DNA of 49,821 nucleotides, from NCBI GenBank assembly GCA_947372235.1, contig CANBSW010000011.1:1-49821 (forward strand), read 5' to 3'. Positions 1 through 49,821 of the stretch are shown one piece after another. The position numbers and the translations under genes are program-made. The notes beneath the pieces are model-generated. The model saw only the letters and a list, made by a program, of their open reading frames with translations. It had not been told where the DNA came from and did not search any database. This DNA comes from Chitinophagaceae bacterium (lineage in GTDB: Bacteria > Bacteroidota > Bacteroidia > Chitinophagales > Chitinophagaceae). Numbering within the stretch: the stretch's first letter is position 1; each line of letters starts with the position of its first letter.

Positions 1-336
1 TTAAAACCCGGCGGCCATTTCAGCATTTCTGATATTGTGTTGGAAGGGCAATTGCCCTCACAATTAAAACAGGCTGCAGAAATGTATGCGGGTTGTGTAT
101 CCGGAGCTATTCAGAAGCAAGTATATATGGAATTGATTGAGGCAACAGGTTTTACCAATATCACCATTCAGAAAGAAAAACTAATTTCTATTCCGGATGA
201 TATTTTGATTAATTATATCAGCAAAGAAGAGATTGAATTATTCAGGAATAGTGATATGGGTATTTATAGTATTACGGTGTATGCTGAAAAGCCTTTGGAG
301 AAAGCAGCTTGTTGTGCACCTGGGTGTTGTGATTAA
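1..336 (+). CDS. arsM: Arsenite S-adenosylmethyltransferase, C-terminal fragment (cut by window edge)
   Basis: The reading frame is open from base 1, so the track start at 37 (a GTG) is internal and the true start lies left of the window. The visible part opens with LKPGGHFSISDIV, the strand after the SAM-binding core typical of ArsM, followed by MYAGCVSGA, which contains one of the conserved arsenite-binding cysteines, and ends in the cysteine-rich tail CCAPGCC common in bacterial ArsM. The family methylates trivalent arsenic in the cytoplasm using SAM, giving volatile or more mobile methyl species. Neighbours agree: an ArsN-like acetyltransferase, a MIP channel and an ArsC reductase follow on the same strand. 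I am confident of the family; full-length integrity cannot be judged. Confidence 0.88.
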   Translation, partial: LKPGGHFSISDIVLEGQLPSQLKQAAEMYAGCVSGAIQKQVYMELIEATGFTNITIQKEKLISIPDDILINYISKEEIELFRNSDMGIYSITVYAEKPLEKAACCAPGCCD

Positions 337-337
337 T

Positions 338-431
338 AACACGTCATTGCGAGGTACGAAGCAATCTGTGTCTCGCATAAAGAGGCTTAATGACAAAGCA
401 CAGATTGCTTCGTACCTCGCAATGACGTGTT
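338..431. repeat. Perfect 33-bp inverted repeat, family A
   Basis: Arms 338-370 and 399-431 are exact reverse complements, with the core GTCATTGCGAGGTACGAAGC, around a 28-bp loop. Related arms occur at 11885-12054, 24471-24540 and 37308-37461. It sits between arsM and the acetyltransferase and could fold into a long stem in the transcript. A truncated third copy of the end (ATCGCAATGACG) follows at once. I interpret it as a dispersed palindromic element rather than a dedicated regulator. Confidence 0.9.
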
Positions 432-457
432 ATCGCAATGACGCAAAAAATAGTTTT

Positions 458-949
458 ATGGAAATAACTTCACTTCTTCCCCAACATTGGGAAGCCGTTA
501 AAAAAATTTACGAAGAAGGCATCGCAACCGGTAATGCTACATTTCAAACTTCAGCTCCATCCTGGGAAGAATGGGATGCTGCACATTCTACTAAACCAAG
601 ATTAGTGGCTGTTGAAAACAATGAAGTGCTAGGATGGGCCGCCATCACGCCTGTTAGCGGACGATGTGTGTATGCAGGTGTTGGTGAAGTGAGTGTGTAT
701 GTTAGTGCAGCAGCACGAGGCAAAGGTGTTGGCAAACAATTACTCAACGCACTCATCGAACAAAGTGAGACCCAAAATTTCTGGACCCTACAGGCTGGCA
801 TTTTTCCGGAGAACATTGCAAGCATTGCTTTACATCATTCCCTTGGTTTTAGAACCATTGGTACCAGAGAAAAAATTGGTAAGATGAAAGGCATTTGGCG
901 CGATACGGTTTTATTGGAAAGAAGAAGTGATAAAACCGGTATTGAATGA
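458..949 (+). CDS. arsN1: GNAT N-acetyltransferase, ArsN1/phosphinothricin acetyltransferase-like
   Basis: 163 aa when started at ATG 458. The longer track ORF from 233 only reads back through the palindrome and the arsM tail. The protein matches the PAT/bar branch of GNAT enzymes: FQTSAPSWEEWD near residue 28, GWAAITPVS, then VGEVSVYVS and the acetyl-CoA loop ARGKGVG near residue 90. Members of this branch acetylate the amino group of phosphinothricin. The arsenic-linked members (ArsN1) acetylate arsinothricin, an organoarsenical antibiotic. Being placed between arsM and arsC favours the arsenic role, but the substrate is inferred from context. The stop overlaps the next start (ATGA), implying translational coupling with the channel gene. 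Confidence 0.8.
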   Translation: MEITSLLPQHWEAVKKIYEEGIATGNATFQTSAPSWEEWDAAHSTKPRLVAVENNEVLGWAAITPVSGRCVYAGVGEVSVYVSAAARGKGVGKQLLNALIEQSETQNFWTLQAGIFPENIASIALHHSLGFRTIGTREKIGKMKGIWRDTVLLERRSDKTGIE

Positions 950-1584
950 AAAAATATGTAACAGAATTTCTCGGAACCTTTATACTGATATTTTTGGGAA
1001 CTGGCGCAGCCATTGCCAATGAAGTAACCCATGGTGGCGTAACACATATTGGTGTTGCCATTTGTTTTGGATTGATTGTAATGGCACTCATTTATGCTAT
1101 TGGAGATATTTCAGGTGCACATATGAACCCCGCTGTTACCATTGCATTTGCTGCCAATAATGTTTTTAAATGGGTTGATGTATTTCCTTATATCATCAGT
1201 CAGATAGCCGGTGCATTTGCAGGGAGCTTAGTACTGCATTATATCTTTCCTGATTCTGTTTTTTTGGGAGCCACTTTGCCGGTTAATGGAGCCATGCAAT
1301 CTTTCATACTTGAACTCTTTCTTACTTTTATTTTAATGTTCGTTGTATTACGTGTTGCCACAGGATCAAAAGAACAGGGACTGTTTGCGGGTGCTGCCAT
1401 CGGTTCTATAGTTTTAGTAGAAGCCATGTTTGCCGGACCAATCTCCGGCGCATCTATGAACCCTGCACGTTCTTTGGCTCCGGCCATCCTCAGCGGTCAT
1501 ACCGAACATTTGTGGCTCTATCTTTCCGCTCCTGTTATTGGCGCATTACTAGCAGTGATCATTCATCAATTTTTAAAAAAATAA
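946..1584 (+). CDS. MIP-family aquaporin-like channel of the ars cluster (AqpS-like)
   Basis: 212 aa with six predicted membrane helices and the two half-helix NPA boxes: GAHMNPAVT at about residue 61 and GASMNPARS at about 172. The arginine after the second NPA is the usual selectivity-filter arginine. MIP channels pass water, glycerol or uncharged metalloids such as As(OH)3. In several ars operons such a channel (AqpS) replaces ArsB/Acr3, letting arsenite made by ArsC leave down its gradient, and that is the likely job here because no arsenite pump is visible. It overlaps the acetyltransferase by 4 bp and lies 3 bp before arsC, so it is almost certainly in the same transcript. Selectivity is inferred. 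Confidence 0.87.
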   Translation: MKKYVTEFLGTFILIFLGTGAAIANEVTHGGVTHIGVAICFGLIVMALIYAIGDISGAHMNPAVTIAFAANNVFKWVDVFPYIISQIAGAFAGSLVLHYIFPDSVFLGATLPVNGAMQSFILELFLTFILMFVVLRVATGSKEQGLFAGAAIGSIVLVEAMFAGPISGASMNPARSLAPAILSGHTEHLWLYLSAPVIGALLAVIIHQFLKK

Positions 1585-1587
1585 TTC

Positions 1588-1983
1588 ATGTTAAAAAAGA
1601 AACTCCTTTTTGTTTGTGTAGAAAACAGTAACCGCAGCCAGATGAGTCAGGCTTTTGCAAAAATTCATGGAGGCGATAATGTAGAAGCTTATAGTGCAGG
1701 AAGTAAACCCAGTGGTATTGTTAATCCGAAAGCAATTGCTGCGATGAAGGAATTGGGTTATGATTTAAGTACTCACGACAGTAAATCATTACAGGAAGTA
1801 GAAGCTTTTGCACCGTTTGATGCCGTGGTTACCATGGGTTGCGGCGATGCCTGCCCGTGGATGCCCGCTAAAAAATTTATCGACTGGCAGATCCCGGATC
1901 CCAAACATATGGACCCAAAAGAATTTAATGAAGTGCGCGATTTTATCAGCGATAAAATAAAAGAGCTCCTGGCAGAACTATGA
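1588..1983 (+). CDS. arsC: Arsenate reductase, low-molecular-weight phosphatase fold (thioredoxin-coupled type)
   Basis: 131 aa, the usual size for the family. It opens with the phosphatase P-loop CVENSNRS (nucleophile Cys10), then SAGSKPSG. VTMGCGDACPW gives Cys85 and Cys89 as candidates for the disulfide relay, and PDPKHMDP supplies the general-acid aspartate. The enzyme reduces arsenate to arsenite in the cytoplasm using thioredoxin, making the substrate for the upstream ArsM and for channel efflux. It starts 3 bp after the channel gene and ends with a 6-bp tail-to-tail overlap with the minus-strand PF04020 gene, so it is the last gene of the ars operon. Confidence 0.9.
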   Translation: MLKKKLLFVCVENSNRSQMSQAFAKIHGGDNVEAYSAGSKPSGIVNPKAIAAMKELGYDLSTHDSKSLQEVEAFAPFDAVVTMGCGDACPWMPAKKFIDWQIPDPKHMDPKEFNEVRDFISDKIKELLAEL

Positions 1984-2337
1984 TTCTTTTTTATCCGGTG
2001 TTCCAATAATGCCTTCTATTATGGAAGACACAAAACTTACCACCAGGCTAAAAAACAATGCCGATATCCACCCATCAACAGTAAACCCGGGAACAATATC
2101 TGCCACCCATTTTACAATGATGATATTGATCACTAGTAAAAACAGTCCTAAAGTAAATAAAGTAATGGGGATGGTTAACAGTATGAGTATGGGTTTGATA
2201 AAACTATTTAATAAGCCCAAAACTACTGCCACCATTAATGCAGTAACGGTATCATCTACATGAACACCTTTTAAAATATAAGCAGCCAGTAAAACAGCGA
2301 CTGCTGTGGCAATGGTTTTTGCAAAAAACTTTCCCAT
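1978..2337 (-). CDS. Phage holin family / PF04020-type small membrane protein
   Basis: 119 aa with about four hydrophobic helices: an N-terminal one, then a LLNSFIKPILILLTIPITL segment and two more. The pattern NSFIKPIL followed by PITLFTLGLFLLVIN is characteristic of the PF04020 membrane family (annotated phage holin 4, YvlD-like). These are ordinary chromosomal genes of poorly known function, so the holin label should not be read as a prophage sign; no phage genes are nearby. It converges on arsC with a 6-bp overlap and lies 5 bp after the end of the upstream GxxExxY gene. Confidence 0.8.
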   Translation of the reverse strand: MGKFFAKTIATAVAVLLAAYILKGVHVDDTVTALMVAVVLGLLNSFIKPILILLTIPITLFTLGLFLLVINIIIVKWVADIVPGFTVDGWISALFFSLVVSFVSSIIEGIIGTPDKKES

Positions 2338-2342
2338 GAATG

Positions 2343-2741
2343 CTATTTATGATTCAAGTTACCATTTATTTTTCTTCTGATGCCCTCTTTCAGAACAGCA
2401 ACATTAAAATTGATTAACAACCCTATTTTTTTTTCTGACAGTTTAAGATAAGTAACCAATTGTGCTTCATGGATCGGAAAAATTCCCTCTGTTGATTTTA
2501 ATTCAATGATCACTTCATCTTCTATTAGCTGATCAATTACAAACCCTTTTTCCAATATTATACCTTTATAAACAACAGGCAATATCAGTTGTCTTTTTAC
2601 TGATATACCTTCTTGTTGTAGCTCATTAAATAAACAATAGTCATAAACTGATTCCATCAAACCGGGTCCAAGTTGCTTATGAACTTCTATGGCACATTTT
2701 ATGACTTGATAGGTTAGTAGGTTGTAGGCTTGCTCTTTCAT
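2343..2741 (-). CDS. GxxExxY family protein (PD-(D/E)XK nuclease-like fold)
   Basis: 132 aa. The N-terminal IEVHKQLGPGLMESVY contains the GxxExxY signature (GLMESVY), followed by a core ending IIELKST that resembles the E-x-K strand of PD-(D/E)XK nucleases, then HEAQLVTYLKLSEKKIGLLINF. These proteins are common and often multicopy in Bacteroidota; their biological role is not established. It precedes the PF04020 gene on the minus strand by 5 bp. ATG at 2741 is the only good start. Confidence 0.88.
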   Translation of the reverse strand: MKEQAYNLLTYQVIKCAIEVHKQLGPGLMESVYDYCLFNELQQEGISVKRQLILPVVYKGIILEKGFVIDQLIEDEVIIELKSTEGIFPIHEAQLVTYLKLSEKKIGLLINFNVAVLKEGIRRKINGNLNHK

Positions 2742-2840
2742 GAGATAAACCTAATAAGATGCACTCTTTTAAAAAAGAGTATTTACCGCAATTGGGAGGA
2801 TTTTTTCACCTTAAATTTTAGTGGTGATATACTTTATTCG

Positions 2841-2932
2841 AGACTTTTTTTCAACACAGAGATACAGAGGAGCAGAGTTGCACAGAGAATCTCCTCTGTG
2901 TAGCTCCTTATCTCTGTGTTGAAAAAAAGTCT
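2841..2932. repeat. Inverted repeat, family B (24-bp perfect outer arms)
   Basis: Arms 2841-2864 and 2909-2932 are exact reverse complements (core TCAACACAGAGATA), and an imperfect inner stem (CAGAGGAG / CTCCTCTG) extends the pairing. It fills the spacer after the M16 gene end and upstream of the GxxExxY start. The A/T runs at the outer ends mean it could terminate transcription in either direction. It belongs to the CACAGA-rich class also seen at 20406, 25602 and 40607. Confidence 0.85.
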
Positions 2933-2957
2933 AACAAAATCCGCAACTCAAAAAATC

Positions 2958-4238
2958 TTACACCACCACCAATTCAAAAAACTCCTCCGGATTCAAATAC
3001 TTATTAGCCAGTGCCTGTATCTCTTCCGGTGTAATGGTTTGAACGGTTTTGATGCCGTTGTAGAAATAGTCTTCTGATAAATTATTGAGGATATAACTTT
3101 TCCATCTTGCAATGATCTGGAAAGGACCATCAAGATCTCCGAGCAATGAACCGATCATGTAATTACGGACCAGATCAAGCTCTTCTGTTTCTACCGGTTC
3201 ATTTCTAAGAATAGCCATTTCTTTGTACACTTCTTCAACCGTTGCTTCACAAACGTCGCGACCGGCTTCGGTGCTGATCATCCAGGCAGATTCATGAATA
3301 TGATTTTGCATGTAGCTGTGTATACCGTAAGTATAGCCTTTATCCTCACGGATATTACTCATCAGTCTCGATCCAAAAAAGCCGCCGAAAATATTATTCA
3401 GTACCTGTGTTTTTTGAAAATCAGGATGATGCCTGTTTGGGAAAGGGCGTGCAATTCTGATAGCACCCTGCACACCATCAGCATCGTTAATGATATTGTA
3501 TTTCTTTGTGTCGGCAGTATTCAGGTTAAACTGTATGGCAGGTAATTCTTTTTTATTCAGGGGTAAATGGCCAAATGCTTTGTTGAGTTGTTGTTCAAGA
3601 TCAACAGGTGGTTTACCTGCTACAAATAATAAACACTTTCCTTCGGTATAAAATTTTTTATAAAAAGTATCCAGTTCATTACGATCAAGCTGTTCATAAT
3701 CTAATGTGGATGTATAACGGCCATAGGGATGATGAAAGCCATAAATATATTCATCGATCAGGCGGTTGGCAACAAAATCACATTTTTTGAGGTTTACTTC
3801 CAAACGTTGCTTTTGATTTTGTTTGTAGATGGCCAGTTCTTCTTCGGGGAAAATACTTTCTGTCATTAACTCCGCCACTACCGGTAACAGTTCTGACAGG
3901 TTTTTACTCAAACAATGCAAAGTGATGGTTGCCGTTTCGTTATAACAGCTTCTGTTTAAATAAGCACCGTAAAACTCAAAGTGCTCGTTAATAGCGAAAG
4001 CTTTCTTTTGCTTTGTACCATTCTTCAACATAAAGTTGGTTGTGGCTGCAACAATATTCTTTTCTTCGTACCAGTTACCGGCTGAGAATACCCATTCGAG
4101 CGACAATACTTCCTGCGCACCGGCATCAATGCTGTAAACAGGAACCCCATTGTCTAATAAAAAATGTTCGTAAGGTTTTAACTGCAGTTTCATATCCACA
4201 GCATCTATAATATCCGGTGCAGTTTTTCTATTTAGCAT
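2958..4238 (-). CDS. M16 family peptidase-like protein, non-catalytic partner subunit
   Basis: 426 aa with the two-lobed M16 layout, including the C-terminal R/Y-region sequence GYTYGIHSYMQN. At the place where active members carry HxxEH it reads TNFMLKNGTKQK, so the zinc-binding motif is missing. M16B proteases often work as pairs of one catalytic and one inactive subunit, and the catalytic partner with intact HLFEH lies upstream at 4911-6146. No signal peptide is evident. Its start overlaps the TMEM175-like gene by 11 bp, which puts all three genes in one minus-strand operon. The substrate is unknown. Confidence 0.87.
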   Translation of the reverse strand: MLNRKTAPDIIDAVDMKLQLKPYEHFLLDNGVPVYSIDAGAQEVLSLEWVFSAGNWYEEKNIVAATTNFMLKNGTKQKKAFAINEHFEFYGAYLNRSCYNETATITLHCLSKNLSELLPVVAELMTESIFPEEELAIYKQNQKQRLEVNLKKCDFVANRLIDEYIYGFHHPYGRYTSTLDYEQLDRNELDTFYKKFYTEGKCLLFVAGKPPVDLEQQLNKAFGHLPLNKKELPAIQFNLNTADTKKYNIINDADGVQGAIRIARPFPNRHHPDFQKTQVLNNIFGGFFGSRLMSNIREDKGYTYGIHSYMQNHIHESAWMISTEAGRDVCEATVEEVYKEMAILRNEPVETEELDLVRNYMIGSLLGDLDGPFQIIARWKSYILNNLSEDYFYNGIKTVQTITPEEIQALANKYLNPEEFFELVVV

Positions 4239-4908
4239 GTTTGATCTTGTGTGTTTTCTTTTTAAAAAATTTCTTGTACAATCTTGCGAAAAACATAGGT
4301 AGAACTCCGATAGCAGATACTTCTATTGTTGAAATATATGTGAGCATAAAAATACAGACAAAACTTACCGTCATCCATACTACCCTGTAAGCAAACACAT
4401 CCCTTTCTTCCTCTTCCATAGGATACGTCATTTCAGGATATTTTTTGGTTACCATCCAATACAATATATAGGTCATAACTCCGGCTGCAATATTATTTAA
4501 CAGAAATATCCGGCAGGCAAGTATGATCACATTACTGTTCTCAATACTCGCATAAAAGAAAGCGGTTGAGAACGGAAAGAATATTACAGGCAAAAGCATC
4601 ATCAGATTCCAGGTAAGAATAGATCTGTTGTAATTATGAATGTGTTTGAATAAAAGATGGTGCCTTACCCAATAGTTTGAGATCAACAGAAAACTAAACA
4701 GCAGTGATAAAAACTTGTATTTCATGCCTGCCAACTCATTCCAAACTTCTGCATAAGTGGTTTTTTCATCTACATGTGGAATTTTAAACTCAATCACCAG
4801 TAAGGTAATAGCAATAGCAAACACCGCATCACTAAAGAATGCCAGTCGCTCTACCTGGAAATCGTGTTTGGGATGTTTGTTTGCTGTTGGTTCGTGGTGC
4901 GACATCAT
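4228..4908 (-). CDS. TMEM175-family (DUF1211) potassium-channel-like membrane protein
   Basis: 226 aa. The first helix carries RLAFFSDAVFAIAITLLVIE, matching the TMEM175 signature (R-x3-FSD in helix 1), followed by further helices (FLSLLFSFLLISNYWVRHH, then three or four more) and a lysine-rich tail. Bacterial TMEM175 proteins are tetrameric K+-permeable channels of six helices per subunit. FSDA replaces the more common FSDG. It lies 2 bp downstream of the active M16 gene and overlaps the inactive M16 gene by 11 bp, so it is co-transcribed with both halves of the peptidase pair. Confidence 0.83.
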   Translation of the reverse strand: MMSHHEPTANKHPKHDFQVERLAFFSDAVFAIAITLLVIEFKIPHVDEKTTYAEVWNELAGMKYKFLSLLFSFLLISNYWVRHHLLFKHIHNYNRSILTWNLMMLLPVIFFPFSTAFFYASIENSNVIILACRIFLLNNIAAGVMTYILYWMVTKKYPEMTYPMEEEERDVFAYRVVWMTVSFVCIFMLTYISTIEVSAIGVLPMFFARLYKKFFKKKTHKIKHAK

Positions 4909-4910
4909 TT

Positions 4911-6146
4911 TTATTTTGCGTAATAAAACATTGTGTTGCTATTGTCATTCCTGAAAACCTCTTTACAATATTGCTGCACATCATCTGTAGTGATGGTATT
5001 GTATTTTTCAAGTTCTGTATTCATCAAATTTGCATCTCCTAATAATTCATACATGGCAAGGCTGTTGGCGCGGCTCATCACACCCATGTCTTCGAAAGCG
5101 ATCACACTTTCTGTTTTGTTCTTTACTTTTTGCAGTTCCAGATCAGATACTTTGGCAGATTGCATTTTTTCAATTTCCTCATCTACTGCTTTGGCTGCAT
5201 CTTCCATCTTTACTCCTTTTACCAGTTTACCATCAATGGCGATCAATCCTTTATCAACACTTCCAAAATGATAACAATCCAGATTAGAGAATAATTGTTT
5301 TTCTTTTACCAGTGATTGATATAAACGCGATGAACCGCCACCACCCAGTATTTCTGTTGCCAGGTCTGCTGTATAATATCCTTTTTCCAGTCTGGCATCC
5401 ATATGCCATGTTTTAATAAATGCATCCAATGGAACATTCGCGTGTACTTCTATTTTCCGCGCTTCTGTTTGACGGGGTTCAATGGGAAGATTACGTTCAT
5501 ATTTTTCTCCCATGGGAATATTACCAAACCATTTTTCTGCCAGCTGTTTTACATTTTCCAATTGTACATGCCCCGCCACCACCAATATTGCATTTATGGG
5601 GCGATAATGTTTGAAAAAAAAATGTTTTACATCCTCAATATTTGCATTTTCTACATGGCTTAGCTCTTTACCAATCGTCATCCAGCGGTAAGGATGTTTG
5701 GTATATGCCAGTTCGCGCATTTTATGCCATACATCACCATATGGTTTATTAATATAGTGTTCTTTAAATTCCTCGCACACTACTTTTTTTTGCACAGATA
5801 AACTTTTTGCACCAAAAGCCAGGCTCAACATCCTGTCACTTTCAAGCCAAAAAGCTGTTTCCAGATTTTCGGCGGGCAGTTGACAATAATAGTTTGTAAG
5901 ATCGTTTGTGGTATAAGCATTGTTTTCGCCACCGGCTCTTTGCAGGGGTTCATCATAATCAGGTATATTAATACTGCCACCAAACATCAGATGCTCAAAC
6001 AAATGTGCGAAACCGGTTTTTTCGGGGTTCTCGTCTCTGGCACCTACATCATACATAATATTAAGAACAGCCATTGGGGTAGAATGGTCTTCATGAACCA
6101 GAACGCGTAAACCATTATCTAAAACAAATCTTTCGTATTGAATCAT
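4911..6146 (-). CDS. M16 family zinc metallopeptidase, catalytic subunit
   Basis: 411 aa. The zinc motif HLFEH is at residues 48-52, and the distal glutamate region VVCEEFKEH follows about 76 residues later (Glu129 or a neighbour), as expected for M16. ERFVLDNGLRVLVHED at the N-terminus and the second lobe with GGGGSSRLYQSLVKEK are typical M16B. It would form a clamshell heterodimer with the inactive subunit at 2958-4238 and degrade unfolded peptides. No signal peptide is evident, so a cytoplasmic or unconventional location is likely. It is the first gene of a three-gene operon. Confidence 0.92.
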   Translation of the reverse strand: MIQYERFVLDNGLRVLVHEDHSTPMAVLNIMYDVGARDENPEKTGFAHLFEHLMFGGSINIPDYDEPLQRAGGENNAYTTNDLTNYYCQLPAENLETAFWLESDRMLSLAFGAKSLSVQKKVVCEEFKEHYINKPYGDVWHKMRELAYTKHPYRWMTIGKELSHVENANIEDVKHFFFKHYRPINAILVVAGHVQLENVKQLAEKWFGNIPMGEKYERNLPIEPRQTEARKIEVHANVPLDAFIKTWHMDARLEKGYYTADLATEILGGGGSSRLYQSLVKEKQLFSNLDCYHFGSVDKGLIAIDGKLVKGVKMEDAAKAVDEEIEKMQSAKVSDLELQKVKNKTESVIAFEDMGVMSRANSLAMYELLGDANLMNTELEKYNTITTDDVQQYCKEVFRNDNSNTMFYYAK

Positions 6147-6215
6147 AATAAAATTTAAAAAGAAGGTGCAAATTAGGGCTTTGCCAAAAAAAAGAGACAG
6201 GAATGTTTAGAAAGA

Positions 6216-7406
6216 TCAATAGCGGATGTCTTTTACATCAATTGTTAAAACAACCGGCTTCTGGTCGCGGAAAACTATGACCCTTATTCTGCCGATACTG
6301 TTTTGAAAGATTGTTTTATAGGTCTGTATGTTTTTAGACGTGTTGGCTTCTACAGAAAAAATTACATCTCCTCTTAAAAAGCCTGCTTTGGCGCCTGGTG
6401 AGTTGGGTATTATATCAACAATCCTGATTTCTCCATCAATCTGATAAATACCAAGACCGGTATAAGAATAATCAAAACTTTCTGTGTAATGGTTGTTGGG
6501 CTTGATATGAATACTTTGTTCGGGATAATTGATGATCACATTAAAACGGCGAAGGATATCATTCCCTATTAACCCACCCAACAGGGGATAGCTTGTTACA
6601 TTATAGTCATCCTCAAAAATATGTACAGGAACTCTTTTGAATTTATAAGGCCCAAGCTTTATTTCTTTGACTACAGAAACACTCATTTGTCTTTTCCCTC
6701 CAATACCTTCTGCCTGTGTAGGATACATTTTGCGGCTTTTCTTAAACACCACACTATCATCAACAAAATCCTGCGATAGCAGAAAACTTAATCCTGCACC
6801 TGTATCAAAAATAAAACGGCTTTGAATGGCTCTTTCATCTTCAACAGTAGCGGTTTGTAAGGGCAGGGTAGAAAAATTAGGCTTTAACATATATCCACCT
6901 TTGGGATATTTAAAAATTCCGGGGCTGTATACTTCTATCATCATATTATCATAATCCAGTTTTACAATATACCGCCTCAAAAAACTATAGCCTATGATAC
7001 CATCTATTCTTACTCCATAAACACTGGTAAGCAGGTCATAATCGTTGATATGAAAATCGAGATGGTGTGTTAAAAAACCATACAGTTTGAGGGTATGGTT
7101 ATTGGTAAAATCCACTTTTCTGATACCACCAATACCGCGGATGGTTTTATCTGATTTTACGGAAATTACATTCAGATAAGCTGCTGCTGCAGAATCGAGC
7201 GAGATACCGCCACTACCTGTATCAAATACAAAATTGAGCGTATCAGGAAAAGAATCTATCTGGGCTTTTACAATTACAATGCCGCCGTTTAGTTGCGAAA
7301 ATGGAAACTTCACCAATAGTTTTGCTTGTGGAGGAACAAATTCCTCCTGTGCGGTACCTATGATACTCAGGCAAAGCAAGGCTAAAGCAATACAAATTGG
7401 TTTCAT
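6216..7406 (-). CDS. Secreted retropepsin-like aspartyl protease with C-terminal PDZ domain
   Basis: 396 aa with a signal peptide (cleavage expected after IIGTAQ). Two aspartyl protease active-site motifs are present, FDTGSGG near residue 63 and FDTGAGLS near residue 200, so one chain holds both halves of the catalytic site. The C-terminal third has a PDZ core: GLGIYQIDGEIRIVDIIPNS, then GAKAGFLRGDVI. Such proteins are frequent in Bacteroidota and probably act in the periplasm or on the surface; substrates are unknown. It stands alone on the minus strand, 69 bp downstream of the M16 operon start. Confidence 0.88.
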   Translation of the reverse strand: MKPICIALALLCLSIIGTAQEEFVPPQAKLLVKFPFSQLNGGIVIVKAQIDSFPDTLNFVFDTGSGGISLDSAAAAYLNVISVKSDKTIRGIGGIRKVDFTNNHTLKLYGFLTHHLDFHINDYDLLTSVYGVRIDGIIGYSFLRRYIVKLDYDNMMIEVYSPGIFKYPKGGYMLKPNFSTLPLQTATVEDERAIQSRFIFDTGAGLSFLLSQDFVDDSVVFKKSRKMYPTQAEGIGGKRQMSVSVVKEIKLGPYKFKRVPVHIFEDDYNVTSYPLLGGLIGNDILRRFNVIINYPEQSIHIKPNNHYTESFDYSYTGLGIYQIDGEIRIVDIIPNSPGAKAGFLRGDVIFSVEANTSKNIQTYKTIFQNSIGRIRVIVFRDQKPVVLTIDVKDIRY

Positions 7407-7532
7407 GCAGTTTGAATTTACGCAGAAATACCTGTTGATACGCCCTTAATCTTTACCAAGTTGCCCTGTAAAAGATAAGCGGTTGGTTTTAGGGATAGTT
7501 TTCAGAAAAATGGGGGCCATGTTTCACATTTT

Positions 7533-7615
7533 AAAATTTAACCGCAAGGATATGCGAGGGTTTTAAGGTGTCCTTTGTGAAACTTTGCGCCATGGCGCCC
7601 TTGCGGTTAAATTTT
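7533..7615. repeat. Inverted repeat with 17-bp arms between divergent genes
   Basis: Arms 7533-7549 and 7599-7615 (AAAATTTAACCGCAAGG and its complement) are perfect, with inner material related to the TTTGCGCC words of family C. It occupies the 292-bp spacer between the aspartyl protease start and mqnC. Apart from the candidate mqnC -7 element I see nothing else there. Confidence 0.82.
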
Positions 7616-7664
7616 AGCATTGATTCGTAATACATTTTCATTAACTCAATCAACCTTATCACCC

Positions 7665-7672
7665 TACCTTTG
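7665..7672 (+). promoter_or_regulatory. Candidate Bacteroidota -7 promoter element of mqnC
   Basis: TACCTTTG fits the TAnnTTTG consensus of the primary sigma factor in this phylum and is 26 bp before the mqnC ATG. No clear TTTG -33 box is seen, so support is moderate. Confidence 0.45.
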
Positions 7673-7698
7673 TTCTCTTTTTAAACAACCTGAAGCGT

Positions 7699-8823
7699 AT
7701 GCAATTAGCCGATCTGTACCAGAAAGCCCTTCAATTCGAGTTCCTGAGCATAGAAGAAGGAATGTTTTTGTTTGAGCAAGCCCCGCTTACCGAACTGATG
7801 TATGTGGCCGATGAAATGCGCAAAAAACAAGTACCCTACAATAAAGTTACCTGGCAGATAGACCGTAATGTAAATACCACCAACGTGTGTATTGCCAACT
7901 GTAAATTTTGTAATTTTTACAGGGTGCCGGGCCATGCCGAAGCCTATATTACCGATATGCCCACTTATCGTAAAAAAATAGAAGAGACCATGAAGTTTGG
8001 GGGCGATCAATTGCTGTTACAAGGTGGCCACCACCCGGATCTGGGATTGGATTTTTATACCAAAACCTTCCGCGCCATTAAGCAGGAATATCCTACCATT
8101 AAACTGCACTCACTCGGACCACCCGAAGTAGCACATATTGCCAAGCTCGAAAAGATGAGTCATCATGATGTGTTGAAAGCCTTGCAGGAATCAGGGCTGG
8201 ATTCATTACCCGGTGCCGGAGCGGAAATATTGGTAGACCGTGTACGCAGACTGATCTCCAAAGGAAAATGTGGAGCTGATGAGTGGCTGGCAGTAATGCA
8301 TGAAGCCCATAAATTGAATATCACCACCAGTGCCACCATGATGTTTGGCCATGTGGAAACATTGGAAGAACGTTTTATACATTTAGCCCGCATTCGCGAA
8401 GTACAGAGCCGTAAGCCGGAGAATGCCAAAGGGTTCCTCGCGTTTATTCCTTGGACGTTTCAGGATGTAGATACTTTGCTTGCTCGGATCAGGGGGGTTC
8501 ATAATTTAACTACTCCGGATGAGTATATCAGAATGATTGCCATCAGCCGTATTATGCTACCCAACGTAAAAAACATACAGGCCAGCTGGTTAACAGTAGG
8601 CAAACAAACCGCTCAGATCTGTTTACATGCCGGAGCCAATGATTTTGGAAGTATCATGATCGAGGAAAACGTGGTAAGCGCCGCCGGGGCCCCGCACCGT
8701 TTTACTTACAAAACCATGCAGGAAGCCATTAAAGAAGCCGGTTTTGAACCACAACTCAGAAACCAGCAATACGAGTTCAGGCCCATACCGGAAGCGATAC
8801 AGGAGCAGGTAATAGATTATTAG
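7699..8823 (+). CDS. mqnC: Cyclic dehypoxanthine futalosine synthase (radical SAM)
   Basis: 374 aa. The radical SAM cluster motif CIANCKFC (Cys64, Cys68, Cys71) is followed by LLQGGHHPDLGLDFY and LDSLPGAGAEILVDRVR, a sequence pattern specific to the MqnC/MqnE/CofH group; the overall match is best to MqnC. The enzyme makes the spiro-ring closure turning dehypoxanthine futalosine into the cyclic form in the futalosine route to menaquinone. The other mqn genes are not adjacent, which is common in this phylum. It is monocistronic with its own candidate promoter and a hairpin after the stop. Confidence 0.95.
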   Translation: MQLADLYQKALQFEFLSIEEGMFLFEQAPLTELMYVADEMRKKQVPYNKVTWQIDRNVNTTNVCIANCKFCNFYRVPGHAEAYITDMPTYRKKIEETMKFGGDQLLLQGGHHPDLGLDFYTKTFRAIKQEYPTIKLHSLGPPEVAHIAKLEKMSHHDVLKALQESGLDSLPGAGAEILVDRVRRLISKGKCGADEWLAVMHEAHKLNITTSATMMFGHVETLEERFIHLARIREVQSRKPENAKGFLAFIPWTFQDVDTLLARIRGVHNLTTPDEYIRMIAISRIMLPNVKNIQASWLTVGKQTAQICLHAGANDFGSIMIEENVVSAAGAPHRFTYKTMQEAIKEAGFEPQLRNQQYEFRPIPEAIQEQVIDY

Positions 8824-8848
8824 CGGTGAGCTATGCGCTTCGAGCCAT

Positions 8849-8872
8849 GAGCTTTTACATTTAAAAAAGCTC
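8849..8872. terminator. Hairpin after mqnC
   Basis: GAGCTTTT at 8849-8856 pairs with AAAAGCTC at 8865-8872, 26 bp beyond the mqnC stop. The stem is short and AT-rich with no clean T-run, so it is a weak terminator candidate. Confidence 0.35.
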
Positions 8873-8956
8873 GCGCTCAAGGCTGCTTCTTAACTTTTTG
8901 TTTCACGAAATCCATACAAATACCATTAATTTCGTATACAAACCAACCCTGCCAGT

Positions 8957-9157
8957 ATGAAGCTAAAAATTATATTGCCGGTACTATTACTTACCGGATC
9001 CATCATTTTAATGGTGTTTTTGCTAAGAAATACATGCCAGCAGAAAGTTTCATGCGATAAGTGTAAAGAGTCAGCTCCCAAAAACAAAGATACCGGTGGA
9101 GGAAATGAGATTCTGGATGGTTCGCTTAACCACCTGATTGTGTATACCAGAAAATAA
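8957..9157 (+). CDS. Small membrane-anchored hypothetical protein
   Basis: 66 aa. One N-terminal hydrophobic segment (IILPVLLLTGSIILMVFLL) is followed by a short polar domain with three cysteines (NTCQQ, SCDKCKES). The CxxC pair suggests metal or thiol chemistry, but the family is not recognised. Support for it being real comes from the ATG start, the plausible membrane anchor and a strong intrinsic terminator 7 bp after the stop. It appears to be its own transcription unit between mqnC and the sigma factor. Confidence 0.6.
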   Translation: MKLKIILPVLLLTGSIILMVFLLRNTCQQKVSCDKCKESAPKNKDTGGGNEILDGSLNHLIVYTRK

Positions 9158-9163
9158 ATCCTG

Positions 9164-9192
9164 TCCCGCGATATTAACGCGGGATTTTTTTT
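9164..9192 (+). terminator. Intrinsic terminator of the small membrane protein gene
   Basis: A perfect 7-bp stem TCCCGCG / CGCGGGA with loop ATATTAA is followed by eight T residues. It ends transcription before the sigma factor gene. Confidence 0.85.
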
Positions 9193-9269
9193 CTTTGTGC
9201 TGTAACAAAATAGATCCTGTAGCGTATAACCTGTATACAAAGCAACAATTCTGAGCTATTACTGCTGTT

Positions 9270-9758
9270 ATGACTGAGAAAGAGTACAATGAATGTGTTA
9301 ACCAATACGCCGATAATGTTTACCGCTTTATCGTGAAAAATCTTCGTCATGAAGAAGATGCCCGCGATATTGTGCAAACTGCTTTCGAAAAATTATGGCG
9401 TAATAAGGAGGCAGTGGAAAACGATAAATCAAAATCTTTCCTGTTTACGGTAGCCTATAACCAGATGATCGATCATATCAGAAAAAACAAACGTATTCAG
9501 TTAAAGGATGATTTTTCGGAAGATGCCAGACAAGTGCATCAATCAAGCAATCCTAATTTGAAAAAAGCCCTGATGCAAGCCCTGAACCGTTTGAATGAAA
9601 CACAGAGAAGTTTGGTAATGCTGAAAGATTATGAAGGGTACAGTTACGAGGAAATAGGTGAGATCATGGGATTGAACGAAAGTCAGGTGAAAGTATACCT
9701 CCACAGGGCAAGGCTAACCCTGCGGACTTATTTAGTGAGCCCCGAAAATGTGAGATAA
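9270..9758 (+). CDS. ECF-type RNA polymerase sigma factor
   Basis: 162 aa, the standard ECF size with regions 2 and 4 only. Region 2 has DARDIVQTAFEKLW then SFLFTVAYNQMIDHIR; region 4 has the helix-turn-helix YSYEEIGEIMGLNESQVKVY followed by LHRARLTLR. It directs transcription of a small regulon in response to a signal sensed by its anti-sigma partner, which is the next gene 38 bp downstream. The third gene is an outer membrane barrel, so the signal may be envelope-related. Confidence 0.9.
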   Translation: MTEKEYNECVNQYADNVYRFIVKNLRHEEDARDIVQTAFEKLWRNKEAVENDKSKSFLFTVAYNQMIDHIRKNKRIQLKDDFSEDARQVHQSSNPNLKKALMQALNRLNETQRSLVMLKDYEGYSYEEIGEIMGLNESQVKVYLHRARLTLRTYLVSPENVR

Positions 9759-9796
9759 AAAATCAGTGAAATCATACAAAAAAATCATACAAATCT

Positions 9797-10927
9797 GTGA
9801 TCATCATTAACCAACATAATTACGAGGAGTTTTTCCTGCTGTATGTAGACGGTGAACTGTCTGCCGCAGACAAGCAAGCTGTTGAACAGTTTGTGCAGGC
9901 AAACCCTGATCTGGCAATTGAGTTGGAGATGCTGCAACAAACACTGCTTATTAATGATGAACTGGCTTTTGAGGATAAGGACCTTTTATTCAGAACCGAA
10001 GCCACTGAGATCAATTCTTATAATTATGAAGAGCATTTTCTGTTGTATGCAGATAATGAATTGACTGTCGGGGCAAAAGAAAATGTAGAAAAATTTGTTT
10101 TACAGCATCCGGCCTTACAGGAAAATTTTATGCTCTTACAACACACAAAGCTGGAACCTGAAACAATCGTGTTTTCTGATAAACAATCTTTGTATCGTAA
10201 AGAAGAAACAAAAAAACCGGTATTTATTTTAGGCTGGCAGCGTATAGCGATTGCCGCGGCATTGATTGGTTTTGTAGTATTGGTATGGACATTGATTCCT
10301 CATACCATTTCATCAGAACAAAATCTGGCGCAGCAGAAATCAGATGAAAAATCTTCCGGCATAAACAGTATTGGTTCAGAGAAAAAAATAAAAGATAGGG
10401 TATTATCAAATAATGTTGCATCAAATGCAGTTGTTACTGCTTCTGTTTCCAATAATGGAAGCAAATCAATCTCAACAGAAAAAAATAAACTTGCCAAAAA
10501 CAAAGTTGTTGTTGAAACAAATAACCTGATCGCGAGCAATACAACACCGGCAGTTTCTCAGCCTGTAGAAAGCACCAGGGCTAATACTGTTAGTGTTACT
10601 GCAAGTACAAATGAAACAGCTACTGCAAAAGTGGTACAGACATTGCCGGTTGAAAACACATCCATATCAGGCATTGATCTGGGCAAAACACCCAACAATC
10701 CTGAAGAGAACAAAAGTTATTTTACAGACAATGCCCAGCAGGCAGTGTACAAAGAACTGGATACAGAAGATGACAAGAAAAGTTTATTATTGGGTTCATT
10801 AGAAATTAATAAAGACAAGCTTCGCGGATTCTTCAGAAAAGCGGGTAGTATTTTCCGCGGTAAGGCAAAGGATATGGATGAAAAAACAGAAACCCGTCCA
10901 TCTTCCAATTCCCGCTCATTAAAATAA
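9797..10927 (+). CDS. Membrane protein, probable anti-sigma factor with duplicated N-terminal module
   Basis: 376 aa from a GTG start; no in-frame ATG lies close upstream. Two consecutive related modules open the protein, NYEEFFLLYVDGELS and NYEEHFLLYADNELT, each ending in a V-E-x-F-V helix followed by P-[DA]-L. This resembles the helical sigma-binding domain of anti-sigma factors without the zinc HxxxCxxC set. A single membrane helix follows near residue 150 (IAIAAALIGFVVLVWTLIP), then a low-complexity Ser/Thr/Asn/Lys-rich periplasmic region. Its position directly after an ECF sigma gene supports the anti-sigma call; I infer function from that and topology. Confidence 0.7.
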   Translation: MIIINQHNYEEFFLLYVDGELSAADKQAVEQFVQANPDLAIELEMLQQTLLINDELAFEDKDLLFRTEATEINSYNYEEHFLLYADNELTVGAKENVEKFVLQHPALQENFMLLQHTKLEPETIVFSDKQSLYRKEETKKPVFILGWQRIAIAAALIGFVVLVWTLIPHTISSEQNLAQQKSDEKSSGINSIGSEKKIKDRVLSNNVASNAVVTASVSNNGSKSISTEKNKLAKNKVVVETNNLIASNTTPAVSQPVESTRANTVSVTASTNETATAKVVQTLPVENTSISGIDLGKTPNNPEENKSYFTDNAQQAVYKELDTEDDKKSLLLGSLEINKDKLRGFFRKAGSIFRGKAKDMDEKTETRPSSNSRSLK

Positions 10928-10945
10928 AAAGATAAAAACAGAAAT

Positions 10946-11815
10946 ATGAAACAATTAGCATGTGCAGCAGCCTTCTTATTGGTTGCAGGAGCAGGTTTTG
11001 CTCAAACAGACAGTACCGCAAAAAGTACAGACACTGTGAAGGTTGGCAATTTTATCATTATTAAAAAGAACAATGGTTCTGTCAGCAGTTCTGAAAAAAA
11101 AGAAAACAGGAATAACAGTTATGAGTTTAAGGTAGAACGACGCCCTCGTAAAAGAAGCAATATCAGTACCAACTGGTGGATCATGGATCTTGGCTTTGCC
11201 AATATGCGCGATAATACCAATTACCTTTCTGCACAAACCGGAGGTTATTTTAAAACATTACGTGCAGCAGATGGAGCTGTAACCCAGAACAGTTATAAAC
11301 TGATTCCAGGCAAATCAAGCAATGTAAATATCTGGTTCTTTATGCAGAAACTGAACATTGTAAAACATGTGGTAAACCTGAAATATGGTTTAGGATTGGA
11401 AATGTATAACTACAGATACGATACACGATTAAGTTTCCGTAAAGACCCACAGCCCTTTGTTTTCAATGATTCTATTGGTTTTACAAAAAACAAATTATAT
11501 GTGGAATATTTAACTGTCCCCATCATGCTTAATTTCAATACTACGCCAGACACAAGAAGAGGTTTTAGTTTTAGCGCAGGTGTGAGTGCAGGTTATTTAA
11601 CCAACAGCCGAAACAAACAGATCAGTTCTGAGCGTGGCAAACAAAAGATCAAAGGTGATTTTAATTTTGAACCATGGCGTGTTGCTGCTATTGGAGAGTT
11701 AGGATTGGGACCAATCAGATTATATGGAAGCTATAGCCTTAACCGTTTACAATCAGATATTACACGGGTTGAACAATATCCATATACCGTAGGTATCCGT
11801 TTCAGTAATTGGTAG
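10946..11815 (+). CDS. PorT-like outer membrane beta-barrel protein
   Basis: 289 aa with a signal peptide ending GAGFAQ, then a basic, Ser/Lys-rich linker (residues ~40-75) and about eight amphipathic strands, for example VNLKYGLGLEMYNYRY and FSFSAGVSAGYLT. It ends in an aromatic residue (RFSNW), as expected for BamA-dependent barrels. It fits the PorT/beta-barrel 2 type common in this phylum. It is 18 bp after the anti-sigma gene and therefore the third gene of the sigma operon; it may be the sensor input or simply a target. Exact function is unknown. Confidence 0.75.
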   Translation: MKQLACAAAFLLVAGAGFAQTDSTAKSTDTVKVGNFIIIKKNNGSVSSSEKKENRNNSYEFKVERRPRKRSNISTNWWIMDLGFANMRDNTNYLSAQTGGYFKTLRAADGAVTQNSYKLIPGKSSNVNIWFFMQKLNIVKHVVNLKYGLGLEMYNYRYDTRLSFRKDPQPFVFNDSIGFTKNKLYVEYLTVPIMLNFNTTPDTRRGFSFSAGVSAGYLTNSRNKQISSERGKQKIKGDFNFEPWRVAAIGELGLGPIRLYGSYSLNRLQSDITRVEQYPYTVGIRFSNW

Positions 11816-11859
11816 GATTTATAAAGCAGGTTTTATTTCTCATGTTTATAACAACAACT

Positions 11860-11884
11860 CGCCCCTTTTCCAAGGGGCGTTTAT
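11860..11884 (+). terminator. Intrinsic terminator of the sigma/anti-sigma/barrel operon
   Basis: CGCCCCTT (11860-11867) pairs with AAGGGGCG (11872-11879) across a TTCC loop and is followed by TTTAT. It lies 45 bp after the barrel gene stop. Confidence 0.75.
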
Positions 11885-12054
11885 CGTCATTGCGGAGGAA
11901 CGACCTCGTATCGCTTTAGCTTTAGCGGTGGCGCAAGCAATCTGTGCTTCTGATGTTGAACAATCAAACAAAAGAGAGAGTCAATTCATTTTGTTTTAGC
12001 TAATTCCCTGCAGGCACAATCTACAGATTGCTTCGCGAAGCTCGCAATGACGTG
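11885..12054. repeat. Inverted repeat of family A, long-loop copy
   Basis: The left end starts CGTCATTGCGGAGGAACGA and contains GCAAGCAATCTGTGC; the right end reads ACAGATTGCTTCGCGAAGCTCGCAATGACG. The ends match family A (338-431), but the interior is longer and degraded. With the terminator before it, this accounts for most of the 344-bp gap between the barrel gene and the L,D-transpeptidase gene. The rest is AT-rich upstream DNA with no clear promoter. Confidence 0.8.
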
Positions 12055-12159
12055 TAAAACGCTGCATCAATTAATTCCGCATTAACTTAATTTTTGGTGA
12101 ATTAACCGATACACAACAATTGAATACAATAGTTTGCTTTCAAATAAACCCCCTCCCGT

Positions 12160-12696
12160 ATGAAAGCGCCTTTGTATCTGTCGTTACTTGGTTTGATTGC
12201 AGTAACAAATACTTCTTTCAAAAAAACCGCGACCATAAAATTTGCAACGAGAAATACCTATCTGGTATTGGTTGTGAAATCCAATTATGAAATGGTGCTA
12301 TACGATTCAAGCGGGGAGCGGATAGTAACGTATCCTGTTGTTTTTGGCAACAAAGACCTTGGCGATAAGATGATGCAGGGTGACCGCAAAACACCCGAAG
12401 GTATTTTTCATATTACCTGTAAACGAAAACATGAAAAATGGAGTGCCTTTTTAAATATTGATTACCCAACTGCAGAAAGCTACCAGAAATTCAATGAAAG
12501 AAAAGCGAAAGGATTGATTCCACCCAATGCAGAAATTGGCGGTGGTATTGGTATACACGGTACCTGGCCACACGAAGACTTTGCCATTGATCAATATCAA
12601 AACTGGACGGAAGGATGTATTAGTACAAAGAATATGTACATCCAGGAAATATTTGCTTTGTTACCTGTTGGAACAAGGGTGGAGATCAGGAGATGA
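12160..12696 (+). CDS. L,D-transpeptidase family protein (YkuD domain)
   Basis: 178 aa with a short hydrophobic N-terminus that may be a signal peptide. The YkuD catalytic signature is present: GIHGTWP with His133, then TEGCIST with Cys153 as nucleophile. Before it, FGNKDLGDKMMQGDRKTPEG is the usual substrate-cleft strand. Enzymes of this type crosslink peptidoglycan or act on related peptides in the periplasm. The stop codon TGA is the first base triplet of a short repeat motif (12694-12723) that also occurs after two other genes. Confidence 0.87.
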   Translation: MKAPLYLSLLGLIAVTNTSFKKTATIKFATRNTYLVLVVKSNYEMVLYDSSGERIVTYPVVFGNKDLGDKMMQGDRKTPEGIFHITCKRKHEKWSAFLNIDYPTAESYQKFNERKAKGLIPPNAEIGGGIGIHGTWPHEDFAIDQYQNWTEGCISTKNMYIQEIFALLPVGTRVEIRR

Positions 12697-12723
12697 ATAT
12701 CGAACAGATGAATGATGAAGTAA
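12694..12723 (+). repeat. Stop-codon-abutting repeat motif, copy 1
   Basis: TGAATATCGAACAGATGAAT, continuing GATGAAGTAA, begins with the stop codon of the L,D-transpeptidase. Copies 2 and 3 lie at 20202-20228 and 21457-21494. Confidence 0.85.
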
Positions 12724-12736
12724 CTCCAAAAAGTTT

Positions 12737-12780
12737 CCCCGCCTGCCAAGGAGGGGACCGATTATTTCGTCAGAAATAAT
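12737..12780. terminator. Inverted repeats between convergent genes
   Basis: Two adjacent stems, CCCCGCCT/AGGAGGGG (one mismatch) and ATTATTTC/GAAATAAT, lie in the 101-bp gap between the convergent L,D-transpeptidase and dusB genes. They are placed to act as a two-way terminator, though clean T-runs are lacking. Confidence 0.45.
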
Positions 12781-12797
12781 CAGGGGTGGTTAGTGAG

Positions 12798-13835
12798 TTA
12801 AATGGGACATTTCTCGTGATAATTAATCAACTCAATCGGTGTGCGCTCAATTGTATATCCCTGGTAATTTTGTTTCACTTCATCCAATACCGCTTCAACT
12901 TCTTCCATTGTTTTCAGTGTAACCAACCGATTTCGGTAATCTTTTATATTGGGTAAGCCTTTTAAATAATTGGCATAATGCCTGCGCATTTCATTGATGC
13001 CAACTACAGGGCCTTTCCATTCCAATGATTTGCGTAAATGTTTTTTAGCTACTTCCACTCTTTCATCAATGGTTGGCCCATGCATTAATTCGCCGGTGGC
13101 AATATAATGTTTGATCTCGCGGAAGATCCATGGATAGCCAATAGCCGCACGACCAATCATAATGCCGTCAACACCATATCTGTTTTTATACTCCAATGCT
13201 TTTTGCGGACTATCAATATCTCCATTACCAAAAATGGGAATATGGATACGTGGATTATTTTTTACTTTGGCGATGAGTGACCAATCGGCCTCACCTTTGT
13301 ACATCTGTGAGCGTGTACGGCCGTGAATGGCGAGGGCTTTGATGCCTGCATCCTGTAAACGCTCTGCTACTTCTTCAATGTTTTTGGTGTTATCATCCCA
13401 GCCCAAACGTGTTTTTACAGTTACGGGCAGTTTGGTACTTTTTACAACCGCTTCTGTTAAACGAACCATCAGATCCACATCTTTCAACACACCGGCACCG
13501 GCACCTTTGGTAACCACTTTTTTTACAGGGCAGCCAAAATTGATATCCAGCAAATCGGGATTCACCGTTTCTACAATTTTAGCGCTGAGCGACATAGCAT
13601 CTTCATCACCACCAAAAATTTGTATCCCCACAGGGCGTTCGTAATCGAATATGTCTAATTTCTGGCGGCTTTTCATCGCATCGCGGATCAATCCTTCGCT
13701 GCTGATGAATTCTGTATACATCAGATCGGCACCATTATCTTTACAAACGGCACGGAAAGGTGGGTCACTCACGTCTTCCATGGGAGCGAGTAAGAGAGGA
13801 AAATCAGGTAATTCTATCTGGTCTATTCTAACCAT
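12798..13835 (-). CDS. dusB: tRNA-dihydrouridine synthase B
   Basis: 345 aa from the ATG at 13835; the track start at 13850 would add only MIIVN. FMN TIM barrel: LAPMEDVSDPPFR at the N-terminus, DINFGCPVKKVVTKGAGAG with the catalytic cysteine, VTVKTRLGWDD, IHGRTRSQMYKG and GVDGIMIGRAAIG for phosphate binding. This order and the NFGCP motif fit the DusB/nifR3 branch. It reduces uridine in the D-loop of tRNA. It diverges from the CPBP gene and converges on the L,D-transpeptidase. Confidence 0.93.
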   Translation of the reverse strand: MVRIDQIELPDFPLLLAPMEDVSDPPFRAVCKDNGADLMYTEFISSEGLIRDAMKSRQKLDIFDYERPVGIQIFGGDEDAMSLSAKIVETVNPDLLDINFGCPVKKVVTKGAGAGVLKDVDLMVRLTEAVVKSTKLPVTVKTRLGWDDNTKNIEEVAERLQDAGIKALAIHGRTRSQMYKGEADWSLIAKVKNNPRIHIPIFGNGDIDSPQKALEYKNRYGVDGIMIGRAAIGYPWIFREIKHYIATGELMHGPTIDERVEVAKKHLRKSLEWKGPVVGINEMRRHYANYLKGLPNIKDYRNRLVTLKTMEEVEAVLDEVKQNYQGYTIERTPIELINYHEKCPI

Positions 13836-13895
13836 ATTTACAATTATCATGGAAAAAGGAAGATCAAAATGATTTACCTTTTATCCTTTTGGTGC

Positions 13896-13903
13896 TAAGT
13901 TTG
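13896..13903 (+). promoter_or_regulatory. Candidate -7 promoter element for the CPBP-DUF2007 unit
   Basis: TAAGTTTG matches TAnnTTTG and lies 41 bp before ATG 13945. This also argues against the TTG start at 13915, which would leave almost no leader. A -33 box is not clear. Confidence 0.45.
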
Positions 13904-13944
13904 TTTTTAAGAAGTTGCAAATTTACAATCTTATTTCTCAATCA

Positions 13945-14883
13945 ATGAATCAAAAGCCTGTACTCAGTCATCCTTCACAGTTTGCCTTATTAATTGGACT
14001 GATGGGTGCTTTTTTGATTCTTTCTGCCTTAATGATCCCTTTTCTGGGTAGTTTTTTGATGCATATGCCATCTAACCAGGTGTTGAAACAAATTGGACGT
14101 CCGGAAAATGCAGATGCTTCCAGAATACTAAATACGCTGGCCTCACTGTTTTCTTTCTTAATGCCGGCTGTTATTTTGGCGAACCTGATCAGTAAAAAAC
14201 CATTTGCACAATTGGGATTTAATACCTCATTTAATGTGAGGCAATTGTTCTTATTAATAGTGATCACATTTGCCAGTATGGTATTGAGTGGCGCATTAGG
14301 TGAGTTAAATGAGATCATCCCCATCCCTGCCAAATGGTTTGCCAAAGCCAAAGAAATGGAAGAAACCAATAAGGCTTCTATGATGGTGATGGCTAATATG
14401 AAAACACAGTTTGACTATGTGTTGTCTTTACTGGTACTGGCAGTAGCCCCTGCCATTTTTGAAGAAGTGTTGTTTCGCGGAGGATTTCAACAGGTATTGA
14501 TTGGCTGGACAAACAACAAATGGACCGGTATTATTATTACCAGTGTTTTTTTTAGTGCCATTCACTTTTCTTATTTTGGATTTTTACCAAGGGTTGCATT
14601 AGGTATGGTATTAGGATTGATTTTTTACCAGAGTAAAAATATCTGGTTCAATATACTGTTGCATTTTCTGAACAATGCGATGATTGTAACACAGTTGTAC
14701 ATTGTTTCCAAACAAGGAAAATCCATAAACAAAACCATGGATGAAAGTATGCCTGTCTGGTGGGGTGCCGTTGCTTTGTTTGTATTGGTAATATTGTTCA
14801 ATACTTTTAAAAAAGAAAGTAAATTAGTGTTGACAGAAAAAGAACTGTCCATTCATTCGTCTCCTGAAAATATTCTCTCTTAA
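13945..14883 (+). CDS. CPBP family intramembrane glutamic protease
   Basis: 312 aa from ATG 13945; the track start 13915 is a TTG. About seven to eight membrane helices. The CPBP (Rce1-like) motifs are present: EEVLFRGGFQ (EExxxR), then FFSAIHFSYFG (FxxxH) and LLHFLNNAM (HxxxN). These enzymes cleave within or next to the membrane; in bacteria the natural substrates are mostly unknown. The stop overlaps the start of the DUF2007 gene by one base, and cdsA follows, suggesting one transcript. Confidence 0.9.
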   Translation: MNQKPVLSHPSQFALLIGLMGAFLILSALMIPFLGSFLMHMPSNQVLKQIGRPENADASRILNTLASLFSFLMPAVILANLISKKPFAQLGFNTSFNVRQLFLLIVITFASMVLSGALGELNEIIPIPAKWFAKAKEMEETNKASMMVMANMKTQFDYVLSLLVLAVAPAIFEEVLFRGGFQQVLIGWTNNKWTGIIITSVFFSAIHFSYFGFLPRVALGMVLGLIFYQSKNIWFNILLHFLNNAMIVTQLYIVSKQGKSINKTMDESMPVWWGAVALFVLVILFNTFKKESKLVLTEKELSIHSSPENILS

Positions 14884-15089
14884 TGCAAGCCTGGCAAAAA
14901 ATTTACGCAACCCGCAATCATGCAGAAGCAAGTATTATACAAGGTATGCTGGAAGAAAACCAGATCCCTGTTCAGATCATGAATAAACAAGACAGCAGCT
15001 ATCTCAATTTTGGAGATATCGAATTGTTTGTACCCGGCCCTTTTGCAGAAACGGCAAAACTGTTGGTAGCACAGAGTTTGTTGAACTAA
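14883..15089 (+). CDS. DUF2007 domain small protein
   Basis: 68 aa. WQKIYATRNHAEASIIQGML then EENQIPVQIMNKQDSS and IELFVPG match the DUF2007 (putative signal transducing protein) ferredoxin-like fold. Its specific role is not known. Start and stop overlap with the CPBP protease gene by a single base, indicating coupled translation. Confidence 0.85.
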   Translation: MQAWQKIYATRNHAEASIIQGMLEENQIPVQIMNKQDSSYLNFGDIELFVPGPFAETAKLLVAQSLLN

Positions 15090-15137
15090 GCTTGGTTTAA
15101 AGTTTACTGTTTAAAGTTTTAGATTGGTTGCTTTTTC

Positions 15138-15220
15138 GTACTTCTAACCTCATACTCGTACCTGCAACATTTGGTTTTCTACCTCTTTCGTTCGTACTTC
15201 GTACCTCTAATCTCGTACTT
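15138..15220. repeat. Short direct-repeat tract upstream of cdsA
   Basis: The words TCGTAC, CTTCTAACCTC and CCTCTAATCTC recur several times in tandem-like order before cdsA. It resembles decayed small repeat copies and creates the spurious N-terminal extension of the track ORF. Confidence 0.55.
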
Positions 15221-15223
15221 CCT

Positions 15224-16090
15224 ATGGCATTTAATTTCCAGACATTTAAAACGCGGGCACTAACCGCTGTTGTTTTTGTGATAGTGATGTTGATCGGCTT
15301 GTTATGGAATCAATGGAGTTTTTTAGCATTGTTTACCATTGTTCATTTTGGTTGCTGGATGGAATACCAGAAACTGGTAGGATTGATTGATGAAGAATAC
15401 AAATCGATCAGTCCTTTACATAAATATGGTGTGATGATGATTGGCTGGGGATTGATGTTGTGGATGACGGATGCAAGCTATCGTTTTGGAACCATTACAG
15501 TAGCAGTGATCGGTTGGTCATTATTCTGGATTGGAATGATCGCTTTTGTTGTGAGTGAATTGTTACTCAGTAAAAAACCGTCTCCAAAATTATGGGCACA
15601 TTCTGCTTTAGGACTTATCTATATTTCTATGAGCTGGGGCCTGATGATGCGCTTATGGGGCAATATTAACGGAACCATTTTGGATAGTATCTATTCGTGG
15701 ATGTTACCTGTATTACTGATCGCATCCATTTGGATCAATGATACCATGGCATATGTTGTAGGATCGTTGATTGGTAAAACACCACTGTCTCCCATTTCAC
15801 CTAAAAAAACCTGGGAAGGCACCATTGGCGGGGCTCTCCTTGCTATTGCAGTAGTAACACTGACAGGTGTATATGCATTTCATTTTCCAATAAAAACATT
15901 ATTGATCATTTCTGCAACGGCTGCCATTGCAGGAACCCTGGGCGATCTTTTCGAAAGTAAACTCAAACGTATGGCCGGTGTAAAAGATAGTGGACAGATC
16001 ATGCCGGGGCATGGTGGTTTTTTAGACAGGTTTGATTCTTTGCTGGTGGCTGTTATTGTGGTTTGGGTGGTGTTTTATTTTATGTATTGA
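15224..16090 (+). CDS. cdsA: Phosphatidate cytidylyltransferase
   Basis: 288 aa from ATG 15224. The track ORF begins 96 bp earlier inside a repeated TCGTACTTC-type spacer that reads as the duplicated peptide RTSNLILVP/RTSNLVLP, which is not part of the enzyme. About eight membrane helices, then the CdsA signature: PKKTWEGTIGG, GDLFESKLKRMAGVKDSG and MPGHGGFLDRFDS. It makes CDP-diacylglycerol from phosphatidic acid and CTP at the inner membrane, the branch point for all phospholipids. It is downstream of DUF2007 with a 134-bp gap. Confidence 0.93.
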   Translation: MAFNFQTFKTRALTAVVFVIVMLIGLLWNQWSFLALFTIVHFGCWMEYQKLVGLIDEEYKSISPLHKYGVMMIGWGLMLWMTDASYRFGTITVAVIGWSLFWIGMIAFVVSELLLSKKPSPKLWAHSALGLIYISMSWGLMMRLWGNINGTILDSIYSWMLPVLLIASIWINDTMAYVVGSLIGKTPLSPISPKKTWEGTIGGALLAIAVVTLTGVYAFHFPIKTLLIISATAAIAGTLGDLFESKLKRMAGVKDSGQIMPGHGGFLDRFDSLLVAVIVVWVVFYFMY

Positions 16091-16116
16091 ACTCTATAAA
16101 TTTAGGAGCCTCTAAT

Positions 16117-16157
16117 ACACCCTGCCCCCCCTTTCAGGGGAGGGCAGGGTGGGGTGT
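16117..16157. terminator. GC-rich inverted repeat after cdsA
   Basis: ACACCCTGCCC pairs with GGGCAGGGTGGGGTGT around an inner CCC/GGG stem, 27 bp after the cdsA stop and before the convergent VanZ-like gene. It is a stable hairpin that could end transcription from either side, without a strong T-run. Confidence 0.5.
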
Positions 16158-16203
16158 AATGGGAGAACTACAAATTATCACTATAAAAAAATCAGCAATA
16201 GAA

Positions 16204-16593
16204 TTACTCCTTCACATCCTCCTTATTCATCATCCACCAACAAAACCCAACACCCAACAAACACCCACAGCTATCCGCTACAATATCATTCAATTCAAAA
16301 GAACGATTAGGTATCCAATACTTCTGTACAAACTCCATAATGGTTCCGTAAGCAATGCCATTTACTAATATATAGAAGAACCATCTCTTTTTAAAATCGC
16401 TTTTGAGAGTACTTAATCTGATGGGGTTACAGAATAAAAAACACAATGTGCCAAACATAAAAATGTGTATCCATTTATCTGCATGTAAAACCTCAAACCA
16501 GTTGCTTTTAGGAAAAGCAGAACCGGGTAAACACAGTAATACCAAACTAAGTACAAGCCATGCAATAGCAGGATAAAATTTTTTGATCAGCAC
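16204..16593 (-). CDS. VanZ-like family membrane protein
   Basis: 129 aa with four membrane helices. DKWIHIFMFGTLCFLF and GTIMEFVQKYWIPNRSFELN followed by DIVADSCGCLLG are the conserved VanZ-like segments (helix 2 and the E-x-x-Q ... D-x-x-A-N/D motif). Members reduce teicoplanin binding in enterococci, but most chromosomal homologues have unknown function. It converges on cdsA and is 31 bp downstream of the anti-sigma gene. Confidence 0.87.
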   Translation of the reverse strand: MLIKKFYPAIAWLVLSLVLLCLPGSAFPKSNWFEVLHADKWIHIFMFGTLCFLFCNPIRLSTLKSDFKKRWFFYILVNGIAYGTIMEFVQKYWIPNRSFELNDIVADSCGCLLGVGFCWWMMNKEDVKE

Positions 16594-16624
16594 AAGAGTA
16601 AATTATACCGGAAAAGTAAATCAA

Positions 16625-17410
16625 TTATCCAACTTTACCTGCAACATACATCTGATCCATGGTTGGAGTTGCACTGCCACCCTTTTTCTCAAGGGTAATG
16701 GCAAACATAGAAGCATTGGGAATGTTCTTCATTTTGCAGAGTCCGGCACAGGTTCCCATTACGCCGGCATCAACTGGTTTACCATCAACAATGGCCCATA
16801 GTTGGTATTGTTTGTTGGCACCTGCATCTGGTAATTTATTAGGGAGAAGATATACGTCTTTTGATTTACTGTCCCAGAAAACAGTAGCCAGATTATTTTC
16901 TTTACCCGCAATACCCGTCATAGAAATTTTGATCACTGTTGGGTCGCTCATCATTTGCATACTGTTGTACAGATCCAGCACTTTGGTCTGTGTATTCTGA
17001 TTTTCTGCGATGAGTGTATTTTTTTCGGCCAATAAACTTTGATAGGCGGTTGAGGTAGATTTGAACTGGTTGTAGAAATAGATATTCAAAGCGGAGCTAA
17101 CTACCAACAGAATTACAGAAGCCGCAGCGAGATACCTACCCCAATTAATCGATGCCACTTGCCCTTGTGACCTGTCTTTTTTAAATTCACTTTCAAGAGA
17201 GCTAAACAAAGCTTCTTTTACACCGGCAGGTGGTGCAATAGCAGCGGCCAGCGACTGCTTTTCCAGCGCAGCTTCAAACTCATCAATAGCCTGTTTGATC
17301 TCAGGGTATTGACGGCTTAACTGCTCCAGTTCTGCAGCTTCCTGTGATTCTGCCATGCCAAGCACATAGCTTTCTATCACACCACTTTCTATGTAAGCCT
17401 TGATATCCAA
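16625..17410 (-). CDS. Anti-sigma factor, RskA (anti-sigma-K) family
   Basis: 261 aa. The N-terminal helical domain (IESGVIESYVLGMAESQEAA, then LEQLSRQYPEIKQ) is the sigma-binding part, one membrane helix lies near residue 92-112 (YLAAASVILLVVSSALNIYF), and the periplasmic RskA fold follows: ATVFWDSKSKDVYLLPNKLP, YQLWAIVDGKPVDAG, ITLEKKGGSATPTMDQMYV. It holds the ECF factor encoded 2 bp upstream at the membrane until released, probably by regulated proteolysis. This pair is distinct from the sigma operon at 9270-11815. Confidence 0.9.
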   Translation of the reverse strand: MDIKAYIESGVIESYVLGMAESQEAAELEQLSRQYPEIKQAIDEFEAALEKQSLAAAIAPPAGVKEALFSSLESEFKKDRSQGQVASINWGRYLAAASVILLVVSSALNIYFYNQFKSTSTAYQSLLAEKNTLIAENQNTQTKVLDLYNSMQMMSDPTVIKISMTGIAGKENNLATVFWDSKSKDVYLLPNKLPDAGANKQYQLWAIVDGKPVDAGVMGTCAGLCKMKNIPNASMFAITLEKKGGSATPTMDQMYVAGKVG

Positions 17411-17412
17411 CT

Positions 17413-17955
17413 TTATGGTTTAATAATTTCTCTTAATTGTATTAATGCCGTTCGTAATCGTGTTTTTACAGTTCCGAGCGGGATGTTCAGCATTTTGGCT
17501 ATCTCATCCTGTGTATACCCTTGAAAATAGGATAATTCAACCAGCACCCTGTATTCCTCTTTCAGGCTGTAAACTACTTTCCTCAATCCAATCTGATCGG
17601 TCTTGGTTTCACTGGTGCCGCCTGCACTATATACGTCTTCAGATAACTCACGGTTTTGCCGGCTGTTCTGAAAACCCTTGCTTCTTACCATATCGATAGA
17701 AGCGTTGCGGGCAATGTTCAGCATCCAGGTAAACAACCGGCCTTTGCTGCTATCGTAACTGTCTATCTGCTTCCAGATCTTTACAAAAACCTCCTGCAGT
17801 ACATCATTAGCCAGCTCTTCCTCATTTACTACATTCAGGATAACAGAATACAGTGCCCCTGAATAATTATCATACAGGTAGCTGAATACATTACCGCTCC
17901 GTTGCTGTAGCAACTGGACCAGTTCGGTTTCGCTGTATTTTTTTACTACTTCCAA
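17413..17955 (-). CDS. ECF RNA polymerase sigma factor, SigK-like
   Basis: 180 aa. Region 2 contains ANDVLQEVFVKIWKQIDSYD, then RLFTWMLNIARNASIDMVRS; region 4 has YTQDEIAKMLNIPLGTVKTR. The pairing with an RskA-type anti-sigma factor 2 bp downstream places it in the SigK-like ECF group, often linked to oxidative or envelope stress. It is the first gene of the two-gene unit. Target genes cannot be read from the window. Confidence 0.92.
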   Translation of the reverse strand: MEVVKKYSETELVQLLQQRSGNVFSYLYDNYSGALYSVILNVVNEEELANDVLQEVFVKIWKQIDSYDSSKGRLFTWMLNIARNASIDMVRSKGFQNSRQNRELSEDVYSAGGTSETKTDQIGLRKVVYSLKEEYRVLVELSYFQGYTQDEIAKMLNIPLGTVKTRLRTALIQLREIIKP

Positions 17956-18017
17956 AAGCAGGTTGATCAGGTTTCAAGGTTGATACCAATAAATACGTAA
18001 GATGCGCTTATATGGTT

Positions 18018-18395
18018 TTATCCCACTAAAGAAGCATAAGCAGCCTGATCCATCAGTGCTTCTACACTGGCAACATCAGCAACGGTTAATTTGATCATCC
18101 AGCCATCACCATAAGGATCGGTATTCACCAGTTCCGGTTGTTTTTCCAGAATTGGATTTACTTCCAATACAGTACCTGCAACAGGCAAAAACAGGTCGCT
18201 CACGGTTTTTACCGCTTCCACAGTTCCAAAGATCTCTTCGGCTGCCAGGGTTTTTCCGGTGGTATTGATATCTACGTATACAATATCGCCCAGTTCATGC
18301 TGTGCAAAATCGGTAATGCCAATGGTAGCAATATTGCCTTCCAGGCGAATCCATTCGTGGTCTTTGGTGTAGCGAACATCTGTTGGGAAATTCAT
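18018..18395 (-). CDS. gcvH: Glycine cleavage system H protein
   Basis: 125 aa, typical length. [20 protein letters not shown] and [15 protein letters not shown] are the family opening, and [18 protein letters not shown] carries the lipoylated lysine (Lys63). The protein shuttles the aminomethyl group between the P, T and L proteins in glycine breakdown. gcvP and gcvT are not in the window. A near-consensus -7 element (AATATTTG on the minus strand) lies about 20 bp upstream of the start. Confidence 0.95.
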
Positions 18396-18444
18396 ATCGG
18401 TTTATTTTAGTAGTGCAAATATTGAATAAAAAACGATTGGATTA

Positions 18445-18512
18445 GAATTCAAAAGTAAAAAGGCAAAATTCAAAACCATTTTTGACTTTTTAATGTTGAA
18501 TTTTGACTTCTA
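18445..18512. repeat. Imperfect inverted repeat downstream of the gene at 18510-18881
   Basis: GAATTCAAAAGTAAAAAGGC and GACTTTTTAATGTTGAATTTTGACTTC-type sequence pair imperfectly across about 65 bp. The right end covers the stop of the hypothetical gene. It is AT-rich and could act as a terminator for that gene. Confidence 0.5.
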
Positions 18513-18881
18513 AAACCCTTGCTGTTCAAAGTAAAGCAACACATGGTCCTTAATAAAGTTCTCCTGTTCGTGTGAGATCATTACCGGCAATTCTTTTACC
18601 TGTTTATAATGGGGCCAGCCTTCTTCGTCATTTCCTTCAAGTATATAATAACCGCTTTGACTGAGCACTTTGCAAACAGCCACATGCATCAGGTCCTGCT
18701 TTTGTTCTTTGGAGATATTTTCCTGCATAAAACCGGTTTCCTGCATGCCAATGAGGAAGAGAACAGCTTCCAGATCTGGTTTTTTGCCAAAACGTTCCAT
18801 TAATTTGGCCTCCAGGGCCCACCATCTGGGTTGTAAATCGTCTGAAATAAACATATTGGCAAAGGTAAACGCCTGAAGCAT
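18510..18881 (-). CDS. Conserved-looking hypothetical cytoplasmic protein
   Basis: 123 aa from ATG 18881; the track start 18899 is a TTG overlapping the promoter region of serS. No signal peptide or membrane helix. LEAVLFLIGMQETGFMQ and LMHVAVCKVLSQSGYYIL look like helical core segments; the middle is acidic (EGNDEEGWPHYK). I do not recognise a characterised family, though small proteins of this kind next to serS occur in Bacteroidota as I recall. It is divergent from serS with 48 bp between the two ATGs. Confidence 0.7.
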   Translation of the reverse strand: MLQAFTFANMFISDDLQPRWWALEAKLMERFGKKPDLEAVLFLIGMQETGFMQENISKEQKQDLMHVAVCKVLSQSGYYILEGNDEEGWPHYKQVKELPVMISHEQENFIKDHVLLYFEQQGF

Positions 18882-18903
18882 GCCATCATCACCCGGCAAA
18901 AGT

Positions 18904-18911
18904 TATCTTTG
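18904..18911 (+). promoter_or_regulatory. Candidate -7 promoter element of serS
   Basis: TATCTTTG is an exact TAnnTTTG match, ending 18 bp before the serS ATG at 18930. This favours the ATG start over the TTG at 18909, which falls inside the element. Confidence 0.5.
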
Positions 18912-18929
18912 CCGCAAATTGAACTGATT

Positions 18930-20201
18930 ATGTTACAAGTGAGTGTATTGCGCAACAATACAGACGAGGTTAAAAAAAGGCTGGCTGTAAAACAATTTAA
19001 ACAGCCCGAACTGGTAGATGCCATCATTGCATTGGATGATGAGCGCAAAAAATTACAGGCCGATTTTGATGGCACCCAGGCCAAAGTGAATGCCGCATCC
19101 AAAGAAATTGGTAAGATGATGGCACAGGGTAAAAAAGAAGAAGCCGAATCCATCAAATCTGATGTGGCATCATGGAAAGCCACGCTGGAACCACTGAAAG
19201 AACAAATGGCCGTTGTTGAAAAACAACTCGCTGATACATTGGTGATATTACCCAACCTGCCATCATCACAGGTGCCTGAGGGAAAAACGCCTGAAGAAAA
19301 TGTGGTGGTGAGAGAAGGAGGCATAAAACCAATTTTGGCAGAAGGTGCTGTTCCACATTGGGATCTGATCAAACAATATGATCTGGTTGATTTTGAAACC
19401 GGTGCTAAAATTACCGGCAGTGGATTTCCGTTGTACAAAGGAAAAGGTGCCAAATTGCAAAGGGCATTGGTTTCTTATTTTCTTGATTATAATATTGCTG
19501 CAGGATATACTGAGTACATTCCTCCGTATATGGTAAACGAAGCCAGCGCATTTGCTACAGGTCAGTTACCCGATAAAGAAGGGCAGATGTATCATGCCAC
19601 AGCTGATAATTTTTATTTGATCCCAACTGCAGAAGTACCGGTTACTAATATTTACCGTGATACCATTCTGAAGAAAGAAGAACTGCCCGTTAAGATGACG
19701 GCCTACTCACCCTGCTTCAGAAGAGAAGCCGGCAGTTTTGGAAAAGATGTTCGTGGATTAAACCGTGTACACCAGTTTGAAAAAGTAGAGATCATCCAGA
19801 TCGTTGAACCTGAAACCAGTTATGCTGTATTGGATGAGATGGTGCTGCATGTAGAAGAACTACTGCAATCACTACAACTGCCTTACCGCATTTTACGTTT
19901 ATGTGGTGGCGATATGGGTTTTACCAGTGCCATCACTTACGATTTTGAAGTATTCAGCGCCGCACAGGAACGCTGGCTCGAAGTAAGCAGTGTAAGTAAT
20001 TTTGAAGGTTACCAAACCAACCGCATGAAATGCCGTTACAAAGATGCTGATGGCAAAATGCAGTTTACACATTCTTTAAATGGAAGTTCTTTGGCGTTGC
20101 CCAGGATTGTGGCGTGTTTGCTGGAGAATAATCAAACAGCTGAAGGAATTAATTTACCGGAAGTGCTGCATGGGTATTTTGGAGCTGCAAAAATTTCTTA
20201 A
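18930..20201 (+). CDS. serS: Seryl-tRNA synthetase
   Basis: 423 aa from ATG 18930. The N-terminal coiled-coil arm spans about residues 30-100 (DDERKKLQADFDGTQAKV...). The class II core has TAEVPVTNIYRDTIL, motif 2 SPCFRREAGSFGKDVRGLNR with HQFEKVE, and motif 3 LNGSSLALPRIVACLLENNQ. It charges tRNA-Ser with serine. It is a single-gene unit. A repeat motif (GAATATCGAACA) begins immediately after its stop. Confidence 0.96.
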   Translation: MLQVSVLRNNTDEVKKRLAVKQFKQPELVDAIIALDDERKKLQADFDGTQAKVNAASKEIGKMMAQGKKEEAESIKSDVASWKATLEPLKEQMAVVEKQLADTLVILPNLPSSQVPEGKTPEENVVVREGGIKPILAEGAVPHWDLIKQYDLVDFETGAKITGSGFPLYKGKGAKLQRALVSYFLDYNIAAGYTEYIPPYMVNEASAFATGQLPDKEGQMYHATADNFYLIPTAEVPVTNIYRDTILKKEELPVKMTAYSPCFRREAGSFGKDVRGLNRVHQFEKVEIIQIVEPETSYAVLDEMVLHVEELLQSLQLPYRILRLCGGDMGFTSAITYDFEVFSAAQERWLEVSSVSNFEGYQTNRMKCRYKDADGKMQFTHSLNGSSLALPRIVACLLENNQTAEGINLPEVLHGYFGAAKIS

Positions 20202-20228
20202 GAATATCGAACAGATGAATGATGAAGT
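20202..20228 (+). repeat. Stop-codon-abutting repeat motif, copy 2
   Basis: GAATATCGAACAGATGAATG then ATGAAGT follows directly on the serS TAA. It is identical to copy 1 (12694-12723) over 27 bases, although the reading frame relative to the stop differs. Confidence 0.85.
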
Positions 20229-20405
20229 GTGTGAAACGGTCGGGACGCTGTTTAGTGGGTAATGTGCTTTAGTAGCTGGATTGTAAGCGGCCTGAACGTT
20301 TAGAGAAGTAATAATTAAACAGGCATTTCCCCTCCTTGCGCAGCAAAGAAGTCGTGCCCAAGCGGCTTAGCGATGGGCGGGGTGGTAAATGATGTTTGTT
20401 ATTTA

Positions 20406-20464
20406 AGCCACAGATTCACAGATTACCACAGATTAGTTCTGTGAAACTCTGTGAATCTGTGGCT
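20406..20464. repeat. Inverted repeat, family B (17-bp perfect arms)
   Basis: AGCCACAGATTCACAGA at 20406-20422 pairs exactly with 20448-20464 and is followed by TTCTTTTTTC, so it could terminate serS transcription. With the stop-abutting motif and a GC-rich imperfect hairpin near 20327-20392 it fills the 310-bp gap between serS and the hydrolase gene. Confidence 0.85.
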
Positions 20465-20489
20465 TTCTTTTTTCACCCGCTTTTTAATT

Positions 20490-20497
20490 TATATTTG
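20490..20497 (+). promoter_or_regulatory. Candidate -7 promoter element of the hydrolase gene
   Basis: TATATTTG matches TAnnTTTG exactly and ends 14 bp before the ATG at 20512, giving a very short leader. Confidence 0.45.
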
Positions 20498-20511
20498 AAA
20501 AAACTACCACT

Positions 20512-21459
20512 ATGCTTGTCAAATGGTTTAAAAGACTTGTCTATACAGTATTGGCTTTATTTATTCTTTTAAATATCATGGCGGCATTTCATGCCTATAA
20601 ATTCACTCACTTTTATACAAATATTCCACCTGCTAAAAAACCGGAGCAGATGAGTGCAGGTGAAAAAGCATCCGCCATTTTTTTTGGAATAAATTATGCA
20701 AAGAGTAAAGTGGTTGATTCATTACAGATTGCTCATGATACAGTAAACATCAAAACCATGGACAGTGTTCGCCTGGAAAGCTGGTATATAAAAGCCGACA
20801 GCAATGCCAAAGGAACCATCCTCATGTTTCATGGGCATGGCAGCAGCAAGAGCGGCATCATCCGCGAAGCAACTGCCTTTCATACAATGGGATGGAATGT
20901 GGTGATGACAGATTTCAGGGCACACGGAAACAGTGAAGGTGAAATTTGTACCATTGGCGCCAATGAAGCCAAAGATGTAAAAGCTGTTTGGGATTTTGTG
21001 AAAGCAAAAGATGAAAAAAATATTGTTCTCTGGGGAATTTCATTAGGTGCTGCAACAACACTGAAAGCCGTTCATGATTTTCAATTACAACCTCAAAAAA
21101 TAATTCTCGAAATGCCTTTTGGCACATTAACCGATGCAGTAAAAGGCCGCCTGCGTACCATGCATTTGCCCGAACAACCTTTGAGCACCTTGCTTGCATT
21201 TTGGGGAGGAATTGAACAGGGCTTCTGGGCATTTAATATGAATCCCGAATTATTTGCCGCTGATATTAAATGCCCCGTATTAGTTCAATGGGGTGTAGGC
21301 GATAAACGTGTTACCGAGCAGGAAACCAATACCATCTTCACAAATATAAGCAGTAAAGAAAAAACATTGGTGCGGTATGAAGAGAGTGGGCATGAGAGTC
21401 TTTGCAAAAAAGAGAATCAAAAATGGATGAGTTCGGTGGGGAGTTTTTTGAACAAATGA
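20512..21459 (+). CDS. Membrane-anchored alpha/beta hydrolase
   Basis: 315 aa. An N-terminal hydrophobic segment (LVYTVLALFILLNIMAAF) looks like an uncleaved anchor. The hydrolase core shows GTILMFHGHGSSKSG (oxyanion loop), the nucleophile elbow GISLGAA (Ser177), a likely acid in GVGDKRVT and the histidine in ESGHESL. The family resembles BAAT/YqkD-like serine hydrolases; the substrate is unknown. Its TGA stop is the start of copy 3 of the stop-abutting motif. Confidence 0.85.
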   Translation: MLVKWFKRLVYTVLALFILLNIMAAFHAYKFTHFYTNIPPAKKPEQMSAGEKASAIFFGINYAKSKVVDSLQIAHDTVNIKTMDSVRLESWYIKADSNAKGTILMFHGHGSSKSGIIREATAFHTMGWNVVMTDFRAHGNSEGEICTIGANEAKDVKAVWDFVKAKDEKNIVLWGISLGAATTLKAVHDFQLQPQKIILEMPFGTLTDAVKGRLRTMHLPEQPLSTLLAFWGGIEQGFWAFNMNPELFAADIKCPVLVQWGVGDKRVTEQETNTIFTNISSKEKTLVRYEESGHESLCKKENQKWMSSVGSFLNK

Positions 21460-21494
21460 ATATCGAACAAGGAACAGAGGAATGATGAAGTAAG
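21457..21494 (+). repeat. Stop-codon-abutting repeat motif, copy 3 (expanded)
   Basis: TGAATATCGAACAAGGAACA then GAGGAATGATGAAGTAAG starts with the hydrolase stop codon. It carries an extra AAGGAACAGAG block relative to copies 1 and 2, suggesting internal duplication of GAACA. Confidence 0.8.
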
Positions 21495-21522
21495 TTGGAA
21501 GCTAGAATAGAATTTTCCTTCC

Positions 21523-22233
21523 TCAAAGCGAAGGGGATGAGTTGATAAATTTGTTTAGGAGAACAAAAATATCATTCCTGTTATTCCTTAAAACCGTTTT
21601 TTCACTACGTATTGTAACGCTGCTTTGAATATACTTTCCTTCTTCCTGCAATTCATTTCCATCATTCGCAATCATCCGTTCAATCGTTTCCTCATTCATC
21701 TCAAGATGAAATTGTAAACCCAATACACTATCACCAATTAAAAAAGCCTGGTGTTTACAAACTACAGTAGAAGCAATTAATTGTGCATTTACCGGCAGAT
21801 CAAAAGTATCTCCATGCCAATGAAACAAAGTATATGGATTTTGAAAATGAGAAAAGAATTCATTGGATCTTGCCAGATCCGTAAACTGAACCGGAAAAAA
21901 TCCGATCTCTTTTTCTTTTCCTTGATACACTTTACAACCCAATGCCGAAGCAATCAATTGCGCACCTAAGCAAATACCCAACACTTTTTTACCCGCATCA
22001 ATGGCTTGCCTGATAAATAGTTTTTCTTCTTTTAACCAGGGATACAAATTTTCTTCATCCACATTCATATACCCACCCATGATAATTAATACATTCAGGT
22101 CTGCTAATGAAGGCAAAATAAATTGGGGTTCAAAAAAATTAGTGCAGGTGATTGCATAACCCCTTGTCTCGGCCCATTCTATAATAGTTCCGGGTGATTC
22201 GGAAACAACATGTTGAAAACAATGAATCCTCAT
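21523..22233 (-). CDS. Class I glutamine amidotransferase-like protein
   Basis: 236 aa. LNVLIIMGGYMNVDEE, the nucleophile elbow VLGICLGAQLIA (Cys88) and LGLQFHLEMNEE with the His-Glu of the triad show an intact class I GATase catalytic set. LFHWHGDTFDLP is typical of stand-alone members such as YfeJ/GuaA-like amidotransferases. No synthase domain or synthase neighbour is present, so it is a free-standing enzyme acting on an unknown amide. It converges on the hydrolase gene. Confidence 0.88.
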   Translation of the reverse strand: MRIHCFQHVVSESPGTIIEWAETRGYAITCTNFFEPQFILPSLADLNVLIIMGGYMNVDEENLYPWLKEEKLFIRQAIDAGKKVLGICLGAQLIASALGCKVYQGKEKEIGFFPVQFTDLARSNEFFSHFQNPYTLFHWHGDTFDLPVNAQLIASTVVCKHQAFLIGDSVLGLQFHLEMNEETIERMIANDGNELQEEGKYIQSSVTIRSEKTVLRNNRNDIFVLLNKFINSSPSL

Positions 22234-22321
22234 ATTAAAAATTTACTCACCCGGATACAGCTTCGTTCGTCTTCTCTTTGCTATTCCATAGTGAAGAAGC
22301 AGAGGGTGACTTAAATATAAA

Positions 22322-22975
22322 TTATTGAATAGCTGCTTCCACTTCCTTCCCCAATGGAGAAACAGTCATCGCAAAAAAATGTGTTAACTCCCCATTTTCA
22401 TTGATCAGGTACTTACTAAAATTCCAAACCGGTTGCTGCTCACACCAGCCATTTTGTTTGGCATTTGATAACCATTGAAAAACAGGGTTCTGTTCCCCAC
22501 CTTTAACAACATGGCTCTTCTGCATCAATGGAAAACTAATTCCATAATTGGCTTTACAAAATGCAGCAATGTTTTGATCATCTTTTTTTTCCTGTTCTTT
22601 AAAATCATTTGCAGGAAATGCGATGACCACCAACTTATCTTTATGTTTCTGATACAATTTTTCCAATTCATCATACTGCGCAGTATATCCACAATCACTC
22701 GCCGTATTTACGATCAGTATTTTCTTTCCTTTATATTGATTCAGATCAACCTCAGTTCCATTATTTGCCTTCACTTTCAAAGCATAAAAAGAAGTAACCG
22801 ATTTTGCGTCTGACATATTTGTCTGTATCTCCTTTTTATTCGGAAATAATTTTGTCTTCAGCATCACCAATGGATACACAGATTTTAAAATGGATTGTCT
22901 CCAGCTCATGTCTTTACGCTTTACCAAAAAAAGTCCAACAACCAGTATTCCAGCGCCAATCAAAATTTTTTGCAT
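22322..22975 (-). CDS. Glutathione peroxidase-like thiol peroxidase, membrane anchored
   Basis: 217 aa, longer than the usual ~160 because of an N-terminal hydrophobic anchor (ILIGAGILVVGLFLV) and linker. The peroxidatic site is LIVNTASDCGYTAQY with Cys95 in place of selenocysteine. The WNF motif (PVWNFSKYLI) is intact. Where most bacterial Cys-GPx have FPCNQF with the resolving cysteine, this one has FPANDF, so it lacks the usual thioredoxin-linked disulfide partner. It probably reduces hydroperoxides at the inner membrane; the reductant is uncertain. Confidence 0.88.
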   Translation of the reverse strand: MQKILIGAGILVVGLFLVKRKDMSWRQSILKSVYPLVMLKTKLFPNKKEIQTNMSDAKSVTSFYALKVKANNGTEVDLNQYKGKKILIVNTASDCGYTAQYDELEKLYQKHKDKLVVIAFPANDFKEQEKKDDQNIAAFCKANYGISFPLMQKSHVVKGGEQNPVFQWLSNAKQNGWCEQQPVWNFSKYLINENGELTHFFAMTVSPLGKEVEAAIQ

Positions 22976-23038
22976 ACTACATTTGTTTAAGCATCCAATC
23001 CTCTATAAAAAACATTTTCAAATTTTCAAATCCTCAAA

Positions 23039-24418
23039 TTACCGAATGATCCATTTAAAAATCCCCAGCTTCCCTTTCAACGGTGGATACTTTAATGCAG
23101 GATCAAACCAGGTAGGTGTTTTCATCACAGACTTTCTATGACTAAACGTATCAAACGAACTCTTGCCATGATAATCACCCATACCGCTAAAACCCCTGCC
23201 ACCAAAAGGCAAACCGGGATTGGTTAAATGCCAGCTTGCATTATTTACACAGGCACCGCCTGATGGAACAGCATCCAACCATTGTTGTTCTTTACCACTG
23301 TCAGATGTAAACACATAAAAAGCCAAAGGGTTCGGATTTTGTGCAATGATGGTTTTGGCTTCTTCCATGGTAGTAAAAGAAAGCAAAGGCAATACAGGTC
23401 CGAATATTTCTTCTTTCATCACAGCTGCATCTATGCCCACACCATCAATAATAGTAGGTTCAATAAATAGCGTTTCTCTGTTATAACGGCCTCCCTGTAA
23501 AAGATTTCCCTGCGGGATGTATTGTACTATTCTGTCGAACTGTTTTGTGTTGATGATCTTTCCGTAATTTTCGCAAGCCTGTGCATCATCTCCAAAAAAC
23601 TGATGGATGCGTTTTTTTATTTCAGCAATCAATGCTTCTTTTTTCGAAGTATGAACCAACACATAGTCAGGTGCCACACACATTTGTCCGGCGTTGGAAA
23701 ATTTGGTCATTACAATTCGTTTGGCAGCAATGGCAATATTAGCATCGGCTTCTACCACACACGGACTTTTACCGCCCAGCTCCAGTGTAACCGGCACCAA
23801 TTTTTCTGCCGCCATTTTGTAAATGATCTTGCCCACTGCGGTGCTACCGGTATAGAACACATGGTCAAAAGCAAACCCATTCATCATTTCAGGAATTACT
23901 GTTGCGCCATCACCCGACACATACAAAATGTATTCTTTAGGAAAAGTAGATTCAATAATTTTCTGCATCACCGCAGCAGTAGCCGGAGCAAACTCACTCG
24001 GTTTTAACACCACACAGTTACCCGCAGCAATAGCACCCAGCAACGGAGTAAACAATAATTGAAAAGGATAATTCCATGGACCGATAGCCAACACCACACC
24101 CAACGGCTCGCGCAACACCCGACTGCTGGATGGCAGGTTTAATAAATTGGTAGAAACGCTTTCCGGCTCCATCCAATGTTTCAGGTTGCGCAATGCATCG
24201 TTCAGTTCGGCCAGAAAAAAACCATTCTCGGTAACCCAGCATTCTTCCTTGCTTTTTTTTAGATCGGCTAACAGGGCTGCATAAATTTCTTCTTCATGTG
24301 CGATCACCGCATTTTTTAAAGCCAGTAACTGCTGTTTGCGAAAAGCATACGGTTTGGTAACGCCGCTCTCAAAATACCGGCGCATAGCTGCCAGCTGCAT
24401 TAGAATATCATGTGACAT
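23039..24418 (-). CDS. Class 3 aldehyde dehydrogenase family protein
   Basis: 459 aa from ATG 24418; the track start 24427 adds three residues. The short N-terminus and length fit the class 3 (fatty or aromatic aldehyde) branch. LAIGPWNYPFQLLFTPL, FTGSTAVGK-type sequence (FYTGSTAVGKI), VTLELGGKSPCVV with the general-base glutamate and NAGQMCVAPDYVLV with the catalytic cysteine are intact. The C-terminal NPGLPFGGRGFSGMGDYHGK is conserved. It oxidises aldehydes with NAD(P)+. It is a single gene ending 63 bp before the GPx start. Confidence 0.93.
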   Translation of the reverse strand: MSHDILMQLAAMRRYFESGVTKPYAFRKQQLLALKNAVIAHEEEIYAALLADLKKSKEECWVTENGFFLAELNDALRNLKHWMEPESVSTNLLNLPSSSRVLREPLGVVLAIGPWNYPFQLLFTPLLGAIAAGNCVVLKPSEFAPATAAVMQKIIESTFPKEYILYVSGDGATVIPEMMNGFAFDHVFYTGSTAVGKIIYKMAAEKLVPVTLELGGKSPCVVEADANIAIAAKRIVMTKFSNAGQMCVAPDYVLVHTSKKEALIAEIKKRIHQFFGDDAQACENYGKIINTKQFDRIVQYIPQGNLLQGGRYNRETLFIEPTIIDGVGIDAAVMKEEIFGPVLPLLSFTTMEEAKTIIAQNPNPLAFYVFTSDSGKEQQWLDAVPSGGACVNNASWHLTNPGLPFGGRGFSGMGDYHGKSSFDTFSHRKSVMKTPTWFDPALKYPPLKGKLGIFKWIIR

Positions 24419-24470
24419 AGCAATCATTTAATGATCATTATAAACCAACACTACAATGTAAGATTTGTTT

Positions 24471-24540
24471 GCGTCATTGCGAACCCCGCGCAACCATCCC
24501 AAATAAATAACTGGCAAAAGGGGTGAAGCAATCTGTGTTA
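24471..24540. repeat. Decayed copy of inverted repeat family A
   Basis: GCGTCATTGCGAACCCCGCG at the left and GAAGCAATCTGTGTTA at the right match the family A arm words, but no opposite arm follows. It is a one-armed remnant at the left edge of the islet of conflict genes. Confidence 0.65.
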
Positions 24541-24642
24541 CGAACCAGGAAAGACAGAAAAAAATAATAGAACCTATTTATTCTTCTCCCACTCTCAGTT
24601 TAGCCAGGAGGCACCTAAAACATAAGTACCGGGTACTTTAGA

Positions 24643-25263
24643 TTATGATATAAACAACTGTGGCAAATACTTCACAATCCACTCCGGAATAGCATTTTCT
24701 GCGATATGAAAAACCATCTTTTGTTTAATCCGCTGCCCAATATATAATGGAATTGTACCGGAAGTATCAAGCAGCGTAAGTTGATCAATAAGATGTAGAT
24801 TTTGATTTAACTTAAGTAGGTTACCAAAATAATTCTTTTCAATATCATACGGCTGAACATTATGCCCGCCTCTGATTGCTCTGTTAAATACCCTGTCGGA
24901 AGATAACTTGAGGGAGGTCAGACCAAGAAATATCATATCGATTCTATAACCTTCTTGTTTAAATTTTCGGATAAGATTCCAACTATCATCCTCAGAAAAA
25001 TGGCCTTCGTATGCAAAATGATCTTTGTTAAACAAAGCCGCAGTATACAAACTTTCAAATTCAGCAAACACATAATTATCTGCAAGGCGGCTTGCCTCCT
25101 TGTATGAGCCGGTCAGTTTTTTAAATTCCAGTTGCTTGGTCATTTTCAACTTATCACCATCAAAAAGGGGATATTTGTCTTTGATCACATCCGGCAAAAG
25201 CCCGGGCCCTGCAGTTGATTTACCTGCACCATTTGGACCTGTAATAATATAAAGGGTTGGCAT
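24643..25263 (-). CDS. Zeta-toxin-like P-loop kinase
   Basis: 206 aa. Walker A GPNGAGKST at residues 9-17, then FDGDKLKM and FAYEGHFSEDDSW and a Walker-B-like IDMIFLGLTS give the zeta-toxin kinase arrangement. Zeta toxins phosphorylate UDP-N-acetylglucosamine; other members of the fold act on different targets or are not toxins. The gene overlaps the small upstream gene by one base (TAATG), as in toxin-antitoxin pairs with the antitoxin first. The call as kinase fold is firm, the toxic role is inferred. Confidence 0.78.
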   Translation of the reverse strand: MPTLYIITGPNGAGKSTAGPGLLPDVIKDKYPLFDGDKLKMTKQLEFKKLTGSYKEASRLADNYVFAEFESLYTAALFNKDHFAYEGHFSEDDSWNLIRKFKQEGYRIDMIFLGLTSLKLSSDRVFNRAIRGGHNVQPYDIEKNYFGNLLKLNQNLHLIDQLTLLDTSGTIPLYIGQRIKQKMVFHIAENAIPEWIVKYLPQLFIS

Positions 25264-25523
25264 TAGAAAACTGCGGGCAACTGATGCTTACGACGAAGAT
25301 TATTAATTTCAATTGCATCTAATTCATCCTGAACAATAAAGTCGTTTTTTTCTCTGGAAACTGAAACAATAAAAATATCTCCATCAGGATATTCCATATA
25401 ATATTGCCCTTCCGGCAGATTGGCATCATACACCAGAAAAGGTTCGCCGCGTAACAGGGTTTGTTTTCTAACCTGCCCTATTGCCGCAATAGCTTTTTCC
25501 TCAAAACCTGCTACGCTGATCAT
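25263..25523 (-). CDS. Small partner of the zeta-like kinase, candidate antitoxin
   Basis: 86 aa, acidic-to-neutral, with strands such as PFLVYDANLPEGQYYMEYPD and DIFIVSVSREKND and a C-terminal helical tail LDAIEINNLRRKHQLP. It does not resemble the three-helix epsilon antitoxin. Position, size and one-base coupling to the kinase gene suggest an antitoxin or regulatory partner. I do not recognise the family by name. Confidence 0.68.
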   Translation of the reverse strand: MISVAGFEEKAIAAIGQVRKQTLLRGEPFLVYDANLPEGQYYMEYPDGDIFIVSVSREKNDFIVQDELDAIEINNLRRKHQLPAVF

Positions 25524-25601
25524 TACTCTTATTTTTATACAAATTTCAGAACGGAAATATAGTTAAAAATATTGTGTTGACAGCCCTTCTTTAAAATCCA
25601 T

Positions 25602-25652
25602 TAGTCACAGATGCACAAATTTTTTCTGTGAAAATCTGTGCATCTGTGGCTA
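25602..25652. repeat. Inverted repeat, family B (15-bp arms, one mismatch)
   Basis: AGTCACAGATGCACA at 25603-25617 pairs with TGTGCATCTGTGGCT at 25637-25651. It lies upstream of the toxin-antitoxin promoter region. This, the DUF1998 remnant and one direct repeat are the only things I can see in the 504-bp stretch 25524-26027. Confidence 0.8.
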
Positions 25653-25717
25653 AAATAAAAATGCGAATTAAGATTGTAAAATCCGATTGCATTGACCCCT
25701 GATGCCGGGTTTGATGT

Positions 25718-25927
25718 TTGACTCGTCCTGAAAATGCAAGGTGGTGTTCAAGCGACCCTACTTGTATTGATAGCCATGGTCAGGGACCAAATTCTTGCAA
25801 TCTAGCGGCTTGTCATAACTGTTCATTATTGCCAGAAACCTGTTGCGAGGAATCAAATATGTTACTTGACAGAGTGATGTTGATAGGAACTCTCGACACA
25901 TCTTCGATAGGCTATTTTAATTTGTAA
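25718..25927 (+). pseudogene. 5'-truncated remnant of a DUF1998/DrmB-type protein C-terminus
   Basis: The 69-aa frame begins at a TTG with no upstream coding, and reads RWCSSDPTCIDSHGQGP, LAACHNCSLLPETCCEES and NMLLDRVMLIG. This is the cysteine-rich zinc-binding end of DUF1998 proteins, found in DrmB of the DISARM defence system and in related MrfA-like helicases, where intact proteins are many hundreds of residues long. Only the last part survives, so this is a gene fossil left by deletion or by insertion of neighbouring DNA. Whether the source was DISARM or a stand-alone helicase cannot be decided from this piece. Confidence 0.72.
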
Positions 25928-25992
25928 TACAGTTTTCGAAATTTAAAATCCGAATTATCCAAGTAAAATAAAAAATCATCAATCCTGAATAT

Positions 25993-26014
25993 GCGATTTG
26001 CATTGGATGGTAAA
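25993..26014 (+). repeat. 22-bp direct repeat, left copy flanking the Fic gene
   Basis: GCGATTTGCATTGGAT followed by GGTAAA differs by one base from 27253-27274. Together they bracket the Fic gene with 1260 bp between copy starts. Confidence 0.85.
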
Positions 26015-26027
26015 TCATGTTAAAAAG

Positions 26028-27110
26028 TTAGCTTTTCAATACTCCCATCAACCGTACATTCAAATACAGTTTTTCTTTACCCGCCTGCTCACTTTTTAAA
26101 AACCCTTTTTGTTCCAGTTCCGCAAGGTAATTACCGGATGTTTTTAGGTTTCCTATACCGGCCTTTACCAGAAAAGAACGCTTTGTATACGGAAGCCTGA
26201 ACAGTACTTCCAACAGGTCTTTCGAATATACCTTTGGTGCTTTTTTTTGTATTTCCTTACCCATTGTGTCCATCAAAACATCAATCTCTGTTATTTGTTT
26301 TCTTGCCTGTAATGCGGTTTTTTCTGTCATACCCAACATAAAACAGATCCAGGTTTCCCAGTCCTGCTTTTCAGTAACGCCCCGTAAGTTTTTATAATAC
26401 TCGTTTTTATGCTGTATAATATAATTACTCAGGTACAATGCCGGTATAGGCAAAAGCCCTGTCATTTTCAGGTATAATAATAATATGATCCTTCCTGTTC
26501 TGCCATTGCCATCAAAAAATGGATGTATGGCTTCAAACTGGTAATGTATAATGGCCATTTTAATAAGTGGGTCAATATCATCGTCTGTATGAATAAAATC
26601 TTCCAGGTTTTTTAGTTTAGCCCTTATTACGGCTTCTCCTTCTGGCGGTGTATAAACAACTTTCCCTTTTAAGGTATTTCTCAGTTGTGTTCCGGGTGCA
26701 TTTCGTATACCTGAACCATTCTCTTTGATAATCCGCATTATGGCAATAAAAAGATTTGTGGTTAACAACGGCTTCTTTTCCAGTTGTTGTACCCCATACC
26801 ACAACGCATCTTTATAATGAATCACTTCTTTGGTAGAAGGATTATCAGTTTTTTGTTCACTGATACTGGCCCTGAACAATTCGTCTTCAGTAATAATAAT
26901 ATTTTCAATAGCTGAACTGGCCTGTGCTTCCAGTAAATGAATGGTATCTGTAAAAAGTGTTGGATTGGGTAATTTGGTAAGCGCCCCTTTTAATTCAGAC
27001 AATGCGCGGCTTGCAGCAATTGTTTTCTTTAATACAAAAGCTGTTTCAACTGTCATTTTAGGTGGCAAAAGGGGAAGATTATTATATGGTTTCTCTGGAC
27101 GAAATTGCAA
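26028..27110 (-). CDS. Fic family AMP-transferase with N-terminal inhibitory helix and C-terminal winged helix
   Basis: 360 aa. The Fic motif HPFFDGNGRTGR starts at His196 and is intact. An inhibitory motif of the [S/T]xxxE[G/N] type, SSAIEN at residues 65-70, lies before the core, so this is a class II Fic protein held inactive by its own helix. The C-terminal part (KDLLEVLFRLPYTKRSFL, SGNYLAELEQKGFL) looks like a winged helix-turn-helix. Such proteins add AMP to target hydroxyl groups. Two tandem palindromes just upstream suggest autoregulation through the C-terminal domain. The gene lies between 22-bp direct repeats next to a toxin-antitoxin pair. Confidence 0.9.
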   Translation of the reverse strand: MQFRPEKPYNNLPLLPPKMTVETAFVLKKTIAASRALSELKGALTKLPNPTLFTDTIHLLEAQASSAIENIIITEDELFRASISEQKTDNPSTKEVIHYKDALWYGVQQLEKKPLLTTNLFIAIMRIIKENGSGIRNAPGTQLRNTLKGKVVYTPPEGEAVIRAKLKNLEDFIHTDDDIDPLIKMAIIHYQFEAIHPFFDGNGRTGRIILLLYLKMTGLLPIPALYLSNYIIQHKNEYYKNLRGVTEKQDWETWICFMLGMTEKTALQARKQITEIDVLMDTMGKEIQKKAPKVYSKDLLEVLFRLPYTKRSFLVKAGIGNLKTSGNYLAELEQKGFLKSEQAGKEKLYLNVRLMGVLKS

Positions 27111-27140
27111 AACTGTTTATTTTTTATAAGGGTACAAAAC

Positions 27141-27163
27141 ACCCTCGTTAATAATACGAGGGT
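27141..27163. promoter_or_regulatory. Candidate operator 1 upstream of the Fic gene
   Basis: ACCCTCG and CGAGGGT form a perfect 7-bp inverted repeat around TTAATAATA, 31 bp upstream of the Fic ATG. A similar 27-base block starts exactly 40 bp further on at 27181. Confidence 0.55.
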
Positions 27164-27176
27164 AAATTACAACAAA

Positions 27177-27207
27177 TTTTACTCTCGTTCTATTTTCAAG
27201 AGTAAAA
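27177..27207. promoter_or_regulatory. Candidate operator 2 upstream of the Fic gene
   Basis: TTTTACTCT and AGAGTAAAA form a perfect 9-bp inverted repeat. Aligned with operator 1, both read AC[CT]CTCGTT at the left and G[AG]GTAAA at the right, with identical spacing, so this is a tandem duplicated site rather than chance pairing. Confidence 0.55.
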
Positions 27208-27252
27208 CTTACCCCTATCTAAAAAACAAAACCGCCCATCCATAAAGAACAG

Positions 27253-27274
27253 GCGATTTGCATTGGATTGTAAA
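27253..27274 (+). repeat. 22-bp direct repeat, right copy flanking the Fic gene
   Basis: GCGATTTGCATTGGAT followed by TGTAAA matches 25993-26014 with one mismatch. It sits past the candidate operators, so the repeats enclose the gene together with its control region. Confidence 0.85.
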
Positions 27275-27328
27275 CAGAACAACAAGGTACTGTATCTGCA
27301 TTGCTTTTAACAATGGGTATCTGTATTT

Positions 27329-27751
27329 TTATTTTTCCAGTTTATACCCTCCGCAACCTTCGGTACACAAAACACCATTGGGTGGTTTTATGTAAAAACT
27401 AAGGGTTCGGGCAAGGGTATCTATTTTATAATTAAACAGGTAATAGCCGGCCGGCTGTGTGGGTGCAATTAGTTTCAGGGTTACAGAATCTACTACCTGA
27501 TAACTGATGGCATCGGCAAAAGCGGTACCGCTTATTTGTCCGCCGGTTTGCAGTTCAAGCCATTGGCCGGCAGGTGTTGCGGCACTCCATAATCCCGGGC
27601 CACCAATGCCGGGTGCCTGTTTTTGGGTTAAGGTCCATCGCCCCAGTAAATTGTTGGGTATAGAATTTATAGGAGGATTACTATTAGGGGTGCATTGGTA
27701 AGCGCTAATTACACACAGCAAAACAATCGTACCCAAAATATTTCTTTTCAT
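27329..27751 (-). CDS. Small lipoprotein of unknown function
   Basis: 140 aa from ATG 27751. The track ORF starts much earlier, inside the neighbouring secreted-protein gene, and lacks a sensible N-terminus. From 27751 the protein opens MKRNILGTIVLLCVISAYQC, a lipoprotein signal with the lipobox cysteine at residue 20, then PNNLLGRWTLTQKQAPG and a beta-rich body ending in CTEGCGGYKL. The LxGxW pattern resembles lipocalin-like lipoproteins of this phylum. It follows the secreted basic protein gene by about 100 bp on the same strand. Confidence 0.75.
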   Translation of the reverse strand: MKRNILGTIVLLCVISAYQCTPNSNPPINSIPNNLLGRWTLTQKQAPGIGGPGLWSAATPAGQWLELQTGGQISGTAFADAISYQVVDSVTLKLIAPTQPAGYYLFNYKIDTLARTLSFYIKPPNGVLCTEGCGGYKLEK

Positions 27752-27851
27752 GTCAGGCATTTTTCTATTGACAATACAGGCTTCCCAATTGCTGCACAGT
27801 GTATCAATCAAGATATTGCTAAAATCCGTAAAAAATAATCCGGGTAATACC

Positions 27852-28148
27852 CTACAGTTTTGGTGGCGCAGCAGGTTTAGGAATACTCTTTCCCACGGTT
27901 TTAACATCTTTTATAATGCCTTTGTTTCTGCGGCGGGCTTCGGCTAAATGTTTCTCATGTGCTTTCTTAAACCGCAAATGCAGCAAATCATTTACACTGG
28001 ATGATACATGCTCACCCTGCGCTTTTGCTTCAGGTAAAGGTGCCCTTTTATTGCCTGAATTTGGCAAGCCCGGTGGTACAGGTGGTTGTGCAATTACTGA
28101 ACCAGCAGCCAATGCAACACTAAAGAGAAATAAGTATACTTTTTTCAT
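27852..28148 (-). CDS. Small secreted basic protein, hypothetical
   Basis: 98 aa with a clear signal peptide (YLFLFSVALAAGSVIAQ). The mature part is proline-rich at the start (PPVPPGLPNSG), then helical and lysine/arginine-rich (RFKKAHEKHLAEARRRNKG), ending PKPAAPPKL. No known domain is recognised. It is likely periplasmic or exported and may be co-transcribed with the lipoprotein downstream. Confidence 0.68.
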   Translation of the reverse strand: MKKVYLFLFSVALAAGSVIAQPPVPPGLPNSGNKRAPLPEAKAQGEHVSSSVNDLLHLRFKKAHEKHLAEARRRNKGIIKDVKTVGKSIPKPAAPPKL

Positions 28149-28398
28149 GAGGTATTTTTAGTATTAAAAAATTGTGCTTGTGTTACAGCACCGCAATAGT
28201 ATAAGCCAATACCATACCACAGGCAGTTTTAAACTGCTATACCCCCGGCTTTAACCTTTCTGCATCGAAGCACTGCCATTATTTAACATTGGCACCAGTG
28301 AATTATGTAACAATTACCCGATTGGCAGGATTGGTAATACTTGTTTGCCGTAAAACCTGTTTTAAAAATATGGAACAATATCATTAAGTTAAGAAGGG

Positions 28399-28461
28399 TT
28401 CACGCAAAGTCGCTAAGAGAGCAAAGATGCAAAGCAAGGCTCTTAGCGACTTTTGCGTGAA
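28399..28461. repeat. Inverted repeat, family C (21/22-bp arms)
   Basis: TTCACGCAAAGTCGCTAAGA and the matching CTTAGCGACTTTTGCGTGAA pair with a single-base bulge. A related element lies at 36001-36073. The 445-bp gap 28149-28593 otherwise holds only the AT-rich upstream regions of the flanking divergent genes and a short minus-strand frame (28384-28575) that is not convincing. Confidence 0.82.
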
Positions 28462-28593
28462 ACATCTAATAGCAACTTTAACTGTATAACGATGCTCTAA
28501 ATGTTTCAAAAAAATCCCTCTATCCTGTAATTCGCCAATCAAATATTTTGTGATAAATTGAATCTCCATTACCAACCCCTAACGATTGAAAGA

Positions 28594-30066
28594 ATGAAAA
28601 CAAAAAAAGACACAAGCATTCAGCCTTCAGCAATCAGCGATCAGCCTGAAAAATCAAGAAGAAGTTTTCTTCGCAACGCAGCCCTTGCTGCTGCGGGTTT
28701 TTACATTATACCCCGCCATGTATTGGGCCGAGGCTTTACGGCACCGAGCGATAAATTAACCGTTGCCGGTGTAGGGGCCGGTGGTAAAGGTGAAAGCGAT
28801 CTATGGAATTTTTTCCAAAGCGGTAAAGCCGATATCGCTTTTCTGTGCGATGTAGATTCGCGCCAGACTGCTAAAAGCCGCGAGCGTTATCCCAAAGCAA
28901 AAATATATACCGACTATCGCGAGATGCTCGATAAAGAACACAAGCATTTTGATGCCTGCTCTGTTTCCATCCCCGATCATATGCATGCTGCCGTAGGCAT
29001 GGCCGCTATGCAACTGGGCAAACACGTGTACGTTCAAAAACCATTAACACACGATATTTACGAAGCCCGTATGATGACCAAAGCTGCCCACGATTACAAA
29101 GTGGTTACGCAAATGGGCAACCAGGGCGCATCGGGCGATGGTGTTCGCCAGCTGCAGGATTGGTATAATGCAGGAATTATTGGCGATGTGCATACCATTT
29201 ACTGTTATACCGACAGGCCCGTTTGGCCACAAGGCATTCCATGGTCGAAAGAAAAACCTGCCGTGCCCGCCGGACTCGACTGGAACCTCTGGCTTGGTAC
29301 TGCCCCTCAAAGAGATTATGTAGATAAACTAATCCCTTTTAACTGGCGCGGCTGGTGGGATTACGGTACCGGCGCCCTTGGCGATATGGCCTGCCACATC
29401 ATGGCCCCTGCATTTGCCGTATTAGGATTGGGTTATCCCGCTTCAGCCGAGTGCAGTATTGCCACTCCATATATTGAAAACTGGACACGCGGTGTATATC
29501 CTGATTCGGGCCCTGTATCATCTTCTATCACCCTAACTTTTAAAGGAAAGAACGGCAAGCCCGATGTAAAACTGCATTGGATGGATGGCGGTATACAACC
29601 AGACCGCCCCGAAGAACTGGGCCCTAATGAAATGATGGGCGATGGTGGTAATGGCGCCATCTTCCTCGGTACCAAAGGCAAAATGATCTGTGGTACGTAT
29701 GGCATGTATCCTAACCTGCTGCCTACATCCCGCACCAAAGAAACCACAGTACCACAAACAGTAGCGCGTGTTCCTAACGGAGATAACGGTCACTATGCCG
29801 CATGGGTAGAAGCCGCTATTGCAGGATATGGTTCTGACAAAGCCAAAAACCTCAGCTCCAATTTCGATATCGCCGGACCGTTAACCGAAAGTGTGTTGAT
29901 GGGTAACCTCGCTATCCGCAGTTATCATATTGCCAAGAAAGATGAGAAAGGAAATAATGCTTATCCCGGCCGCAATATCAAATTATTATGGGATGGGCCA
30001 AACATGAGGATCACCAATTTTGATGAAGCCAATCAGTTTGTGAAGAGGGAGTATAGGAAATGGTGA
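28594..30066 (+). CDS. Tat-exported Gfo/Idh/MocA family oxidoreductase
   Basis: 490 aa from ATG 28594; the track start 28558 is a TTG. The N-terminus has a twin-arginine signal (KSRRSFLRNAALAAAGFYII). The NAD(P)-binding fold follows (KLTVAGVGAGGKGESDLW), then CSVSIPDHMHA and HVYVQKPLTHD with the conserved lysine-proline pair. Folded export of a nucleotide-dependent enzyme has a precedent in glucose-fructose oxidoreductase of Zymomonas. It probably oxidises or reduces a sugar ring carbon in the periplasm. It converges on the TIM-barrel gene at 30202 and is separated from it by a two-way terminator. Confidence 0.9.
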   Translation: MKTKKDTSIQPSAISDQPEKSRRSFLRNAALAAAGFYIIPRHVLGRGFTAPSDKLTVAGVGAGGKGESDLWNFFQSGKADIAFLCDVDSRQTAKSRERYPKAKIYTDYREMLDKEHKHFDACSVSIPDHMHAAVGMAAMQLGKHVYVQKPLTHDIYEARMMTKAAHDYKVVTQMGNQGASGDGVRQLQDWYNAGIIGDVHTIYCYTDRPVWPQGIPWSKEKPAVPAGLDWNLWLGTAPQRDYVDKLIPFNWRGWWDYGTGALGDMACHIMAPAFAVLGLGYPASAECSIATPYIENWTRGVYPDSGPVSSSITLTFKGKNGKPDVKLHWMDGGIQPDRPEELGPNEMMGDGGNGAIFLGTKGKMICGTYGMYPNLLPTSRTKETTVPQTVARVPNGDNGHYAAWVEAAIAGYGSDKAKNLSSNFDIAGPLTESVLMGNLAIRSYHIAKKDEKGNNAYPGRNIKLLWDGPNMRITNFDEANQFVKREYRKW

Positions 30067-30200
30067 TACCCCCCAACCCCCTGAAGGGGGAGTTAGTATA
30101 GGAATACTTAAAAAGAAATGCGGATCATTAATTGATCCGCATTTCTTTTTAGAAAACAATATTAACTCCCCCTTTAGGGGGTTGGGGGGTGGGGTGAGTT
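30067..30200. terminator. Nested two-way terminator between convergent genes
   Basis: The inner stem AAATGCGGATCA / TGATCCGCATTT (30116-30127 with 30133-30144) is followed by TTTTT and preceded by AAAA, so it works on both strands. An outer GC-rich stem (CCCCCCAACCCCC at 30069 onward with GGGGGTTGGGGGG near 30177-30189) encloses it. Confidence 0.8.
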
Positions 30201-30201
30201 A

Positions 30202-31074
30202 TTACATACTAAATGATTTGAAATACTTCGCATCCTTCTCCGCACTTTCCAATGGATTGGTTCCGGTAAATGCTTCCTGTTCTACAATATAATATTGCAA
30301 ACCACTTGCTGTACCCGCTTTCAGTATCGATGAAAAATCAATCGTGCCCTTACCCAATTGTACAGATTCATGGCCATCTTTGTTACTGCTTTTACCAAGG
30401 TCTTTTACATGGCAAAGTTTAAAACGGCCGGGGTGTTTGGCAAACCAAGCTTTAGGATCTTCTCCTGCTGCAACAACCCAGTATATATCCATTTCAAAAT
30501 CAACTAAATTTTTATCGGTGCCATTCATCATCACTGTTTGCGGTACTTGTCCATCGATGGCTTTGAATGAATAGTCGTGGTTATGGTACGCAAATCGGAT
30601 TCCATTCTTTTTACAGATCTCACCCGCTTTATTGAAATCATCTGCGAACTTTTTAAAATCATCGATCGATTTTTGCGGGCCTTTGTAAGGGCAGATCAGA
30701 TATTTCATTCCTATCTCAGCAGCTTCTGCAGCTTTCTTTTCAAAATCTTTGGTGATCTCGCAATGCGATGAAACGATCTTCATGTTCAGATCATCCATAT
30801 ACTTTTTAAATTCAGTATTCTTCCATCCCCAGAATATGCCTTTGGCTCCTTCAAAACTTTCTATTTGTTTAAACCCGTCTTTGGAAAGCTTGGCCAGTGT
30901 TGATTTTGCATCCATTGTTAAATCTTCTTTCACCGTCCATAACTGGATACCGAAAGTAGAAATGCCTTTATAGGGTGCTAATCCATTCCATAAAGATTTA
31001 CCGGCCAATGGCAGTGATAAACCCAATGCAGCAATCCCGCTGTTCCGTAAAAAATCCCGTCTGTTGGTTGACAT
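30202..31074 (-). CDS. Tat-exported sugar phosphate isomerase/epimerase-like TIM barrel
   Basis: 290 aa with a twin-arginine signal NRRDFLRNSGIAALGLSLPL. The xylose isomerase-like TIM barrel follows: GISTFGIQLWTVKEDL, MKIVSSHCEIT, FAYHNHDYSF (metal-site His/Asp region), LVDFEMDIYW, FKLCHVKDLG and YYIVEQEAF with the final glutamate ligand. The fold uses a divalent metal to isomerise or epimerise sugars. It is the last gene of the minus-strand arm of the sugar oxidation locus, downstream of the dehydrogenase subunit 3 gene. The substrate is probably a keto-sugar, by context. Confidence 0.88.
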   Translation of the reverse strand: MSTNRRDFLRNSGIAALGLSLPLAGKSLWNGLAPYKGISTFGIQLWTVKEDLTMDAKSTLAKLSKDGFKQIESFEGAKGIFWGWKNTEFKKYMDDLNMKIVSSHCEITKDFEKKAAEAAEIGMKYLICPYKGPQKSIDDFKKFADDFNKAGEICKKNGIRFAYHNHDYSFKAIDGQVPQTVMMNGTDKNLVDFEMDIYWVVAAGEDPKAWFAKHPGRFKLCHVKDLGKSSNKDGHESVQLGKGTIDFSSILKAGTASGLQYYIVEQEAFTGTNPLESAEKDAKYFKSFSM

Positions 31075-31211
31075 GTTTTATTCTTTTAAAAAGTGGATTA
31101 TGAAAACATCTCACGAGCCACGTAGTATTCGTGAGTCGTGAGTACTGAGTAATTGGGAATGATTTTCTCATCCCAAATTATTAATTACTAATTCCTAATT
31201 ATTAATTAAAC

Positions 31212-31775
31212 CTAGGTTGCCCATGCCTTATCCCCTTTCTTATAATCAATACATCCTTCATATTTTCCCGGAACAGCTACATAGCGCAATGCTTTGGTAG
31301 CACCCACTTCAGAGGTGAAGAAACCGGTAAGGGTTAATTCCTTCATCATGCGGAAATAATGATTGGGGTCTTCTTTCTTTTTGTTTTTCTGGTATTCTTT
31401 GGCTTCTGCATCCAGGGCAACCAACAGATCGTGACGTTGTGCTGCTGTGCTTTCCATGAATGATTTGCTGTTCTTTTTATTGCTGGCTTCATCCAGTTTT
31501 TTCATGCCTTCCATGAAAATTTTCTGGTCGTTTGCTTCGTAGCAGTCTTTTACCCAAACGGTCATAAACTCACCCACTTTGGCAGCTTTCGCGCCAGGTG
31601 TGCCGGTGGCAGGTAAAATGGTTTCGGCTACTTCATCTAAAAAAGAAATATCGTTTGCAGAAAAACTAACGCCTGTATCCGACTTTGTTTTACAGCCCGA
31701 TAAAAAAGCTTCGGCGCCAATAATCGTTCCACCCAGTAGCAGGGCTACGCTGGAAATGGCTTCTCTTCTATTCAT
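31212..31775 (-). CDS. Gluconate 2-dehydrogenase subunit 3 family protein (LacC-like), Tat lipoprotein
   Basis: 187 aa. MNRREAISSVALLLGGTIIG is a twin-arginine signal that runs into a lipobox (FLSGC). The body matches the subunit 3 family: ISFLDEVAETILPATGTPGA, KVGEFMTVWVKDCY and a C-terminal GFFTSEVGATKAL, YEGCIDYKKG. In flavin sugar dehydrogenases this small subunit escorts the catalytic GMC subunit through the Tat system. The GMC gene is directly upstream and has no signal of its own, which fits that role. Confidence 0.9.
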   Translation of the reverse strand: MNRREAISSVALLLGGTIIGAEAFLSGCKTKSDTGVSFSANDISFLDEVAETILPATGTPGAKAAKVGEFMTVWVKDCYEANDQKIFMEGMKKLDEASNKKNSKSFMESTAAQRHDLLVALDAEAKEYQKNKKKEDPNHYFRMMKELTLTGFFTSEVGATKALRYVAVPGKYEGCIDYKKGDKAWAT

Positions 31776-31820
31776 GAGATTGATTTTTAAAAATGATTGA
31801 TGTTATTGCATTGTGCAATT

Positions 31821-31885
31821 CGTGAGACGTGAGACGTGAATCGTGAGTGATCTTTTTACTCACGACTGACGCCTCACGATTCACG
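31821..31885. repeat. Inverted repeat, family D
   Basis: CGTGAGACGTGAGACGTGAA and its imperfect partner CTGACGCCTCACGATTCACG pair across a short TTTTT loop between the GMC and subunit 3 genes. The words GTGAG and CGTGA recur at 33617-33665 and, in half form, near 31111-31146. Confidence 0.75.
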
Positions 31886-33565
31886 TTATAAATTTTGTTT
31901 TTTCAATTCAGATACCGCATGATCAACAGCCCTTGCCGTAAACGCCATATAAGTTAATGATGGGTTTACACAAGCTGCCGATGTCATGAATGAACCGTCT
32001 GTTACAAATACATTCGGCGCATCCCAGAGTTGGTTGAATTTATTTACTACCGATGTTTTTGGATCAGCGCCCATACGTGCAGCACCCATTTCGTGGATAC
32101 CACGGCCTTGTACACCATTGGCATCATATCCCTTTACATCTTTTACACCAACCGCTTCCAGCATTTCAATGGCATCCTGCTGCATGTCTTTACGCATCTT
32201 CCACTCATTCTCTTTCAGCTCTGCATCAAAGGCAAGCACATTCAATCCCCATTTATCTTTCTTGGTTTTATCCAGTGTTACTTTATTGGCATGATCCGGT
32301 ATGATCTCTCCAAAGCCACCCATACCCATTGTCCAGCTGCCCGGTTCTGTTAATGCATCTTTGAAATCGCCACCAATAGCAAGCTCAGCAATTTCGCGGC
32401 TCCATCCCTGGCGGCTTGCACCACCCTGGTAACCAAAACCACGAATGTAATCGCGTTTATCGCCAAACAGGTTTCGGTAACGAGGGATATAGATACCGTT
32501 TGCACGGCGGCCAAAATAATATTTGTCTTCATGGCCTTCTACTCTTCCACCCGCACCCACGCCTAAATGGTGGTCCATAATATTGTGACCCAGTTCTCCG
32601 CTGCTGCTGCCCAAACCATCAGGCCATACATCGGTTGCCGAGTTCATCAGGATCCACGCAGAGTTGAAAGTTGATGCATTCAGGAAAACGATCTTTGAAC
32701 TGAATGTATATGTCTTATTCGTTTCTGCATCCAGTACTTCAACACCCGTTGCACGTTTTTTATCTTTATCGTATAAAATTTTTGTGGCGATGGACCATGG
32801 GCGTACTGTTAACTTTCCGGTTTTCATCGCCGCAGGTAACGTAGATGATTGTGTGCTGAAATAACCACCAAACGGACAACCCAGCCAACATTTATTACGG
32901 AACTGACAAGCCGTTCTTTCCTGAATGGCAACGGTTAAATTAGCGGTACGGCCAATGATCATTGCACGGGCTCCCTTGTAATATTCTTTCATTCTTACAG
33001 CCACATCTTTTTCAACACAGTTCATATCCATTGCTGGAAGAAACTGTCCGTCGGGTAATTGTGATAAACCATCACGGTTACCACTGATGCCGGCAAATTT
33101 TTCTACATAATCATACCAGGGTTCAATTTCTTTATAGCGAACGGGCCAGTCAACAGCGATCCCGTCTTTTTTATTTGCATCAAAATCAAAATCGCTCCAG
33201 CGATAAGATTGTCTGCCCCACATCAGCGAACGTCCGCCCAAATGGTAACCGCGGAACCAATCGTAGCGTTTGATCTCAGTATATGGACTTTCTTTATCAC
33301 TCACCCAATAATCCAGATTGGTTTCATTTAAAGGATAGTCTCTTTTTAACACAGGATAATCATCGATCATCTGCTGCGTTCGTTTTCCGCGGTGCGGATA
33401 ATCCCATGCTTCTTTATTGGCATTAACGTAATCCTTGATGTGGTCAATGTTACGTCCACGCTCCAGCATCAATACGGTTAACCCTTTTTCTGTAAGCTCC
33501 TTGGCTGCCCAGCCGCCGCTGATTCCTGAGCCAATGACAATTGCGTCGAAGGTTTGATCGGCCAT
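31886..33565 (-). CDS. GMC family FAD sugar dehydrogenase, catalytic subunit (glucoside 3-dehydrogenase-like)
   Basis: 559 aa. The FAD site IGSGISGGWAAKELTEKG opens the protein. The catalytic His and Asn are in GIHEMGAARMG and AACVNPSLTYMAFT. The cysteine set CQFRNKCWLGC (CX5CX3C) in the middle resembles the [3Fe-4S] site of FAD glucose dehydrogenase, as I recall it. There is no N-terminal signal, so export depends on the Tat-tagged subunit 3. With that subunit and the cytochrome c at 38649 it has the three-part makeup of LacABC-type glucoside 3-dehydrogenases. Substrate is inferred to be a sugar or glycoside. Confidence 0.9.
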   Translation of the reverse strand: MADQTFDAIVIGSGISGGWAAKELTEKGLTVLMLERGRNIDHIKDYVNANKEAWDYPHRGKRTQQMIDDYPVLKRDYPLNETNLDYWVSDKESPYTEIKRYDWFRGYHLGGRSLMWGRQSYRWSDFDFDANKKDGIAVDWPVRYKEIEPWYDYVEKFAGISGNRDGLSQLPDGQFLPAMDMNCVEKDVAVRMKEYYKGARAMIIGRTANLTVAIQERTACQFRNKCWLGCPFGGYFSTQSSTLPAAMKTGKLTVRPWSIATKILYDKDKKRATGVEVLDAETNKTYTFSSKIVFLNASTFNSAWILMNSATDVWPDGLGSSSGELGHNIMDHHLGVGAGGRVEGHEDKYYFGRRANGIYIPRYRNLFGDKRDYIRGFGYQGGASRQGWSREIAELAIGGDFKDALTEPGSWTMGMGGFGEIIPDHANKVTLDKTKKDKWGLNVLAFDAELKENEWKMRKDMQQDAIEMLEAVGVKDVKGYDANGVQGRGIHEMGAARMGADPKTSVVNKFNQLWDAPNVFVTDGSFMTSAACVNPSLTYMAFTARAVDHAVSELKKQNL

Positions 33566-33616
33566 GATTGTTTTTTTGTTTATTGGTTGATTGGTTTACT
33601 TTTTATCGTCAGACCT

Positions 33617-33665
33617 GAGACGTCAGTCGTGAGTGAGATTTGTTTTTACTCACGACTGACGTCTC
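33617..33665. repeat. Inverted repeat, family D (18-bp perfect arms)
   Basis: GAGACGTCAGTCGTGAGT at 33617-33634 is the exact complement of 33648-33665. It lies between the hydroxypyruvate isomerase-like gene and the GMC gene, within the minus-strand arm. Confidence 0.85.
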
Positions 33666-33678
33666 ACGATTCATGCCC

Positions 33679-34563
33679 CTATACATCACATATCTCCACC
33701 GCCTTCCGCAACGATCCTATCTTATCGGTTGAAAGTGGAATAAATTCCTGTGCCACATAATCGTTAAATCCTGTTGCCAGGATCGCTTTCATGATGGCAG
33801 GATAATATAATTCCTGTGTTTCATCTATCTCATGTCTTCCGGGTACACCGGCTGTATGGTAATGACCTATATATGTATTGTAATCTCGAATGGTACGGAT
33901 CACATCACCTTCATCTATCTGCATGTGATAGATATCATACAATAATTTAAAATTAGGTGATGCCAGTCTTTTACACAACTCAACACCCCATTGTGTTCTG
34001 TCGCACATATAATCTTTGTGATCGATCTTACTATTCAGCAATTCCATTGTAATCACCACACCTTTTTTCTCCGCCTGACCAAGTATTTGTTTGATGCCAT
34101 CCACACAATTTCTCAATCCTGTTTCATCATCCATACCATTACGGTTACCGCTGGCGGTGAAGAGGTTTTTGTATCCCGCATCCGCTACCAGATCAATATG
34201 CTCCTGATAATTTTTGATAAGGGTTGAATGGTATTGTTTGTCGTTCCATCCTTTGGAAAGACTGATCTCTGCACCATTGCACATGGTAGAAACAAGGTTG
34301 TATTTTTTAAGTGTAGGCCAGTCTTTTGGTGGAACCAAATCGATACCTTTTAAACCAATATCATTTGCCGCTACACAAAGTTCATCAAGGGTTAAACCGC
34401 TAAAGCACCAGCGGCAAACGGAGTGTTGGATATTACCTTTCAGCATGTACTTTTTTTTCTCTTCCGCAGCAAAAGATGGTATGGCTGTTGAACCAGCAAC
34501 CAATGCCGCAGAACCTGCGAGTATGTTTTTGATGGCTTTTCTTCTATCGGATGTCTGGCTCAT
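33679..34563 (-). CDS. Hydroxypyruvate isomerase-like TIM barrel with Tat signal
   Basis: 294 aa. DRRKAIKNILAGSAALVAGS is a twin-arginine-type signal ending near SFAAEE. The barrel resembles the Hyi family closely: VITMELLNSKIDHKDYM, CKRLASPNFKLLYDIYHMQI, GHYHTAGVPGRHEID and VAQEFIPL, giving the Glu/Asp/His/Glu metal set. Classical Hyi is cytoplasmic and interconverts hydroxypyruvate and tartronate semialdehyde; an exported form more likely acts on a keto-sugar. It lies between the MFS transporter and GMC genes. Confidence 0.87.
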   Translation of the reverse strand: MSQTSDRRKAIKNILAGSAALVAGSTAIPSFAAEEKKKYMLKGNIQHSVCRWCFSGLTLDELCVAANDIGLKGIDLVPPKDWPTLKKYNLVSTMCNGAEISLSKGWNDKQYHSTLIKNYQEHIDLVADAGYKNLFTASGNRNGMDDETGLRNCVDGIKQILGQAEKKGVVITMELLNSKIDHKDYMCDRTQWGVELCKRLASPNFKLLYDIYHMQIDEGDVIRTIRDYNTYIGHYHTAGVPGRHEIDETQELYYPAIMKAILATGFNDYVAQEFIPLSTDKIGSLRKAVEICDV

Positions 34564-34596
34564 AATGATTTCGTCTATAAATATAACCGCTATTCT

Positions 34597-35835
34597 TTAT
34601 GCCGCGGAAGCTGTGGATGAATTTGTATTTTTTTTACCACGCATATAGAAAAAGAGTATGGCAAAAGCTACCGTGAGAATAATGGGTATGATCAAGGTGG
34701 CATTCAATACTTCCGGTCCTGCTAATTTTTTTGCATCATCAGGGGTAACGCCCGGTAACATTTTATCGGCCACCAGTTTATCATAATATCCTCCCATAAA
34801 AATAGTGTAAACAGATACAGCAAACATTCCTGCGCCTCCCATAAAGTTCATTCCAACGGCTCCTGTTTTGGGAAGATTCTCTGATACAAAGCCCAACATC
34901 GTTGGCCAGAAATAACAAACACCCATTCCAAATACAATAGCGCCAACAAAAAGCATATTGCCGGAACTGTGTCCAAGAAGATATAAACCCGCAGCAGCCA
35001 GAATAGCTGAGATCAATAATACGCCGGTTGGTGATAATTTATGTACTACCGGGCCAGCAAAGCCACGGCCTATTACCATGATCCCGGTTTCAATGGTTAA
35101 AAGTAGGATGGCATTATCTGAAACATTTTTCAGTAACACATCGATCCATTGTCCGGTAAATAATTCTGTGATGGCAGTACCAAACATCAAAATGATCATA
35201 CAATAGAACAGCGGACTTAAAAAAACTGCTTTATACATTTCACCGGTAGTAACACCACTGGCAACCCTTTCTGTAACCGGGAAATCGAGCTTACTGAAAA
35301 GGAAACCATATAATATAGTAGGGATGATCATTAAACCAACCTGCCATTGCCAGCCAATACCCATCTTATCTAAAAAGAATACCACTAAAGTTCCGATTAC
35401 AATACCACCCGGAAACCATAGGTGAAAGTGATTGAGTTTTGTTGTTTTATTATCAGAATAAATAGTTGCCACCAATGGATTACAGGCAGCTTCTACGGTT
35501 CCGTTGGCAATACCAACGCATAAGGTAGAAATAAACAGCGTCCAGTAACCTCCTGCAAAAATGGTAAGCAGGATACCTGCCAGATGAAATACAAATGCTA
35601 CAAGTAGCAAACGTTTCATACCAATGATATCAACCACAATACCACCGATCACTACTGCCAGCGGAAAGCCCCAGAAAGCAGTGGCGGCAATGGTTCCCAG
35701 TTCGCTTGCATCCAGGTTGAACTGAACACCGAGGCGCGACAGGATTCCGGCACGGATACCAAAAGAAAGTGAGGTTACAAGTAAGGCTAAACAGCTCGCA
35801 ACAAATAGTTGACTGCGTTGAGGGGTAGTCTGCAT
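34597..35835 (-). CDS. MFS transporter, sugar or nucleoside permease-like
   Basis: 412 aa with about twelve membrane helices and a short polar C-terminus (KKNTNSSTASAA). The loop between helices 2 and 3 has GGIVVDIIGMKRLLL, the MFS motif A equivalent. The absence of a signal and its place as first gene of the minus-strand arm suggest it imports the product of the periplasmic enzymes. It starts at ATG 35835, facing the divergent Gfo/Idh/MocA gene. The precise substrate is unknown. Confidence 0.87.
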   Translation of the reverse strand: MQTTPQRSQLFVASCLALLVTSLSFGIRAGILSRLGVQFNLDASELGTIAATAFWGFPLAVVIGGIVVDIIGMKRLLLVAFVFHLAGILLTIFAGGYWTLFISTLCVGIANGTVEAACNPLVATIYSDNKTTKLNHFHLWFPGGIVIGTLVVFFLDKMGIGWQWQVGLMIIPTILYGFLFSKLDFPVTERVASGVTTGEMYKAVFLSPLFYCMIILMFGTAITELFTGQWIDVLLKNVSDNAILLLTIETGIMVIGRGFAGPVVHKLSPTGVLLISAILAAAGLYLLGHSSGNMLFVGAIVFGMGVCYFWPTMLGFVSENLPKTGAVGMNFMGGAGMFAVSVYTIFMGGYYDKLVADKMLPGVTPDDAKKLAGPEVLNATLIIPIILTVAFAILFFYMRGKKNTNSSTASAA

Positions 35836-36139
35836 GGCAATTAAATAGCGTTAGAGTTAATAGAAATACAATCTGTGGCTTAAATGTAATTTTTTATTTT
35901 TAAATGATGGTGTAAAAAATACACTTGCGTCATTTTTTTTACCAGCTTTACAGCTAACAGATTTTTGACCGATCATAAAACGAAACTGACCGAGATAATG
36001 GTTTCACGCAAAGGTGCAAAGCAGCCAAGGGCTAATATTTGCGCCTTTGTATACTTTGCACTTTTGCGTGAACCCTGATTTCCAAAATATTCCTAATTTT
36101 CAAAACTCAATTGAAATAATCAACAAAACATAACAGAAT
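35836..36139. promoter_or_regulatory. Divergent control region of the sugar oxidation locus
   Basis: This 304-bp stretch separates the MFS-led and Gfo/Idh-led arms. It contains the palindrome GTGTAAAAAATACAC (35910-35924), two direct repeats TGACCGA at 35966 and 35987 (21 bp apart, two helical turns) and the family C inverted repeat 36001-36073. No clear TAnnTTTG element is seen for either arm. The sites are candidates for a shared regulator; none is encoded in the window. Confidence 0.45.
36001..36073. repeat. Inverted repeat, family C (second copy)
   Basis: GTTTCACGCAAAGGTGCAAA at the left pairs with TTTGCACTTTTGCGTGAAC at the right, allowing small mismatches. It shares TTCACGCAAA with 28399-28461. 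Confidence 0.82.
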
Positions 36140-37306
36140 ATGAACCGTAAACTCAGAATGGGAATGGTAGGCGGAGGCAAAGATGCCTTTATTGGTGCCA
36201 TCCATCGTTTGGCCGCCAATATGGATGGCCTCATCGAAATCGTTTGTGGTGCGTTAAGCATCAACCCGGAAATAGCAAAAGCCTCAGGCGAAATGTTATT
36301 CCTTCCAGCAGACAGAACCTATCTTACCTATGATGAAATGATCACCAAAGAAAGCCAGCTGCCAGCTGATATGCGTATGGATTTTGTAACCATCGTTACG
36401 CCCAACTTCGCACACTTTGCTCCCGCAATGATGGCATTGGATCATGGATTTAATGTGGTGATAGAAAAGCCGATGACATTTACTTTGGACGAAGCCAAAC
36501 TATTAAAACAAAAAGTAGAAGAAACAGGGTTAACACTTTGTTTAACCCATACCTATTCCGGCTACCCAATGGTTAAACAGGCCAAAGCCATGGTGCAGGG
36601 TGGTGTGTTTGGAAAGATCAGAAAAGTGTGGGTAGAATATCCGCAGGGCTGGTTAAGCAAACTGAGCGAAAGAGAAGGCAATGCACAGGCAGCCTGGAGA
36701 ACCGATCCAAAAAAATCAGGTAAAGCGGGTTGCATGGGAGATATTGGAACACATGCCGCACATTTATCTGAATATATTACCGGATCAAAAATTACCCATC
36801 TCTGTGCCGATTTAAATGCAATGGTAGAAGGACGTTTACTGGATGATGATGGTAATGTATTATTGAAATTTGATAACGGTGCTGCCGGTGTATTAATGGC
36901 ATCGCAAGTTGCCGCAGGGGAAGAGAATGCTTTAAAGATCCGCATCTATGGCGAAAAAGGCGGACTTGAATGGGCACAACACGAACCCAATACTTTATTA
37001 GTTAAATGGCTTGATCAACCCACACAAATTTTACGCGCCGGCGGAAATTATGGCGACAGGTTATCAAGTTTTGCCACACATAATTGTCGCACTCCGGGCG
37101 GTCACCCCGAAGGTTATCTGGAAGCATTCGGAAATATCTACCGCAATTTTGCTCTAACCCTTTCTGCGAAAATTGATGGCACTACACCAACAGCAGAAAT
37201 GCTCGACTTCCCTTCTTTCGAAGATGGAATCAGGGGAATGGCATTTATTGATAATGTGGTGGCCTCAGGGCAATCGGAGTTGAAGTGGACGAAGTATGAG
37301 TTGTAG
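36140..37306 (+). CDS. Cytoplasmic Gfo/Idh/MocA family oxidoreductase
   Basis: 388 aa with no export signal. The NAD(P) fold starts at once (RMGMVGGGKDAFIGAIHR), then VTIVTPNFAHF and NVVIEKPMTFT with the EKP motif, a TSGYPM-like substrate region (LTHTYSGYPMVKQAK) and GDIGTHAAHL with the catalytic Asp/His. Family members oxidise or reduce sugar hydroxyls. Being cytosolic, unlike the Tat-exported homologue at 28594, it may reduce an imported keto-sugar. It heads the plus-strand arm. Confidence 0.92.
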   Translation: MNRKLRMGMVGGGKDAFIGAIHRLAANMDGLIEIVCGALSINPEIAKASGEMLFLPADRTYLTYDEMITKESQLPADMRMDFVTIVTPNFAHFAPAMMALDHGFNVVIEKPMTFTLDEAKLLKQKVEETGLTLCLTHTYSGYPMVKQAKAMVQGGVFGKIRKVWVEYPQGWLSKLSEREGNAQAAWRTDPKKSGKAGCMGDIGTHAAHLSEYITGSKITHLCADLNAMVEGRLLDDDGNVLLKFDNGAAGVLMASQVAAGEENALKIRIYGEKGGLEWAQHEPNTLLVKWLDQPTQILRAGGNYGDRLSSFATHNCRTPGGHPEGYLEAFGNIYRNFALTLSAKIDGTTPTAEMLDFPSFEDGIRGMAFIDNVVASGQSELKWTKYEL

Positions 37307-37307
37307 A

Positions 37308-37461
37308 CGTCATTGTGAGGCACGAAGCAATCTGTGCCTCAATATTCAGACATCCAGCAATACTAATAGTTTGCTTTTTAAATTTTTGATATTTTGGATC
37401 GTATAAAAATTACATACCCAAGTTATTAGGGACACAGATTGCTTCGTGCCTCGCAATGACG
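37308..37461. repeat. Inverted repeat, family A (29-bp arms, one mismatch)
   Basis: CGTCATTGTGAGGCACGAAG (left arm 37308-37336) pairs with 37433-37461 with one mismatch. It fills most of the gap between the Gfo/Idh gene and the following TIM-barrel gene, inside a same-strand unit, so it is apparently tolerated within an operon. Confidence 0.88.
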
Positions 37462-37477
37462 ACTTAAAAGAAATAAT

Positions 37478-38533
37478 ATGACCACCATCAAAGGCCCCGG
37501 CATCTTCCTCGCTCAGTTTATGGGAGATACGGCTCCGTTCAATTCGCTTGGTTCCATTTGTAAATGGGCGGCATCGCTTGGTTTTACAGGTGTGCAGATC
37601 CCTACCTGGGATAGCCGCTGTATTGATCTGCAAAAAGCTGCCGAAAGTAAAACCTATGCCGATGAAATCAAAGGCATTGTAAATGCAACGGGTTTAGAAA
37701 TTACAGAATTGTCTACGCATCTACAAGGACAATTGGTTGCAGTAAATCCTGCGTATGATGCATTGTTTGATGGATTTGCGCCGGAGAATGTTCGCAACAA
37801 TCCCAAAGCCAGAACAGCATGGGCGGTACAACAATTGGAATATGCAGCAAAAGCTTCACGTAATTTAGGGTTGGATGCACATGCTACTTTTAGCGGTGCA
37901 TTATTATGGCATACCGTTTACCCATGGCCACAACGCCCGGCAGGTTTGGTAGAAACCGGTTTTACAGAACTGGCCAAACGCTGGTTACCTATTTTAAATG
38001 TGTTTGATGAACAGGGTGTGGATCTTTGTTATGAAATTCATCCCGGTGAAGATTTGCATGATGGCGTTACTTATGAAATGTTCTTAGCCAAAGTAAACAA
38101 CCACAAACGCGCTTGTCTTCTTTACGATCCATCGCATTTTGTTTTGCAGTGCCTTGATTATCTCACTTATATCGATCATTACCATGAGCGAATTAAAATG
38201 TTTCATGTAAAAGATGCAGAGTTCAATCCTACCGGAAAACAGGGCGTGTATGGCGGTTTCCAAAATTGGGTAGACCGCGCGGGCCGTTTCCGTTCTTTGG
38301 GTGATGGACAGGTAGATTTCAAATCTATCTTCAGCAAACTGTCTGCTTATGATTATAAAGGATGGGCTGTGCTGGAATGGGAATGTGCTATTAAAGATGC
38401 GGCAACAGGCGCAGCAGAAGGCGCACCGTTTATTAAACAACACATCATTAAAGTAACCGAAAAAGCATTTGATGATTTTGCCGGAACCGGTTCGGATGAA
38501 AATTTTAATCGCCGTATTTTAGGAATTGATTAA
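37478..38533 (+). CDS. Sugar phosphate isomerase/epimerase family TIM barrel, cytoplasmic
   Basis: 351 aa, larger than the exported homologues and without a signal. LGFTGVQIPTWDSRCIDL, LSTHLQGQLVAVNP, DLCYEIHPGEDLHDG (first glutamate ligand), LLYDPSHFVLQ, KMFHVKDAEFNP and WAVLEWECAIKD (last glutamate) give the complete metal set. The order behind a Gfo/Idh/MocA oxidoreductase is frequent in sugar and inositol catabolic operons. Here it is the third member of this fold in the locus, likely acting on the imported keto-sugar. Confidence 0.9.
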   Translation: MTTIKGPGIFLAQFMGDTAPFNSLGSICKWAASLGFTGVQIPTWDSRCIDLQKAAESKTYADEIKGIVNATGLEITELSTHLQGQLVAVNPAYDALFDGFAPENVRNNPKARTAWAVQQLEYAAKASRNLGLDAHATFSGALLWHTVYPWPQRPAGLVETGFTELAKRWLPILNVFDEQGVDLCYEIHPGEDLHDGVTYEMFLAKVNNHKRACLLYDPSHFVLQCLDYLTYIDHYHERIKMFHVKDAEFNPTGKQGVYGGFQNWVDRAGRFRSLGDGQVDFKSIFSKLSAYDYKGWAVLEWECAIKDAATGAAEGAPFIKQHIIKVTEKAFDDFAGTGSDENFNRRILGID

Positions 38534-38648
38534 TAACTTCGGTTGATTGATAGACAACAGTCGGCAGTACACAGACCAAAGTAAACGAACTGTGGACCGT
38601 GGACCAAAAACTACTTATACCTATTCGTAACACTAAAAAACAATTGCT

Positions 38649-39038
38649 TTGAAAAAGTACTACGTAGCCATCGCATTAATGGCATTTATTGGCGCCTGTG
38701 GCGGAAACAATGATAAGAAAGATGAAAAAGCGGTAACTCCTGCTGCAACAACTTCTGTACTTAGTTCAAATCCTGATTACCAGAAAGGATTGGAACTTAT
38801 CGCCAAATCAGATTGCTTAACCTGTCATAAAGTAAGCGAGAAAGTAACCGGCCCGGCTTACAAAGATGTAGCAGCCAAATATGAGAATACAGACGAGAAT
38901 GTTACATTACTTGCAGGTAAGGTAATCAAAGGGGGCTCAGGAGTTTGTGGCGCCATTCCAATGACACCACATGCAGCTTTAAGTGAAGCAGATGCCAAAC
39001 AAATGGTGAAATATATTCTCTTACTCCGTAATAAATAA
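38649..39038 (+). CDS. c-type cytochrome lipoprotein, electron acceptor of the GMC dehydrogenase
   Basis: 129 aa from a TTG start; the first in-frame ATG (residue 11) would destroy the signal, so TTG is real. MKKYYVAIALMAFIGAC is a lipoprotein signal with Cys17. The heme site CLTCH is at residues 56-60, and the axial methionine is probably Met105 (IPMTPH), the layout of small class I cytochromes. It would take electrons from the GMC flavoprotein and feed the respiratory chain. It lies 9 bp before the DUF1080 gene. Confidence 0.9.
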   Translation: MKKYYVAIALMAFIGACGGNNDKKDEKAVTPAATTSVLSSNPDYQKGLELIAKSDCLTCHKVSEKVTGPAYKDVAAKYENTDENVTLLAGKVIKGGSGVCGAIPMTPHAALSEADAKQMVKYILLLRNK

Positions 39039-39047
39039 AAACAACCC

Positions 39048-39767
39048 ATGCGATCATTAACCGTTTCCCTGATGTTAGCCTTTGCTTTGATGTCATTCAC
39101 ATCAGGTAAAAAAATCAATCCATCAATAACTGTTCAAAAAGGCTTTACTTCCTTGTTTGACGGAAAAACCCTGAAAGGATGGCATACCTATGGCAACAGA
39201 CCGGTAACACCTAATGTGATGGTTGAAGATGGTGTGATCTTCCTGAATGGTTCTAACCATGAGGGTATGCTGAAGGGCCGCTCCAATGATCTGGTGAGTG
39301 ATAAGGAATATGAAAATTTTCACTTTAAAATAGATTGGAAAATATCTGCCAAAGGAAACAGTGGCATTATTTTCTGGGCGCAGGAAGACAGCACCAAATA
39401 CAAGGAAACCTACCACACCGGTCCTGAAATGCAGGTATTGGATAATGATGGGCATAGCGACGGAAAGATCATCAAACACCGTGCAGGTAATTTGTATGAT
39501 ATGATTGCCGGCACCGAAGGAGTAGTAAAACCCGTTGGTGAATGGAACACTGCAGAGATCATCAGTAACAAAGGAAAACTGGATTTAGTACTGAATGGTG
39601 TAACCGTAGTATCAACTACTTATGGCGATGATAACTGGAAGCAGATGGTTGCCGGAAGTAAGTTTAAACAATGGCCCGATTTTGGAACCGTTTTCAAAGG
39701 CCATTTTGCTTTACAGAACCATGGTAATGATGTGTGGTTCAGAAATATTATGATCAAGAAATTGTAA
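39048..39767 (+). CDS. DUF1080 family protein (3-keto-disaccharide hydrolase family)
   Basis: 239 aa with a signal peptide (TVSLMLAFALMSFTSG). GFTSLFDGKTLKGWHTYG is the hallmark opening of DUF1080, followed by FHFKIDWKISAKGNSGIIFW, GPEMQVLDNDGHSD, HRAGNLYDMI and GHFALQNHGNDVWFRNI. The fold is a concanavalin-like sandwich. Members have been linked to cleavage of 3-keto-glycosides, which fits the GMC dehydrogenase and cytochrome encoded in the locus. It would act in the periplasm on the oxidised sugar. A strong two-way terminator follows. Confidence 0.92.
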   Translation: MRSLTVSLMLAFALMSFTSGKKINPSITVQKGFTSLFDGKTLKGWHTYGNRPVTPNVMVEDGVIFLNGSNHEGMLKGRSNDLVSDKEYENFHFKIDWKISAKGNSGIIFWAQEDSTKYKETYHTGPEMQVLDNDGHSDGKIIKHRAGNLYDMIAGTEGVVKPVGEWNTAEIISNKGKLDLVLNGVTVVSTTYGDDNWKQMVAGSKFKQWPDFGTVFKGHFALQNHGNDVWFRNIMIKKL

Positions 39768-39779
39768 GGATATAAATTT

Positions 39780-39818
39780 TAAAAAAAAGCCATCTTAATT
39801 AACGAGATGGCTTTTTTT
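39780..39818. terminator. Intrinsic terminator after the DUF1080 gene
   Basis: AAGCCATCT and AGATGGCTT pair around TAATTAACG, with a run of A before and seven T after, so it can stop transcription in both directions. It closes the plus-strand arm of the sugar locus. Confidence 0.9.
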
Positions 39819-39871
39819 ATTGAATTCTGTTTTTTATTTTGTTTCAGAATCCTCTGCGATTTTCTTCGCAC

Positions 39872-39919
39872 CTCATGTTCTCTGCGGCTGGAAGAGTTGT
39901 CAACCGCAGAGAACATGAG
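39872..39919. repeat. Inverted repeat with 16-bp perfect arms
   Basis: CTCATGTTCTCTGCGG at 39872-39887 is the exact complement of 39904-39919. An outer pairing of TTCTTCGCACC with GGCGCAGAGAA adds to it. It sits just upstream of the YdeI-like gene and produces the spurious first residues of the track ORF. Confidence 0.82.
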
Positions 39920-39951
39920 TAAAAGAGTTGGCGCAGAGAAAAATAAAATAT

Positions 39952-40566
39952 ATGCCAAAAACAGATCCAAGAGTAGATGCCTACATCACAAAAGCTGAAC
40001 TTTTTGCACAACCTATTCTGCAACATATCCGCAAACTGGTACATAAAGCTTATCCCGAAATAGAAGAAACCATTAAATGGAGTTTCCCTCATTTTGAACA
40101 TAAGGGAACCGTTTGCAGTATGGCATCATTTAAACAACATTGTGCATTTGGTTTCTGGAAAGCATCCATCATGAAAGATCCGGAAAGCATTTTGGAAATC
40201 AAAGACAGAGAAGCCATGGGGCATTTTAACAGGATCACTTCGGTAAAAGATCTTCCATCAGATAAAATACTCATCGCTTATATCAAAGAAGCCGTAAGAT
40301 TGAATGAAGAGAATATCAAACTTCCCTCTAAACCAAAAGCGCCTGCAAAAAAAGAAATGCCTATGCCTCTTGAGCTGGCCGCTGCATTAAAGAAAAACAA
40401 AAAAGCGACTGCTACTTTTGAACAGTTCAGCGCCAGTCATAAAAACGAATACATCGAATGGATCACCGAAGCCAAAACAGAAGAAACCAGAAACAAAAGA
40501 ACCGCCACTGCCATTGAATGGTTAACCGAAGGAAAACCGAGGCACTGGAAATACCAGCAAAAATGA
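39952..40566 (+). CDS. YdeI/OmpD-associated family protein (DUF1801 plus YdeI helical tail)
   Basis: 204 aa from ATG 39952; the track start 39928 lies in repeat DNA. The DUF1801 fold covers about residues 15-110: LQHIRKLVHKAYPEIEETIKWS, HFEHKGTVCSMASFKQHCAFGFWK and the conserved SVKDLPS. The C-terminal bacteriocin-protection (OmdA/YdeI) helix set is FEQFSASHKNEYIEWITEAK and RNKRTATAIEWLTEGK. Function is poorly defined; homologues are linked with envelope-stress tolerance. It is a single-gene unit. Confidence 0.87.
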   Translation: MPKTDPRVDAYITKAELFAQPILQHIRKLVHKAYPEIEETIKWSFPHFEHKGTVCSMASFKQHCAFGFWKASIMKDPESILEIKDREAMGHFNRITSVKDLPSDKILIAYIKEAVRLNEENIKLPSKPKAPAKKEMPMPLELAAALKKNKKATATFEQFSASHKNEYIEWITEAKTEETRNKRTATAIEWLTEGKPRHWKYQQK

Positions 40567-40606
40567 TTGCTCAAGAAACTGGTTGCCGTTGCTGATCGTG
40601 TTTTTT

Positions 40607-40652
40607 GCCACAGATTCACAGATTTTCTCCGTACAATCAGTGAATCTGTGGC
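40607..40652. repeat. Inverted repeat, family B (12-bp arms)
   Basis: GCCACAGATTCA at 40607-40618 pairs exactly with TGAATCTGTGGC at 40641-40652, followed by GATTTTATTTTTG. The arm is almost the same as at 20406-20464. It may end transcription of the YdeI-like gene. Confidence 0.82.
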
Positions 40653-40727
40653 GATTTTATTTTTGATGAACAGTTCTGACTATCCGATCAGCAACATTTT
40701 ATTAAGCCTATTACCTAATTTCGCTGC

Positions 40728-41174
40728 ATGATAGAATATGATGATATCTATTTCATGCAACAGGCATTAAAAGAAGCCGTACTTGCCTATGAAGAAGATG
40801 AAGTTCCGGTTGGTGCAGTAGTAGTGATCAATAATAAGATCATCTCCCGCGGACATAACCAGGTAGAACTGTTAACAGATGCCACTGCTCATGCAGAGAT
40901 CCTCGCTCTCACCTCAGCCTTTAATTTTCTCGGTGCCAAATATTTACCCGATGCCACATTATATGTAACCGTAGAACCCTGCCTCATGTGTTGCGGCGCC
41001 CTTTACTGGAGCAAGATCGGGCGCATTGTTTATGGAACCTCTGATGAAAAAAATGGCTTTCAACACATTACCAGAGAAAACTGGCCATTCCACCCTAAAA
41101 CAGAACTGGTAAAAGGAGTTTTGAAAGATGAATGCGCACAGTTGATGCGATCGTTTTTTAAGAGCAAGAGATGA
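40728..41174 (+). CDS. tadA: tRNA adenosine(34) deaminase
   Basis: 148 aa. The cytidine-deaminase-type zinc site is intact: HAE at 55-57 and PCLMC at 84-88. EDEVPVGAVVVINNKII and the C-terminal PKTELVKGVLKDECAQLM tail fit TadA rather than guanine or cytidine deaminases. It turns A34 of tRNA-Arg(ACG) into inosine. It is a single gene; the nearest -7-like sequence (TAATTTCG) is only a few bases before the ATG. Confidence 0.94.
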   Translation: MIEYDDIYFMQQALKEAVLAYEEDEVPVGAVVVINNKIISRGHNQVELLTDATAHAEILALTSAFNFLGAKYLPDATLYVTVEPCLMCCGALYWSKIGRIVYGTSDEKNGFQHITRENWPFHPKTELVKGVLKDECAQLMRSFFKSKR

Positions 41175-41270
41175 GGTTTCAATTAAAAATTAAGAATTGA
41201 ATTAATAATTGCCCTTTTTCGATTTCAGAAACAAATCCCGCACCTTCATCCGTTATCCATATAACAGTAG

Positions 41271-41278
41271 TAAATTTG
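41271..41278 (+). promoter_or_regulatory. Candidate -7 promoter element of sod
   Basis: TAAATTTG matches TAnnTTTG exactly, 37 bp before the sod ATG. No convincing -33 box is present. Confidence 0.45.
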
Positions 41279-41315
41279 ATTTCTACAATAATTTCAAATC
41301 TTAAATCAATAAAAA

Positions 41316-41921
41316 ATGTCATTTACCCTTGCTCCTTTACCGTATGCTCATGAAGCATTAGAACCACATATCGATACAACAACCATGCAGATCCACCATG
41401 GTAAGCACCATCAGGCTTATGTTGACAATTTGAACAAAGCCGTTGCCGGTACCCCTAACGAAGGAAAATCACTGGCTGAACTGGTTGCAATAGCTGGTTC
41501 TATCAGTCCTGCCGTACGTAACAACGGTGGTGGCCATTGGAACCATACTTTTTTCTGGGAAAGCCTTGCCCCTAATGCAGGTGGCGCACCAACAGGTGCT
41601 TTGGCTGATGCCATTACCGCTGCTTTTGGATCATTTGATGCATTCAAAGAAAAATTTGCCGCAGCTGGTATGACACGTTTTGGAAGTGGCTGGGCCTGGT
41701 TATTAGTGAAAGATGGTAAACTCGAAGTATCCTCAACTCCTAATCAAGACAATCCTTTAATGGATGTTGCTGAAGTAAAAGGTTCACCCATTTTAGGTGC
41801 CGATGTTTGGGAACATGCTTACTACCTCAAATACCAGAACCGCCGCGCTGATTATTTAGCTGCTTTCTGGAATGTAGTTAACTGGACAAAAGTTGCTGAG
41901 CGTTTTAACGCTTCAAAATAA
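41316..41921 (+). CDS. sod: Superoxide dismutase, Fe/Mn family
   Basis: 201 aa, normal length. Metal ligands are His27 ([10 protein letters not shown]), His77 ([11 protein letters not shown]), Asp163 and His167 ([16 protein letters not shown]). The protein has no signal and works in the cytoplasm, converting superoxide to oxygen and peroxide. Sequence alone does not settle iron versus manganese use. It has its own candidate promoter and terminator. Confidence 0.95.
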
Positions 41922-41949
41922 ACACTCTGAAAAAATAGTATTATTTTAG

Positions 41950-41972
41950 GTCCCGCTTCGGCGGGACTTTTT
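41950..41972 (+). terminator. Intrinsic terminator of sod
   Basis: A perfect 7-bp stem GTCCCGC / GCGGGAC closes on a TTCG tetraloop and is followed by five T. It lies 29 bp after the sod stop. Confidence 0.92.
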
Positions 41973-41997
41973 ATTGTCCTTACCAAAAACTGTTTAC

Positions 41998-42591
41998 ATG
42001 AAACAACTACTTGCCTGTTTTGCTGCCATTGTTTTATTGATCTCCTGCTCCGACAAAAAAATGGTGGTGATGAGTAAGGGACCTGCAGACGTAAATACTG
42101 ATAATAAAACCATCACAGCCAAAGACGGATCTGGCCACGAAGAAAAAGAAGTAACACTGGGTGGCGGTAAAGTTGTTTTCAAACTAAACACACCTGCCGG
42201 AGAAGCCATGGTTGAATTGCTGGAGAACGGTTTGTATATAGTGAATGTAAAAAATGATACGATTATTGGCAGCTATGTAAAATACGGCGATCCCAAACTG
42301 GCACAGAATGTAATAACACAGGATAACCTGAAAAAACAACTGGACTCTTTACAGTTATTATCAGAAGGAAAAAATGTAAGTGACGCCAACCGTAATTTTT
42401 TCATCCTGCCCAACAAAGCAGCAAAGATTAGTAACAATACCAAATCAATGATCGTTGGGCCTTACCACAGAATGACCTCTGCTGAAAAAGAAGATGGCAA
42501 AGATCCTGAAGTGTATCGTTTCTACAGTATCAAAGAAATTCGTGAAATGATATTGAAACTACAGGTGTTAACTACGCCTAAGAAAGTATAG
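41998..42591 (+). CDS. Lipoprotein of unknown function
   Basis: 197 aa from ATG 41998; the track start 41974 adds eight residues overlapping the sod terminator region. MKQLLACFAAIVLLISC is a lipoprotein signal with the lipid cysteine at residue 17. The mature part has two regions: a beta-rich first half (EVTLGGGKVVFKLNTPAGEA) and a helical second half (KKQLDSLQLLSEGKNVSDA, REMILKLQVL). I recognise no named domain. It probably sits in the periplasmic leaflet of a membrane. Confidence 0.78.
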   Translation: MKQLLACFAAIVLLISCSDKKMVVMSKGPADVNTDNKTITAKDGSGHEEKEVTLGGGKVVFKLNTPAGEAMVELLENGLYIVNVKNDTIIGSYVKYGDPKLAQNVITQDNLKKQLDSLQLLSEGKNVSDANRNFFILPNKAAKISNNTKSMIVGPYHRMTSAEKEDGKDPEVYRFYSIKEIREMILKLQVLTTPKKV

Positions 42592-42615
42592 AAGAAGTTT
42601 TTTTATATATTTTTT

Positions 42616-42667
42616 AGCCGCAGGTTCGCAGATTATTTTTTGAAAAGAAATCTGCGAATCTGCGGCT
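42616..42667. repeat. Inverted repeat, family B variant (17-bp arms, one mismatch)
   Basis: AGCCGCAGGTTCGCAGA pairs with TCTGCGAATCTGCGGCT and is followed by TTTATTTT. It has the same layout as 20406-20464 but with CGCAGA in place of CACAGA, and lies between the convergent lipoprotein and yidD genes. Confidence 0.83.
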
Positions 42668-42700
42668 TTTATTTTCCAATCAAAATCAATCTTAAAAAAA

Positions 42701-42973
42701 TCACGGCACCGGATCATACCCGTGACCACCACCCGGCCTGCAACGGCTGATGCGTTTGGCAGAGAGCCATCCACCTTTTACTATTCCATGCTTTTTCAAT
42801 GCCTCCACCGCATATTGCGAACAGGTAGGCGTAAACCGGCACTTGGGTCCAATGGCAGGAGAGATCACATACTGGTAAATTTTGATCAGAAAAATAAACG
42901 GATAACTGATCAGAATGAACAGCCATCTGAAAAATATTTCAAAAGGGTTTTCTATGGGCTCTTTATCTATCAA
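42701..42973 (-). CDS. yidD: Membrane protein insertion efficiency factor YidD
   Basis: 90 aa. After a short amphipathic N-terminus and a hydrophobic segment ([20 protein letters not shown]) comes the hallmark [20 protein letters not shown] and [17 protein letters not shown]. The protein assists YidC-mediated insertion at the inner membrane. It overlaps rnpA by 11 bp, the usual arrangement. Confidence 0.94.
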
Positions 42974-43352
42974 TATTTTCCTCCAGTCTTTTTAATGCAG
43001 CCTGCATTTTTTCTGTAAGCAAAACATACTCAGGTAATTCTTTGCCAATGTATAAAAAGAAAACAGCCATCTGTTTTTGTTTGGTTTCTACCAATGCATT
43101 CAACGACAGTTTATTCAAACGATAACTCTCACGTAATAATCTTTTGATGCGGTTTCTGTCTGTTGCTTTTTTAAAATTACGTGCACTAACACCCACTCCC
43201 ACTTTTACCGGATGATCCATGGTTTCGCTCATTGGCATATAAAACACTTTTACAGGAAATACAGAAAATGATTTCCCTTTCGCAAAAAGCTGTTCCAGTG
43301 CTTTGCGGCTTTTTAGTTTTTCTTTTTTATTGTATGAGAAAGTAGCGGCCAT
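42963..43352 (-). CDS. rnpA: Ribonuclease P protein component
   Basis: 129 aa, basic. The RnpA signature is [20 protein letters not shown] (residues about 60-80), preceded by [11 protein letters not shown]. It binds the RNase P RNA and helps process pre-tRNA 5' ends. It overlaps yidD. The usual upstream neighbour rpmH is not adjacent but lies 3.2 kb away at 46512, beyond a large envelope protein gene. Confidence 0.94.
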
Positions 43353-43456
43353 TAATTAATTGGAATGAATACAGTAAGAAACAAAGATACTATGGTAGCC
43401 CTTACATTTAGCAATTGATCGTTTCAGAGTTTTGATATATGTTATTGTAAAAAAAA

Positions 43457-43547
43457 TTGAAACACATAGGGACACAGGTTAAAGAAAAGGGCATATAGAA
43501 AGATACTATGTGAATTTTTTTCTAACCTGTGTCCCTATATGTTTCAA
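43457..43547. repeat. Inverted repeat with 25-bp arms, one mismatch
   Basis: TTGAAACACATAGGGACACA at the start of the left arm (43457-43481) pairs with 43523-43547. The loop contains further imperfect pairing (ATATAGAAAGATACTATGTG). It occupies the 226-bp gap between the large envelope gene and rnpA. Confidence 0.88.
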
Positions 43548-43578
43548 AAAAATATTCGTCCTGCCGGTTTCCAGATCC

Positions 43579-45987
43579 TTATTCGATCTTCTTCTCCACC
43601 CTTATCAATTTACCCACTTCGTTCATTCCTTCCAACACCATAAATAAAGAAGATGATACATCATTATTATAAAAATGAATAATCGCTTTATGGTTGGTTT
43701 TATCTGTAAGCAAATACGGTTGCCAGTAAAGTGTAGTACGAAGATCGGCTGCTACGGGCTTTGCATTGGGTACAGAATAATCTGGTGAATAAAATTCTTT
43801 TACCGTTGTATACCCGGGTAGTTTTATTTTAGGCAATACAGACATTTTTTTAGTATCGATCTCATCGCCTTTCTTTAAATAAATGGCCAATGCGGCAGTA
43901 AGTGGTTCAAGTGGGTCCCTGCTATAAAATTTTATATAGGCAATATCTTCAATATTCAGGTTTTGGATTTCTGTATATGCCATTGCATCATTGGTATCAA
44001 AACGAAAAGGATGTTCATCAATATAGATCAGTTTCAGAGGATCCCGATTGTACATTAATCTCTTAAAACCACCGATCGTTCCACCGCGCGGATAGGCAAG
44101 AGATAATCCGGGCACTTTTCCAAGCAGGTAATTCATGATATCCCCTTTTGCATTTGCCATAGGATCATTCATCACATCAAAACTAAACACAGTGGCTCCT
44201 CCCCTGAAAGTACCGGAAGCATATTTCTCATCCATCAGATACATCGGGTCTGTTCTCCATTTCCGGCTCTTAACGGTAACATCATCAAGTTTGTATCCCT
44301 TGGCAGTAAAACCATCGGTAATTTTTTGAGAAAGAAATTTTGTGGCAGTTCCTCTTTCCATAACAGCGGGTACTGCAGTTGAATGATCCATCATCACTGG
44401 AACAAATGGCAGTTGTACCGTAGTTGGGGATGTGTTACTAAAACTCTTTCCAAAAAGAAGGCTCATTTCTTTGGCCGTTTTATTTTTTTGATTGAACTGA
44501 TACCATACTGTGATCGTATCATAATAAATAAATCCGCTTTTTGTAAATATTCCCTTGTCATTCGTAACTACCGTATAGAATTGTTTGGTTGAATCTTTTT
44601 GTTGCAGCATCAACGTTACAGACTGGCCTGATTGTATTAGTTTTTTATCATTCAAAACGGTTCCGGTTAATGGAATATAATCTTCATCAGCCGGTTTGAT
44701 TTGCGGCTGGTATCTTCTCCACCCGTTGGTTTGCATTACAAGGTCAAGGGCTTTCTTTTTTTCTGCATTTGTTCCGTTAAAATACCAGGCAGGCTCGTGC
44801 ACATAACCTTTAATATCATTCCCAAACAAAAGATCTGAATAAATATTGCCCGACAGGTTGTTGTTGAATTCTCCATCATACACAGATACGGAAAGATTGG
44901 CAGACAATGTATCGGGAACAGTGATCTCGATGGTATTTCTTTCCCGTATACCTGTTTTCTTTTCAAGGATATTTACCGATGCATCAAAACTGTAATTATT
45001 ATTATTGATAAAACTGATCCTCTCTGCCAATGGTTGTTCATTCCTATCAAACACAGTGATCTGCATGATCCCCGTTGGTAATTGTGACAAAGGAATTTTA
45101 CCCGATACCACCGGTGCTGCATCAATATTTATCTTTGCCGAATAAACGATCTTTTGCTGCAGATAGGCTACAACTTTTATGTCTGTTAACAAAGAATCTG
45201 TTGCCGGTTTCTGAATTACATAATATAGATGCTTATTCACTTCTTCTGCATGCAGTGTGATTCCGTTGTTAACCGCTTCAGGTAAAAATGTTTTTCTGAT
45301 CACATCTGTATTGTCAATCCATTCTGCATAATATTTTTCACCTGCATTGGGGGTGATGGAAAAAATGCCCATCCCATTGTGCATCTCCGCAATACTGTCT
45401 ACCATAACCCCATTATTATTCTTGATCACGGCTTTTACCGGGTAAGGCATCGCATTACTATACGTTGCTTTAAAAGCTACTCTGTTTTCTACGCCGTTGA
45501 TAAAACGTCCTCCCTCCGGAAAAAAATGAAGGTTTGTGGTAAAAATTGTATTTACCTGTACTGCCGTTTTCTTTTGGGTTAATACACGTATTGGTTTGGT
45601 ATAAATAAAATCAGTGTCTTTTTTACTCTCCGCTGTATATGCCCTGATAAAGAAGTTTACTCCGGTAGCCGTATCACTCAATTGTAAACTTCCATTACAA
45701 CTGGCATCAATGATGGGCAATACACTTCGTTGTATGATCACTCCTGTTTGATCAAATAATTCTGCATACAGATTTGTACTTCCGATAGCCGGAAAATATC
45801 CTTGTTGCAGGTATACCTTAAACCATATAGTTTCTCCCGGCAGATACACTTCTTTATCTGTATGGATATGAAGTTTTTCACGTGATACAAGATTAACCGT
45901 ATCCTGCTGCGCCATTACTGTTGAAAAGATGATCAGACTGATCGATAAAAGCAGTTGCTTTTTAGTGAGTGCACTCATATCCCCCAT
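43579..45987 (-). CDS. Large secreted MG2-like / TonB-plug-like envelope protein
   Basis: 802 aa with a signal peptide ending STVMAQ. The N-terminal part has an MG2-like beta sandwich (LHIHTDKEVYLPGETIWFKV, then GVNFFIRAYT), as in alpha-2-macroglobulin-type proteins. Several further beta domains follow, and a plug-like segment near residues 600-720 (DDVTVKSRKW, GDIMNYLLGKVPGLSL, LIYIDEHPF) resembles TonB-dependent receptor plugs but no barrel follows. Proteins of this layout are common in Bacteroidota and poorly characterised. It interrupts the rpmH-rnpA neighbourhood. Confidence 0.8.
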   Translation of the reverse strand: MGDMSALTKKQLLLSISLIIFSTVMAQQDTVNLVSREKLHIHTDKEVYLPGETIWFKVYLQQGYFPAIGSTNLYAELFDQTGVIIQRSVLPIIDASCNGSLQLSDTATGVNFFIRAYTAESKKDTDFIYTKPIRVLTQKKTAVQVNTIFTTNLHFFPEGGRFINGVENRVAFKATYSNAMPYPVKAVIKNNNGVMVDSIAEMHNGMGIFSITPNAGEKYYAEWIDNTDVIRKTFLPEAVNNGITLHAEEVNKHLYYVIQKPATDSLLTDIKVVAYLQQKIVYSAKINIDAAPVVSGKIPLSQLPTGIMQITVFDRNEQPLAERISFINNNNYSFDASVNILEKKTGIRERNTIEITVPDTLSANLSVSVYDGEFNNNLSGNIYSDLLFGNDIKGYVHEPAWYFNGTNAEKKKALDLVMQTNGWRRYQPQIKPADEDYIPLTGTVLNDKKLIQSGQSVTLMLQQKDSTKQFYTVVTNDKGIFTKSGFIYYDTITVWYQFNQKNKTAKEMSLLFGKSFSNTSPTTVQLPFVPVMMDHSTAVPAVMERGTATKFLSQKITDGFTAKGYKLDDVTVKSRKWRTDPMYLMDEKYASGTFRGGATVFSFDVMNDPMANAKGDIMNYLLGKVPGLSLAYPRGGTIGGFKRLMYNRDPLKLIYIDEHPFRFDTNDAMAYTEIQNLNIEDIAYIKFYSRDPLEPLTAALAIYLKKGDEIDTKKMSVLPKIKLPGYTTVKEFYSPDYSVPNAKPVAADLRTTLYWQPYLLTDKTNHKAIIHFYNNDVSSSLFMVLEGMNEVGKLIRVEKKIE

Positions 45988-46203
45988 TGGTGTTTTAAAA
46001 ATTTCGTATCGGCTTTAGCAGCGAAATACTGATTTAGTTATTTGATACATTTTTTAAGGGGGTGAAACGAGTTATAGAAACTCATTTGCTGCAATGAATA
46101 TAGTTAGATTTTGTTACAGACAAAAAATGCATCTTTATTTGACAATATGTTGAGTTTTATCAAAACGAATTTGTTTAAAAGAAATAGCATTAACAGATTA
46201 TTC

Positions 46204-46381
46204 CATTATTACCCCACACTTCAGTGTGGGGATAAGCAGTATTATATATTTTATTTGTGGGACTTTAGTCCCGATAGAAAATATATCTGTTTTTACAAAG
46301 TCATGCAACCCCAACGCTAGGCTAAAGCCCATACAGAATAATTCAGGATTTACTTGTCCCCACACTGAAGTGGGGGACAAG
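46204..46381. repeat. Cluster of short palindromes, REP-like
   Basis: The 524-bp gap 45988-46511 holds CCCCACACTTCAGTGTGGGG (46212-46231, a perfect palindrome apart from its two central bases), GGGACTTTAGTCCC (46259-46272), an AACGCTAGGCTAAAGCCC block and CTTGTCCCCACACT pairing with AGTGGGGGACAAG (46353-46381). The repeated CCCCACACT word at both ends gives the cluster a mirror layout like REP/BIME arrays. I see no gene in this gap; the rest is AT-rich. Confidence 0.72.
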
Positions 46382-46443
46382 TATTCATACAGATGTAAAT
46401 ATTGAATTATTATTATTTCTAACATCTGTTACTTCCCATCATC

Positions 46444-46472
46444 AAACAAAAAAGTCCCGCTTTCGCGGGACT
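46444..46472 (-). terminator. Intrinsic terminator of rpmH
   Basis: AGTCCCGC and GCGGGACT form a perfect 8-bp stem with a TTTC loop; on the minus strand it is followed by TTTTTTGTTT. It lies about 40 bp after the rpmH stop. Confidence 0.9.
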
Positions 46473-46511
46473 TACTATTTTGAATGTACACTCCGCTAAC
46501 GGAGCATGCAT

Positions 46512-46667
46512 TTATTTTAATCCTTTTTCGCTGGAAACAGAAAGTTTCTTGCGGCCTTTCGCTCTGCGGCTTGACAATACTTTACGGCCATTGGCAGATT
46601 CCATACGTTTGCGGAAACCGTGAACGGATTTACGACGACGTTTGTGTGGTTGGAATGTACGTTTCAT
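46512..46667 (-). CDS. rpmH: 50S ribosomal protein L34
   Basis: 51 aa from ATG 46667. The track ORF starts 81 bp too early. [20 protein letters not shown] is the unmistakable L34 opening, followed by [20 protein letters not shown]. The C-terminal extension [10 protein letters not shown] is slightly longer than in proteobacteria, as usual for the phylum. It is a single-gene unit with its own terminator. Confidence 0.97.
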
Positions 46668-46828
46668 TTTGATTTTTTTACTAACCCGGTAATATTGTTT
46701 CGTTTCATGCCTGCAGTCACCATACTGCTGCTTGTGAAAGGACGGCAAAAGTAAGGGAATCTGTGTATAAAATGGCAGTAAAACAGGCGTTTTTTTGGAT
46801 AAACATCAAATTTAACCACTGTTTTAGC

Positions 46829-47662
46829 CTATTTCAGCCCCAGATCAAGGTGTTTTGAGTGTACGGTGCGCCCAAAAAAGCTGCCGGCATGGGTATCAAA
46901 ATCAGTAACCGAATCGGTTGTATAAAAACTAAGCTCCCCGTTTTTAGTACATCTGCCGGCCATATCAGAATGATTTTCCAGATACAGCGCAAGACTTTTT
47001 GCAACAATCTCTCCCTGTGAAACGATTGAAACCCCTGCCGGTACAAACTGCCGGATCTTATTTATCAGTAAAGGATAATGTGTGCAGGCAAGCAATAAGG
47101 TATCAATGTCTTTATCAGCAATTAAAATATTTTGCAAATGCTTTTGTACAAAATAATCTGCACCCGGTGTTTCGTATTCGTTATTTTCTATCAATGGAAC
47201 CCACATGGGGCAGGCTTCCTGGTACACTGTTACCTGCGGAAAAAATTTTGCGATCTCTATTGGATAGCTTTCACTCAATACCGTTCCTGTTGTTCCCAGT
47301 ACACCCACTTTTCCTGTTGATGAATATTGGCCAATGATCTCTGTGGTTGGCCTGATCACACCCAATACTCTTTTATTGGGAGCGATATTGGGAAGATCCT
47401 TTTGCTGAATGGTTCGTAAAGCTTTTGCTGATGCGGTATTGCAGGCAAGTATCACCAGCTCACAACCTTGCGAAAAAAACCATTGTACGCATTCCAATGT
47501 GTATTGATAAACCGTATCAAAAGATCGCGGACCGTATGGAGCGCGGGCATTATCCCCCATATACAGGTAATCGTATTGGGGAAGTTCTTTTACAATTTCT
47601 TTCAAAACCGTAAGGCCCCCATAACCACTATCAAAAACACCTATTGGTTTTGTTACCTGCAT
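46829..47662 (-). CDS. murI: Glutamate racemase
   Basis: 277 aa from ATG 47662 (MQVTKPIGVFDSGYGG); the track start 47689 overlaps the terminator of the upstream gene. The two catalytic cysteines are in LVILACNTASA and LLLACTHYPLL. GDNARAPYGPRS and GVLGTTGTV are also typical. The enzyme supplies D-glutamate for peptidoglycan. It follows the OmpH/Skp genes, as often in this phylum, but a strong terminator in between makes it a separate unit. Confidence 0.95.
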   Translation of the reverse strand: MQVTKPIGVFDSGYGGLTVLKEIVKELPQYDYLYMGDNARAPYGPRSFDTVYQYTLECVQWFFSQGCELVILACNTASAKALRTIQQKDLPNIAPNKRVLGVIRPTTEIIGQYSSTGKVGVLGTTGTVLSESYPIEIAKFFPQVTVYQEACPMWVPLIENNEYETPGADYFVQKHLQNILIADKDIDTLLLACTHYPLLINKIRQFVPAGVSIVSQGEIVAKSLALYLENHSDMAGRCTKNGELSFYTTDSVTDFDTHAGSFFGRTVHSKHLDLGLK

Positions 47663-47672
47663 ATTGCAAAAA

Positions 47673-47701
47673 TAAGAACCCCATCGCAAGGATGGGGTTC
47701 T
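47673..47701 (-). terminator. Intrinsic terminator of the second OmpH-like gene
   Basis: AGAACCCCATC and GATGGGGTTCT form a perfect 11-bp stem around GCAAG; on the minus strand TTATTTTT follows. Nearly the same hairpin occurs at 48376-48403 after the first OmpH-like gene. Confidence 0.92.
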
Positions 47702-47725
47702 AAAATAATATTCTTACTTTATTAG

Positions 47726-48334
47726 TTACTTGGTTTTTTTCTTTGCAGGTACAACTAACGGTTTTGCTGCTTTAGCTTCTGCTGCCTTCCACATGGCTTC
47801 TATCTGTTTTGATAATGGTAAATGTAATTTCATTGCTACCCTGATACTAAGGTTATCCAGTAACGGCGGTGTAAAATATATTGATAATGCTTCTACCGTA
47901 AGCACCGTTGTGTACTTTTCCTCAGCTATTATCTCTTTTAATGCTTCATACATTTGTTGTTTTAAGGGATAATACAATTGCGCCCGTTTTGCATCAACCA
48001 TTTGTTGCCCAATCTTTAACCAGTTTGCCAATATATTTCTTTGTTGATCAAGATCATTCAACGCCTCTTCACATGTTTTACCTGGCAAGGCTGTTTTACA
48101 GTCTTTTTTATAGAGGCTGTCAGTAATCCGGAGTTTGTTTGCCCTGCGTTCGTATTCAACTCCAATGGAATCCTGGGTAAATTGCTGCAGCAGCGAATCG
48201 GCTTTTTTAGATTCAGGGAAAAGTTGCAGCGTTTTTGACTCGCTAAAGTAGCCAATCTTGTACTGTGCCTCACTTGTATTACATAACAACAGGCTTATTG
48301 TTACAATAACAAACACACAATAGAAATTCTTCAT
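47726..48334 (-). CDS. OmpH/Skp-family periplasmic protein, divergent paralog 2
   Basis: 202 aa with a signal peptide ending TSEAQ. YKIGYFSESKTLQLFPESKK matches the opening of the OmpH family, followed by a long helical hairpin (about residues 50-130) and a C-terminal segment LSIYFTPPLLDNLSIRVAMK shared with the gene at 48429. The lysine-rich end (VPAKKKTK) is unusual. It is a tandem paralog of the neighbouring gene rather than of canonical skp, and probably acts in envelope protein handling. Confidence 0.8.
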   Translation of the reverse strand: MKNFYCVFVIVTISLLLCNTSEAQYKIGYFSESKTLQLFPESKKADSLLQQFTQDSIGVEYERRANKLRITDSLYKKDCKTALPGKTCEEALNDLDQQRNILANWLKIGQQMVDAKRAQLYYPLKQQMYEALKEIIAEEKYTTVLTVEALSIYFTPPLLDNLSIRVAMKLHLPLSKQIEAMWKAAEAKAAKPLVVPAKKKTK

Positions 48335-48375
48335 TGGAATTAGTTTTATTCACAAAATCAAACTTTACTAAAATA

Positions 48376-48403
48376 AGAACCCCATCGGCAAGGACGGGGT
48401 TCT
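48376..48403 (-). terminator. Terminator-like hairpin after the first OmpH-like paralog
   Basis: AGAACCCCATC pairs with GACGGGGTTCT, with a single G-T type mismatch, and the minus strand continues TTATTTTAG. The similarity to 47673-47701 suggests both were copied along with the genes. Confidence 0.85.
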
Positions 48404-48428
48404 GTACAAATATTATTAGTGAAGAAAA

Positions 48429-49022
48429 TTATTTCTTAGCACCTGCAGGAGCTGCTCCGCCACCGCTGGCTGCTTTCCATGCATCTTCCACTTCTTTTGG
48501 TAAAGGCAATTTCAGTTTCATTGCCACACGGAAACCTAAGTTATCCAAAATGGGAGGAACTGCATATTGCGATAAAGCCTGTGCATTTAATACATAAGTA
48601 TATTTCTGCTCGGCAATAACCAGTTTCAAAGCCTCATACATTTTTTGTTTGTATGGATTGAGTAACTGCTCCATTTTAGCTTCGTACATCTGTTGGCCAA
48701 TTTGCTGCCAGTTTACCAGGGTTGCTCTTTTCTGTGTAAGGTCTTTAATAGCCAATTCTCTTACTTTAGCCGGCATAGTAGCAGAATCTTTTTTAAAATT
48801 GCTGTCTGCTTTGTTAAATTCATAAACTCTGGCTTCAAACTCACCTCTCAGTGAATCGTTCTGATAGCTCTGCATCAGTGTATCGATCTTACCGATACCT
48901 GGAAAGAAAAGAAGCGTTTGCTGCTCATCAAAATAACCTATTTTCTGCTGGGCGCTGGCTGTATTTGAAAACAAAAGGCTTGCTGAAAAAGCCACAACAC
49001 ACACAAGTAATAATTTCTTCAT
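48429..49022 (-). CDS. OmpH/Skp-family periplasmic protein, paralog 1
   Basis: 197 aa with a signal peptide ending TASAQ. QKIGYFDEQQTLLFFPGIGK opens the mature protein, a helical hairpin follows, and VPPILDNLGFRVAMKLKLPLP is shared with the gene at 47726. The C-terminus is Gly/Ala-rich (ASGGGAAPAGAKK). It lies 32 bp downstream of the canonical skp gene. Likely a periplasmic chaperone-like protein. Confidence 0.82.
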   Translation of the reverse strand: MKKLLLVCVVAFSASLLFSNTASAQQKIGYFDEQQTLLFFPGIGKIDTLMQSYQNDSLRGEFEARVYEFNKADSNFKKDSATMPAKVRELAIKDLTQKRATLVNWQQIGQQMYEAKMEQLLNPYKQKMYEALKLVIAEQKYTYVLNAQALSQYAVPPILDNLGFRVAMKLKLPLPKEVEDAWKAASGGGAAPAGAKK

Positions 49023-49054
49023 TGTAGTGAATTTATAATTGATTTTGGTTTATA

Positions 49055-49570
49055 CTAATTTTTAATGCCCAATTCCTTCAACACATCTTCGCTCTTATCC
49101 AGTTTGGGGTCGGCAAATATAATGGTAATTCCTTCACTTTTATCCAGTACAAAATCATAAGCTTTTGAGATAGCCATTTTTTGTACCGCGTTGTACACCT
49201 TATCCTGCACCGGTTTTACCATTTTCTGGCGCTCTTTAAACAAATCGCCCTCATAGCCAAAACGCCTTTTCTGCAGATCGCGCACTTCTTTTTCCCTTAC
49301 AAACAGTTCATCTTCTCTTTTCTTCTTTAATTCATCGGTTAACATAAACTGCTCAGCTTCGTAATTCTTATACATCTTATCCAGCTGTGTTTGTTTATCG
49401 TCGATCTCTTTCTGCCATTGTTCGCCTATCAACTGTAGCTTTTTATCAGCATCCTTGTATTCCGGTATTTTATTCAGAATGTACTTGGTGTCGATAATGG
49501 CATAGCGTTGGGCCTGACTTGCAAAAACAAATCCGAGAACTGCAATAGAAAGTAGTAATGTCTTTTTCAT
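49055..49570 (-). CDS. skp: OmpH family outer membrane chaperone (Skp)
   Basis: 171 aa with a signal peptide (LLLSIAVLGFVFASQAQ). RYAIIDTKYILNKIPEYKDA is the classic Bacteroidota Skp/OmpH start, then a charged coiled-coil hairpin (WQKEIDDKQTQLDKMYKNYE and ELFVREKEVRDLQKRRF) and a C-terminal strand set (YDFVLDKSEGITIIFADP). It holds unfolded outer membrane proteins in the periplasm for the BAM complex. It sits 26 bp after bamA, so the two are co-transcribed. Confidence 0.92.
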   Translation of the reverse strand: MKKTLLLSIAVLGFVFASQAQRYAIIDTKYILNKIPEYKDADKKLQLIGEQWQKEIDDKQTQLDKMYKNYEAEQFMLTDELKKKREDELFVREKEVRDLQKRRFGYEGDLFKERQKMVKPVQDKVYNAVQKMAISKAYDFVLDKSEGITIIFADPKLDKSEDVLKELGIKN

Positions 49571-49596
49571 AATGAGTTTGATTTAGGTTTAATGGG

Positions 49597-49821
49597 TTAT
49601 TCCGGCTCAAAGCCCAGCATGAAGGTAAACCTTGCTGCGTCTTTCAGCGCTCCTCCCGGAGTAAACCTATCCAATCCTATGCCATAATCAAATCCAAGCA
49701 GTCCAAACATGGGCAGGAAGAAACGCATTCCCAAACCTACCGAACGTCTTAGCTTGAAAGGATTATAATCTTTAAAATCGTACCAGCCATTGGCCGCTTC
49801 AAAAAATCCGAGTGCGTAAAT
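49597..49821 (-). CDS. bamA: BamA outer membrane assembly factor, C-terminal fragment (cut by window edge)
   Basis: Not in the ORF track because it runs off the window. The last 74 residues read as the end of a surface-antigen barrel: GFFEAANGWYDFKDYNPFKL, SVGLGMRFFLPMFGLLGFDY, ALKDAARFTFMLGFEPE. LGFEPE is a typical BamA end in this phylum, and skp follows 26 bp downstream. BamA is the core of the BAM complex, inserting barrels into the outer membrane. Confidence 0.88.
   Translation of the reverse strand: MYALGFFEAANGWYDFKDYNPFKLRRSVGLGMRFFLPMFGLLGFDYGIGLDRFTPGGALKDAARFTFMLGFEPE

What the first reader, a model, noticed from the sequence alone, without database searches (positions are those of the whole stretch)
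26028..27207. Fic-wHTH protein with two tandem palindromes upstream, a probable autoregulated unit
Two 27-base blocks starting at 27141 and 27181 align without gaps (AC[CT]CTCGTT ... G[AG]GTAAA), each an inverted repeat, exactly 40 bp apart and 31 bp before the Fic start. The Fic protein ends in what looks like a winged helix. The likely circuit is a Fic protein repressing its own promoter, with AMPylation state as a possible switch.
Basis: partly seen in the sequence, partly recalled or inferred. Interest (0 to 1): 0.62.

Follow-up and report, generated by a model that had tools for sequence, protein, structure and literature searches.

The report
Fic toxin with its own operators
A bacterial anti-phage-type toxin gene (a SoFic-like AMPylating enzyme) carries, right in front of it, an ordered row of short DNA sites that its own DNA-binding tail very probably recognises to keep the gene switched off, and across the family the site sequence changes together with that tail.

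Summary
The Fic gene (26028-27110, minus) is a SoFic-like ("Sofic" anti-phage) protein: Fic_N, Fic and SoFic-like_C domains, intact catalytic and class II inhibitory motifs, and a C-terminal winged helix (AlphaFold2 model; best PDB match SoFic, TM 0.91).

The two palindromes are the four middle half-sites of a six-half-site array, 27125-27219, with spacing 13-17-23-17-13. Palindromy alone is unremarkable, but the same array lies upstream of orthologues at 58-77% identity. A matrix built without the window scores this spot 70; the next best place in 49.8 kb scores -38. No further clear operator was found in the genome.

Homologues with other recognition helices carry other half-sites at similar 30/40-bp steps. 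Five core/helix pairings gave a diagonal table with no off-diagonal hits. A scan of the whole protein for residues that track operator sequence peaks on the recognition helix. E. coli Sofic genes carry the operator expected from their helix.

Best explanation: dedicated autorepression by the Fic protein's own winged helix over its own promoter. Binding and repression are inferred, not shown. The AMPylation switch has no support. CccR of Yersinia is a precedent in another Fic subfamily with different operator geometry.

The parts
26028..27110 (-). SoFic-like Fic protein, 360 aa, TTG start
   Evidence: Pfam Fic_N, Fic, SoFic-like_C; PADLOC SoFic 1.8e-110; about 43% identity to SoFic structures over full length
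26901..26918 (-). class II inhibitory motif SSAIEN, residues 65-70 ([ST]xxxE[GN])
   Evidence: present in 166 of 169 homologues
26490..26525 (-). Fic catalytic motif HPFFDGNGRTGR, residues 196-207
   Evidence: canonical
26061..26222 (-). C-terminal winged helix, residues 297-350
   Evidence: AlphaFold2 pLDDT about 90: helices 297-303, 311-316, 322-334, wing 339-343/346-350; PF21248 3.9e-22
26109..26147 (-). recognition helix, residues 322-334 (segment GNLKTSGNYL, residues 320-329)
   Evidence: operator-association scan peaks at window starts 316-321
27125..27136 (-). operator half-site 6 (TGTACCCTTATA)
   Evidence: 7.6 bits
27138..27149 (+). operator half-site 5 (AACACCCTCGTT)
   Evidence: 13.7 bits
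27155..27166 (-). operator half-site 4 (TTTACCCTCGTA)
   Evidence: 17.0 bits
27163..27177 (-). central gap and probable core promoter; orthologues have TATtTTTR here (Bacteroidota -7 box TAnnTTTG); the window's TAATTTAC is one base short of that spacing
   Evidence: orthologue consensus; -7 consensus from PMC7366714
27178..27189 (+). operator half-site 3 (TTTACTCTCGTT)
   Evidence: 16.2 bits
27195..27206 (-). operator half-site 2 (TTTACTCTTGAA)
   Evidence: 10.9 bits
27208..27219 (+). operator half-site 1, degenerate (CTTACCCCTATC)
   Evidence: 4.9 bits; position conserved in orthologues
25993..26014 (+). 22-bp direct repeat, copy just beyond the Fic stop codon (GCGATTTGCATTGGATGGTAAA)
   Evidence: only these two copies (one mismatch apart) in the genome
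27253..27274 (+). 22-bp direct repeat, copy 33 bp beyond the outermost half-site (GCGATTTGCATTGGATTGTAAA)

Best explanation
The gene encodes a SoFic-type AMPylating enzyme that is also a dedicated repressor of itself. The protein is a dimer in its characterised relatives; here its C-terminal winged helices are proposed to bind inverted pairs of TTTRCCCTCGTT half-sites, the recognition helix reading the CCCTCG core and the wing the T-tract. The 29-bp inverted pairs stand 40 bp apart on either side of the core promoter, with further half-sites at both ends, so a filled array would shut out RNA polymerase. A little protein would give repression and hold a potentially lethal enzyme at a low level; anything that removes or occupies the protein would derepress the gene. 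SHOWN (computed): the array, its conservation and geometry, the winged helix, the association of recognition helix with half-site, the absence of another clear operator in the genome. INFERRED: that the protein binds the sites, that binding represses, that the array fills cooperatively, and that this restrains a toxin used in phage defence.
For: Array geometry conserved relative to the start codon in orthologues from several orders; column information 0.96 bits in half-sites, 0.67 in linkers, 0.24 outside. Homologues with another helix carry another half-site with same-strand steps of 30-32 and 40-42 bp. Five cores tested against eight helix groups: hits only in the matching group (CCCTCG in GNxKT 20/46; CGACAT in AKRQ 13/21 and AHRQ 11/11; GGGTTA in SRNT 5/7; GACTTA in SRST 4/6; TACATGA in SRITASK 5/6; no hit elsewhere). 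An unbiased 10-residue scan of the whole protein against operator similarity, corrected for overall identity, peaks at starts 316-321 (r up to 0.40; best elsewhere 0.20; permutation maximum 0.12). E. coli Sofic genes (helix AKRQTAS) carry CGACAT-N11-ATGTCG, as do alphaproteobacterial plasmids and Bacteroidota with that helix. Paralogues in one genome have different arrays that match their own helices (G478, G593, G659, G449). Only one promoter in the genome has the operator. Fic-HTH autorepression is established for CccR (PMC9755527).
Against: No binding or expression data exist for this protein, and for SoFic itself DNA binding had not been demonstrated as of 2023 (PMC10628234). About half of all homologues (87 of 169) show no significant array in the crude k-mer test. 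The helix-operator scan loses significance when both large groups are removed (n=37). In the window the outer half-sites are weak and the -7 box is one base off the orthologue spacing. Repression rather than activation is inferred from position only.
Confidence: 0.85

Rival explanations
1. The array is bound by a separate host regulator that controls the Fic gene, and the Fic winged helix does something else (for example holds the enzyme in an active shape).
For: In EcSofic the C-terminal domain contacts the AMPylase domain and is needed for toxicity (PMC12249575), so it has a role other than DNA binding.
Against: Operator sequence tracks the Fic recognition helix and not the rest of the protein; paralogues in one genome have different operators; the operator is the same in E. 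coli, alphaproteobacterial plasmids and Bacteroidota when the helix is the same; no further clear copy in the genome.
Confidence: 0.06
2. The Fic protein binds the array, but the main purpose is to park and restrain the enzyme on DNA (or to sense invading or degraded DNA), with repression secondary.
For: Six sites are more than simple repression needs; ATP binding and the C-terminal domain are structurally coupled in Sofic (PMC12249575); DNA binding induces the activity of another Fic-wHTH protein, CbFic2 (title claim of PMC10628234).
Against: The array is centred on the core promoter at a near-constant distance from the start codon, as expected of an operator; in CccR repression and catalysis are separable.
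Confidence: 0.08
3. The palindromes are chance or act as RNA hairpins or terminators in the 5' leader.
For: Palindromy alone in the window is unremarkable.
Against: The matrix result places the window's array far outside background; half of the sites lie upstream of the conserved -7 box and so outside the transcript; half-site sequence changes with the recognition helix.
Confidence: 0.01

Closest known systems
SoFic / Sofic (Shewanella oneidensis SO_4266, PDB 3EQX, 3ZCN; E. coli EcSofic)
   Same: Full-length homologue, about 43% identity to SoFic, same domain order, class II inhibitory motif, C-terminal winged helix; model matches 3ZCN/3EQX with TM 0.91. E. coli Sofic promoters carry a matching operator type.
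   Different: Half-site CCCTCG instead of CGACAT, recognition helix GNLKTSGN instead of AKRQTAS. NCBIfam equivalog cut-off not reached (427.9 of 550 bits). No conserved small AS1-like partner found downstream of the window gene or its close relatives. No autoregulation of Sofic was found in the papers searched.
CccR (Yersinia pseudotuberculosis YPK_0951)
   Same: Fic domain plus C-terminal HTH; shown to repress its own promoter through an inverted repeat (PMC9755527).
   Different: 29% identity over 45% coverage to SoFic; a single inverted repeat AGATAATCAT-N26-ATGATAATCT instead of arrays of 29-31-bp pairs; a secreted T6SS effector; back-to-back dimer.
CbFic2 (Coxiella burnetii CBU_0822, PDB 8CIL)
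   Same: Fic enzyme with C-terminal winged helix that binds DNA.
   Different: About 19% identity; binds random DNA and may be nonspecific according to its authors; AMPylates histone H3.

Membership tests
SoFic-like Fic proteins (PF21248 / PADLOC SoFic) | Fic_N + Fic + SoFic-like_C domains | tested here: met
   all three far above the gathering scores; PADLOC SoFic 1.8e-110
SoFic-like Fic proteins (PF21248 / PADLOC SoFic) | canonical HxFx[DE]GNGRxxR motif and N-terminal inhibitory [ST]xxxE[GN] | tested here: met
SoFic-like Fic proteins (PF21248 / PADLOC SoFic) | fold of SoFic including winged-helix C-terminus | tested here: met
SoFic equivalog as named by NCBIfam (NF046030) | score above curated cut-off 550 bits | tested here: not met
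   427.9 bits; so called SoFic-like, not SoFic proper
Sofic anti-phage defence system | protects against phage by AMPylation-dependent abortive infection | not testable with these tools
   homology only
CccR-type autorepressing Fic | Fic with C-terminal HTH that represses its own promoter | not testable with these tools
   strong computed support but no binding data
CccR-type autorepressing Fic | CccR operator: one inverted repeat with N26 spacer | tested here: not met
   here N5 pairs within a six-half-site array

The most novel reading that the evidence does not exclude
Sofic is repressor, latch and effector in one polypeptide: the toxin is held on its own operator array in healthy cells, and is both released and induced when phage takeover or degradation of the host chromosome destroys the array. 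Operator plus gene spreads as one self-contained cassette, each lineage with its own operator code.
Probability: 0.12. Interest if true: 0.82.

Novelty: new variant of a known kind. Interest (0 to 1): 0.6.

Why it matters
How the toxicity of Sofic, a widespread single-gene phage-defence protein, is held in check is an open question that its investigators state (PMC12249575). A dedicated operator array with a readable helix-to-site code gives a concrete answer to test: self-repression. It also explains why a defence enzyme keeps a winged helix, supplies orthogonal repressor-operator pairs, and predicts the operator of the E. coli protein already in use in laboratories.

Tried and rejected
(1) Palindromy as evidence: not above background in the window; dropped in favour of orthologue-derived matrices. 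(2) De novo 8-mer test on the window alone: 7 of 100 shuffles do as well, so the window by itself is weak. (3) A wider regulon: none; apart from the Fic promoter only 3-mismatch matches, fewer than the reversed-pattern control. (4) An AS1-like antitoxin: a 47-aa ORF at 25758-25901 has the length of EcAS1 but no relative in any fetched locus, and no small downstream ORF recurs beyond close relatives; rejected. (5) A perfect Bacteroidota -7 box in the window: orthologues have it, the window is one base off. (6) First print of whole-genome loci showed the wrong flank for minus-strand hits; corrected from then on. (7) First k-mer script timed out. (9) An empty insertion site in relatives: the neighbour gene is too rare in the family.

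Full report
WHAT IS THERE. The ORF at 26028-27110 (minus, 360 aa) has Pfam Fic_N, Fic and SoFic-like_C domains, matches PADLOC SoFic at 1.8e-110 and aligns over its full length with S. oneidensis SoFic and a second 'protein adenylyltransferase' structure, 9VJC, whose sequence start matches the E. coli 55989 Fic protein. It keeps the catalytic motif HPFFDGNGRTGR and the class II inhibitory motif SSAIEN, so the enzyme is probably competent but self-inhibited. AlphaFold2 (pLDDT 86) gives a winged helix at 297-350 with recognition helix 322-334 and a two-strand wing; Foldseek's best matches are SoFic 3ZCN/3EQX, TM 0.91.

THE SITES. The two blocks exist as described. As palindromes they are not exceptional for this AT-rich window, and a k-mer test on this promoter alone is weak (7/100 shuffles). 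What makes them certain is comparison. I collected 175 homologues. In promoters of orthologues with a GNxKTxGNYL-type recognition helix the half-site TTTRCCCTCGTT recurs at -109(-), -96(+), -79(-), -56(+), -39(-), -26(+) from the start codon, spacing 13-17-23-17-13. The array is mirror-symmetric about its centre. With the window left out of the matrix, this geometry scores 70.2 at the Fic promoter and no other placement in the window exceeds -38. Conservation is concentrated in half-sites (0.96 bits) against linkers (0.67) and surroundings (0.24), and the central gap of orthologues holds TATtTTTR, the Bacteroidota -7 box TAnnTTTG (PMC7366714). The window itself has TAATTTAC there, one base short.

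WHO READS THE SITES. Homologues with other recognition helices have other half-sites, at similar spacing: same-strand steps of 40-42 bp (90 cases) and 30-32 bp (29 cases) dominate outside the window's own group. A cross-table of five cores against eight helix groups has hits only in matching groups. A blind scan of all 10-residue segments of the protein, asking which one predicts operator similarity after correction for overall identity, peaks at residues 316-330, the recognition helix (r 0.40; elsewhere at most 0.20; permutation maximum 0.12). It survives removal of either large group and is not significant when both are removed (n=37). Paralogues in one genome carry different arrays. Proteins with an RQ-type helix use the CGACAT core in Bacteroidota and in alphaproteobacterial plasmids; from that I expected the same in E. 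coli Sofic (helix AKRQTAS), and four E. coli promoters do contain CGACAT-N11-ATGTCG-type pairs (one of these four genes is frameshifted).

HOW IT PROBABLY WORKS. Dimers (EcSofic is a dimer in solution, PMC12249575) would sit on 29-31-bp inverted pairs that flank and overlap the core promoter and exclude RNA polymerase. No other promoter in the genome carries the operator, so this is a dedicated loop, not a regulon. The purpose is likely to hold a toxic enzyme low: wild-type EcSofic could be cloned only under tight repression (PMC12249575). Binding, repression and this purpose are inferred. AMPylation as the switch is not supported: CccR H192A still represses (PMC9755527). A coupling between the C-terminal domain and the nucleotide state is conceivable, because ATP-bound and apo Sofic differ in the position of that domain (PMC12249575).

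AGAINST WHAT IS KNOWN. CccR is the precedent for a Fic protein that represses itself through a C-terminal HTH, but it is a distant subfamily with one N26 inverted repeat. For SoFic no DNA binding had been shown by 2023 (PMC10628234), and the 2025 Sofic paper never uses the term 'DNA-binding'. I found no report of Sofic operators in the open-access library; subscription papers and preprints are not covered, and recent SoFic PDB entries (9TB0, 9TC4, 9TCH, 9TCL) could belong to work I cannot see.

A SIDE FINDING. Operator plus gene look like one mobile unit. In the window a 22-bp direct repeat, with only these two copies in the genome, sits 14 bp beyond the stop codon and 33 bp beyond the outermost half-site. 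In relatives, direct repeats of differing sequence flank operator plus gene far more often than same-sized control segments (score 16 or more: 4 of 29 loci against 0.16% of 609 placements; more loci, up to 113 bp, one in a tRNA-like 3' end). This resembles the insertion with long target duplication described for restriction-modification genes in Helicobacter pylori (Nobusato et al. 2000, cited in PMC1643837). I could not find the empty site, so this is a lead only.

Noticed in passing
window 25993-26014 and 27253-27274: 22-bp direct repeat with one mismatch, only two copies in the genome, that tightly brackets the operator plus Fic gene; looks like an insertion scar.
   Followed up: partly
L007, L012, L019, L037, L051, L090 and others: Fic gene plus operator flanked by direct repeats of 22-113 bp whose sequence differs from locus to locus, like insertion with long target duplication seen for restriction-modification genes; enriched over control placements.
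   Followed up: partly
window 24643-25523: Zeta-toxin-like P-loop kinase (PF06414, 3.9e-6) preceded by an overlapping 86-aa ORF with no family match; possible toxin-antitoxin pair next to the Fic gene.
   Followed up: no
L149, L142, L145, L078: SoFic-like homologues without the canonical Fic catalytic motif; three of them (L149, L142, L145) still have a significant upstream array: possibly regulators that have lost the enzyme.
   Followed up: no
L093, L098 (Salmonella plasmids): A plasmid-borne SoFic gene lies between type IV secretion genes in L093; in L098 a frame-broken copy still has the upstream sites.
   Followed up: no
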